Shown here: one piece after another, positions 1 through 36,622 of the stretch
Position numbering within the stretch: position 1 is the first letter of the stretch
How the letters are laid out: the number at the start of each line of letters is the position of its first letter
Assembly (NCBI GenBank): GCA_017516485.1
Contig: JAFXCH010000053.1
Location: 1 to 36,622 of the forward strand
DNA from: Clostridia bacterium
GTDB taxonomy: Bacteria; Bacillota; Clostridia; Oscillospirales; Acutalibacteraceae
DNA length: 36,622 nucleotides
Direction of reading: 5' to 3'
Notes under the pieces: generated by a model
Databases searched by the model: none
What the model was told of the DNA's origin: nothing
The model's input: only the letters and a program-made list of their open reading frames with translations
Position numbers and translations under genes: made by a program

Positions 1-453
1 AAAATCCAGCTTATCCGTGAAAACGGCACTACAACCACAATCGACCGCAGCAAGGCAACTATTACCTCAAACGGCGATACGGAAACATGGGTTGTAAATA
101 TGCGAGTTGGAGAAGGTGAGCACTCAATCCGTGCAAAGTACGGCAAGGTCTGGGATGAGGCAAAGATTCCGTTTACCGTCACTTACGATACACCTAAAGC
201 ACATTCGTTTGATATCACTTACGAAAACGGCATCGGCACGTTTGAAGTAGTAACCGACCCGCAGATAGCAAAGGTGCAGTTCTTGCTCGACAGCGGCAGC
301 ACACTCACGTATTCGCAGAGCTACAGCCGTATTGCCGAGGACGGTATGCGCCACTGGACGGTAATTCGCAAAATCCCTGCCGATACAAACTATACCCTCA
401 AAACAAAACTCGGTTATACCTGGACAACAACCGATCTCAAAGTAACATCATAA
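1..453 (+). CDS. C-terminal part of a probable surface protein (5' end outside window)
   Basis: An open frame runs from base 1 to a TAA at 451-453, so the gene begins upstream of the window. About 150 residues are visible. They are rich in Thr, Ser, Lys and aromatic residues and alternate in a beta-strand-like way. Two related segments can be seen: one around residues 1-65 with a GEGEHSIRAKYG-like strand, and one around 75-150 with KVQFLLDSGS. This suggests Ig-like or similar beta-sandwich modules of an exported protein. There is no membrane anchor or sortase motif at the C-terminus. An internal ATG at base 100 would give a shorter product, but it has no good ribosome binding site and the frame is open through it. 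Function is unknown; the surface assignment is inference. Confidence 0.6.
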   Translation, partial: KIQLIRENGTTTTIDRSKATITSNGDTETWVVNMRVGEGEHSIRAKYGKVWDEAKIPFTVTYDTPKAHSFDITYENGIGTFEVVTDPQIAKVQFLLDSGSTLTYSQSYSRIAEDGMRHWTVIRKIPADTNYTLKTKLGYTWTTTDLKVTS

Positions 454-460
454 AGTAAAA

Positions 461-530
461 ATGTCATTCTGAGCGTCAAGCGAAGAATCTTTACGTTTTT
501 AAAGATCCTTCGTTTCACTCAGGATGACAT
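461..530. repeat. 70-bp imperfect palindrome (dispersed-repeat type)
   Basis: The left arm 461-492 begins ATGTCATTCTGAG and the right arm ends CTCAGGATGACAT at 530. The arms pair along about 30 bases with a few mismatches and a short T-rich loop. It lies directly after the stop of the surface protein and could act as its terminator. From memory, GTCATTCTGAGCG...CGAAGAATC palindromes are scattered through many gut Firmicute genomes. Confidence 0.6.
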
Positions 531-564
531 TGTTTTTTATATTGCGATAAATTGGTATGTCAAA

Positions 565-681
565 AGCTCCTTTGGAAAGGAGCTGTCGAGCGACAAGCGA
601 GACTGAGGGATTGTTATTGTTCAGGTCACAACCCCTCCGAGTCGGCTTGTGCCGACCCACCTCCCCTTGCACAGGGGAGGC
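565..681. repeat. Palindromic dispersed repeat, copy A
   Basis: The segment starts with a GCTCCTTTGGAAAGGAGC hairpin, continues with CTGTCGAGCGACAAGCGAGACTGAGGG, and ends with a CCTCCCC/GGGGAGG arm. It shares the GAGCTGTCGAGCG...GCGAGACTGAGGGA block with copy B at 707-840. Short open frames across it are repeat artefacts rather than genes. Confidence 0.6.
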
Positions 682-706
682 ATATAAAGAGCGATGTGAA
701 ATTAAA

Positions 707-840
707 AAGCTCCCTCTGATGAGGGAGCTGTCGAGCGTTATGCGAGACTGAGGGAGAGACAACACAAAACTCTGCTTTTATATTCTCTCCCTCCGACAAA
801 AATCAAAGATTTTTGCCACCTCCCTCGTCAGAGGGAGGCT
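707..840. repeat. Palindromic dispersed repeat, copy B
   Basis: The left end AGCTCCCTCTGATGAGGGAG and the right end CCTCCCTCGTCAGAGGGAGG pair with each other. The interior carries the same TGTCGAGCG...GCGAGACTGAGGGA block as copy A, plus a small AAAATC/GATTTT hairpin. Together with copy A and the 461-530 palindrome it fills the 425-bp gap between the first two genes, and no coding sequence is supported there. Confidence 0.6.
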
Positions 841-877
841 GTAAAGGTGCTACTGCTCAATATTAATTGCGAATTGA

Positions 878-3526
878 TTAAGGTTGTTTGATATCTTTCC
901 AGTCGCTTACTTCACGCTTACCGCCATCACCGGCCTCGCTTATTTTTTTGGTTGCAACAACAGTGCCGTTATTCTTAAGACCGACTGTGTAATCGTCGCC
1001 TGCTATAATGGCAGTAATGTTTTTCCAGCCGCTTACATCACATCGACCGTCATCGTTGCCAACAGCAACAACAGTACCGTTTGATTTCAGACCTACTGTG
1101 TAGCCCTTACCTGCCGAAACAGCAACGATGTTTTTCCAGTCGTTTACATCACACTGACCATGGCTATTATTACCAACAGCAACAACAGTACCGTCTGATT
1201 TAAGACCTACTGTGTGAGTGCTACTTGCCGAAATAGCAACAATATCTGTCCAGTCGCTTACATCACATTCACCGTTATAATTACCAGCACCAGCAGCCAC
1301 AACAGTGCCGTTGGATTTCAGACCGACTGTGTGATTGCTACCTGTCGAAATAGCAACAATATCCGTCCAATCGTCTACCTCACACTGATCGTTTTTATTC
1401 TTACCAACAGCAACAACAGTGCCGTCTGATTTCAGACCGACTGTGTGATTGCTACCTGCCGAAATGGCAACAATATCGGTCCATTTGCTCATATCTTTAT
1501 CACCCTTTGGGGTAGTAACAACAGTGCCGTCAGATTTCAGACCGACTGTGTAATTCGCACCTGCCGCGACAGCAATAATATCAGTCCAGTCGCCTACTTT
1601 ATCCCGATCTTCGCGGTCGTAAGAATCAATAGTAGTAACAACAGTGCCATCACTCTTCAGACCGACTGTGTGATAATCGCTTGTCGCAATTGTTTCTCTT
1701 ACGGCAATTTTATCCCACAGCTCAAAGCTCTTTTCCCGTGCGTCTTTGTAATCGCCTGCCTTGCCGTAGCGGATGGCAGAATTTGTATAATCTTTGTTTT
1801 TGGCATACTCAACAGCGAGATCGTAATTTAATTCAGATGCTTTCAGTGCGGAATCTTTATATTTTGGAATCTCTTCAAAAATTTCAACTGCCCGGATGTA
1901 CTCTTTGTTTTCTACAAGCTTAAGTGCTTCTTTATACTTTGATGACGGGACTATAACAGTGAAATTAATAACAACAATAGTAACAATTACGACCACCAGT
2001 GCCACAATGGCTGCAGCAATTTTTTTGGGTCTGTCTCTTCGTTTCTTTTCGGCGATTCTTGCAAGCTCTGCCTGACGTTCGCGCTCAATACGCTCAGCTT
2101 TTGCTTTTTCTTTTATACTTTCAATCTTCTTTTGGCAGAGCTGGATTTTTTCTTCCGAATCTCGCCAATCTTTAATAGATCGGAATTCTTTAATCGCTTT
2201 TTCGTATTTTATTATGTCGCTTTCTTCACTTGGATTGCCGGCAAAAACTTTGCAGGCACTTTCGTAAATGCCTCTGATACGGTCGATTTCGTTTCTGTCT
2301 TTAATATACTTTATGTAGCCTTCAAGTTCGCTCACGAGTGCCTCGTCACCGAAACGAACAATCTTACGGTAATTATTATTGTCATCAAACGGTCGGGCAC
2401 AATCTTTCAGCTCGATTTGTGTTTTTGCTCTATTATATGCCATAAGTTTACCAAGGTATGCTTCAGCATTTTCGGGGTCGATATCGAGCACCTTTTCACA
2501 GTATTCATTGGCGGAATTCCAGTCGCCGTCTTCAAGGAACATAAATGCACGCTTGAGCAAAGAGGCTGTGTTTGCTCCGCCTGAAGTTTCATTAACAGTT
2601 ACCTGCTGAACAACAGGAGCAGATTTCGGCTCGTCGGGCTTGATGATTTTTTTGATGCCCCTTACAACATCGTTTACAAAGCCTATTTTGCTCATATCCT
2701 GTGCCTGAAGGTGTGAAAATTCCTCGGGCAGGTCGTACGCATCCATATCACGGTAGCAGGGGATAAGAAGCTTTGAGCGGTCAGCCTTCATCAGCTTGAG
2801 GTAACGTGACCACTCGTTCTTAACCCATACAGCGTCGAAATATTCGGGCTTTGTGCCGACAACAAGCATTACCTTTGCGCTGTTGAGTGCGGCAAATATG
2901 TACGGCTCGTATTCAACACCAAGCTTGTCTTCGAGAGTTATTGCGGCATAAAATACCTTGAGCCCCTCTTGTGTGAGCTGGTAGTAAATATCGTTTGCAA
3001 GTGCACTGTCGACCGTACGCTTGCCGTTTTCGTCGGTTTCTTTGTAACAGATAAAAACGTCAAACGGCTTTTCGCTTTTAACAATCGCAAGTATATCTTT
3101 TTGCAGGGCGGCAATTTCCTCTGCTTGCGATTTGTAAACGCCCAGCGAAACAGAATCTGCATTGGAGATTGTAGCCTGATAGTCTACGTCGGACAGAATC
3201 GATTCGTACTGTGTTCTGTGGCAGGTAGGAATACGCTTGTAAGTTTTTGGGTCTTCAACGTATTCTATGCCGTATTTGCAAAGCACAAGACCCCAATAAG
3301 CCTCGGCTTCGGTGTTGTCTTCATTTACTATTTTTTCATAAACCTCTGCCGCCTTATCGAACTCGCACTTGATGCGCAGGTTGTTGGCGCGGTTGAAAAG
3401 GTTAGCTATGATATCATCGCTCTTCTTAGGTACGGTCTGCACAGATCCGCAGTAATCGCACGTTGCAACAGTTTCGCCGTTGATTTCAAGTGTACCGCCG
3501 CACATTTTACATTTAAAAACAGCCAT
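878..3526 (-). CDS. Zinc-ribbon / TIR / transmembrane / RCC1-like repeat protein
   Basis: This is an 882-residue multidomain protein. A CxxC...CxxC zinc ribbon (C6, C9, C23, C26) is followed by a TPR-like helical stretch. A TIR domain covers about 154-295, with FDVFICYKE at its start. Its WVKNEW motif (E238) sits where NAD-cleaving TIR domains such as SARM1 carry the catalytic glutamate. Further TPR-like helices and a charged coiled coil lead to one membrane helix at about 502-526. A second TPR-like region follows, then seven repeats at about 610-882 built on TVGLKSDGTVV, typical of RCC1-like beta-propellers. The basic stretch before the helix predicts TIR inside and the repeats outside. The start has an AAGGAG site at 3535-3540. 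The N-terminal half belongs to a family I remember as common in gut clostridia; ligand and activity are unknown. Confidence 0.8.
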   Translation of the reverse strand: MAVFKCKMCGGTLEINGETVATCDYCGSVQTVPKKSDDIIANLFNRANNLRIKCEFDKAAEVYEKIVNEDNTEAEAYWGLVLCKYGIEYVEDPKTYKRIPTCHRTQYESILSDVDYQATISNADSVSLGVYKSQAEEIAALQKDILAIVKSEKPFDVFICYKETDENGKRTVDSALANDIYYQLTQEGLKVFYAAITLEDKLGVEYEPYIFAALNSAKVMLVVGTKPEYFDAVWVKNEWSRYLKLMKADRSKLLIPCYRDMDAYDLPEEFSHLQAQDMSKIGFVNDVVRGIKKIIKPDEPKSAPVVQQVTVNETSGGANTASLLKRAFMFLEDGDWNSANEYCEKVLDIDPENAEAYLGKLMAYNRAKTQIELKDCARPFDDNNNYRKIVRFGDEALVSELEGYIKYIKDRNEIDRIRGIYESACKVFAGNPSEESDIIKYEKAIKEFRSIKDWRDSEEKIQLCQKKIESIKEKAKAERIERERQAELARIAEKKRRDRPKKIAAAIVALVVVIVTIVVINFTVIVPSSKYKEALKLVENKEYIRAVEIFEEIPKYKDSALKASELNYDLAVEYAKNKDYTNSAIRYGKAGDYKDAREKSFELWDKIAVRETIATSDYHTVGLKSDGTVVTTIDSYDREDRDKVGDWTDIIAVAAGANYTVGLKSDGTVVTTPKGDKDMSKWTDIVAISAGSNHTVGLKSDGTVVAVGKNKNDQCEVDDWTDIVAISTGSNHTVGLKSNGTVVAAGAGNYNGECDVSDWTDIVAISASSTHTVGLKSDGTVVAVGNNSHGQCDVNDWKNIVAVSAGKGYTVGLKSNGTVVAVGNDDGRCDVSGWKNITAIIAGDDYTVGLKNNGTVVATKKISEAGDGGKREVSDWKDIKQP

Positions 3527-3557
3527 ATCCGTTTCTCCTTTAAGTATTGTAATTAAT

Positions 3558-3586
3558 ATTATAGCACTTGTATTTAATTATAGCAA
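3558..3586 (-). promoter_or_regulatory. Promoter of the TIR gene
   Basis: On the minus strand TTGCTA (3586-3581) is followed after 17 bases by TATAAT (3563-3558) with an extended TG two bases upstream. It lies about 30 bases upstream of the start codon. Confidence 0.55.
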
Positions 3587-3665
3587 CCGATTTTGAATCT
3601 TATTTTTCCATTACAGCAAATTTTGTGAAGCAAATGTGAAATATAAAAATAATGGTAAAACCCTC

Positions 3666-3697
3666 TTGACATTCTTTGACTTTCGATATATTATAAT
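3666..3697 (+). promoter_or_regulatory. hrcA operon promoter
   Basis: TTGACA at 3666-3671 is followed by TATTAT at 3689-3694 (17-base spacer) or TATAAT at 3692-3697 (20-base spacer). It sits just upstream of the CIRCE operator, so HrcA bound there would cover the transcription start. Confidence 0.7.
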
Positions 3698-3703
3698 GAT
3701 AGT

Positions 3704-3730
3704 TTAGCACTCGAAAACACAGAGTGCTAA
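3704..3730. promoter_or_regulatory. CIRCE operator (HrcA binding site)
   Basis: TTAGCACTC (3704-3712), nine bases, then GAGTGCTAA (3722-3730) is an exact match to the consensus CIRCE inverted repeat bound by the heat-shock repressor HrcA. It overlaps the start region of the hrcA-grpE-dnaK-dnaJ transcript. Confidence 0.97.
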
Positions 3731-3762
3731 AATTAGCACAAGGCAGAAAGGGGACGAATCGG

Positions 3763-4791
3763 GTGCTTAATATGACTGAAAGAAAGCAGAAAATACTGGC
3801 TGCAGTTGTTGAAAGTTATATCCGCACGGGTGAGCCTGTAGGCTCTAAAAACCTGATGGGCGAGCTCGATTTTTCCGTTTCCTCCGCTACCATACGTAAC
3901 GAGATGGCTGACCTTGCCGAAATGGGCTACCTTGAGCAGCCCCACACATCGGCAGGCCGTGTGCCGACTACTCTCGGCTACCGCTACTATATCGATAAGC
4001 TGATGAATAAAATGGAGCTTAACGAGGCAGATTGCAAGAGTATCACCAAAACGGTTTCTTCCGGCAGCGGTGACCCTGAGCAGCTGCTCGAAAAAGCAGG
4101 CGAAGTAATTGCCAACCTCACAAACTGTGCGGCGATAACTACAATGCCCGCAGGTGATAAGGCAACTGTCCGCAGGGCAGAGATTGTGCCCGTAAGTAAC
4201 CGTACGGCAATGATTGTGCTTCTCACCTCGGCAGGTACGCTCAAAAGTAAGGCTTGCCGCAGCGATATGCCAATCACTCCGCAGACGGTTGAGCGTTTTT
4301 ACAATGTTTGTGCGTCACACTTTGTCGGCAGACCGCTTGAAGAAATCGGCACTGTAATGCTCCAGACTCTGGTTGCTTCACTGGGTGAGTATGCACTTGA
4401 GATGTCACCGTTTTTTGTTGCACTGGCAGACCTTGCAAACGATGCACTCAGCTCCGATGTTCTTCTTGAGGGTCAGTCAAACCTGTTTAATCACCGCGAG
4501 CTTGGCGGTAACGTACTTGAGCTTATGGAGTTTCTCCGCAAGGGTGACCCGTTGGCGAAGCTTATCGCAGGCGGCACAGACGATGTTGATATCAAGATAG
4601 GCACTGAAAACGAATATAAACAGCTTGCTAACTCCAGCGTAATTATTTCGCATTACGATATCAACGGTGAAAGGTCGGGTGCTCTGGGCATAATCGGTCC
4701 GACACGTCTTAACTATGCAAAACTTATTCCGTATATGCAGTTTGTTTCGGGTCTTGTAGGTAAGATTCTTACCGAAACACTTGATGAATAA
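3763..4791 (+). CDS. hrcA: Heat-inducible transcription repressor HrcA
   Basis: HrcA represses heat-shock genes by binding CIRCE and is itself stabilised by GroEL. The product of 342 residues matches the usual family length. The N-terminal winged helix contains the typical ILAAVVESYIRTGEPVGSK and the ATIRNEMADLAEMGYLEQPHT recognition region. The C-terminal half ends in the conserved GALGIIGPTRLNYAKLIPYM stretch. The chosen start is GTG at 3763, about 7 bases after AAAGGGGA. A GTG at 3724 lies inside the CIRCE element and cannot be the start. ATG at 3772 is possible but too far from the ribosome binding site. It is the first gene of the operon and so autoregulated; grpE follows after 15 bases. 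Confidence 0.95.
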   Translation: MLNMTERKQKILAAVVESYIRTGEPVGSKNLMGELDFSVSSATIRNEMADLAEMGYLEQPHTSAGRVPTTLGYRYYIDKLMNKMELNEADCKSITKTVSSGSGDPEQLLEKAGEVIANLTNCAAITTMPAGDKATVRRAEIVPVSNRTAMIVLLTSAGTLKSKACRSDMPITPQTVERFYNVCASHFVGRPLEEIGTVMLQTLVASLGEYALEMSPFFVALADLANDALSSDVLLEGQSNLFNHRELGGNVLELMEFLRKGDPLAKLIAGGTDDVDIKIGTENEYKQLANSSVIISHYDINGERSGALGIIGPTRLNYAKLIPYMQFVSGLVGKILTETLDE

Positions 4792-4806
4792 AAGGGAGGT
4801 TTAAAA

Positions 4807-5334
4807 ATGGAAGAGAAAGAAAATGTAACGACAGCAGAAGAGAAGGAAGAGAAAAAAGAGAAGAAGACAAAGAAAAAGGCTGACAAAGCTGACGAGAAGG
4901 TTGCGGAGCTTCAGGCAGAGCTTGAAGAGCAGAAAAACCAATATCTTCGCCTTGCCGCTGAGTATGACAACTACCGCAAACGCACACAGCGTGAGAAGGA
5001 TGCACTCAACGGCGATATTAAAGCCTACATCATAGGCGAGATTCTTCCCGTTATCGACAACTTCGAGCGTGCAAATGCAAACACATCGGCAGATTACGAA
5101 ACCTATAAAAAAGGTATGGAAATGATTTTCACACAGTTTGCTGATATCTTCAAGAAGCTCGGTGTTGAGGCATTCGGTGAGCCGGGTGACGCATTTGACC
5201 CGATGATGCATAACGCAGTAATGCATATCGACAGCGAAGACTTCGGCGAGAGCGTTATCGCTCAGGTCTTTGGAAAGGGCTACAAAATCGGCGACAAAAT
5301 TATCCGCTGTGCAACAGTACAGGTCGCCAATTAA
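4807..5334 (+). CDS. grpE: Nucleotide exchange factor GrpE
   Basis: GrpE releases ADP from DnaK in the DnaK-DnaJ chaperone cycle in the cytoplasm. The 175-residue product has a Lys/Glu-rich N-terminus, a long helix (about 35-75, with RLAAEYDNYRKRTQREK) and the C-terminal beta domain with EAFGEPGDAFDPMMHNAVMH and the final KGYKIGDKIIRCATVQVAN signature. It is preceded by AGGGAGG at 4793-4799 and lies 15 bases after hrcA, so both are on the CIRCE-controlled message. A 198-bp inverted-repeat element separates it from dnaK. Confidence 0.96.
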   Translation: MEEKENVTTAEEKEEKKEKKTKKKADKADEKVAELQAELEEQKNQYLRLAAEYDNYRKRTQREKDALNGDIKAYIIGEILPVIDNFERANANTSADYETYKKGMEMIFTQFADIFKKLGVEAFGEPGDAFDPMMHNAVMHIDSEDFGESVIAQVFGKGYKIGDKIIRCATVQVAN

Positions 5335-5532
5335 AGGGCATCGTGAACAAATCCAAACACGCCAAAAAGAAAAGCTTTTTAAGTCTTTTTGACGTATTCG
5401 GTCTCGAAAGGCAGAAGCCTTCCATCGCCCTCATCCACCAAAAATACAATAAAAATCTTTGGCTTTTTGGTTAAAGATTTTCAGACGTAGATTATTCAGT
5501 AAAAACGTATTTGGATTTATTCCCGATACCCT
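5335..5532. repeat. 198-bp element with 27-bp terminal inverted repeats
   Basis: The left end AGGGCATCGTGAACAAATCC (to 5361) and the right end (5506-5532, ending GATACCCT) are inverted repeats matching at 23 of 27 positions. A further hairpin, AAAATCTTT (5452-5460) with AAAGATTTT (5473-5481), lies inside. There is no open frame and no transposase. It starts one base after the grpE stop and fills most of the 242-bp grpE-dnaK gap. It may be a MITE-like insertion or a large RNA structure for processing or attenuation. Confidence 0.6.
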
Positions 5533-5576
5533 AAACAAATATAAAAATTCACTTAATATAAAAGGAGTAATTAATT

Positions 5577-7424
5577 ATGGCAAAAGTAATAGGTATTGAC
5601 CTTGGTACAACAAACTCATGCGTAGCAGTTATCGAAGGTGGCGAGCCCGTAGTTATCGCTAACGCAGAAGGCGCACGTACAACTCCCTCCGTTGTTGCAT
5701 TCAGCAAGGACGGCGAGAGAATGGTAGGTCAGGTTGCAAAGCGTCAGGCTATCACCAACCCCGACCGCACAATCGCATCTATCAAAAGACAGATGGGTAC
5801 AGACTACGGTGTAAAGATTGATGACAAGCGCTTCACACCTCAGGAGATTTCCGCAATGGTACTCCAGAAGCTCAAGGCTGATGCAGAGGCATACCTCGGC
5901 GACAAGGTAACAGAGGCTGTTATCACAGTACCCGCATACTTCACAGACGCACAGCGTCAGGCTAGAAAGGATGCAGGCCGCATTGCAGGTCTTGAGGTTA
6001 AGAGAATCATCAACGAGCCTACAGCGGCTGCTCTTGCATACGGTATCGATAAGGAAAACGACCAGAAGGTTATGGTTTATGACCTTGGTGGCGGTACATT
6101 CGACGTTTCAATCATCGAGATGGGTGACGGCGTTCAGGAAGTTCTTGCAACAGCAGGTAACAACCGTCTTGGCGGTGACGATTTTGACCAGAGAATCATC
6201 GACTGGCTTGCAGATACATTCAAGGCAGAGCAGGGCATCGACCTTCGCGGCGACAAGATGGCTATGCAGCGCCTTAAGGAAGCTGCAGAGAAGGCTAAGA
6301 TTGAGCTTTCAGGCGTTACATCTTCAGCTATCAGCCTTCCCTTCATTACAGCTGATATGACAGGTCCCAAGCACCTTGAGGCAACTCTCACACGTGCAAA
6401 GTTCAACGAAATGACAGCAGATCTTGTTGAAGCTACAATGAATCCCGTCCGTCAGGCTATCTCCGATTCAGGTCTCAGCGTCAGCGAGATTGACAAGGTT
6501 CTCATGGTAGGTGGTTCTTCAAGAATTCCTGCTGTTCAGGAAGCTGTTCAGAAGTACCTCGGCAAAGAGCCCTTCAAGGGCATCAACCCTGACGAGTGCG
6601 TTGCAATCGGTGCAGCACTTCAGGCAGGTGTTCTCGGCGGCGAGGTTAAGGGTATGCTCCTTCTCGACGTTACACCCCTTTCACTCGGTATCGAGACAAT
6701 GGGCGGTATCAATACAAGAATTATCGAGCGTAACACAACTATCCCCGTAAAGAAGAGCCAGATCTTCTCAACAGCTGCTGACAATCAGCCCTCAGTTGAG
6801 GTTCACGTTCTTCAGGGTGAAAGAGAGTTTGCAAGAGATAACAAGACTCTTGGCGTATTCCACCTCGACGGCATTATGCCTGCTCCCCGCGGTGTACCCC
6901 AGATCGAAGTAACATTCGATATCGACGCTAACGGTATCGTTCATGTTTCCGCAAAGGACCTTGGCACAAATAAAGAACAGTCAATCTCCATCACAGCTTC
7001 TTCCAATATGTCCAAGGAAGACATCGAGAAGGCTGTTAACGAGGCTGCACGTTTTGCCGAGGAAGACAAGAAGCGCCGTGAGGAAATCGATACACGTAAT
7101 AATGCAGACCAGATGGTTTACCAGAGTGAGAAGCTCGTTAATGAAAACGGCGATAAGATGTCTGAGCAGGAGAAGACAGATATCAATACAAAGATAGATG
7201 CGCTTAAAGAGGCTCTCAAGGGTGAGGATATCAACCTCATTAAGTCCCGTCAGGAAGAGCTTACAAAGGTGCTCAACGATGTTTCCGTACGCCTTTATCA
7301 GGAGGCTGCAGCAGCACAGCAGGCAGCTCAGGGCGGCGCTGACGCAGGTCAGGGTGCACCCGGTGCAGATAATAACGGCTATTATGATGCACCCTTCACA
7401 GATGTAACAGACGACAACAACTAA
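5577..7424 (+). CDS. dnaK: Chaperone DnaK (Hsp70)
   Basis: DnaK is an ATP-dependent chaperone that binds exposed hydrophobic peptides and works with DnaJ and GrpE. The 615-residue product shows the nucleotide-binding domain motifs [13 protein letters not shown] (start), [13 protein letters not shown] and [14 protein letters not shown]. The substrate-binding domain has [17 protein letters not shown], and a helical lid is followed by an Ala/Gly/Gln-rich tail ending TDVTDDNN. The sequence shows no truncation. AAAGGAG lies about 10 bases before the ATG. No convincing promoter or second CIRCE is visible directly upstream, so transcription probably comes from the hrcA promoter through the 5335-5532 repeat. 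Confidence 0.98.
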
Positions 7425-7441
7425 TTTATTAATCAAACAGC

Positions 7442-7470
7442 AATGAGGGGCGGCTTTTTCGTCCCTCATT
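7442..7470 (+). terminator. Hairpin between dnaK and dnaJ
   Basis: AATGAGGG (7442-7449) pairs with CCCTCATT (7463-7470). No T-run follows, so it is more likely an attenuating or mRNA-processing/stability hairpin than a full terminator. It could lower DnaJ relative to DnaK. Confidence 0.5.
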
Positions 7471-7496
7471 GAGCGGTTTATGAAAGAGGAAATACC

Positions 7497-8648
7497 TTGG
7501 CAGATAAACGTGATTATTATGAAGTGCTCGGCGTAGACAAAACGGCGAGCGACGATGAAATAAAAAAAGCATACCGTAAAAAGGCAAAGGAGTTTCATCC
7601 TGACCTTCACCCCGGCGACAAAGAGGCCGAGGATAAGTTTAAAGAAGCCAATGAGGCTTACGAGGTGCTTTCCGACCCTGATAAGAAATCAAAATATGAC
7701 CGTTTCGGTCACGCAGGTGTAGACCCGAATTACGGTGCAGGCGGTCCCGGTGGTGGCTTTGGCGGCGGATTCGGCGGAATGGATTTCGATCTTGGCGATA
7801 TTTTCGGCAGCTTCTTTGGAGGCGGCTTCGGTGGCGGCAGGCAGGCTAACCCCAATGCTCCACGCAGAGGCAGCGACACCCAGGCACGCGTTACGCTTTC
7901 ATTTGAAGAGGCTGCAAAGGGCTGCAAGAAAAAGGTTGATTTCAGCCGTATTGAGCTTTGCCCCGATTGCCACGGCAGCGGTGCTGCATCGGGCACAAGT
8001 CCCGAAACCTGTCCCGAATGTCACGGCAGAGGTCAGGTCAATGTACAGCAGCGCACCCCCTTCGGCGTTATTCAGACTTCAAAATCCTGCTCACGTTGCG
8101 GCGGTAAGGGTCAGATAATTAAAACACCTTGCTCCAAGTGTAAAGGCAAGGGTGCAATAAGCAAAAAGGTTACACTTGAGGTCGATATACCTGCAGGTAT
8201 TGATGACCGTCAGGTGCTCAACGTAAACGGTCAGGGCAACAGTGGTGCTAACGGTGGCCCGTCCGGTAATCTGCACGTAACAGTGCTTGTGCGTCCTCAT
8301 CCTTTCTTTGAGCGTGACGGCTACGATGTCTGGTGTGAAGTTACAATCAGCTTTGCTCAGGCTGCACTTGGCGATACTCTTGAAGTGCCTACGCTTGACG
8401 GTAAGGTGCGCTATGATGTGCCGGCAGGTACACAGCCCGGCACTGTATTCAAGCTCAAGGGCAGAGGTATCCAGTCACTCAACGGCAGAGGTAAAGGCGA
8501 CCAGCTTGTGCGTCTTGTTGTTGATGTGCCTAAGAATCTTACCTCACGCCAGAAAGAGCTTCTGCGTGAATTTGAGAAAGAGTCCGGTTCAAAGGCTCCT
8601 TCGGGCGACGGCAACGGAAAAGGCTTTTTTGGTAAGAAGAAAAAATGA
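7497..8648 (+). CDS. dnaJ: Chaperone DnaJ (Hsp40)
   Basis: DnaJ stimulates DnaK ATPase and delivers substrates. The 383-residue protein has the J domain (about 4-68) with the HPD motif in [10 protein letters not shown], a Gly/Phe-rich linker at about 77-118, four CxxCxGxG zinc-binding repeats at about 150-225 ([32 protein letters not shown]), and the C-terminal beta domains. The start is TTG at 7497, with AGAGGA at 7485-7490 upstream. No alternative ATG lies before the J domain, so a non-AUG start is likely. The stop overlaps the next start (ATGA at 8645), implying translational coupling to the HAD phosphatase. Confidence 0.97.
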
Positions 8649-9295
8649 AAAATACAGTAATTTTTGACCTTGACGGCACCTTGCTCAATACACTTGACGA
8701 TTTGACCGACAGTGTTAATTTTGCACTCGGTGAAATGGGTTATCCTCCCCATACCGCAGACGAAGTGCGTATGATGGTGGGTCACAGCGTGATTTATCTT
8801 ATTGAGCAGGCTTTGCCGAAGGGTACGGATAAAGTGACTTTTGACCGTTGCCTTGCAACTTTTGAGGCACATTATAAAACCAATATGCGCAACAAAACTG
8901 CACCGTATGACGGCGTTATGCAGATGCTCGATAAATTGAGTACAGCAGGATATAAGCTGGCTGTGGTTTCCAATAAGCCCGATATTTTCACAAAGCAGCT
9001 TGTACGCGAGCTTTTTGGTGATTATATTCAGCTTGCAATCGGCAGAAGTGAAACTATCGCGCGCAAGCCTGCACCCGATATGCTTGAGCTTGCTATGAAG
9101 CAGCTCGGCAGTGACCACGAATCGACAGTTTATGTAGGCGACAGTGAGGTCGATGTTGAAACTTCAATCAACGCAGGTGTCGACTGTGTAGGTTGTCTGT
9201 GGGGCTTCCGCGACAGAGAAACGCTTGAAACGGCAGGTGCTGAATATATAGTTTCTTCAACCGATGAGCTTGTCGGCCTGATTGAAAAATTGTAA
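8645..9295 (+). CDS. HAD-superfamily phosphatase, phosphoglycolate phosphatase-like
   Basis: The 216-residue protein has the HAD motifs in order: FDLDGTLL (motif I, nucleophile Asp at about residue 8), VVSNKP (motif II Ser/Thr region), a lysine in ARKPAPD (motif III), and VGDSEVDVE (motif IV acidic pair). The helical cap between motifs I and II is typical of the Gph/PgmB group, which hydrolyses phosphoglycolate or other small phosphate esters. The substrate cannot be told from sequence. It overlaps dnaJ by 4 bases and is therefore probably part of the heat-shock transcript; a terminator follows at 9308-9334. Confidence 0.88.
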
Positions 9296-9307
9296 TATTC
9301 CCAAATA

Positions 9308-9334
9308 AAAAAGCACTCGCAGGGAGTGCTTTTT
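9308..9334 (+). terminator. Rho-independent terminator of the heat-shock operon
   Basis: AAAAAGCACTC (9308-9318) pairs with GAGTGCTTTTT (9324-9334) around a five-base loop, giving a hairpin with a T-run. A near copy occurs at 9589-9615. Confidence 0.8.
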
Positions 9335-9588
9335 GCGGACTTCGATAAAGTCACCGAGAACACGCACAAGAAAAATACAAGGAACTTTTTAAAAACAAAA
9401 CAAGAAAAAATCAGGAGGATTAACAAGGAATCTTTCTGATTTTCTTTTTATTGTGTTAAATATTGTGCGTTTGCCGTGTTTTTGCCCTCTCGCGGTACCT
9501 TTGTACAGCTTCGGGGCAAAGAACACAGCATCTCGTTACCTTTCTCGAAGTCTCACAGCTTGCCGAAAATACTTTTTTCGACAAGCTG
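9335..9588. other. Structured non-coding segment between two like terminators
   Basis: No gene is supported here. The segment contains an AAAAATCAG/CTGATTTT inverted repeat around 9405-9446, two loosely similar stretches (CTCGCGGTACCTTT near 9490 and CTCGTTACCTTT near 9532), and a strong hairpin CAGCTTGCCGAAAA...TTTTCGACAAGCTG at 9556-9588. Together with the two flanking terminator-like hairpins this looks like a repeat element or relic rather than random spacer. Confidence 0.45.
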
Positions 9589-9615
9589 AAAAAGCACTCC
9601 CGGTGAGTGCTTTTT
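9589..9615 (+). terminator. Second terminator-like hairpin
   Basis: AAAAAGCACTC (9589-9599) pairs with GAGTGCTTTTT (9605-9615). The stem is identical to that of the 9308-9334 terminator; only the loop differs. Confidence 0.6.
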
Positions 9616-9669
9616 GTTTGCTTTTGTACCGGAATAATAAACAAAATATCAAAATAAAACGGTCAACAG

Positions 9670-9698
9670 TTGAAAATAAATAATATCTGTGGTATAAT
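9670..9698 (+). promoter_or_regulatory. Promoter of the short-chain dehydrogenase gene
   Basis: TTGAAA (9670-9675), a 17-base spacer, then TATAAT (9693-9698). Transcription would start near 9705, downstream of an in-frame ATG at 9699, which argues for the later ATG at 9738 as the start codon. Confidence 0.75.
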
Positions 9699-9737
9699 TT
9701 GATACATAAAATAATGTTAATTTTCGGGGTGCTTTTT

Positions 9738-10577
9738 ATGGCAAAGTGGATTGATAACAAAACAGTAATTATTACAGGCGCATCAAGCGGTATCGGTAAA
9801 ATGCTTGCTGAAAGACTTATGAAAGAGCATAACTGCAAGGTTATCGGTGTTGCAAGAAGCGAAAAGAAAATGGTTGCTTTTGTTGAGGAACTCGGCGATT
9901 ATGCAAAGCTGTTTTCTTACAAACTTTTCGACGTTTCAAGCTATGATAACTGGCAGAGCTTCCACGATTGGCTTGTTGAAAACGATATAAAGCCCGATGT
10001 GCTTATCAATAATGCAGGTGTTCTTCCCCGTTTTGACAGACTTGTCAACTATACTAAAGAAGAGATTGATGAGTCAATCAATATCGACTTCTATTCAGCA
10101 GCATACTCTTCAAAGATTATGCTTCCGCTTCTTATGCAGAGTGAAACTCCCGCAATCGTAAACGTTGCATCATCTGCGGCACTTATGGCTTTGGGCGGCA
10201 CATCAATGTACTCAGCAAGTAAAGCAGCCGTTAAGGGGCTTACAGAGGCTATGCGTGAGGAGCTTCGTGGCGAAGCTTACATAGGTCTTGTTTGTCCCGG
10301 ATTTACAAAGACCGATATCTTCAGAAACCAGGGCGAAACAAATGGTATGGATCTTATAAATATGGTTTCAACTCCTTGCCACAAGGCTGTTAACAAAATT
10401 CTCAAGGGTATTCTTCGCAAGAAGTCTTACATTGTTGTAGGCTTCGACGGTAATGCGATGGGCAGATTCAACCGCCTTATGCCTGTTCAGGGCTCAAGAC
10501 TTTTCAGCTCCGTAATCAAAGCATTCAAGATTGACCTTTTCGCTTCCACATTCGGTTACGAAAAGAAAGGTAAATAA
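9738..10577 (+). CDS. Short-chain dehydrogenase/reductase
   Basis: Rossmann-fold NAD(P)-dependent oxidoreductase of 279 residues. Visible signatures are TGASSGIG near residues 13-20 (cofactor binding), LINNAG near 88-93, a serine in the NVASSAAL strand and YSASK (catalytic Tyr and Lys). The C-terminal 60 residues are longer than in minimal members and include a possible amphipathic helix (GSRLFSSVIKAFKIDLF). The substrate is unknown; family members act on sugars, fatty acids or steroids. The start at 9738 follows a GGGGTG site; an ATG at 9699 overlaps the promoter. It is a single-gene transcript ended by the hairpin at 10593-10624. Confidence 0.85.
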   Translation: MAKWIDNKTVIITGASSGIGKMLAERLMKEHNCKVIGVARSEKKMVAFVEELGDYAKLFSYKLFDVSSYDNWQSFHDWLVENDIKPDVLINNAGVLPRFDRLVNYTKEEIDESINIDFYSAAYSSKIMLPLLMQSETPAIVNVASSAALMALGGTSMYSASKAAVKGLTEAMREELRGEAYIGLVCPGFTKTDIFRNQGETNGMDLINMVSTPCHKAVNKILKGILRKKSYIVVGFDGNAMGRFNRLMPVQGSRLFSSVIKAFKIDLFASTFGYEKKGK

Positions 10578-10592
10578 AACACTGTAAATTTA

Positions 10593-10624
10593 AAAGCACT
10601 TCACTCGTTTGGGTGAAGTGCTTT
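10593..10624. terminator. Bidirectional terminator
   Basis: AAAGCACTTCAC (10593-10604) pairs with GTGAAGTGCTTT (10613-10624), with flanking A and T runs. It serves the rightward dehydrogenase gene and the leftward ComEA/cyclophilin operon. Confidence 0.8.
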
Positions 10625-10626
10625 CT

Positions 10627-10959
10627 TTATACTGTTATATCGTCTTTTATTTCATCAAACAGCTTTTGACCTATGCCGTCAATCCGCAGCATATCTTCTT
10701 TTGTCACAAAGTATCCGTTTTCGGTGCGGAAGTCGATAATCTTCTGCGCTCTTACCTGACCGATACCTTTGAGTCCGATGAGGGTATCAATATCGGCTGT
10801 GTTGATGTTGATTAAACCTTCTTCGGATATTATTGATACAGGTTCTTTCGGCTGAGGAGTCGGTTTGCCGAATTCCTCGGTTACTGCGCTGACGATTACG
10901 GCAGAAGCCGTTATTATAAGTGCAAGAAATACAAGCGTGCGTGATGCGGAGCTTTTCAT
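10627..10959 (-). CDS. ComEA-like helix-hairpin-helix DNA-binding protein
   Basis: The 110-residue product has an N-terminal membrane segment (about 8-28, TLVFLALIITASAVIVSAV), a short Pro-rich linker and a C-terminal double helix-hairpin-helix domain (ININTADIDTLIGLKGIGQVRAQKI... and IDGIGQKLFDEIKDDI). This is the ComEA arrangement, a membrane-anchored receptor for double-stranded DNA in competence. It lacks the SLBB-type domain of longer ComEA proteins, so a general membrane-attached HhH protein is the alternative. The start codon directly follows the cyclophilin stop with no separate ribosome binding site, which suggests coupled translation. No comEC is in the window. Confidence 0.75.
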   Translation of the reverse strand: MKSSASRTLVFLALIITASAVIVSAVTEEFGKPTPQPKEPVSIISEEGLININTADIDTLIGLKGIGQVRAQKIIDFRTENGYFVTKEDMLRIDGIGQKLFDEIKDDITV

Positions 10960-11556
10960 TTATGCGGTTGCAATCTCGATTGAGTTGATAATTACATCCT
11001 CAACGGGCTTGTCACCGCGGGCTGTCTTTACGCAAGCAATAGCGTCAACAACATCCATACCATCGTAAACCTGGCCGAAAACAGTGTGCTTGAAATCAAG
11101 CCAGGGTGTGCCGCCTACTGCCTTGTAGTTCTCAACAGTTTCGGTGGGGAAACCTCTGTCAGCAAGCTGTGCCATCTGTGAAATAAAGCCGGGGTCAACT
11201 TCGCCTGCCTGAACGATGAAGAACTGGCTGCCGTTGGTGCAAGGGCCTGCGTTAGCCATTGAAAGTGCACCGCGGAGGTTGTGAAGGTCAACGCAGAATT
11301 CGTCCTCAAATTTTTCACCCCAGATGCTTTGGCCGCCGCAGCCTGTTCCTGTGGGGTCGCCGCCCTGAATCATAAAGTCTTTGATAACGCGGTGGAAAAT
11401 GAGGCCGTCGTAGTAGCCGTTCTTTGCGTGTGTTGTGAAGTTTTCAACAGTCTTGGGAGCAAGCTCTGAGAAAAGGCGGATTTTGATATCGCCCATATTT
11501 GTTTTCATTGTAGCGATGGTTTCGCCGCTTAAGGGTTTGTCAAGCTGATTAATCAT
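10960..11556 (-). CDS. Peptidyl-prolyl cis-trans isomerase, cyclophilin type
   Basis: Cyclophilins speed up cis-trans isomerisation of Xaa-Pro bonds. The 198-residue protein carries the active-site stretch [19 protein letters not shown], the [19 protein letters not shown] strand and a [19 protein letters not shown]-terminal part. No signal peptide is visible, so it is probably cytoplasmic. An insertion with [28 protein letters not shown] (about residues 121-150) replaces the shorter loop of minimal cyclophilins. AAGGAG precedes the start by 7 bases. It is the middle gene of a leftward operon with a lipoprotein upstream and the ComEA-like gene downstream. Confidence 0.92.
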
Positions 11557-11568
11557 TGTTATATCTCC

Positions 11569-12090
11569 TTATTTTGTAACGGTTGCAAATGCGTTGTATG
11601 AATAGAATACGAGCCTTACGTTATAGCTCTGTGGGAGGTTGTTTACTTTGTAATATTCATCAGCATACCAGCTGACAGCTACATAAAAGCCGCGTTTGTT
11701 GCCTGACCAGATTGCATTGTACTGACCTTCGGGCAATACTTCTGGCAGAAGGTCTTCTGTTTTGACAGGGTTAAGTTTGCTGGTACTGTAAGGTCCGAAG
11801 CCTGTAGCCTCAAGCTGTTTTATATAATCTTTGAGGCCGTTGTAGTCAATATCGTTTACCTCAAATGTGTAGGTGTAGCCTTGGTCATTCTTACCTTCTT
11901 TATAGGAAATTATGTCGCCGCCGATAGAGGGTATCTCTTTGAAAAATGCATTGTTAGGCCAGTTTTTAACCGTTGCAGCTTCGGCATTGGTCGGTGCAGC
12001 TGTAGTGTTTTCAGCATCGGGATTCTTTGAGCATGCTGCAAGCGAAGCTACGGATACAGCAGCAAGAAGTAAACAAAGTAATTTTTTCAT
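11569..12090 (-). CDS. Small secreted lipoprotein, function unknown
   Basis: The chosen start (12090) gives 173 residues beginning MKKLLCLLLAAVSVASLAAC. This is a lipoprotein signal with lipobox LAAC and Cys20 as the lipidated residue. A Thr/Ala/Asn-rich linker follows, then a globular domain of about 120 residues with YTYTFEVNDIDYNGLKDYIKQL, resembling small extracytoplasmic domains of unknown function. Longer starts up to 12156 overlap the promoter and are unlikely; ATG at 12096 is too close to the AAGG site. First gene of the operon with cyclophilin and the ComEA-like gene. Confidence 0.75.
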   Translation of the reverse strand: MKKLLCLLLAAVSVASLAACSKNPDAENTTAAPTNAEAATVKNWPNNAFFKEIPSIGGDIISYKEGKNDQGYTYTFEVNDIDYNGLKDYIKQLEATGFGPYSTSKLNPVKTEDLLPEVLPEGQYNAIWSGNKRGFYVAVSWYADEYYKVNNLPQSYNVRLVFYSYNAFATVTK

Positions 12091-12127
12091 ATTCATCCTA
12101 CCTTTATATTTTTTCAGTATTATTATA

Positions 12128-12156
12128 ATTATAAAGCCATAACAATTTATTTTCAA
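12128..12156 (-). promoter_or_regulatory. Promoter of the lipoprotein-cyclophilin-ComEA operon
   Basis: On the minus strand TTGAAA (12156-12151), 17 bases, then TATAAT (12133-12128). It lies about 38 bases upstream of the lipoprotein start. Confidence 0.75.
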
Positions 12157-12185
12157 GTGATAAGTGCTCTTTTTTTAAAAAAGAC

Positions 12186-12214
12186 TTGAAAAAAAGTTAG
12201 GTTTTTATTATAAT
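12186..12214 (+). promoter_or_regulatory. tRNA-Thr promoter
   Basis: TTGAAA (12186-12191), a 17-base spacer, then TATAAT (12209-12214). The predicted start is about 17 bases before the mature tRNA 5' end. Confidence 0.8.
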
Positions 12215-12237
12215 ATACTGCGTTATGTGAATATTTT

Positions 12238-12313
12238 GCTGGAATAGCTCAGTTGGTAGAGCAGCTCATTCGTAATGAGCAGGTCGCGTGTTCGAGTCAC
12301 GTTTCCAGCTCCA
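12238..12313 (+). tRNA. tRNA-Thr (anticodon CGU)
   Basis: This 76-base gene folds as a complete cloverleaf. The acceptor stem GCTGGAA pairs with TTCCAGC, the D arm is GCTC/GAGC, and the anticodon stem GCTCA/TGAGC carries loop TTCGTAA with anticodon CGT. The T arm has TTCGAGT, the discriminator base is T and CCA is encoded. It reads ACG (threonine) codons. Its 3' half, from the anticodon loop to CCA, is duplicated at 18911-18956, marking it as the integration site of the island that follows. The gene stays intact after insertion. Confidence 0.97.
12268..12313. repeat. Left attachment site (att core, 46 bp)
   Basis: The 46 bases from ATTCGTAATGAG to the CCA end of the tRNA are repeated exactly at 18911-18956. 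The match breaks on both sides (C versus A before, A versus T after). This is the att core produced by tyrosine-recombinase integration at a tRNA 3' end. Confidence 0.93.
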
Positions 12314-12319
12314 ATGCTT

Positions 12320-12356
12320 CAAACCGCTCTATATCAACGGTTTGGAGCTTTTTTAT
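12320..12356 (+). terminator. Terminator downstream of tRNA-Thr, supplied by the island
   Basis: CAAACCG (12320-12326) pairs with CGGTTTG (12338-12344), followed by GGAGCTTTTTTAT. It replaces the ancestral tRNA terminator, which the insertion moved to 18958-18997. A CCGCTC copy overlaps the left arm. Confidence 0.7.
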
Positions 12357-12396
12357 ATTTGCTTAATGTGCAGAATTACACCCTCAAAAACAGGTG

Positions 12397-12417
12397 TTTG
12401 GAGTTTATTTGGAGTTT
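12397..12417. repeat. Integrase arm-type sites, left end
   Basis: Two copies of TTTGGAGTTT start at 12397 and 12408, exactly 11 bp apart. The same unit occurs four times near the right end. Helically phased short repeats inside both ends of an island are typical arm sites for the N-terminal domain of tyrosine integrases. Confidence 0.65.
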
Positions 12418-12462
12418 ATTGCCTTGAGAATTATTAAATAATGCAGGATAGTATATATCAGC

Positions 12463-12491
12463 TTTACAAAAAGAAATGAATTTGATAAAAT
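12463..12491 (+). promoter_or_regulatory. Promoter of the candidate structured RNA
   Basis: TTTACA (12463-12468), a 17-base spacer, then TAAAAT (12486-12491). The predicted start is at the first base of the 12498-12596 stem. Confidence 0.55.
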
Positions 12492-12497
12492 AAAAAA

Positions 12498-12596
12498 GGT
12501 TATTCGAGGTGGTAAATTTCGTGTCGACCACACGCTGACGGCAAGACAGGGGAAACCCGAGTAGATGCAGGGGAACGGCACGCCTGCCGAATAACC
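12498..12596 (+). ncRNA. Candidate structured non-coding RNA of unknown class
   Basis: A closing stem GGTTATTCG (12498-12506) with CGAATAACC (12588-12596) encloses three hairpins. These are GTGGT/ACCAC (12509-12513 with 12527-12531), a GGG-GAAA-CCC tetraloop hairpin at 12550-12559, and CGGCA/TGCCG (12576-12580 with 12585-12589, overlapping the closing stem by two bases). The promoter at 12463-12491 would start transcription at the first stem base. The region has no supported open frame. It lies between the arm-type sites and the end of the integrase gene. I do not recognise it as a known RNA class; an origin-of-transfer or other protein-binding DNA fold is the alternative. Confidence 0.5.
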
Positions 12597-12669
12597 ATTA
12601 TCGAAAATCACAAACGGTTGTGAATATAAAATTTGAGCGGCTTGCCTTTTATGGTTTGCCGCTTATTAT

Positions 12670-14052
12670 TTATGCTTGTTTTGCTTTCTGATTAGAAAAT
12701 AAATCTTGCAGAGCTTCAGCGGCTCTTTCATCCGCTGTTTTAATAGCGTGAGTGTAGATGTTGCCGGTGGTGGTAATGTTTGCGTGTCCGAGCCTTTTTG
12801 AAACGGTCTTTATATCGGTACCGTTGGCAATCATTAACGTTGCGTTTGTGTGCCTGAGGCTGTGCACTGTTATTTCCGGCAGATTATGCCGCCTTACAAA
12901 ATTGTGAAACCATCCGCTGACGGTGTCCGGGTGTATTGGTTTACCGTCCCAAGTGGTAAATACTTTTCCGCTGTTTATCCATTTATCACCGATTTTTAGC
13001 CGCTGCGTTGCTTGCTCTCTTTTGTGTTCTTTAAGAAGCAGCAGAGCGGATTCGGGTAAACGTATAACTCTATGTGATGATTCTGTTTTGGTATCGTTAT
13101 CAAAAACACCTCTATTGGATAGGTATAGACTTGATTTATTAATATCAATAATACCGTTTTTAAAGTCTATATCATGCCATTCCAAACCGCAGGCTTCACC
13201 TCTGCGCATACCGGAATAAAGAATAAGCGTGAACAATGCTTTGTATGTGAGCGGCTCATTCTCAAGACACTCAAGCAGCTCCGCAGCTTCAACCTCATCA
13301 AGGTATTTTGCTTCTTTCTTTTCCGCTCGAGGTGGTTTTACACGGGAGCAGGGGTTATATGGGATAATCTGCCAATATACCGCTGTTGTGAGCATAGTTG
13401 ATATAACACGGTGATAATACAGAGCGGTTGCGCCGGATAGCTTATTATTATCACCTGCAGGAGCAAACAAACTGTTAAAAGGAATATTAAGTGCAGCGGC
13501 TATTTTTTCTGCACTTGAGCGGCTTATGTTTTGCCCACGTGCGGCACTACGAACAGTAGCTGCAGACAAGCCCGTTTTATCACAGATTTTCTGCTGAGTG
13601 ATTTTGTGCTTTTTAATATAGGTTTTTATATCCTTGAGCGGCTTATACTTTGTGTCGCTCCTTATGCCTTCCTCTGCAAGATTCTCATAAAAGCTGAGTA
13701 AATGATGCGGCTGCAGTTTATTTAATTGAATATGGCCAAGAGCCGGTGTAATACGCTTCATACAGTCGGTATAGTTCTTTAATGTGGTAGGCCTTAAATG
13801 TTCTTTAGCGTATTTTTTCACCCATAAATCAAAGAAGTCTGACAGCTTGATATTTCCACCGATATAAAGCCCGTTTTTTACTTGTTCCTCAAACAGCACT
13901 TTTTGCCGCTCAAGCTCTTTTTCTATTTGCTTTTTCGTCATACCCGGTTCGGGTTTCCATGTTATTGAGCGGCGTATTTGCTTACCGCTCGTATCATAGC
14001 CGCTCGAAACAGTAATACGATATGTACCATTGCGTTTAGTTACTGTTGCCAT
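12670..14052 (-). CDS. int: Tyrosine-recombinase integrase with inserted helix-turn-helix domain
   Basis: The integrase catalyses insertion and excision of the island at tRNA-Thr. The 460 residues show an N-terminal arm-binding domain (about 1-55, TKRNGTYRITVSSGYD) and a core-binding domain starting near 70. The catalytic domain has R283 (SGMRRGEACGLEW), K322, H397-R400 (HSLRHTNA), H423 (LGHANI) and nucleophile Y433 (NIYTH). Between the two halves of the core-binding domain sits an XRE-like helix-turn-helix at about 137-198 (ITQQKICDKTGLSAATVR). ATG at 14052 is chosen because AAGGTG precedes it; a GTG at 14061 lies within that site. It overlaps the repressor gene by 17 bases, so the two are co-transcribed. 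Confidence 0.95.
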   Translation of the reverse strand: MATVTKRNGTYRITVSSGYDTSGKQIRRSITWKPEPGMTKKQIEKELERQKVLFEEQVKNGLYIGGNIKLSDFFDLWVKKYAKEHLRPTTLKNYTDCMKRITPALGHIQLNKLQPHHLLSFYENLAEEGIRSDTKYKPLKDIKTYIKKHKITQQKICDKTGLSAATVRSAARGQNISRSSAEKIAAALNIPFNSLFAPAGDNNKLSGATALYYHRVISTMLTTAVYWQIIPYNPCSRVKPPRAEKKEAKYLDEVEAAELLECLENEPLTYKALFTLILYSGMRRGEACGLEWHDIDFKNGIIDINKSSLYLSNRGVFDNDTKTESSHRVIRLPESALLLLKEHKREQATQRLKIGDKWINSGKVFTTWDGKPIHPDTVSGWFHNFVRRHNLPEITVHSLRHTNATLMIANGTDIKTVSKRLGHANITTTGNIYTHAIKTADERAAEALQDLFSNQKAKQA

Positions 14053-14848
14053 TGTCTTCACCTTTTAACATATCTTCAATAATATGGCTCATTTTATTTA
14101 ACGCTTCGTCAACAAATTCATCATATGTTAAGTCTGCTATGCTCCAATTGCTGTAGTTTGATTCTGTAGTCATTATTGAAATTGCGTTTCTCAATTTTTG
14201 CTGAAGTTCATCATATTTTGTTATATCGTGTATAACATTAATGAAAATTTGTTCTATCTCATAAATTTTGTATTTAATCAAATCGTTTTTTGATAATTCA
14301 TCAGAGCGTATTTTAAACAGTTCCTCTTTAACCATATTTGCTATGCAGTCTGTCGATAAAGCGGAGTTTATTTGAGCTGTTAACAAATAAAAAACATAAC
14401 ATAGTTGAGAAAATTGTTCGTTTGCATACAAGGTGTTCAAAAAGGACCTTGAAATACGTCTTTCTTCATCGGCGGTTATTAAACCCTCAGTACTAAGTTT
14501 ATATAGATTTCTATGCTCTGTAGAATACAACTCATTATCTTCAAGCAAGAAAGTGATTAAATTTTCTGATAATCCCGTTTTTCTGCATATATCTTGAATC
14601 GTTATATCTGTTGTCGCGGTATCGGATAGACCAAGAAGATAATCGGATGATACATTAAAGTATTTCGCCAATGCTACAATGCTATTTAATCCCGGCTCGG
14701 CTTTGTTGTTTTGATATTTGCTGATGCTTTCTTTTTTTACTCCTGTAGCCTTTTCAATATCCCTCAGTGTGATTCCGTTTTGAGCGGCTTTGGATATTAA
14801 ATCGGAAAGTCTATCAGCAAAACATCCGGTATTCTCGGTTGATTTCAT
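14036..14848 (-). CDS. XRE-family repressor-like regulator
   Basis: The 270-residue protein has an N-terminal Cro/CI-type helix-turn-helix (about 20-75, ITLRDIEKATGVKKESISKYQNNKAEPGLNSIVALAKYFNVSSDYLLGL). About 190 mostly helical residues without catalytic motifs follow. It is encoded just upstream of, and overlapping, the integrase, and divergently from the excisionase-like and replication genes. That is the position of the master repressor in phages and phage satellites. The start has AAAGGAAA about 6 bases upstream. An inverted repeat TGTTTC-N6-GAAACA lies in its leader at 14862-14879 and may be an autoregulatory operator. Confidence 0.85.
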   Translation of the reverse strand: MKSTENTGCFADRLSDLISKAAQNGITLRDIEKATGVKKESISKYQNNKAEPGLNSIVALAKYFNVSSDYLLGLSDTATTDITIQDICRKTGLSENLITFLLEDNELYSTEHRNLYKLSTEGLITADEERRISRSFLNTLYANEQFSQLCYVFYLLTAQINSALSTDCIANMVKEELFKIRSDELSKNDLIKYKIYEIEQIFINVIHDITKYDELQQKLRNAISIMTTESNYSNWSIADLTYDEFVDEALNKMSHIIEDMLKGEDNGNSN

Positions 14849-14861
14849 AATATTTCCTTTC

Positions 14862-14879
14862 TGTTTCCAATGAGAAACA
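14862..14879. promoter_or_regulatory. Candidate repressor operator
   Basis: TGTTTC (14862-14867) and GAAACA (14874-14879) form a perfect 6-bp inverted repeat with a 6-base spacer, just upstream of the repressor ribosome binding site. A half-site-like GAAACAACAACAAG occurs near 14953. Assignment to the repressor is by position only. Confidence 0.45.
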
Positions 14880-14921
14880 ATGGCGATTAAAATTAACGAA
14901 AAATAATTTTAGTTCATTTTG

Positions 14922-14950
14922 TTGGAGAATCGCAAAAAGTGTGCTAAAAT
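14922..14950 (+). promoter_or_regulatory. Rightward promoter of the excision/replication genes
   Basis: TTGGAG (14922-14927), 17 bases, then TAAAAT (14945-14950). It lies in the divergent region facing the 15038 gene and is probably controlled by the repressor. Confidence 0.5.
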
Positions 14951-15037
14951 AAGAAACAACAACAAGATGTGTTAACAATAATACACTGCTCTTGTTAAAA
15001 TGTCAACAACAATTTTTCACAGAAAGGAATAAAAGAA

Positions 15038-15214
15038 ATGAAAAATAAGGAAATCAGAGAAGCCGCTCACAATGCAGGTGTTAAACTTTGGCAGCTTGCC
15101 GAGGAATTAGGAATGAGCGATTGTTGTTTTAGTCGAAAGCTGAGAAAAGAGTTTTCCCCGGAAGAGAAAACAAAAGCTCTGAACGCTATTGAGCGGCTTA
15201 AGGCGGTGAGTTGA
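15038..15214 (+). CDS. Small helix-turn-helix-like protein (58 aa)
   Basis: A 58-residue frame starts at ATG 15038 with AGAAAGGA upstream. The sequence (KLWQLAEELGMSDCCFSRKLRKEF) has the helix-turn-helix pattern of small XRE-like or AlpA-like regulators, followed by a short charged helix. It is the first rightward gene after the divergent region and overlaps the next start by one base (TGATG), so it is translationally coupled to the excisionase-like gene. In satellites this position often encodes an activator or Cro-like protein; that role is inferred. Confidence 0.75.
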   Translation: MKNKEIREAAHNAGVKLWQLAEELGMSDCCFSRKLRKEFSPEEKTKALNAIERLKAVS

Positions 15215-15462
15215 TGAATATCAGTTACATACCGAGAATGAGAACATTGCCCGAAGCTCTTAAAATGCTCAAAGAATTAGATAGCTCTACGGCTATAACT
15301 TTACGTGCATTGCGCCGCATGGTGAATAACGGTGAAATACCCGTTGTAATGGTGGGCAGTAAACGTCTTATAAATTTTGATAAACTGCTTGAGCGGCTTA
15401 ATGTGGCGGCAGAAATGCCGCCCGAAGCTGTCATAAGGCGAGTTGATGAAAAATGGACATAA
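15214..15462 (+). CDS. Excisionase-like DNA-binding protein
   Basis: An 82-residue protein with a winged-helix/excisionase-type pattern: RTLPEALKMLKELDSSTAITLRALRRMVNNGEIPVVMVGSKRLINFDKLLERL. Proteins of this type accompany tyrosine integrases in Firmicute islands and help direct excision or act as transcription factors. The start ATG at 15214 overlaps the previous stop by one base; a TTG at 15211 is in frame but less likely. The replication-initiator-like gene begins 6 bases after its stop. The family-level call is fairly secure; the excisionase role is inferred from context. Confidence 0.7.
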   Translation: MNISYIPRMRTLPEALKMLKELDSSTAITLRALRRMVNNGEIPVVMVGSKRLINFDKLLERLNVAAEMPPEAVIRRVDEKWT

Positions 15463-15468
15463 TAAGAA

Positions 15469-16011
15469 ATGAAAGATATAAATATTAAAAATGAGCAGTA
15501 TTATGTTGTTCATGGTTGGATGATTACTCAGCTGAATCTAAAAGGTAATCCGCTCATTATTTATGCGATTATTTTCGGCTTTTCTCAAGACGGACAGAGC
15601 GAATTTAGCGGCTCTTTATCGTATCTGCGTGCACTTGCCGGTGGAATAAATGAAGATACCGTACGCAAAGCAATTAAGGAACTCGAAGATAAAGGCTACA
15701 TCAAGCAAAGCCGCATATTGAAAAACGGAATTAAATGTTATAAGGCGAATTTTGAGGGGGTCGAAAAATTAGGGGGGAGCCCCCGAAAAAATCGGGGGGA
15801 GGGGGTCGAAAAAATCGGGGTACCCCCCCGAAAAAATCGGCCCAATAATAAAAGAGATAATAAAATAGATAATAAAGTGATATATAGCGCAGCGGCACAA
15901 AAAACAGGCGGCTTAGCTTCTGAGCCGTCATATGATATAGAGCAATTTGAGCGGCAATCCGCTCAACCGCTGGTATATGTATCACAAAAAGAAAGAGCCG
16001 CTCAAAGCTAA
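15469..16011 (+). CDS. Replication-initiator-like helix-turn-helix protein
   Basis: The 180-residue protein begins with a winged helix-turn-helix domain (about 10-95; YYVVHGWMITQL...FSGSLSYLRALAGGINEDTVRKAIKELEDKGYIKQSRI) like those at the N-terminus of phage and island replication or DnaD-like proteins. A linker with two related units (GVEKLGGSPRKNR and GVEKIGVPPRKNR, about 97-125) follows, then a polar tail. The linker DNA (15756-15840) is an iteron-like G-rich repeat that could be the replication origin, as in phage initiators whose origin lies inside their own gene. The ribosome binding site is weak, so coupling to the upstream gene is likely. No ATPase or primase domain is present. Confidence 0.65.
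   Translation: MKDINIKNEQYYVVHGWMITQLNLKGNPLIIYAIIFGFSQDGQSEFSGSLSYLRALAGGINEDTVRKAIKELEDKGYIKQSRILKNGIKCYKANFEGVEKLGGSPRKNRGEGVEKIGVPPRKNRPNNKRDNKIDNKVIYSAAAQKTGGLASEPSYDIEQFERQSAQPLVYVSQKERAAQS
15756..15840 (+). repeat. G-rich tandem repeat inside the initiator-like gene
   Basis: Two units begin GGGGGTCGAAAAA at 15756 and 15801, 45 bases apart. Each contains G-runs paired with C-runs: GGGGGAGCCCCC around 15773-15784 and GGGGTACCCC at 15817-15826. CCCCCGAAAAAATCGG occurs in both. Strand-symmetric G/C runs alternating with A-runs resemble origin iterons next to an unwinding element. Confidence 0.6.
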
Positions 16012-16069
16012 TGAGCAGCCCCAACAATAAATATTTCTGACAAGGATATTATATAACGGGGTGTGCTGA

Positions 16070-16831
16070 TTGTCAACTGAATTTGAAATAAGTAACGAGC
16101 GGCTTGCCGTTCTTATTCAGCAAGGCCACAAAGAATTATACGAGCGGCTATGGGAACAGACAAAGAAATTCTTAAAATTGCAAGCATTTAAATACTATTC
16201 TCAGTACCGTGCAATGTTTGACGGTGCAGGGGTTGTTCTTGAGGATTGTTATCAGTCGTGTTTCCTTGCTCTTGTGGATGCTGTAAATGCTTATGACATA
16301 ACATCCGGCTTTTCTCTGCTTGCGTACACAAAATATCCGTTAACAAATCATTTGAAGGCGCTCATAAGCTCAAGCCGTGGTGAAAAGATAGAGCCGCTCA
16401 ATTTGTCGCTCAGCATTGATGCGGCAATAGATAACGCTGATGAGAGCGGAAACACTCTGACATTTGCTGATACTCTGATAGATGAAGCAGCGGCTGAAGC
16501 ATTCGATTATGCAGAAAGAGAAATAGTGAGTGAGCATTTGAGCGGAATATTATCAGAAATATGCTCCCGTTTGAATTGGCAAGAACAAAGGGTAATAACT
16601 ATGTTCTTTTACCAAAACATTGGAATAGCGCAAATTTCAGATTTTTTAGGCTGTGATGCAAGCCGAGTGAAACGTCACGCTCTGCATCTGTTACGGCGAT
16701 ATATCCGCAAATACAAGGCTTGCTTAGGTGATTTTGATAATTATTACCGTGCTGTTGGTGTGAGAGCCTTTCAAGAGCAGTGCGGCAGCAGTGTTGAGCT
16801 TGCGGCTGAGCGGATATCATCTTTTGATTGA
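16070..16831 (+). CDS. Sigma-70-like regulator
   Basis: The 253-residue protein has a region-2-like part (about 45-115: EDCYQSCFLALVDAVNAYDITSGFSLLAYTKYPLTNHLKALI) and a region-4 helix-turn-helix (about 165-220: LNWQEQRVITMFFYQNIGIAQISDFLGCDASRVKRHALHLLRRYIRK). It is therefore an RNA polymerase sigma factor-like regulator. Such genes occur in Firmicute integrative elements and phages, where they drive late or transfer functions. The start is TTG at 16070, 6 bases after GGGGTG. It is the last gene of the rightward block; a hairpin built from two GAGCGGC copies follows at 16862-16893. Confidence 0.75.
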   Translation: MSTEFEISNERLAVLIQQGHKELYERLWEQTKKFLKLQAFKYYSQYRAMFDGAGVVLEDCYQSCFLALVDAVNAYDITSGFSLLAYTKYPLTNHLKALISSSRGEKIEPLNLSLSIDAAIDNADESGNTLTFADTLIDEAAAEAFDYAEREIVSEHLSGILSEICSRLNWQEQRVITMFFYQNIGIAQISDFLGCDASRVKRHALHLLRRYIRKYKACLGDFDNYYRAVGVRAFQEQCGSSVELAAERISSFD

Positions 16832-16861
16832 TGAGTAATGCACAAGTATTAAGAAAGATTT

Positions 16862-16893
16862 TGAGCGGCAAACCGCAATAGGCAAGCCGCTCA
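16862..16893. terminator. Hairpin formed by opposed GAGCGGC copies
   Basis: TGAGCGGC (16862-16869) pairs with GCCGCTCA (16886-16893). It lies between the convergent genes ending at 16831 and 16902 and probably terminates both. The arms are two copies of the island-wide hexamer. Confidence 0.6.
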
Positions 16894-16901
16894 GATATGT
16901 T

Positions 16902-17231
16902 TTATTCTTCTGTATATATAGGGTCAGTTGGTTTTGCTTTATGTCGGTTTTCCTTTAACCATTGCTTGAGCTCTTCAATAGTTTGATATACGTCCTCGTC
17001 AGTGTACCACTCAGGATGTTTAAGACGGCTCATAAGAGCTCCGTACTGCCATCTGTAATCAGATTCAGTTTCAATAACGGGCAGCGGAGTGCTTAAACCT
17101 AAATCCGGGAATGTCATGTATTCTTTTACGGGGATATCAACACCGCCGATATTATACGTCGCACCGAGCGGCGCAGGAATAACATTATTCTGATTTGAGC
17201 GGAATATCGGGGTGGTTGCTGTACTTATCAT
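16902..17231 (-). CDS. Unknown 109-residue island protein
   Basis: I do not recognise this gene. The product is 109 residues, acidic toward the C-terminus, without signal peptide or membrane segment. Visible features are a Pro/Ile-rich N-terminal half (VIPAPLGATYNIGGVDIPVKEYMTFPDLGLSTPLPVI) and a helical C-terminal half with Trp-rich WQYGALMSRLKHPEWYTDEDVYQTIEELKQWLKENRHK. AAAGGAG lies about 9 bases before the start. It is transcribed leftward, opposite to the replication block, downstream of another unknown small gene, so it could be island cargo. A rightward promoter (17249-17277) overlaps its upstream region. Confidence 0.65.
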   Translation of the reverse strand: MISTATTPIFRSNQNNVIPAPLGATYNIGGVDIPVKEYMTFPDLGLSTPLPVIETESDYRWQYGALMSRLKHPEWYTDEDVYQTIEELKQWLKENRHKAKPTDPIYTEE

Positions 17232-17248
17232 AATTTAAAACTCCTTTA

Positions 17249-17277
17249 TTGACATTTCGGAGCGGATAAGCTATAAT
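17249..17277 (+). promoter_or_regulatory. Strong rightward promoter with no obvious gene
   Basis: TTGACA (17249-17254), 17 bases, then TATAAT (17272-17277) match consensus fully. The spacer contains one GAGCGG copy. No open frame follows closely; a transcript would run antisense through the 17351-17536 gene toward the 17734 regulator. Confidence 0.6.
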
Positions 17278-17293
17278 ATAACTAACCGCTCCG
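17258..17293. repeat. Inverted repeat of GAGCGG copies around a promoter -10
   Basis: CGGAGCGG (17258-17265) and CCGCTCCG (17286-17293) are an 8-bp inverted repeat whose loop contains the TATAAT of the rightward promoter. It could be a regulator site or a hairpin. Confidence 0.5.
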
Positions 17294-17350
17294 GCGGTGT
17301 TTTATGGGCTGTTTGTAGTGCTTTCCAGGGCGGTTACAAGCAGCTTTGTT

Positions 17351-17536
17351 TTATTCGGTATCGAGCGGAAAATCAATATTACCGAATCCTATGATATACT
17401 CACTGCGGAATAATTCATTTTCAAATGAAAATCTTATTTCAGTGTTTTCCGCTGCGGTCTTTGCGCTGTTCGGCTTCTTTGCCGGCGGTGTTCTTTTCGG
17501 GTTACGCTTTTTCTTATTGCGTTTTTGCTTTGACAT
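17351..17536 (-). CDS. Unknown small basic/acidic protein (61 aa)
   Basis: The first 22 residues are strongly basic (SKQKRNKKKRNPKRTPPAKK), followed by an acidic, aromatic C-terminal half (ENELFRSEYIIGFGNIDFP). No family is recognised. AAAGGAGTGA lies about 7 bases upstream of the ATG, which supports translation. Its upstream region is shared with the divergent 17734 regulator and holds the three 19-bp operators, one of which (17568-17586) overlaps the likely leftward promoter (TATAAT at 17564-17559). It is probably co-regulated with that small regulator and possibly co-transcribed with the 16902 gene. Confidence 0.55.
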   Translation of the reverse strand: MSKQKRNKKKRNPKRTPPAKKPNSAKTAAENTEIRFSFENELFRSEYIIGFGNIDFPLDTE

Positions 17537-17567
17537 TTGTTATCACTCCTTTGCTGTGATTATATTG

Positions 17568-17655
17568 TACACCAAATATCTGTGTATGTCTATTGACATA
17601 TAATACGAATTATACACTGAATATTTGTGCATATTATACATTGAAAATCAGTGTA
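17568..17655. promoter_or_regulatory. Three 19-bp operator sites
   Basis: Pseudo-palindromes TACACCAAATATCTGTGTA (17568-17586), TACACTGAATATTTGTGCA (17613-17631) and TACATTGAAAATCAGTGTA (17637-17655) fit TACAY-N9-GTGYA. Centre spacings are 45 and 24 bp. The first lies at the leftward promoter, and the third covers the -35 and spacer of the rightward promoter at 17641-17669. The neighbouring HTH proteins are the likely binders. Confidence 0.75.
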
Positions 17656-17669
17656 CAATATGCTATAAT
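17641..17669 (+). promoter_or_regulatory. Promoter of the small XRE regulators
   Basis: TTGAAA (17641-17646), 17 bases, then TATAAT (17664-17669). The third 19-bp operator overlaps it, implying repression. Confidence 0.75.
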
Positions 17670-17733
17670 GAGGACAATGAAAAAGGATTTTTTTCGAGTG
17701 CCGCTCGGAAATATAGAAAAAGGAGCGATTATA

Positions 17734-17946
17734 ATGCCCGTTGTGTATAAAATAGATGTGCTTTCTGCTCTGAAAGAGAAAGGCTATTCGACATATAGAT
17801 TAAGAAAAGAGAAGATTTTAGGCGAAAGTGTCATTCAGCAACTTCGAAACGGTGAGGCTGTAAGTTGGAGTAATATTGCTCGTTTATGTGATTTGTTAGA
17901 TTGTCAAATCGGAGACATTTTGGAATATACACCTGATGATAAGTAA
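17734..17946 (+). CDS. Small XRE-type regulator (70 aa)
   Basis: A single helix-turn-helix domain of the short Cro/YozG type: KIDVLSALKEKGYSTYRLRKEKILGESVIQQLRNGEAVSWSNIARLCDLLDCQIGDILEY. ATG at 17734 is chosen because AGGAG lies 8 bases upstream. The longer in-frame versions from 17593 would start upstream of, or inside, the promoter. It is the first gene after the triple-operator promoter, so autorepression is likely. A second small HTH gene follows after 33 bases. Confidence 0.8.
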   Translation: MPVVYKIDVLSALKEKGYSTYRLRKEKILGESVIQQLRNGEAVSWSNIARLCDLLDCQIGDILEYTPDDK

Positions 17947-17979
17947 ACCGCTCCAACAAGCAGAAAAGGAGTTTTTTGA

Positions 17980-18195
17980 ATGTCGGCATCAGCAGCGATA
18001 AAACAAAGACTTTCTGAATTGAATATGACACAAACAGAGTTAGCGACAGCAATCGGAACTACTCGACAGAATTTAGCTAATAAAATGAGCAGAGATAATT
18101 TTTCCGCTCAAGAGTTGTGTGTTATTGGTGCTGTATTAGGGGTAAAACTTGTTTTGCTCGATAATACCGGCAAAGAGTACAACATTGAATATTAA
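17980..18195 (+). CDS. Small XRE-type regulator (71 aa)
   Basis: A 71-residue Cro/CI-like helix-turn-helix protein: IKQRLSELNMTQTELATAIGTTRQNLANKMSRDNFSAQELCVIGAVLGVKLVLLD. A preceding AAAAGGAG supports the start. It is in the same transcription unit as the 17734 gene. A short CCGCT-CA-AGCGG hairpin followed by TTTT at 18260-18275 may end this unit. Having two different small HTH proteins under one operator set suggests a switch, but their targets are unknown. Confidence 0.8.
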   Translation: MSASAAIKQRLSELNMTQTELATAIGTTRQNLANKMSRDNFSAQELCVIGAVLGVKLVLLDNTGKEYNIEY

Positions 18196-18259
18196 GCCGC
18201 TCAGATTGATTGATATAACGAAACAACTCGAATAATTGTTATGATGTTGGATAATTTAG

Positions 18260-18275
18260 CCGCTCAAGCGGTTTT
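18260..18275 (+). terminator. Short hairpin after the regulator genes
   Basis: CCGCT (18260-18264) and AGCGG (18267-18271) with a two-base loop, followed by TTTT. It is a weak terminator candidate; its left arm is one GAGCGG-family copy. Confidence 0.4.
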
Positions 18276-18348
18276 GAGTATAATTTGTATATCCCGAACA
18301 CTCGAACAGAAACAAAAGCAAATAACAGCCTATTTTGATAATAATTAA

Positions 18349-18381
18349 AGCCGCTCATTCTTTCATCAGAACGGGCGGCTT
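18349..18381. repeat. Inverted repeat in the non-coding right part of the island
   Basis: AAGCCGC (18349-18355) pairs with GCGGCTT (18375-18381). The stretch 18276-18440 otherwise shows no supported gene; the open frame on the minus strand lacks a ribosome binding site. Confidence 0.4.
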
Positions 18382-18445
18382 CTATACGGTAAGGGGGATT
18401 TATAACTATAATATCAATAAATTGCACTAAATAGGGTTAAAATGG

Positions 18446-18474
18446 TTGACAAAGGCACATCCTGTGCATATAAT
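18446..18474 (+). promoter_or_regulatory. Promoter of the antitoxin RNA
   Basis: TTGACA (18446-18451), 17 bases, then TATAAT (18469-18474), a full consensus promoter. Transcription would begin at about 18481, the first base of GTAAGGTGTTG. Confidence 0.75.
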
Positions 18475-18480
18475 AAAAGT

Positions 18481-18563
18481 GTAAGGTGTTGCCGATAGAC
18501 GGTTAACCCCGATTGAATAGGAAAATAATCGCCTACTTTAGCGGAGTGGGGCGGTTATTTTTT
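18481..18563 (+). ncRNA. Probable antisense (antitoxin) RNA
   Basis: A short transcript of about 83 bases is predicted from the consensus promoter at 18446-18474 to the T-run after the 18522-18561 hairpin. It is complementary to the end of the toxin reading frame and the 3' end of the toxin mRNA. Its 5' end (GTAAGGTGTTG) is identical to that of the oppositely transcribed toxin mRNA (18709-18699). It also contains an AACCCC stretch that could pair with the toxin's GGGGGT ribosome binding site. Convergent overlapping RNAs sharing one terminator are the classic arrangement of Fst/RNAI-RNAII-type type I toxin-antitoxin loci. Predicted from sequence only. Confidence 0.65.
18522..18561. terminator. 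Shared bidirectional terminator of the toxin-antitoxin pair
   Basis: AAAATAATCGCC (18522-18533) pairs with GGCGGTTATTTT (18550-18561), a 12-bp stem with one wobble. Seven T follow on the plus strand. The toxin stop codon lies within the stem. Confidence 0.75.
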
Positions 18564-18626
18564 TATGCTCATTATGTAGCCTGTTGCTGCGATAAGTATA
18601 ACTACCACTATAGCAAGATACTCCAT
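18555..18626 (-). CDS. Probable type I toxin, 23-residue hydrophobic peptide
   Basis: ATG at 18626 opens a 23-codon frame ending TAA at 18557-18555. The peptide begins MEYLAIVVVILIA, forms one membrane-spanning hydrophobic stretch and ends SIKK. This is the build of Fst/holin-like type I toxins that act on the membrane. A strong AGGGGGTG site lies 6 bases upstream. A GAGGGC/GCCCTC hairpin (18648-18663) in the leader could hide it. The promoter at 18745-18717 has full consensus, and a complementary RNA is transcribed from the other side. In an island this would punish loss of the element. The toxin call rests on architecture, not on a database match. Confidence 0.65.
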   Translation of the reverse strand: MEYLAIVVVILIAATGYIMSIKK

Positions 18627-18716
18627 AGCATCACCCCCTGTTTATCAGAGGGCAAATGCCCTCTTTTGAATGAGGGCTAACCGCCTACCGTGTTATGACA
18701 ACACCTTACGAAGGAG

Positions 18717-18745
18717 ATTATAACCGCTCAGCTGATAAATGTCAA
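18717..18745 (-). promoter_or_regulatory. Promoter of the toxin mRNA
   Basis: On the minus strand TTGACA (18745-18740), 17 bases, then TATAAT (18722-18717). One GAGCGG copy (18724-18729) sits inside the spacer. The predicted start is at about 18710, again at GTAAGGTGTTG. Confidence 0.75.
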
Positions 18746-18760
18746 CAGAGCCGCTCAATT

Positions 18761-18811
18761 CTTGGTGTTTGTTTGGAGTTTATTTGGTGTTTATTTTAAC
18801 GTTTGGAGTTT
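18761..18811. repeat. Integrase arm-type sites, right end
   Basis: CTTGGTGTTT at 18761, TTTGGAGTTT at 18772, TTTGGTGTTT at 18783 and TTTGGAGTTT at 18802. The first three are 11 bp apart. They match the pair at 12397-12417 near the left end. Confidence 0.65.
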
Positions 18812-18910
18812 GTTTTTCGTGAAAGGTCGTGAAACGCATAGTGTCACAAAATGGCTCTGTATCAACATAAATTGACAGCTTGTGAAACTGTATGAAAGCT
18901 TTGTTACTCA

Positions 18911-18956
18911 ATTCGTAATGAGCAGGTCGCGTGTTCGAGTCACGTTTCCAGCTCCA
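18911..18956. repeat. Right attachment site (att core, 46 bp)
   Basis: Exact copy of the last 46 bases of tRNA-Thr (12268-12313), including the T arm and CCA. It marks the right boundary of the island. Confidence 0.93.
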
Positions 18957-18957
18957 T

Positions 18958-18997
18958 AAAAAGGTCACCTTTGTCTGCCGACGAAGGTGACCTTTTT
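18958..18997. terminator. Ancestral tRNA-Thr terminator, bidirectional
   Basis: An 18-bp stem (18958-18975 with 18980-18997, one G-T wobble) with a four-base loop and flanking A/T runs. It sits two bases after the right att site, as expected for the original tRNA terminator, and also faces the end of the leftward ABC transporter operon. Confidence 0.85.
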
Positions 18998-19007
18998 ATG
19001 GTATCCG

Positions 19008-19739
19008 TTATTGTTTTTTCATCTGCCTTAAAAACATTAAAACAGCAAGCAATGTTATAACTATTGTATACCCGACAACATAATACAGGTGTGTTGTGGA
19101 TTTGCCGAATGTTCCGTTTATTACGGCTCTTTGCAGCTCAACGGCGTGAACAAACGGAAGCAAATCTGCAATTTTTTTAAACGTTTCTCCTGCAAGTTCA
19201 ATATCAAACCATATCCCCGAAAGCCAGGCTGAAAGGTTGGTGAGCAATGCACCACAGATACCGCCTGCTTGTTTGGAGTTGAGAATACTGCCAAACAGCA
19301 GACCGAGAGAAATATAAAGAACAGATACGGGGATTAACAGCAAAACAGATTTTATGATATTGACCGTAACGGGCAAGCCGAGAAATACCGAAACAGTGTA
19401 ACAAACAACGCTCTGTGCCGTTGCTATAGGTATAATCGGCAGCATATAACCGAGAATGAAATCGGTTGCTTTGAGAGGTGTGGTGTAAAGCCGTTGCATT
19501 AAAGAGCTTTCTCTGTCCTTGGCAATAAGTGTTGCTGAAAATAAAGTCATAAACGAAAGACCGAATACCGTAATTCCGGGAGCAAGGCGCTCTATTCTGA
19601 ATAAATTTACCGGTACATTGGACTGAATTGCACTGAGCAGCAATAATAACACGACGGGAAAACCTAAACCGAAGAAAAGGTTAAGCGGTTCACGGATTAT
19701 TTCTTTTGCACATCTGCCTGAAAAGGTGAGGGTTTTCAT
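19008..19739 (-). CDS. ABC-2 type transporter permease
   Basis: A 243-residue integral membrane protein with about six hydrophobic segments (for example GLGFPVVLLLLLSAI, GITVFGLSFMTLFSATLI, VLLLIPVSVLYISLGLLFGSIL and YYVVGYTIVITLLAVLMFL at the C-terminus). The conserved stretch FGLSFMTLFSATLIAKDRESSLMQRLYTTPLKATDFILGYMLP is characteristic of ABC-2 permeases exporting drugs, lipids or peptides. It overlaps the upstream ATPase gene by 4 bases, so the two form one exporter. The substrate is unknown. Confidence 0.88.
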   Translation of the reverse strand: MKTLTFSGRCAKEIIREPLNLFFGLGFPVVLLLLLSAIQSNVPVNLFRIERLAPGITVFGLSFMTLFSATLIAKDRESSLMQRLYTTPLKATDFILGYMLPIIPIATAQSVVCYTVSVFLGLPVTVNIIKSVLLLIPVSVLYISLGLLFGSILNSKQAGGICGALLTNLSAWLSGIWFDIELAGETFKKIADLLPFVHAVELQRAVINGTFGKSTTHLYYVVGYTIVITLLAVLMFLRQMKKQ

Positions 19740-20464
19740 TTTTCTCCCTCCTTTACGACAGCAATAAATGCATCTTCAAACGAGTTTGCATTTGTCTTTT
19801 TTATAATTTCCTGTACCGTACCTGTAATCAGCAACTTGCCGTCTCTCATTATGCCTACGGAGTCAGAGAGTGTTTCGGCCTCTTTCATATAATGGGTTGT
19901 AAGGATAATTGTAACCTTGCCTTTCAGTGCACGAATCGTATCCCAAAGCTCACTGCGTGCAATTACGTCAAGTCCCAGAGTAGGCTCATCGAGAAAAAGT
20001 ATCGACGGTTCGCTTATAAGTGCCATGGCAATACTCAGCCTGCGCTGCATACCGCCCGACAACTTACCTGCTTTTTTATTCAGTATGTTTTGCAAACCGA
20101 ATTGCTCGGCAAGTTCAATTGTTTTTGCCTTGCGATAATCTTTTGAAAATCCGTATATACCGCACATAAACTCAAGGTTTTCCTTGACCGAAAGTTTGGG
20201 CGCAACAGCGGTTTCCTGCGGCAAAACACCTATAATCTGTTTGACATCGGCCGCTCTGTCTTTTATGCTGTACGTGTCTACAAAAGCATCTCCGCTTGTA
20301 GGTTTTGTGAGGCAGGAAAGCATTTTGACTGTTGTTGTTTTTCCTGCTCCGTTGACACCCAGCAAAGCAAACAGTGTACCTTGCTCAATCTGTAAATTCA
20401 GCTTGTCAACTGCAACGGTATCTTTGTACTTCTTTGTTAAGTTAACAGTTTTGATTGCTACCAT
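19736..20464 (-). CDS. ABC transporter ATP-binding protein (ABC-2 exporter)
   Basis: A 242-residue nucleotide-binding subunit with Walker A GVNGAGKTT (about 36-44), a Q-loop region (VLPQETAVAPKLSVKENL), signature LSGGMQRRLS, Walker B ILFLDEPTLGLD and the switch histidine in TTHYMKEAE. This composition is typical of the CcmA/DrrA/NatA-like ABC-2 group. It energises the permease encoded immediately downstream with a 4-base overlap. A TATACT -10 lies at 20498-20493, but no good -35 is seen. Confidence 0.93.
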   Translation of the reverse strand: MVAIKTVNLTKKYKDTVAVDKLNLQIEQGTLFALLGVNGAGKTTTVKMLSCLTKPTSGDAFVDTYSIKDRAADVKQIIGVLPQETAVAPKLSVKENLEFMCGIYGFSKDYRKAKTIELAEQFGLQNILNKKAGKLSGGMQRRLSIAMALISEPSILFLDEPTLGLDVIARSELWDTIRALKGKVTIILTTHYMKEAETLSDSVGIMRDGKLLITGTVQEIIKKTNANSFEDAFIAVVKEGEK

Positions 20465-20636
20465 AAGATTTCTCCCGTGTGTTGTTTTGTAAAGTATAGC
20501 ACGGCCTTAATGAAAAATCATTGCATTTTTTTTAATCGGCAGTTTTTTGTTGCTATTCGGTTGAATTTAAAATCATTGAACTTTTGGTTGCGTTATGATA
20601 TATTCTATTTATATAAGCAGACAGGAGCAATAAAGA

Positions 20637-21215
20637 ATGAAAAAGTTATTATACATTGATGCCTGCATCAGGGATGAGCAGTCAAGAACGAAAAGAATCG
20701 CAACACCTGTAATTGAAGCGTTAAAGCAAAGATATGAAGTACAGACATTGGTTATTAATGAGCTTGACCTTAGTATTGTCAGAAAAGAGCTTGTGACAAA
20801 GCGTACAAGCGGTGATATTGATATGCAGGTTATGGAGTGGGCAGAAAGTGTGCGCGATGCAGACCGAATCGTTATTGCTGCACCTTTTTGGGATATGTCT
20901 TTTCCTGCAGCTCTGAAGAATTTTTTTGAGCTGTGCTCGATTATGGATGTAACCTTCAAGACAGATGACAAAACCTGCTATGGCAACTGTAAAGCAGAAA
21001 AACTATTGTATATTACCAGCAGAGGAATGAATATCAGTACAGGTGATGAGTTAGAGCAGGCTACTCCGTATCTAAAAGCTTTGTCATGGCTTTGGGGTAT
21101 AGGTCCGATGCAGGTGATTTCGGTGCAGAATACGGATTACCTTCCTGCTTCGGAGATTGATAACAAAATCAATGAAGCAATTTCCGACGGCCTGAAAATT
21201 GCAGAGGATTTTTAA
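20637..21215 (+). CDS. FMN-dependent NADH-azoreductase-like flavoprotein
   Basis: A 192-residue flavodoxin-fold oxidoreductase of the AzoR/NQO2-like type. The N-terminal strand LLYIDACIRDEQSRT is the FMN phosphate-binding region, and APFWDMSFPAALKNFFE is the conserved AzoR motif. LLYITSRG and the C-terminal GIGPMQVISV strand complete the fold. Such enzymes reduce quinones, azo compounds or nitroaromatics using NADH. AGGAG lies upstream of the ATG. It is divergent from the ABC exporter and followed after 43 bases by an unrelated small membrane protein gene. Confidence 0.85.
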   Translation: MKKLLYIDACIRDEQSRTKRIATPVIEALKQRYEVQTLVINELDLSIVRKELVTKRTSGDIDMQVMEWAESVRDADRIVIAAPFWDMSFPAALKNFFELCSIMDVTFKTDDKTCYGNCKAEKLLYITSRGMNISTGDELEQATPYLKALSWLWGIGPMQVISVQNTDYLPASEIDNKINEAISDGLKIAEDF

Positions 21216-21258
21216 AGCTTATTTAAAAGTATTTATAAAAATTGACCGGAGGTTGTGA

Positions 21259-21600
21259 ATGAATCCGTCAACATATATACCGATAATAATTCTATGGATT
21301 ATCATATTTGTAATGCTCCGTAAACGAAAGAAAGCATTGATTATAAGAAAAATTATAAAGAAAAGAAAAACAGGAGATAATACGGAAATGAAAGAACTCG
21401 CAAAAAGATTTATTGATAAAGAATGTTTGATTAACTCGATAGACAGCCAATACGAAGGTGTGATTAAGGAAGTTACTGACGGTGCAATCCTTTTAGAAAA
21501 AGCAGGAAAGTCTGAAGTAATCAATCTTGATTTTGTTATTCGTATCAGAGAGTTTCCTAAAAACAAAAAGGGAAAGAAAAAATCGGTAGTGCTGGATTAA
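21259..21600 (+). CDS. Small membrane protein with conserved C-terminal domain (DUF6897-like)
   Basis: A 113-residue protein with an N-terminal membrane helix (about 6-20, YIPIIILWIIIFVML), a very basic linker (RKRKKALIIRKIIKKRK) and a C-terminal beta domain (LAKRFIDKECLINSIDSQYEGVIKEVTDGAILLEKAGKSEVINLDFVIRIREFP). I associate the latter with a clostridial domain of unknown function (DUF6897, from memory, not checked). The fold may be Sm-like, given the GxIxEVxDGxILLE pattern. A GGAGG site precedes the ATG. The function is unknown. Confidence 0.65.
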   Translation: MNPSTYIPIIILWIIIFVMLRKRKKALIIRKIIKKRKTGDNTEMKELAKRFIDKECLINSIDSQYEGVIKEVTDGAILLEKAGKSEVINLDFVIRIREFPKNKKGKKKSVVLD

Positions 21601-21633
21601 AAGCTAACTTAAACTTCATATATCAGCATTAAA

Positions 21634-21667
21634 AAACAACCTGACTTGTTTACAAGTCAGGTTGTTT
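21634..21667. terminator. Bidirectional terminator
   Basis: A 16-bp perfect stem (21634-21649 with 21652-21667) with a two-base loop and A/T runs outside. It lies between the convergent genes ending at 21600 and 21716. Confidence 0.88.
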
Positions 21668-21715
21668 GATTTTGCTTTCGTTAATCAAACGCATTAAAGC
21701 GTATGAAAGTTAAAC

Positions 21716-22882
21716 TTAAAACAGGTTGAAGAAAGCGAGGATGATTTTGTTGATAAGTATGCCGAAGACTTTGCTGAAGAAGTTGAGGCTGATGATGTCG
21801 CTGTCCATAGCTTCTTCTGCAAGGAGAAGAACCTGTGAATCGTACTCTGTCTCACCCTCGTGGAGTGTGATAAGACGGCCACCGCGGTTGTAATCCTGAC
21901 CGTAGGAGTTGAATGTGCAGCCGGGTGTGTTAACGATGTCAACACCGTTAAGCTCTACTGTGAATGTGTTTACGTGGTCGTGTCCGGAGAATACAGCAAC
22001 TGTACCCTGCTCAACAAGAGCATCGAACTGACCGAAGTTTTCAACACCGGGGCAGGGAGGCTCAGTAAGCATACCGTCCTTGATAGCGGAGAAATCAGCA
22101 AATGTGAGGTCGTACTCTTTGCCGTTGCAGAACTTGCTTTCAATGCTGAAAAGAACTTCTGACTTTTCCTTATAGAAAACGTCCATAATCTCGCCGACGA
22201 TGATGTGCTGGAATGCCATTGAAGGAATTACCTTGCCGCCGTTGAGTGCAGTGTACATCTTGTTTGTTGTCTTGAACCACTCAATCTGGTCGGGGTATAC
22301 ACACTCGTAACCGCCGTTGCCGTTTTCGTCTGTGTAGCCGCCTGTGCCTGAGTCAAACATATAGAGGTTGTAAGCAACCTTGAGGGGATTTTCGGAAGAC
22401 ATGATGGGAAGGTTGTGTGTAGCAACACCGGAGAGTGAGGGAACCTGATCGTATGCAAGGCAGTACTGCTTGCCGTACTTCTGGTAGTAGCCGAGGAGAA
22501 TAGCGTTGTGGGTAATCTGCTCTTCTACAGGGCCGTACTCTCTATCGTGGTTACCGAAAACGAGAGTAAAATATGTTTTGTTTCTGACAAAGATGTCTAC
22601 GATTTCAGCAACAGCCTGCTCCTGCTCGCCGTCGCCGTCAACAGTGTTGTCACCGCCGAGAACAACGAGGTCGGGTTCGTACTTTTTGATAGAGTGCTCG
22701 ATGAACTGAAGCATCTCGCTGTGTGCAGGATATTCGTCCTGACAGTCTGTGATGTGGAGGATTTTGAACTCGCCGTTCTCGTCAAAACGAAGAATGGGAA
22801 GATCTGAGTCTGCTGCAAATGCCATAACACTGCATGTGAGAAGCATAGCAATTGCAAGAACAATTGATAAGGCTTTTTTCAT
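21716..22882 (-). CDS. Secreted metallophosphoesterase (calcineurin-like)
   Basis: A 388-residue protein with a signal peptide (residues 1-23, cleavage after AFA). It carries the metal-binding motifs of calcineurin-like phosphoesterases: HITDCQD (D46), GGDN (D78, N79), GNHD (N111, H112), a histidine in AFQHI and the C-terminal GHDH. The first motif has Gln where the classic DxH has His, as in the PDE29/purple-acid-like subgroup. The C-terminus ends in a hydrophobic helix (FFSKVFGILINKIILAFFNLF) that may hold the enzyme at the membrane surface. The substrate is unknown; phosphodiesters or phosphomonoesters are possible. It is a monocistronic leftward gene. Confidence 0.88.
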   Translation of the reverse strand: MKKALSIVLAIAMLLTCSVMAFAADSDLPILRFDENGEFKILHITDCQDEYPAHSEMLQFIEHSIKKYEPDLVVLGGDNTVDGDGEQEQAVAEIVDIFVRNKTYFTLVFGNHDREYGPVEEQITHNAILLGYYQKYGKQYCLAYDQVPSLSGVATHNLPIMSSENPLKVAYNLYMFDSGTGGYTDENGNGGYECVYPDQIEWFKTTNKMYTALNGGKVIPSMAFQHIIVGEIMDVFYKEKSEVLFSIESKFCNGKEYDLTFADFSAIKDGMLTEPPCPGVENFGQFDALVEQGTVAVFSGHDHVNTFTVELNGVDIVNTPGCTFNSYGQDYNRGGRLITLHEGETEYDSQVLLLAEEAMDSDIISLNFFSKVFGILINKIILAFFNLF

Positions 22883-23048
22883 TTTTGTTTTATCCTTTCC
22901 GATATGTATATTTGAAGTCTTAACAACTTCTGCTTATCTAAAACATTCTAACATAAATCAAAGAAAATTACAAACAGTTATGCTTGTATCTGCTTTACAA
23001 ATTTTATGTCTCGTTTTTGTGCGATTTGTCTATTTGTGGGTGTTTAGA

Positions 23049-23077
23049 TTGACCGATTGAATAAAATGGTTTAAAAT
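23049..23077 (+). promoter_or_regulatory. Promoter of the alpha/beta hydrolase gene
   Basis: TTGACC (23049-23054), 17 bases, then TAAAAT (23072-23077), about 34 bases before the start codon. Confidence 0.6.
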
Positions 23078-23110
23078 ACCAATTATAAATGCAAAGGGGG
23101 ATTTTTTGTT

Positions 23111-24088
23111 ATGAAGCGTTTAAGTAAAGTTCTGCTCGGTGCAGGTGCAACAGTGCTTGGTATTGCCGCAGCGTCACCCGTTATTGTAGGTGAAATTTTG
23201 TGGCATGGTGTACTTACAAAGAAAGGCAGCGACGCACTCGGTAAGTATTTTGCGGAGGAGCCAGCCGTACCTTCTCAAAAACCTGCTTTTGATATATGCG
23301 AGGGTGCAGGTGAGTGGTTTGATTCCACTCCTCACGAGGATGTTATAACGCTCAACTCAATCGGCGATACCCCTATGGCAGTGCTTTTCAAAAACGGTGA
23401 CAGCCACAAGTGGGCGATTGTCTGTCACGGCTATACAGCTGAGCCGTGTGTTATGGCACGCTATGCACGTGAGTACTACAAGAAAGGTTATAATCTTGTA
23501 ATGCCCTATATGCGCGGTACGGTAAAGGGTGTCAAATCACCCAAGAGCGTTGTCGCTTACACAATGGGCTATCTCGATAAACTGGACCTTGTTGCGTGGG
23601 TGAATTACGTTGTTGAGCTTGACCCCGAAGCTCAGATTGTGCTTCATGGCGAATCAATGGGTGCTGCAACAGTTATGATGGCTGTAGGAGAGTCTCTGCC
23701 TGATAACGTAAAGTGTACTGTTGAAGATTGCGGTTATACAAGCGTATGGGATGAGTTTGCTCATAATATTGTCGATATGTTTCATCTGCCTGTATTTCCG
23801 TATCTCTATGCATCGCAGCTTTGCATAAAACGCCACATTGACCTTGATTTTAAAAAGGCTTCTTGTGTTGAAGCACTTAAAAAGTCCAAAACACCTATGC
23901 TGTTTATCCACGGCGAAGCCGATACCTTCGTACCTTTTGAAATGGTATATAAGAATTACGAGGCGTTCGGCGGAGAGAAGGATATCCTTACCATCCCCGA
24001 AGCTGACCACGCACTTTCCGTCAACACCGACCCTGTAACTTATTTCAATAAAGTCTGGGAGTTTGTCGGTAAGTATATAGAGGAATAA
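23111..24088 (+). CDS. Alpha/beta hydrolase (BAAT/prolyl-peptidase-like)
   Basis: A 325-residue hydrolase. Residues 8-30 are hydrophobic and could act as a signal or membrane anchor. The fold is marked by the oxyanion strand WAIVCHGYTA, nucleophile GESMG (S182), the acid in LFIHGEADTFVPF and the catalytic His in EADHALSV. This is the arrangement of membrane-anchored serine hydrolases of Firmicutes related to YqkD-like proteins. The substrate is unknown. AAAGGGGG lies about 10 bases before the ATG. A terminator follows at 24097-24130. Confidence 0.87.
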   Translation: MKRLSKVLLGAGATVLGIAAASPVIVGEILWHGVLTKKGSDALGKYFAEEPAVPSQKPAFDICEGAGEWFDSTPHEDVITLNSIGDTPMAVLFKNGDSHKWAIVCHGYTAEPCVMARYAREYYKKGYNLVMPYMRGTVKGVKSPKSVVAYTMGYLDKLDLVAWVNYVVELDPEAQIVLHGESMGAATVMMAVGESLPDNVKCTVEDCGYTSVWDEFAHNIVDMFHLPVFPYLYASQLCIKRHIDLDFKKASCVEALKKSKTPMLFIHGEADTFVPFEMVYKNYEAFGGEKDILTIPEADHALSVNTDPVTYFNKVWEFVGKYIEE

Positions 24089-24096
24089 ATTTTGAA

Positions 24097-24130
24097 AAAA
24101 GCTTTGCTTGTTTGTTTGAGCAAAGCTTTT
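24097..24130 (+). terminator. Terminator of the hydrolase gene
   Basis: AAAAGCTTTGCT (24097-24108) pairs with AGCAAAGCTTTT (24119-24130), a 12-bp stem followed by T-rich sequence. Confidence 0.8.
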
Positions 24131-24191
24131 ATGTTTTTTTGTGACGAAAGGGTATAATAATCTGTCTTTAAGGGTGAAAGGAGGAAGAAAA

Positions 24192-24746
24192 ATGCAGGAT
24201 GAACAAATTGTTGCGTTGTATTTAAGTCGGGATGAAAACGCAATACGTGAAACCGAACGTAAATACGGCGGCTACTGTATGAGTATTGCTCAAAATATTT
24301 TACACAGCCTGCACGATTCGCAGGAGTGCGTGAATGACACGTATATGCGCACGTGGAATTCCATACCACCGCACAAGCCCGATAATCTGCGTGCTTTTAT
24401 CGGCAGAATCACACGTCATCTGGCACTTAATATGTATGAAAAAGCGTCGGCCCAAAAGCGGGGCAAAGGTACTGTGCAGTTGGTGCTTGATGAGCTTGGC
24501 GAATGTATCCCCGATACGGTCGGTGATACTGTGCAAGGATTTGTGATAACAGATGCGCTTAATTCTTTCCTTGCTTCTTTACCCGAACAAAACAGAAATA
24601 TTTTTGTCAGAAGATACTGGTATATGAGTACGGTAAAAGATATTGCGACAGATTACGGTATGAGCGAAAGCAAGGTAAAAATGCGGCTTTTACGAATGAG
24701 AAACGAACTGAAAATACAGCTTGAAAAGGAGGGTATTAATATATGA
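24192..24746 (+). CDS. ECF-type RNA polymerase sigma factor
   Basis: The 184-residue protein has sigma region 2 (IAQNILHSLHDSQECVNDTYMRTWNSIPPHKPDNLRAFIGRITRHLALN) and region 4 (FLASLPEQNRNIFVRRYWYMSTVKDIATDYGMSESKVKMRLLRMRNELK). It directs RNA polymerase to an unknown set of promoters. ATG at 24192 is chosen because AAAGGAGGAAG precedes it; the frame is open back to 24141 but without a ribosome binding site. A TATAAT at 24153-24158 is a possible -10. It overlaps the next gene by 4 bases (ATGA), so it is coupled to its probable membrane-bound regulator. Confidence 0.88.
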   Translation: MQDEQIVALYLSRDENAIRETERKYGGYCMSIAQNILHSLHDSQECVNDTYMRTWNSIPPHKPDNLRAFIGRITRHLALNMYEKASAQKRGKGTVQLVLDELGECIPDTVGDTVQGFVITDALNSFLASLPEQNRNIFVRRYWYMSTVKDIATDYGMSESKVKMRLLRMRNELKIQLEKEGINI

Positions 24747-25840
24747 AAAGCAAAAGGCTTTTGTTTGCTATGGAGGATATTAAAGACGAATTTATAGAAT
24801 CTGCTGCTCCGAAAGAAAAAAAGAAAGCGCCCAAAACCGTTGCGAAAATTTGCGCACTTGCCGCCTGCGTTGCGGTGATTGTTACGGCAGGTGTAATTTA
24901 TCGGCAAAACACAAAACTGCCGCCCGTTTCACTCCCCGATATTTTTGACGGCGGTATGAGTATGGAAGCGTATTTCGCTTACAGTGCCGATGAGCTTGTT
25001 ATCAACAACCCGTGGAGTGAAGCGGACTCACCTAAAAAGCTTCCCGTTTATAAAAATACGGTATATGTGCCGTCGGGTGATGATATACCGCAGACTGATT
25101 TGAGCAGGCTTGAAGATGTTTTGCTTGATTATGCAGAAAGACTCGGAATAAAAGCGGACAGGTCACAAATCAAAAAGGAAGAAACACAGATATACATCGA
25201 AACCGATACTATTAAAATCACATTGAATTCTTGGTTGAGACTCAACGCTTATATCAGTGGCAAGAATGTTTTGCCGAGCGGTTATACGCTTGATTGCTAT
25301 GCGGGCTTTGAAGAGTTAAGCAAAACTGCGGAATATCTAAAAGAAAAATACGCCTCTTACCTCAATATGAAAAATCCGACTGCGGATATAAGTATGGGCG
25401 ATTATGATGTTTACGGTAAGCGTAGTTTTAGCCTTTCGTTTTACGATGCTGACTCCGATATAGAAAAAAGTATAGAAAACTATAATTTCAACAGAGTTTC
25501 ATTTAGTATGTATGAAGACGGAGTGCTTCACATTTCTCAAAGTGTAGCGAGCAGAGAGGCGGTCGGAAATTACCCGATAAATTCACTCAACAAAGCGACG
25601 GAGTTGCTTGAGCAGGGTGAGTACGTTACAAGTGTTAATGTAGATTTTCCCGGTGTGCAGGCTGTAAAAAAAGCAGAGCTTGTTTATTACGTTTCTTCAG
25701 CGGCAGAGTACTTCGTGCCTTATTACAGGTTTTACGTTGAAATTGAGCATGACGGAGATATAGGTGATGCTTTGCCTGGAATGAAAAGCTACGGCACATA
25801 TTATGTGCCGGCAATTAAAGACAAATATATAGTTGAATAA
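24743..25840 (+). CDS. Membrane protein, probable anti-sigma partner
   Basis: A 365-residue protein with a short cytoplasmic N-terminus (about 1-32, KSKRLLFAMEDIKDEFIESA), one membrane helix at about 33-52 (VAKICALAACVAVIVTAGVI) and a large extracytoplasmic domain of about 300 residues. No known domain is recognised in the outer part; it has DTIKITLNSWLRLNAYISG and a C-terminal beta-rich YRFYVEIEHDGDIGDALPGMKSYGTYYVPAI. The gene overlaps the sigma gene by 4 bases, the usual place for an anti-sigma factor, and the cytoplasmic stretch would be the sigma-binding part. That role is inferred. Confidence 0.65.
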   Translation: MKSKRLLFAMEDIKDEFIESAAPKEKKKAPKTVAKICALAACVAVIVTAGVIYRQNTKLPPVSLPDIFDGGMSMEAYFAYSADELVINNPWSEADSPKKLPVYKNTVYVPSGDDIPQTDLSRLEDVLLDYAERLGIKADRSQIKKEETQIYIETDTIKITLNSWLRLNAYISGKNVLPSGYTLDCYAGFEELSKTAEYLKEKYASYLNMKNPTADISMGDYDVYGKRSFSLSFYDADSDIEKSIENYNFNRVSFSMYEDGVLHISQSVASREAVGNYPINSLNKATELLEQGEYVTSVNVDFPGVQAVKKAELVYYVSSAAEYFVPYYRFYVEIEHDGDIGDALPGMKSYGTYYVPAIKDKYIVE

Positions 25841-25844
25841 AAAA

Positions 25845-25876
25845 CGCCTCCAAGGCTCTGATGAGCTTTGGAGGCG
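25845..25876. terminator. Terminator between the anti-sigma and pnp genes
   Basis: CGCCTCCAA (25845-25853) pairs with TTGGAGGCG (25868-25876) with further inner pairing GCTC/GAGC. A run of six T follows in the leftward direction, so it mainly terminates pnp. Confidence 0.8.
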
Positions 25877-25890
25877 GTGTTATTTAATTA

Positions 25891-28089
25891 TCAGTTTTTG
25901 GGCTTTCTGTCGCCACGGCGGAAGTCCTTACGGGGTGCGGAACGGCGGGGAGCATCGGAGATTGTGTTTTCGGGAACCATACCCTCAATCTCGATAAGTG
26001 CATCTCTTCTGGAGAGGTTGAGTCTGCCCTGGTCGTCGATTTCGAGAACCTTAACGATAACCTCGTCGCCTACTGCAACAACATCTTCAACCTTCTCTGT
26101 GCGCTTAACGTCAAGGCGGCTGATGTGTACAAGGCCTTCTTTACCGGGAGCGATTTCTACGAATGCACCGAAGTCCATAATACGGGTAACAACACCGTTG
26201 TAGAATGAACCGGGCTCGGGATCGTTAGCGATTGTGTTAACCATAAGAAGTGCGCGCTCAGCGTCTTCCATATTGATAGCACAGATGAAGATTGAACCAT
26301 CCTCTTCAACGTCAACCTTACAGTTGCACTCTGCACAGATCTTCTGGATAACCTTACCCTGCTTACCGATAACCTCGCTGATCTTCTCAACGGGAATCTT
26401 TGTTGTAAGCATCTTGGGAGCGTACTTGGAGAGCTCCTTGCGGGGCTCGGGAATGCACTTGAGCATTACATCGTCAAGGATTTCGCAACGAGCTGTGTAT
26501 GTCTTATCAAGAGCCTCACGGATGATTGCGGGAGTAAGACCGTGTACCTTGAGGTCCATCTGGATTGCTGTGATACCCTTCTTGGAACCTGCAACCTTAA
26601 AGTCCATATCGCCGAAGAAGTCTTCAAGACCCTGGATATCAACCATTGTCATGAAACGGTCGCCCTCGGTAACAAGACCGCAGGAGATACCTGCTACGGG
26701 AGCCTTGATCGGAACGCCTGCTGCCATAAGTGAAAGTGTTGAGCCACATACGGAAGCCTGAGATGTGGAACCGTTGGATGAGAGAACCTCGGATACAAGA
26801 CGGATGCAGTAGGGGAACTCCTCTACACTGGGGATAACAGGAACAAGAGCCTTTTCTGCAAGAGCACCGTGACCGATTTCACGTCTGCCGGGACCTCTGG
26901 AGGGCTTTGTTTCGCCAACAGAGTATGCAGGGAAGTTGTAGTGGTGCATATATCTCTTCTCTGTTTCGTTGTCGATACCGTCGAGAAGCTGAACATCACT
27001 CATGGGGCCGAGTGTTGTTACTGTGAGAACCTGAGTCTGGCCTCTTGTGAACATACCTGTACCGTGTGCTCTGTCGAGAAGGTCAACCTCTGCTGCGAGA
27101 GGACGGATCTCGTTGATGCCTCTGCCGTCAACACGCTTGCCGTCGTCAAGAAGCCAGCGGCGTACAACGTACTTCTGTGTCTTATAAAGGCAGTCGTCAA
27201 TCTTTGCAATCTCTTCGGGATAGATTTCGTCAAACTTCTCGTGAACTGCATCATAGATGGGCTTGAGTCTTTCGTCACGGATACGCTTGTCGTCTGTATC
27301 GAGAGCAACGCGGATATCCTCAATTGCGAAGTCCTTGATAGCCTCGAACATCTCGGGAGCGGGATCGTTTGAGGGGAACTCAATCTTTTCTTTACCGCAC
27401 TCAGCCTTGATGGAATTGATGAATTCAACGATCTTCTGGTTTTCTGCGTGAGCAAACATGATACCGTCGTACATATCGTCGTTGGAAACTTCGTTTGCAG
27501 CAGCCTCAATCATAGCAACAAGGTCGGATGTGGAAGCGACTGTAACGTACATTTCGCTCTTTTCCTTCTGCTCTGCTGTGGGGTTGATAACATATTCGCC
27601 GTCAACCATACCTACAACAACACCTGAAACAGGGCCGTCCCACGGAATCTCGGAGATGGAGATTGCGATTGAAACACCGAGCATAGCTGTGATTTCGGGT
27701 GAGCAATCGGGGTCAACAGACATAACTGTTGCAACAACGCCGACATCATTTCTCATATCCTTGGGGAAGAGGGGACGGATAGGTCTGTCGATAACACGGG
27801 AAGCGAGAGTAGCCTTTTCGCTTGCTCTGCCTTCACGGCGCTGGAATGAGCCGGGGATTCTGCCTACTGAGTAGAGCTTCTCCTCAAAGTCAACGGAGAG
27901 GGGGAAGAAGTCGACGCCTTCACGGGGCTTTGCAGCCATTGTAGCTGTACAAAGTACATTTGTCTCACCGTAGCGGACAAGGCAGGCGCCGCCTGCAAGC
28001 TCAGCCATCTTGCCGATTTCAACAACGAAGGGGCGGCCTGCAATTTCTGTCTTGAAGGTTTTGAATGTGTCAAAAGTTCTTAAAGTCAT
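25891..28089 (-). CDS. pnp: Polyribonucleotide nucleotidyltransferase (PNPase)
   Basis: PNPase degrades RNA 3'-to-5' by phosphorolysis and acts in mRNA turnover. The 732-residue product is full length. It has the first RNase PH domain (GRPFVVEIGKMAELAGGACLVRYGETNVLCTATM; GRIPGSFQRREGRASEKATLASRVIDRPIRPLFP), an all-helical linker and the second RNase PH domain (FTRGQTQVLTV, EVLSSNGSTSQASVCGSTLSLMAAGVPI). A KH domain (VIGKQGKVIQKICAECNCKVDVEEDG) and an S1 domain (YNGVVTRIMDFGAFVEIAPGKEGLVHISRL) follow. The tail is Arg/Lys-rich. AGAGGTAAG precedes the ATG. It follows rpsO on the same strand, the widespread rpsO-pnp arrangement, with a long hairpin between the two genes. Confidence 0.98.
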   Translation of the reverse strand: MTLRTFDTFKTFKTEIAGRPFVVEIGKMAELAGGACLVRYGETNVLCTATMAAKPREGVDFFPLSVDFEEKLYSVGRIPGSFQRREGRASEKATLASRVIDRPIRPLFPKDMRNDVGVVATVMSVDPDCSPEITAMLGVSIAISISEIPWDGPVSGVVVGMVDGEYVINPTAEQKEKSEMYVTVASTSDLVAMIEAAANEVSNDDMYDGIMFAHAENQKIVEFINSIKAECGKEKIEFPSNDPAPEMFEAIKDFAIEDIRVALDTDDKRIRDERLKPIYDAVHEKFDEIYPEEIAKIDDCLYKTQKYVVRRWLLDDGKRVDGRGINEIRPLAAEVDLLDRAHGTGMFTRGQTQVLTVTTLGPMSDVQLLDGIDNETEKRYMHHYNFPAYSVGETKPSRGPGRREIGHGALAEKALVPVIPSVEEFPYCIRLVSEVLSSNGSTSQASVCGSTLSLMAAGVPIKAPVAGISCGLVTEGDRFMTMVDIQGLEDFFGDMDFKVAGSKKGITAIQMDLKVHGLTPAIIREALDKTYTARCEILDDVMLKCIPEPRKELSKYAPKMLTTKIPVEKISEVIGKQGKVIQKICAECNCKVDVEEDGSIFICAINMEDAERALLMVNTIANDPEPGSFYNGVVTRIMDFGAFVEIAPGKEGLVHISRLDVKRTEKVEDVVAVGDEVIVKVLEIDDQGRLNLSRRDALIEIEGMVPENTISDAPRRSAPRKDFRRGDRKPKN

Positions 28090-28124
28090 AATGCTTACCT
28101 CTTTCTTTCATTATTTATATTGTT

Positions 28125-28225
28125 CCGGAAAGCGGCACGAACTTACTTTTAGCAATAAATAAAACATTCGAGCTTGTCCGCTCAAATACTTTATTTACCG
28201 CTAAAGCCTGTCGGCGGCTTTCCGG
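28125..28225 (-). promoter_or_regulatory. Long stem-loop in the rpsO-pnp intergenic region
   Basis: CCGGAAAGC (28125-28133) pairs with GCTTTCCGG (28217-28225). Further in, TTTAGC/GCTAAA (28148-28153 with 28200-28205) and AATAAA/TTTATT (28154-28159 with 28190-28195) extend the stem. In E. coli a long hairpin at this place is cut by RNase III and lets PNPase limit its own expression; the same control is plausible here by analogy. Confidence 0.6.
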
Positions 28226-28242
28226 TGCTTTTCAAAATTGCA

Positions 28243-28269
28243 GGGCGGCAACCGCATTGGAAGCCGCCC
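28243..28269 (-). terminator. Hairpin after rpsO
   Basis: GGGCGGC (28243-28249) pairs with GCCGCCC (28263-28269), 15 bases after the rpsO stop. Leftward it is followed by TGCAATTTTG, a weak T-run, so it may be a partial terminator or 3'-end stabiliser with read-through into pnp. Confidence 0.6.
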
Positions 28270-28283
28270 TATTAGTGCCTGAA

Positions 28284-28547
28284 TTATTTACGAAGACCAA
28301 GTCTTGCAACGATTGAACGGTAACGCTCAATGTCAACCTTCTGAAGGTATGCAAGAAGGTTACGTCTGTGACCGACCATCTTGAGAAGGCCACGGCGAGA
28401 GTGATGATCCTTGTGGTGCTCCTTAAGGTGAGCTGTAAGGTCATTGATTCTCTTTGTGAGAACAGCAATCTGTACCTCGGGTGAACCTGTGTCGCCCTCG
28501 TGGATAGCGTACTCAGCGATGATTGCACTCTTTTCTGCGTTTGTCAT
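28284..28547 (-). CDS. rpsO: 30S ribosomal protein S15
   Basis: An 87-residue protein with the S15 signatures [57 protein letters not shown] and the final [12 protein letters not shown]. It binds 16S rRNA helices 20-22 early in small-subunit assembly. GAGGTG lies about 9 bases before the ATG. It is transcribed from the promoter at 28682-28654 through a structured leader, and pnp follows on the same strand. Confidence 0.98.
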
Positions 28548-28589
28548 TGTTTTTCACCTCATTTAAATTATTTATTCGCAACCCCAGAA

Positions 28590-28626
28590 CAGGGCAGGTG
28601 ACAACCTCGTTGAGGTTTACTCCCTG
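28590..28626 (-). promoter_or_regulatory. Structured rpsO leader, possible S15 autoregulation site
   Basis: In the transcript CAGGG pairs with CCCTG (28626-28622 with 28594-28590), enclosing an AACCTC-AAC-GAGGTT hairpin. Several bacteria fold S15-binding structures in the rpsO leader that repress translation. Whether this fold belongs to a described class was not determined. Confidence 0.5.
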
Positions 28627-28653
28627 TACCGAGAGAAGGAACATGCAAAGCAA

Positions 28654-28682
28654 ATTATAACACAGCAACATCAATTTGTAAA
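28654..28682 (-). promoter_or_regulatory. rpsO promoter
   Basis: On the minus strand TTTACA (28682-28677), 17 bases, then TATAAT (28659-28654). Confidence 0.75.
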
Positions 28683-28742
28683 GATTTTTTTACTGTATTA
28701 TGTGCACAAAATATGGCGCAAATTCATGCGCCATACTGTTTT

Positions 28743-30011
28743 TTATGCATTATAGTTATCTTTTAAGCCCTGCTCATCGTAAAGGAATACGGATTCGAGC
28801 ATAATGTTGATACCTGTTTCGATTGACTTGAGGTCGAGGTTATCGCCTGTGTCAAGTCTTGTGTGGTAGTATCTTGCAGGTGCGGGGTCCATAGCTGCAA
28901 GTGTTGCACCCTTGAAGCCGGCCTTACATACAGCAGCTGCGTCAGATGCACCGAGGAAGATTGCTTTGTAAGGAAGGTCGAGACCTGCGTTGAGAGCAGC
29001 CTGCTTGAGCAGTGCACATACCTGCGGGTCGGACTTGACTGTAAATGTCATATCACGGCTGTATATTGCGTAGAAGTCATAATCGCGGAGTGTATCAACA
29101 CCGACGAATACGGTTTCCATATCTTCAAGCTCTTTTTTGTGCTCTTTTGCAAAAGCCTTTGCGCCTCTGAGACCTGCTTCTTCAGAACCTGTAAGAAGTG
29201 TCCATACTTCAACGTCTTCAAAACGGATATTGTTGTCTTTGAGGTACTTCATAACTGCTATAGAAGCAACTGAGCCTGTGAGGTTATCGTTTGCACCCTC
29301 AACGGGAAGCTTGTAGTTGAGGAAGAAGATGGCTGCACCGAAAAGGATGCACCATGCGAGCATTACCCAACGGAGAATGTCGATAAGAAGTGAACCTGTG
29401 TTGCCTGTTGCAACACTGTAAATCTCGGCAACAAGTGCAATAACGATACCTGCTACAGCGCCGCCGATAACTGTTGTGATGAGGGGCGGGCCGCCGAGGT
29501 ATGTGTAACGCCATTCGTAAGATGAGTCAACGTGACCTGATACGATGATACGCTTTTTGGCTGTGCCGTTTGCGTTGTATCTTGCGACAACATTGTGCGA
29601 TGTGCGTTTGGGGAAGAACGGGTCAAGAGTCTCACCGTAGAAAAGGAACTCTGTGATGATGAAGAAAAGGCAGATAAGGCTGAGTGCAAGCGGAATGACG
29701 GGCAGCCACTTGGGTGCACCCTCAAAGAATGTACCTGCGAAGAAAAATGCGTTTGCTACCATCATAATGATTGCACAAAGTCTTACCCAACCGAGAAATG
29801 CCTTGGGATGAAGGTCAAACGGCTCGATTTTTACGTCGTCAGCGTACTTCTTAAGCTCGTCGGCAAATCTCTCCTGAGCTTTCTTTTCGGCTTCCTCACC
29901 GGAAGGGCGGGGGCCGATTGTTTTGCAGACATCTTTAATCTGTCTTGCAGTGTAGTTTGCGTATTCACGCAGTTTGGGAGCATAATTGGGAATGCTCTCG
30001 GATGCTTTCAT
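28743..30011 (-). CDS. Membrane-embedded M28-family zinc peptidase
   Basis: A 422-residue protein with the zinc-ligand set of M28 aminopeptidases: H160 and D162 (SGHVDSS), D242 (GANDNLTG), E277/E278 (GSEEAGL, catalytic and ligand), D306 (VGVDTL) and H383 (YYHTRLDT). Unusually, four membrane helices (about 70-97, 103-126, 174-200 and 208-232) lie around and between the first and second ligand motifs, so the catalytic domain is split by a membrane pair. ATG at 30011 is chosen because AAAGGGG precedes it; an ATG nine codons upstream has none. Substrate peptides are unknown. It is a single-gene leftward unit. Confidence 0.85.
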   Translation of the reverse strand: MKASESIPNYAPKLREYANYTARQIKDVCKTIGPRPSGEEAEKKAQERFADELKKYADDVKIEPFDLHPKAFLGWVRLCAIIMMVANAFFFAGTFFEGAPKWLPVIPLALSLICLFFIITEFLFYGETLDPFFPKRTSHNVVARYNANGTAKKRIIVSGHVDSSYEWRYTYLGGPPLITTVIGGAVAGIVIALVAEIYSVATGNTGSLLIDILRWVMLAWCILFGAAIFFLNYKLPVEGANDNLTGSVASIAVMKYLKDNNIRFEDVEVWTLLTGSEEAGLRGAKAFAKEHKKELEDMETVFVGVDTLRDYDFYAIYSRDMTFTVKSDPQVCALLKQAALNAGLDLPYKAIFLGASDAAAVCKAGFKGATLAAMDPAPARYYHTRLDTGDNLDLKSIETGINIMLESVFLYDEQGLKDNYNA

Positions 30012-30124
30012 ATTATATTCCCCTTTCGTATTATACATATATCCTAAAGTATATCAAATCTACTGAATTTTTCAAGATAATATACATAATAAAATGTAAC
30101 ATTTTCGTGAATGATATTCCTCAC

Positions 30125-30153
30125 TTGAAAAAATATCAAATATGTGTTATAGT
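30125..30153 (+). promoter_or_regulatory. Promoter of the 30193 lipoprotein gene
   Basis: TTGAAA (30125-30130), 17 bases, then TATAGT (30148-30153), about 40 bases before the start codon. Confidence 0.7.
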
Positions 30154-30192
30154 AAATTGAAATATTATGATAATACCAAAGGTGATAGAATT

Positions 30193-31035
30193 ATGAAAAA
30201 AGTTCTTTGCGCAATATTGGCAGCTATGGTAGTTTTGCTTGCGTTTACCGCTTGCGGTAATAACCCTGCATCGGATGAGCCTACTACAATCAATACCGAA
30301 GGCTTTCCCGAAATTACAGCGGGTGTATTAAGAGGCAAGAGTCCGCAGGACGAAGTAATGTACGGCCTCGAACTTCACTTCCCCGAATACGGCTATAAGC
30401 TTGTATACAAAGAGTTTGATACCGGCGAGCAAGCTCTTGCGGCACTCGAAAAAGGTGAAGTTGACTTTACACTTATGCCGACCAAAAAGGAATATACCGA
30501 ATACAATTCTGACGCATTGGTGAATTTAGGCCCTGTTTACTATCATCCTATGGCTATCTATCTTGAAACATGGGATTCTCCGACAAAGGTTAAAAACGGT
30601 GCAAGTATTGTTATTCCCAACGATGAAGACAATATGGCACGTGCACTGTTGCTTCTTGAAGCAAACGGCTATATAACCCTTAAAGAGGGCGCAGGCCTCA
30701 AAGCAAAGCTTGAGGATATCGCAACAAATGACAGAGGCTTTGATATCAAAGCCGTAGCACACAATCAGGTTGCTTCGAGCGGTGCGGATATTCTTGTAAT
30801 GGGCTCACTTGAGGCAAGCGCAGCAGGTTATGAGCGTGGTTTCGATGCCTATACAAGCGAGCAGGCAGATACCGATGCAGCGGTTGAATACGCTGTAGGC
30901 TTAATTGTTCGTAAGGCAGATCTCAAGACAGCTGAAATTGATCTTGTAGAGAAATATTTCTTCACACGCCGTATGTACCAGGCAATAGACGGCTCAACAG
31001 ACAATATTATTTCTCCGATGTTTGACCTCAGATGA
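30193..31035 (+). CDS. Substrate-binding-protein-like lipoprotein
   Basis: A 280-residue protein starting with a lipoprotein signal (KKVLCAILAAMVVLLAFTAC, Cys21). It resembles type 2 periplasmic binding proteins such as NMT1/OpuAC-like ones: FPEITAGVLRGKSPQDEVMYGLEL, then EQALAALEKGEVDFTLMPTKKEY, the usual test for a bound small molecule such as a metal, phosphonate or amino acid. Other ABC subunits are absent nearby, so it is an orphan receptor or works with transporter genes elsewhere. ATG at 30193 follows AAAGGTGAT; longer in-frame starts from 30142 overlap the promoter. It overlaps mnmA by four bases. Confidence 0.8.
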   Translation: MKKVLCAILAAMVVLLAFTACGNNPASDEPTTINTEGFPEITAGVLRGKSPQDEVMYGLELHFPEYGYKLVYKEFDTGEQALAALEKGEVDFTLMPTKKEYTEYNSDALVNLGPVYYHPMAIYLETWDSPTKVKNGASIVIPNDEDNMARALLLLEANGYITLKEGAGLKAKLEDIATNDRGFDIKAVAHNQVASSGADILVMGSLEASAAGYERGFDAYTSEQADTDAAVEYAVGLIVRKADLKTAEIDLVEKYFFTRRMYQAIDGSTDNIISPMFDLR

Positions 31036-32069
31036 TGAAAACGGGTGTTGCTATGAGCGGCGGAGTTGACAGCTCCGTTGCAGCTCTGCTTCTTCAGCAG
31101 GGCGGATATGATTTGCTCGGTGTTACAATGCGCGCTTTCGAGGGTGCGCCCGAAAGGGATGAAACCGATGCGGCAGCAGTTGCGGCAAGACTCGGCTTCT
31201 CTCATATTACGGTCGACCTTTGCGATGAATTCCGTCGTACTGTTATGCAGTACTTTGCCGACAGCTATATCAGTGGCGAAACTCCGAACCCCTGCGTATA
31301 TTGCAATAAGGCGATAAAATTCGGTGCTCTTGCCGAAAAGATAAAAGAATTCGGTTGTGATTTGATTGCGACCGGTCACTATGCAAGAATCAACAAAAAC
31401 GATCCCTCGGGCAGAATTATGCTTGAGCGTGCCGTTTATACGGAGAAAGACCAGAGCTATGTGCTGTGGCAGCTTTCTCAGGCTCAGCTTAATGCCGCGC
31501 TGTTTCCGTTGGGCGACTATACCAAACCGCAGGTGCGTGAGCTTGCGGCAGAAAACGGGTTTATTTCGTCCGACAGACCCGACAGTCAGGATATCTGCTT
31601 TGTGCCCGACGGCTGTTACCGTGAGTTTATCGAAGAGTTTTCCGGTAAAAAGTTTGCTCCCGGTGATTTTGTAGGTACCGACGGCAAGCTTTGGGGCAGA
31701 CACAAAGGTCTTATCGGTTACACAATAGGTCAGCGTAAGGGGCTCGGTATAAGTGCACCTGCTCCGCTTTTTGTTATCCGTAAAGATGTTGAAAAAAACA
31801 GAGTATATCTCGGCTCAAACGAAGAGCTTTTTTCTTCAAGAGTTGAAGCAAAAGAAATAAATCTTATCGCAGTGGAGAAAATAGATTCGTCTCTGCGAGT
31901 TACCGCAAAAACAAGATACAGCCAAAAGGAGGCTGCCGCAACGGTTTACCAGACGGGCGACAGCACAATGACAGTTGAATTTGACGAGCCGCAGAGAGCT
32001 GTTACACCCGGTCAGTCAGTTGTACTTTACGACGGCGAAACCGTGGTAGGCGGCGGTATAATTTGCTGA
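31032..32069 (+). CDS. mnmA: tRNA-specific 2-thiouridylase MnmA
   Basis: MnmA inserts sulfur at U34 of tRNAs for Lys, Glu and Gln, using ATP and a persulfide donor. The 345-residue product has the PP-loop SGGVDSSVAALLL at the N-terminus, TPNPCVYCN with the first catalytic cysteine, ATGHYARI, DQSYVLWQL and the second cysteine in SQDICFVPDG. The C-terminal beta domain ends with GQSVVLYDGETVVGGGII. Both catalytic cysteines are present. The start ATG (31032 or 31035) overlaps the lipoprotein stop, so the genes are translationally coupled. The GlmU-like gene follows after 16 bases. Confidence 0.95.
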   Translation: MMKTGVAMSGGVDSSVAALLLQQGGYDLLGVTMRAFEGAPERDETDAAAVAARLGFSHITVDLCDEFRRTVMQYFADSYISGETPNPCVYCNKAIKFGALAEKIKEFGCDLIATGHYARINKNDPSGRIMLERAVYTEKDQSYVLWQLSQAQLNAALFPLGDYTKPQVRELAAENGFISSDRPDSQDICFVPDGCYREFIEEFSGKKFAPGDFVGTDGKLWGRHKGLIGYTIGQRKGLGISAPAPLFVIRKDVEKNRVYLGSNEELFSSRVEAKEINLIAVEKIDSSLRVTAKTRYSQKEAAATVYQTGDSTMTVEFDEPQRAVTPGQSVVLYDGETVVGGGIIC

Positions 32070-32085
32070 GAAAGGTTGTATTCCG

Positions 32086-32775
32086 ATGGCTGAAAGCCAC
32101 AGTATGATTGAGCGTAACGAAAACGAGCGCAGGAGTATTCTCGAAAAACATATACTCGGCGGTGTGGATATACCTTGTGCTGACGGCATTATTATCTCGT
32201 CCGAGGTCGTAATCGGTGCAGGCACACAGATTCTTCCCGGTACGATTATTACAGGAAAAACGGTAATAGGCTCCGGCTGCATTATAGGTCCGCAAAGCAA
32301 GGTGGAATCGAGCGTTATCGGCGATGATTGTGTGCTGAATTCCACACAGTGTGAAAACAGCACGATTGGAAATCGTGTAAAGGCAGGTCCCTTTACCCAT
32401 ATACGTCCGGGCTGCGTTATTGCAGACGGTGTGCATGTTGGCAATTTTGTTGAAATCAAGAATTCGGCAATTGGTGCCGATACCAAAATCAGTCACCTGA
32501 GCTATGTGGGTGACAGTGATGTTGGCAGCGGTGTGAATATCGGCTGCGGATGTGCTACGGCAAACTACGACGGCACACATAAATTCCGCACAACCATAGG
32601 AGATAAGGCGTTTATAGGTTGTGATACCTGCCTTGTAGCTCCCGTAAAAGTAGGCAAAGGTGCATATACGGCGGCAGGCTCGGTTGTAACCGAGGATGTG
32701 CCCGACGGCACTATGGCAATAGCAAGGTCAAGACAAACAATAAAAAGAAAAGTGAGGAAGTATAATGAAGACTAA
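32086..32775 (+). CDS. Stand-alone GlmU C-terminal acetyltransferase-like protein
   Basis: A 229-residue left-handed beta-helix protein made of hexapeptide repeats. It matches the C-terminal half of GlmU, which acetylates glucosamine-1-phosphate: PGTIITGKTVIGSG, GPFTHIRPGCVI, VGNFVEIKNSAIG, KISHLSYVGDSDVG (the His aligns with E. coli H363), ATANYDGTHKFRTTIGD, VAPVKVGKGAYTAAGSVV and VPDGTMAIARSRQ. The N-terminal uridylyltransferase domain is absent; the start corresponds to the GlmU linker (EKHILGGVDI). It could be a second acetyltransferase or one paired with a separate uridylyltransferase encoded elsewhere. The gene ends 11 bases inside the next gene. Confidence 0.85.
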   Translation: MAESHSMIERNENERRSILEKHILGGVDIPCADGIIISSEVVIGAGTQILPGTIITGKTVIGSGCIIGPQSKVESSVIGDDCVLNSTQCENSTIGNRVKAGPFTHIRPGCVIADGVHVGNFVEIKNSAIGADTKISHLSYVGDSDVGSGVNIGCGCATANYDGTHKFRTTIGDKAFIGCDTCLVAPVKVGKGAYTAAGSVVTEDVPDGTMAIARSRQTIKRKVRKYNED

Positions 32776-33853
32776 AAGAATAGTTGCACTGTTGTTAGTG
32801 TGTGTAATGGCGTTTAGCTTTACAGCCTGCAAGAAGAATTCTGCAGGTACGAACAACGTTGCGTCCACAGTACCCGGTACACTTTATGCCGGATTTGAGT
32901 GGGCGGTAGTAAATGAAACGGAAAAAGCAAACTATATCAAAGATGAGGCAAGATTTATTGATATAGCTACAACGGATATCGGTCTTACCGAGGAAAAAGC
33001 AAAATCTTTGCTTGCAAACGTTGGTACATGGAGCATCTATACAATCGATGTTCAGATTAACAATAACTCTGCTACAAGCAAAACTTTTGTAGGTTTTGCC
33101 GCAACGGGTTTGCCTGCCGGAATGTGGTTGAATACAGCAGGTTCTTATGAGCTTACCGTGCCTGCAAACGTGACGGATGAATATTACCCCGTGGGTATAA
33201 TTGTTGATAATACTCTTCTCAATAAAGTTGAAGTGTATAACGCTCTTTCGAAGATGAAGCTCGAGCTTGTTTATTTTGAGACACCTGCAGACGGCAGTGA
33301 TGAAGTGCCCGAAAGTGAATACAAGAAGTTCCCGGTATCAAATAATCTTGTTGCACCTGCACCGGACAGCACACAGAACGATTCTCTGCTCAGTGCAAAG
33401 CGCGTGAATGTTGAGGACGGTTCAAGTATTCTTGAGTCTTACAAGGGAAATTCAGCAGCGTTCAACAGCGAATCAAAACTCTTCGGTCTTGACAGTGCAA
33501 CTGCTTCAAAGGTGCTTGCTGACGGCAGTACATGGCAGTGGTATGTGCTCAATATCGAAATTGAAAACAAGACTACAAGTGACCTTAATATTTACGGAAT
33601 TATTGCCGAGAATAACGGCAAAAACGGTGTCTGGGTATGCAGTGTTTCACAGTACGGTGAGTTCGGTATGCCTGCAAAGGATAAGCAGATTCTTCCCGTA
33701 AATGTTCTTGTTGATACCTCTGCAATCGGCGATAAATCCGTTCAGGAAGCAATTTCAGAAGTCAAGATTCAGCTCGAATACTTTACCGGCGAATATGATG
33801 AAGATATGGTCGATGAAGATTCTGTTGTAAAGAGCTTTATCACAGTAAAATAA
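32765..33853 (+). CDS. Lipoprotein with two related halves, function unknown
   Basis: A 362-residue lipoprotein with signal KRIVALLLVCVMAFSFTAC (Cys22). Two similar halves follow, at about 70-180 and 230-350. Each carries helix xxLxxxxAxxLLAxxxTW, then a strand YxxxIxI(N/E)N, a GIxAx(N/G)xxxGxWxxxxxxY segment and a PVxxLVD...V-I-LEYF end. This points to an internal duplication. The family is not recognised. AGTGAGGA precedes the ATG. It overlaps the GlmU-like gene by 11 bases and closes the 30193-33853 transcription unit at the terminator 33861-33894. Confidence 0.75.
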   Translation: MKTKRIVALLLVCVMAFSFTACKKNSAGTNNVASTVPGTLYAGFEWAVVNETEKANYIKDEARFIDIATTDIGLTEEKAKSLLANVGTWSIYTIDVQINNNSATSKTFVGFAATGLPAGMWLNTAGSYELTVPANVTDEYYPVGIIVDNTLLNKVEVYNALSKMKLELVYFETPADGSDEVPESEYKKFPVSNNLVAPAPDSTQNDSLLSAKRVNVEDGSSILESYKGNSAAFNSESKLFGLDSATASKVLADGSTWQWYVLNIEIENKTTSDLNIYGIIAENNGKNGVWVCSVSQYGEFGMPAKDKQILPVNVLVDTSAIGDKSVQEAISEVKIQLEYFTGEYDEDMVDEDSVVKSFITVK

Positions 33854-33860
33854 GTGCAGT

Positions 33861-33894
33861 AAAACCTGCGGCATTTTTATATGCCGCAGGTTTT
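33861..33894 (+). terminator. Rho-independent terminator
   Basis: AAAACCTGCGGCAT (33861-33874) pairs with ATGCCGCAGGTTTT (33881-33894), a 14-bp stem followed by further T. Confidence 0.92.
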
Positions 33895-33961
33895 TTGCTG
33901 TATTATGGCAGGAAGTACAGAATTTTCGGCAAAATGCTTTGTTTTTTTTATTTATAATATA

Positions 33962-33990
33962 TGGACAATTATTTTGCACTGTGATATAAT
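33962..33990 (+). promoter_or_regulatory. Promoter of the hydrogenase-type operon
   Basis: TGGACA (33962-33967), 17 bases, then TATAAT (33985-33990). The roughly 85-base leader that follows contains a CGTACGG/CCGTGCG hairpin near 34029-34047. No clear Rex site is seen. Confidence 0.65.
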
Positions 33991-34080
33991 TCGAGATGTA
34001 TGCAAGTATAGTTTAAGACCTATGCATATCGTACGGCAAACCGTGCGGTTAACACTCTACGACAAAGGAGGCAAAGTCGA

Positions 34081-34578
34081 ATGCTTAAAAAAATCAGCAA
34101 ACTCCCCTTCAAGGGCACACCCGAGCAGGAGGCACAGCTCAACGCAATCATCGAAGAGAACAAGAATGATTCCAGTATGCTTATGCATGTAATGCAGCAG
34201 GCACAGGCAATCTACGGTTACCTTCCCTTCGAGGTTCAGGTTATGATTGCAGAGGGTATGGATATTCCGCTTGAAAAGGTTTACGGTGTTTCCACTTTTT
34301 ATGCTCAGTTCTCACTTTCACCCAAGGGCAAGTACAACATTTCCGTATGCCTTGGTACAGCTTGTTATGTTAAGGGTGCTCAGTCGGTACTTGACGAGAT
34401 TTCAAAGCAGCTCGGTATCGCAGCAGGTGAGTGCACAGAAGACGGTATCTTCTCACTCGAGGCAAGCCGTTGTATCGGTGCTTGCGGTCTTGCTCCCGTT
34501 ATGAACATCAACGACGATGTTTACGGCAAGCTTACACCTGACCAGATTGCAGGTATCCTTGCAAAATACAAGGACTGA
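34081..34578 (+). CDS. NuoE/HydC-like [2Fe-2S] subunit
   Basis: A 165-residue thioredoxin-fold iron-sulfur protein of the 24-kDa subunit family. An N-terminal helical part carries the EVQVMIAEGMDIPLEKVYGVSTFYAQFSL signature. The [2Fe-2S] ligands are C90 and C95 (CLGTAC) and C131 and C135 (CIGAC). In clostridia such proteins belong to electron-bifurcating NAD-dependent [FeFe] hydrogenases (HydC, HndA) or related diaphorases. AAAGGAGG precedes the ATG. It is first in an operon with an ATPase-like protein, a small ferredoxin-like protein and a NuoF-like subunit. Confidence 0.9.
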   Translation: MLKKISKLPFKGTPEQEAQLNAIIEENKNDSSMLMHVMQQAQAIYGYLPFEVQVMIAEGMDIPLEKVYGVSTFYAQFSLSPKGKYNISVCLGTACYVKGAQSVLDEISKQLGIAAGECTEDGIFSLEASRCIGACGLAPVMNINDDVYGKLTPDQIAGILAKYKD

Positions 34579-34584
34579 TAATTT

Positions 34585-35139
34585 ATGCGTGAGCTTTCAC
34601 TCAATATTCTCGACATTGCACAGAATTCGATAGCAGCCGGCGCAAGCCTTACAACTATCACTGTTGCGGAGAATACCGCAAAGCACGAGCTGACAATAAC
34701 TGTCAGCGACAACGGTTGCGGTATGACGGCTGAGCAGGTTACCAACGTGCTTGACCCGTTTTTTACCACACGCACCACACGCAAGGTCGGTATGGGTATA
34801 CCGCTTTTCAAGCTCGCAGCAGAGCAGACCGGCGGATGCTTAAAGATAGAAAGCGAAAAAGGTAAGGGTACAACAACTTCGGCTCTTTTCAGGACCGACA
34901 GTATCGACTTTACACCGCTTGGCGATGTAACCTCGACAGTTGTAATACTTATCTCAATGAACACAGACAGAGATTTCATCTACACCAGAAGCAGGGACAG
35001 CGAGAGCTTCACCCTCAGTACGGCTGAGATGCGTGAGATACTCGGCGGAGTACCTCTCGACGAGCCGGAGGTGGTACAGTGGATGAAAGATTATATCAAT
35101 GAACAAACCAATATCCTACTCGGAGGTGTAACCCAATGA
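34585..35139 (+). CDS. Histidine-kinase-type ATPase domain protein in hydrogenase operon
   Basis: The 184-residue protein has a GHKL/HATPase_c fold: N-box LDIAQNSIAAGA, G1 box VSDNGCGM, F-box LDPFFTT and G2 box VGMGIPLFKLAAEQTGG. No dimerisation/phospho-acceptor histidine domain and no sensor domain are present, so it is not a complete kinase. The C-terminal 70 residues are of unknown fold. Similar stand-alone proteins sit between the NuoE- and NuoF-like genes of clostridial hydrogenase clusters (from memory); their role is unclear, perhaps regulatory or in maturation. It starts 6 bases after the previous stop and overlaps the next gene by 4. Confidence 0.82.
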   Translation: MRELSLNILDIAQNSIAAGASLTTITVAENTAKHELTITVSDNGCGMTAEQVTNVLDPFFTTRTTRKVGMGIPLFKLAAEQTGGCLKIESEKGKGTTTSALFRTDSIDFTPLGDVTSTVVILISMNTDRDFIYTRSRDSESFTLSTAEMREILGGVPLDEPEVVQWMKDYINEQTNILLGGVTQ

Positions 35140-35507
35140 AATCACTTGCAGAACTTCAGGCAATCAAAGAGCGTACACTTAAAGCTATGACAGCAAGAAA
35201 CGACAGTGAAGATGCAACAAGAATCGTTGTCGGTATGGCTACCTGCGGTATCGCAGCAGGCGCACGTCCCGTAATGAATGCCTTCACAGAGGAGCTTGCA
35301 CGCCGTTCACTTAAAGGTGTCACAGTTTCACAGACAGGCTGCATCGGTATGTGCCAGTATGAGCCCATCGTCGAGGTTTTCGTACCCGGACAGGAGAAAG
35401 TCACATACGTTCAGATGTCAGCAGAAAAAGTAGCAAAGGTTGTTAACGACCACATCGTAAACGGTAATATCGTTACAGAATACACAGTCGGCGCTGTTGC
35501 CAAATAA
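35136..35507 (+). CDS. HndB-like [2Fe-2S] ferredoxin-fold protein
   Basis: A 123-residue thioredoxin-like protein of the HndB/HydD-like group, with C37 (MATCGIAAGARPVMNAF) and C69/C73 (QTGCIGMCQYEPIVEVF). Only three of the usual four cluster cysteines can be seen, which is common in this family as I remember it. It probably assists electron transfer to the NuoF-like subunit encoded next. GGAGG lies 5 bases before the ATG; the gene overlaps the upstream ATPase gene by 4 bases. Confidence 0.82.
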   Translation: MKSLAELQAIKERTLKAMTARNDSEDATRIVVGMATCGIAAGARPVMNAFTEELARRSLKGVTVSQTGCIGMCQYEPIVEVFVPGQEKVTYVQMSAEKVAKVVNDHIVNGNIVTEYTVGAVAK

Positions 35508-35522
35508 CAAGGAGGAAACAAA

Positions 35523-36622
35523 ATGTATCGTTCCCACGTTCTTGTCTGCGGCGGTACGGGCTGTACTTCATCTCACAGCAATGAGATAATTGAAAAGCTC
35601 GAAAGCGAAATCGCAGCAAAGGGACTTCAGGATGAAATCAAGGTCATCAAGACAGGTTGCTTTGGCCTTTGTGCTCTCGGTCCCATCATGATAGTTTATC
35701 CCGAGGGTTGCTTCTACAGCGAAGTTACAGTAGAAGATGTTCCCGAAATTGTTGAGGAGCATCTCCTCAAGGGCCGTATGGTTACCCGCCTTCTTTATGA
35801 AGAGACAGTTCAGGAGGATACCGTCAAGTCCCTTGAGCAGACAAAGTTCTATGCAAAGCAGAAGAGAATAGCTCTTCGCAACTGCGGTGTCATCGACCCC
35901 GAAAATATCGATGAGTATATTGCACACGACGGTTACCAGGCTCTTGAAAAGTGCCTTAACCAGCTCACACCTGAAGAGGTTATCTCTATTGTTAAGGATT
36001 CAGGCCTTCGCGGCAGAGGCGGCGGCGGTTTCTCAACAGGCCTCAAGTGGAGCTTTGCAGCAAAGAACGCTGCAGACCAGAAGTATGTAGTATGTAATGC
36101 TGACGAAGGTGACCCCGGTGCATTCATGGACCGTTCAATCCTCGAAGGCGATCCCCACTGTATTATTGAAGCTATGGCTATCTGCGGTTACGCAATCGGC
36201 GCAACTGAGGGCTATGTTTATGTCCGTGCAGAGTATCCCATCGCTGTTAAGCGTCTTCAGATTGCTATTGACCAGGCTAAGGAATACGGCCTTCTCGGTA
36301 AGAACATCTTTGATTCAGGCTTTGACTTTGATCTTCACATCCGTCTCGGTGCAGGCGCATTCGTCTGCGGTGAGGAAACAGCTCTTATGACCTCTATCGA
36401 AGGTAACCGTGGTGAGCCCCGTCCCCGTCCGCCCTTCCCGGCTGTCAAGGGTCTCTTCGGCAAGCCCACAAACAACAACAACGTTGAAACCTACGCAAAC
36501 ATTCCTCAGATCATCCTCAACGGTGCTGAGTGGTTTGCTTCAATGGGTACAGAAAAGTCCACAGGTACAAAGGTATTCGCACTCGGCGGCAAGATCAAGA
36601 ACACAGGTCTTGTTGAAGTTCC
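35523..36622 (+). CDS. NuoF/HydB-like NADH-binding subunit (3' end outside window)
   Basis: The frame starts at ATG 35523 after AAGGAGG and stays open to the window end (366 full codons seen; the usual size is near 600). An N-terminal [2Fe-2S] thioredoxin-fold domain has C9, C14, C46 and C50. The NuoF flavoprotein core follows: RGRGGGGFSTGLKW (about 163-176, NADH binding), CNADEGDPGAFMDRSILEGDPH (FMN), the GAGAFVCGEETALM loop and EPRPRPPFPAVKGLFGKPT. This is the FMN/NADH subunit of HydABC-type bifurcating hydrogenase or HndC. The catalytic [FeFe] hydrogenase gene is expected just downstream, outside the window. Confidence 0.93.
   Translation, partial: MYRSHVLVCGGTGCTSSHSNEIIEKLESEIAAKGLQDEIKVIKTGCFGLCALGPIMIVYPEGCFYSEVTVEDVPEIVEEHLLKGRMVTRLLYEETVQEDTVKSLEQTKFYAKQKRIALRNCGVIDPENIDEYIAHDGYQALEKCLNQLTPEEVISIVKDSGLRGRGGGGFSTGLKWSFAAKNAADQKYVVCNADEGDPGAFMDRSILEGDPHCIIEAMAICGYAIGATEGYVYVRAEYPIAVKRLQIAIDQAKEYGLLGKNIFDSGFDFDLHIRLGAGAFVCGEETALMTSIEGNRGEPRPRPPFPAVKGLFGKPTNNNNVETYANIPQIILNGAEWFASMGTEKSTGTKVFALGGKIKNTGLVEV

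What the first reader, a model, noticed from the sequence alone, without database searches (positions are those of the whole stretch)
12314..18956. Hexamer GAGCGG saturates the island: 41 copies in 6.6 kb
By hand count GAGCGG/CCGCTC occurs 41 times (21 plus, 20 minus) in the 6,643-bp island, about 6 per kb. The other 29,979 bp contain 7, about 0.2 per kb. The extended form is TTGAGCGGCTT: T precedes in 26 of 41 copies, C follows in 24 and G never follows. Copies fall in genes in different frames (Glu-Arg, Ser-Gly, Pro-Leu and Ala-Ala codons), in a promoter spacer and in hairpins, so selection acts on DNA. The last eight copies (17701-18756) all face the same way. The core contains AGCGG, the B. 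subtilis Chi sequence read by AddAB, which suggests protection from nuclease. Other options are an uptake-like tag, a packaging or replication mark, or a site for an island protein. I know of no described Firmicute element with such a mark.
Basis: partly seen in the sequence, partly recalled or inferred. Interest (0 to 1): 0.92.

Follow-up and report, generated by a model that had tools for sequence, protein, structure and literature searches.

The report
Satellite-like island saturated with Chi-like hexamer
A small mobile DNA element in a gut bacterium carries the six-letter word GAGCGG about fifteen times more densely than its host genome, and the same word marks three of the four prophages found in that bacterial genus, so it is probably the "stop destroying, recombine" signal (Chi) read by the host's DNA-end nuclease.

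Summary
In detail: GAGCGG occurs 41 times (21+, 20-) in the 6.6-kb island, 8 times in the rest of the window (not 7) and 922 times in the 2.17-Mb host genome: 6.2 versus 0.41 per kb. Synonymous-codon shuffling gives 2.8 +/- 1.6 coding copies, maximum 10, against 29. GAGCGG is the top strand-oriented hexamer in 3 of 4 prophages found in the genus. It is not enriched in 40 prophage stretches of sister genera (321 seen, 317 expected) or in 159 viral contigs with related terminases. It seems to follow the host genus. Best reading: GAGCGG is the genus's Chi-like site for AddAB; AddA and AddB are present and AddB keeps Chi-contact residues F68 and F210. The island looks like a minimal phage-satellite replicon (int, repressor, xis, initiator with origin, sigma factor) loaded with Chi in both orientations. 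A related island in another genus is loaded with CAGCGG, also the top oriented hexamer of the one prophage sampled there. Against: the hexamer shows no Chi signature on the chromosome, the enriched prophages share an early-gene module, and nothing was tested biochemically.

The parts
12324..18756 (.). Array of 41 GAGCGG sites (21 plus, 20 minus); mean spacing 161 bp, gaps 10-782 bp
12238..12313 (+). tRNA-Thr(CGT); its 3' part is the left attachment sequence
   Evidence: Rfam tRNA
18907..18956 (+). Duplicated tRNA-Thr 3' end (right attachment sequence)
   Evidence: window 18907-18956 matches the tRNA 3' end of the related locus L009 at 98% over 50 bp
12395..12421 (+). Repeats GTTTGGAGTTTATTT near the left end (probable integrase arm sites, inferred)
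   Evidence: families D3/D4
18759..18815 (+). Same repeats near the right end (probable integrase arm sites, inferred)
   Evidence: families D3/D4
12499..12595 (+). skipping-rope RNA (RF02924)
   Evidence: 49.7 bits, gathering 36.7, E 8.8e-10
12670..14061 (-). Tyrosine integrase, 463 aa, with an HTH_3 match at residues 145-196 between its SAM-like and catalytic domains; carries 10 motif copies
14036..14848 (-). CI/RstR-like HTH repressor, 270 aa (RstR model below its cut-off); divergent and motif-poor cassette compared with L009
15038..15214 (+). Small HTH-like protein (weak Phage_CP76/CII match; phrog_17740)
15211..15462 (+). Excisionase-type protein (TIGR01764 27.5 bits, just below its cut-off of 28.8; HTH_17 below cut-off)
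15469..16011 (+). Replication initiator (HTH_36; phage replication-initiation and DnaD-like loader families)
15754..15885 (+). Probable origin inside the initiator gene: iteron-like repeats 15754-15840 and AT-rich stretch 15845-15885 (inferred); in L009 the repeats differ together with the initiator allele (47% aa identity)
16070..16831 (+). Sigma-70-type factor, 253 aa (TIGR02937 above cut-off; phrog_351)
16861..16894 (.). Hairpin made of an inverted GAGCGG pair between sigma and the next gene; a similar hairpin lies at 12631-12663; its inner part is reversed in L009
16902..17231 (-). 109-aa protein, no confident family
17351..17536 (-). 61-aa protein, no family
17677..17946 (+). HTH_26 regulator (ORF open from 17593)
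17980..18195 (+). HTH regulator (DUF6471; HTH_3 just below cut-off)
18446..18720 (.). Type I toxin-antitoxin-like cassette (by eye): 23-aa hydrophobic ORF on the minus strand (18555-18626) opposite a TTGACA-17-TATAAT promoter-like sequence at 18446; absent from L009; motif copies at 18351 and 18751

Best explanation
GAGCGG is the Chi-like sequence of this Clostridia genus: the word at which the host's AddAB helicase-nuclease, entering from a double-strand end, stops degrading DNA and hands it to RecA. The island is a minimal satellite-type replicon (integrase, repressor, excisionase, initiator with internal origin, sigma factor; no capsid or relaxase gene recognised among the ORFs scanned). 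Its extrachromosomal form passes through linear or concatemeric DNA, so it has been selected to carry Chi in both orientations about every 160 bp. AddAB entering from either end then meets a correctly facing site early, which spares the DNA and promotes the recombination that makes or circularises multimers. Shown here: the density, sharpness of the word, independence from codon usage, the same word in 3 of 4 prophages found in the genus on the strand of the terminase genes, no enrichment in terminase relatives elsewhere, and the presence of AddA/AddB. Inferred: recognition by AddAB, the satellite life cycle, and the protection and recombination steps.
For: Genus specificity: GAGCGG is the rank-1 oriented hexamer in prophages C34 of G000 (35 sense:3 antisense, 9.9 expected sense), L126 of G002 (31:1, 7.5 expected) and L141 of G003 (22:4, 5.1 expected). 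Viral contigs (hosts not given) found through the C34-type terminase (79 loci) and the L143-type terminase (80 loci) give 230 seen/250.3 expected and 213/251.4, with z>=3 in 1 of 159 (the 125 of at least 8 kb are). 40 prophage stretches from other genera of the family give 321/316.9, z>=3 in 2 of 40. Sharpness: 18 one-mismatch words tested, none comparable; the highest are CAGCGG 12 (3.9 expected) and GAGCCG 10 (3.0) in the island and GAGCGA 13 (3.6) in L126; AGCGG preceded by A, C or T stays near expectation in the three prophages. AddA above the family cut-off; AddB aligned to the solved AddB 3u44_B (E 7e-105; B. subtilis by recall) with F68 and F210 kept; these are Chi-binding mutant positions in passages of PMC4824097. 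Known Chi-like words AGCGG (B. subtilis) and GAAGCGG (S. aureus) share AGCGG (PMC8022716 passages). Over-representation of Chi in phages that need concatemers is known in E. coli (PMC3784561: abstract, first part of Results and passages read). Second case: in genome G227 the sigma-related island has CAGCGG as its top hexamer (23 in 4.2 kb, 4.4 expected; core bounds set after seeing the sites), and the one prophage sampled there has CAGCGG as its top oriented hexamer (27:5).
Against: In 565 kb of oriented host chromosome GAGCGG ties for 6th most common of 30 same-composition words and its strand bias (145:82) is ordinary; it is not over-represented by maximal-order Markov (142 seen, 162.8 expected); only the longer TGAGCGGC is notably skewed (28:3, 5th of 12,212 octamers) and that is not over-represented (24.0 expected). 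One of the 4 genus prophages (L143 in G010) is not enriched (6 sense, 7.2 expected), although it has the same kind of terminase and early genes as the enriched L141. C34, L126, L141 and L143 share an early-gene module, so they are not independent phages. C34 and L126 were first noticed because of the motif; in the motif-blind terminase search 2 of 3 prophages are enriched. Motif sites are not significantly better conserved than other hexamers between the two island copies (29 intact:2 changed against 821:113, p=0.57). Only 2 of 10 sigma-related stretches in other genera have an xAGCGG word among their top hexamers. No helper phage, packaging site or excision was shown. Of 8 other integrase-bearing stretches of the genus, 7 are motif-poor and the eighth is a GC-rich 4.1-kb contig.
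Confidence: 0.65

Rival explanations
1. GAGCGG is a binding site of a protein shared by phages of the genus and the island (for example a packaging, replication or late-transcription factor) and not of AddAB.
For: The three enriched prophages share an early-gene module, and L138, whose module protein is 94% and terminase 97% identical to C34's, is enriched too (12:0). Several island copies form inverted pairs.
Against: Relatives with the same kinds of terminase are not enriched; L143 carries the same early module and is not enriched; L139 and L140, found through the module's 308-aa protein, are not enriched; the only translated match between the island and these phages is a repressor-type HTH; sites run through all genes, one-sided in phages, two-sided in the island.
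Confidence: 0.16
2. A host-encoded, genus-specific DNA mark other than Chi, such as a polar sequence for a DNA translocase or a segregation or uptake mark that mobile elements exploit.
For: The genus pattern fits any host protein; TGAGCGGC is skewed 28:3 in oriented chromosome.
Against: Such marks should be abundant and skewed on the chromosome; GAGCGG is neither beyond composition, and a different word, GCAGGGGA (27:0), looks more like a translocase-orienting mark.
Confidence: 0.1
3. Mutational or repeat-spread origin: the word spread inside the element as a short recombinogenic repeat without function.
For: Some copies sit in longer similar blocks (hairpins 12631-12663 and 16864-16896); the cassette missing from L009 has motif copies at both edges; site conservation is not significant.
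Against: Most copies share little beyond the core and 29 lie in coding sequence in all six frames; the same word marks prophages in three species.
Confidence: 0.07
4. Codon usage or base composition of the island.
For: None beyond the AT/GC contrast of the island.
Against: Codon shuffle: max 10 in 5000 against 29; composition models.
Confidence: 0.01

Closest known systems
Chi-like sites of AddAB in Bacillota (B. subtilis AGCGG, S. aureus GAAGCGG)
   Same: Contains AGCGG; host has AddA/AddB; an oriented word (words from PMC8022716 passages, which also say that recombination stimulation by AGCGG in B. subtilis is unclear).
   Different: A different leading letter (GAGCGG; perhaps CAGCGG in another genus), and the hexamer is not visibly enriched on the chromosome.
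Chi over-representation in lambdoid and other concatemer-packaging E. coli phages
   Same: Phage genomes carry more host Chi than expected; linked to the need for concatemers (PMC3784561).
   Different: Reported there: 0.2 per kb of an octamer in Rec- phages; here 6.2 per kb of a hexamer, on both strands, in an element with no recognised virion gene.
Phage-inducible chromosomal islands (PICIs)
   Same: int and repressor in one direction, then oppositely directed excisionase, initiator and origin; no structural genes (layout from PMC6092414 passages).
   Different: 6.6 kb and not about 15 kb; no primase, terS, capsid-size or interference gene recognised; a sigma factor instead; no helper or transfer shown.
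DNA uptake sequences of Neisseria/Pasteurellaceae (recalled)
   Same: Dense short word, some copies as inverted pairs at gene ends.
   Different: The host chromosome is not enriched, and the enriched prophages carry it almost only on one strand.

Membership tests
Chi-like recombination/attenuation site | Recognised in one orientation by the host's AddAB/RecBCD, attenuating degradation | not testable with these tools
   Needs biochemistry or a plasmid assay.
Chi-like recombination/attenuation site | Host encodes the cognate enzyme | tested here: met
   AddA 779 bits, over cut-off; AddB E 7e-105 to the solved AddB 3u44_B, F68 and F210 kept.
Chi-like recombination/attenuation site | Over-represented and strand-oriented in phages of that host and not in relatives elsewhere | tested here: met
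   3 of 4 genus prophages against z>=3 in 1 of 159 viral contigs (hosts not given) and 2 of 40 prophage stretches of other genera. Caveat: the genus prophages share an early module.
Chi-like recombination/attenuation site | Frequent and leading-strand biased on the host chromosome | tested here: not met
   tied 6th of 30 permutations, bias 0.64 like its peers; not over-represented, although TGAGCGGC is skewed 28:3. Therefore 'works like Chi', not filed as proven Chi.
Phage-inducible chromosomal island (PICI) | int + repressor, divergent xis + rep + ori layout | tested here: met
   against the layout in PMC6092414; primase not recognised; excisionase model just below cut-off; origin inferred from repeats.
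Phage-inducible chromosomal island (PICI) | No structural or lytic phage genes | tested here: met
   10 ORFs scanned, no such family.
Phage-inducible chromosomal island (PICI) | Size typically around 15 kb; terS/interference genes | tested here: not met
   6.6 kb; none recognised (defence models on 6 proteins). Not filed as a PICI.
Phage-inducible chromosomal island (PICI) | Induction and packaging by a helper phage | not testable with these tools
   No induction data.
DNA uptake sequence | Dense on the host chromosome | tested here: not met
   About 0.41/kb outside the island; ordinary among permutations.

The most novel reading that the evidence does not exclude
A family of 4-7 kb sigma-factor-bearing satellites in Clostridia has turned its own sequence into a carpet of the host's Chi word, and the word differs by one leading letter between host genera (GAGCGG here, CAGCGG in G227). 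Chi specificity of AddAB would then vary by genus around a fixed AGCGG core and could be read directly from satellites and prophages even where the chromosome hides it.
Probability: 0.38. Interest if true: 0.85.

Novelty: new variant of a known kind. Interest (0 to 1): 0.71.

Why it matters
PMC8022716 (passages) counts Chi-like motifs as known for five species, plus its own predictions in Proteobacteria. If right, this gives a candidate Chi for an unstudied Clostridia genus. It also suggests a way to infer Chi from a genus's mobile elements, and gives an extreme natural case of an element hiding from, and using, the host's end-degrading nuclease.

Tried and rejected
Codon usage and composition: rejected. 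Extended word TTGAGCGGCTT as the functional unit: rejected, because L126 has no clear preference before the core and mostly T after it. AGCGG alone as the word: rejected. Strong chromosomal Chi signature: looked for, not found for the hexamer. Conservation of sites between two island copies: not significant. Swapped or missing cassettes being motif-poor (3 sites in 1751 bp against 38 in 4892 bp, P=0.002) is reported, not leaned on; bounds were set after seeing the alignment. Orientation switch at 17363/17701 as a DNA-end mark: longest circular run 9, P=0.035; arc contrast P=0.13, left as a lead. Inverted-pair search of viral contigs returned 43 loci; the densest is a 1.1-kb piece with 5 copies, the rest have at most 2.4 per kb. 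Higher TGAGCGGC counts in G004, G008 and G009: for G004 put down to high GC; G008 and G009 not checked. A listing showed only plus-strand CAGCGG on one long contig; reading a stretch of it gave 15:10, so the apparent skew was a listing effect and was dropped. Lactococcal phages as a Chi control had too few expected sites to tell. BLASTN of the island against plasmids and phages: no match. Papers: PMC4824097, PMC8022716, PMC6092414 and PMC8791490 were seen as passages; PMC3784561 as abstract, first part of Results and passages; other papers as search listings only; one search listed none. Lambda Chi orientation logic is recalled, from no call.
Full report
What is there. GAGCGG/CCGCTC occurs 41 times in the island (21+, 20-) and 8 times in the other 30 kb of the window. 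The host genome, 2,167,148 bases in 65 contigs, holds 922 copies. Against 420 kb of host background it is the most enriched hexamer of the island, 41 seen and 3.1 expected. With the island's own trinucleotide make-up the expectation is 2.7 and 2.1 per strand, against 21 and 20. Shuffling synonymous codons over ten ORFs 5000 times gives 2.77 +/- 1.62, at most 10, against 29. The copies use all six reading frames (one ORF was out of frame in that call and was corrected), and 12 are noncoding. So selection, or some other process, acts on the DNA word.

What the island is. It sits at the 3' end of tRNA-Thr(CGT), with a duplicated tRNA end at 18907-18956. Leftward genes: an integrase with an HTH domain inside it, and a CI/RstR-like repressor. 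Rightward genes: a small HTH-like protein, an excisionase-type protein (just below its model's cut-off), a replication initiator and a sigma-70-type factor; then small unknown and HTH genes. Iteron-like repeats and an AT-rich stretch lie inside the initiator gene. No capsid, terminase or relaxase was recognised among ten ORFs; the defence library was run on 6 proteins and gave only weak matches. This is the gene order of a PICI in miniature (layout from PMC6092414 passages), but size and several PICI genes do not fit, and induction is untested.

A second copy. A related species (G001, whose contig is the record behind L009, a goat-cecum MAG) has the island at the same tRNA. Much of it is 95-100% identical, but the repressor region and the initiator are divergent (initiator 47% aa identity) and the origin repeats have changed with the initiator. 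That copy has 35 motif sites, 33 in shared columns. Divergent or missing cassettes hold 3 sites in 1751 bp, the backbone 38 in 4892 bp (bounds chosen after the alignment). Motif sites are not significantly better kept than other hexamers (29:2 against 821:113, p=0.57).

The same word in prophages of the genus. In the host sample I met a prophage on contig C34 (terminase, portal, major head and tape-measure matches) with GAGCGG almost only on the strand of its late genes, and another in G002. Both were noticed through the motif. A motif-blind search for PF03354 terminases in 11 genomes of the genus found three prophages (G002, G003, G010), and a search with the C34 terminase found only C34. Of these four, three have GAGCGG as the rank-1 oriented hexamer: C34 35:3 (9.9 expected sense), L126 31:1 (7.5), L141 22:4 (5.1). 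The fourth, L143, has 6:4 (7.2 expected). These are stretches of 20-30 kb, not delimited prophages. The four share an early-gene module, and L141 and L143 also have similar terminases, so the three are not independent phages; yet L143 with the same module is plain. None of the 18 one-mismatch words behaves like GAGCGG; the highest are CAGCGG 12 (3.9) and GAGCCG 10 (3.0) in the island and GAGCGA 13 (3.6) in L126.

Controls. Viral contigs fetched with the C34-type terminase (79 loci besides L138; best 80 kept of 204) and the L143-type terminase (80 loci; best 80 kept of 335) show no enrichment: 230 seen/250.3 expected and 213/251.4, z>=3 in 1 of 159; for the 125 of at least 8 kb, 220/230.7 and 203/234.9. 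Their hosts are not given. Of eight contigs found through L126's terminase or the 308-aa module protein, L134 (13:1), L133 (7:1) and L138 (5.8 kb, 97% identical terminase to C34, 12:0) are rich or fairly rich; L136 (11:1, 6.4 expected sense) is mildly so; L139, L137, L140 and L135 are not. In 40 prophage stretches from other genera of the family (40 of 82 such places listed, chosen mainly for long contigs, from 29 genomes) the totals are 321 seen and 316.9 expected, with z>=3 in 2 of 40, L358 and L364. The word therefore appears to belong to the host genus and not to a terminase family, which is what Chi predicts.

A second host and word. The island's sigma factor has relatives in 18 genomes of other genera among 398 searched; stretches around 10 of them were read. 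In G227 the top hexamer of that stretch is CAGCGG, and over the island core it is 23 in 4.2 kb against 4.4 expected (core bounds set after seeing the sites); the genome average is 4436 in about 3.5 Mb, which would give about 5. The one G227 prophage sampled has CAGCGG as its top oriented hexamer, 27:5. In G060 the island has GAGCGG 12 in 5.2 kb against 1.4 expected, second after the overlapping word GGAGCG. The other 8 stretches have no xAGCGG word among their top five hexamers, though L399 has AAGCGG 11 against 4.0 and L397 CAGCGG 7 against 2.5. This is a lead, not proof.

Mechanism. The host has AddA and next to it AddB, whose alignment to the solved AddB 3u44_B keeps F68 and F210, positions where mutation lowers Chi recognition (PMC4824097 passages). 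B. subtilis and S. aureus Chi-like words, AGCGG and GAAGCGG (PMC8022716 passages), share AGCGG with this word. In E. coli, phages that need concatemers and lack their own recombinase carry excess Chi (PMC3784561). I therefore take GAGCGG as the Chi-like word of this genus. One-sided placement in the prophages fits a single exposed end of a concatemer; the late-gene strand is also the active orientation in lambda, as I recall it. Two-sided placement in the island fits ends on both sides, as in a linear multimer delivered in a virion that must recombine to circularise. The last two sentences are inference.

Against it. The chromosome gives no Chi signature for the hexamer: GAGCGG ties for 6th of 30 permutations with ordinary strand bias, and only TGAGCGGC is notably skewed (28:3). 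One genus prophage is plain. The enriched ones share a module. No enzyme was tested. I hold 'works like Chi' at about 0.65 and do not file it as proven Chi.

Noticed in passing
window 12499-12595: A skipping-rope RNA (RF02924) lies between the attachment site and the integrase gene.
   Followed up: partly
window 18446-18720: Type I toxin-antitoxin-like cassette by eye (23-aa hydrophobic ORF on the minus strand, opposing promoter-like sequence), missing from the related island copy; motif copies lie at both edges.
   Followed up: partly
window 12670-14061: Integrase with an HTH_3 match between its N-terminal SAM-like and catalytic domains.
   Followed up: no
window 16861-16894 and L009 10791-10822: The inner part of the hairpin formed by an inverted motif pair is reversed between the two island copies, as if it had flipped.
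   Followed up: no
host chromosome sample: GCAGGGGA is 27:0 on the strand of positive GC skew in 555 kb, a candidate for a translocase-orienting sequence of this genus.
   Followed up: no
L364 and L360 (prophage stretches of other genera): AGCGGG is the first (37:5) and second (34:9) oriented hexamer; possibly another AGCGG-core variant.
   Followed up: no
G000 contig C34, about 106-137 kb: Prophage with terminase, portal, tape measure and a serine recombinase, carrying GAGCGG on its late-gene strand; possible helper, not tested.
   Followed up: partly
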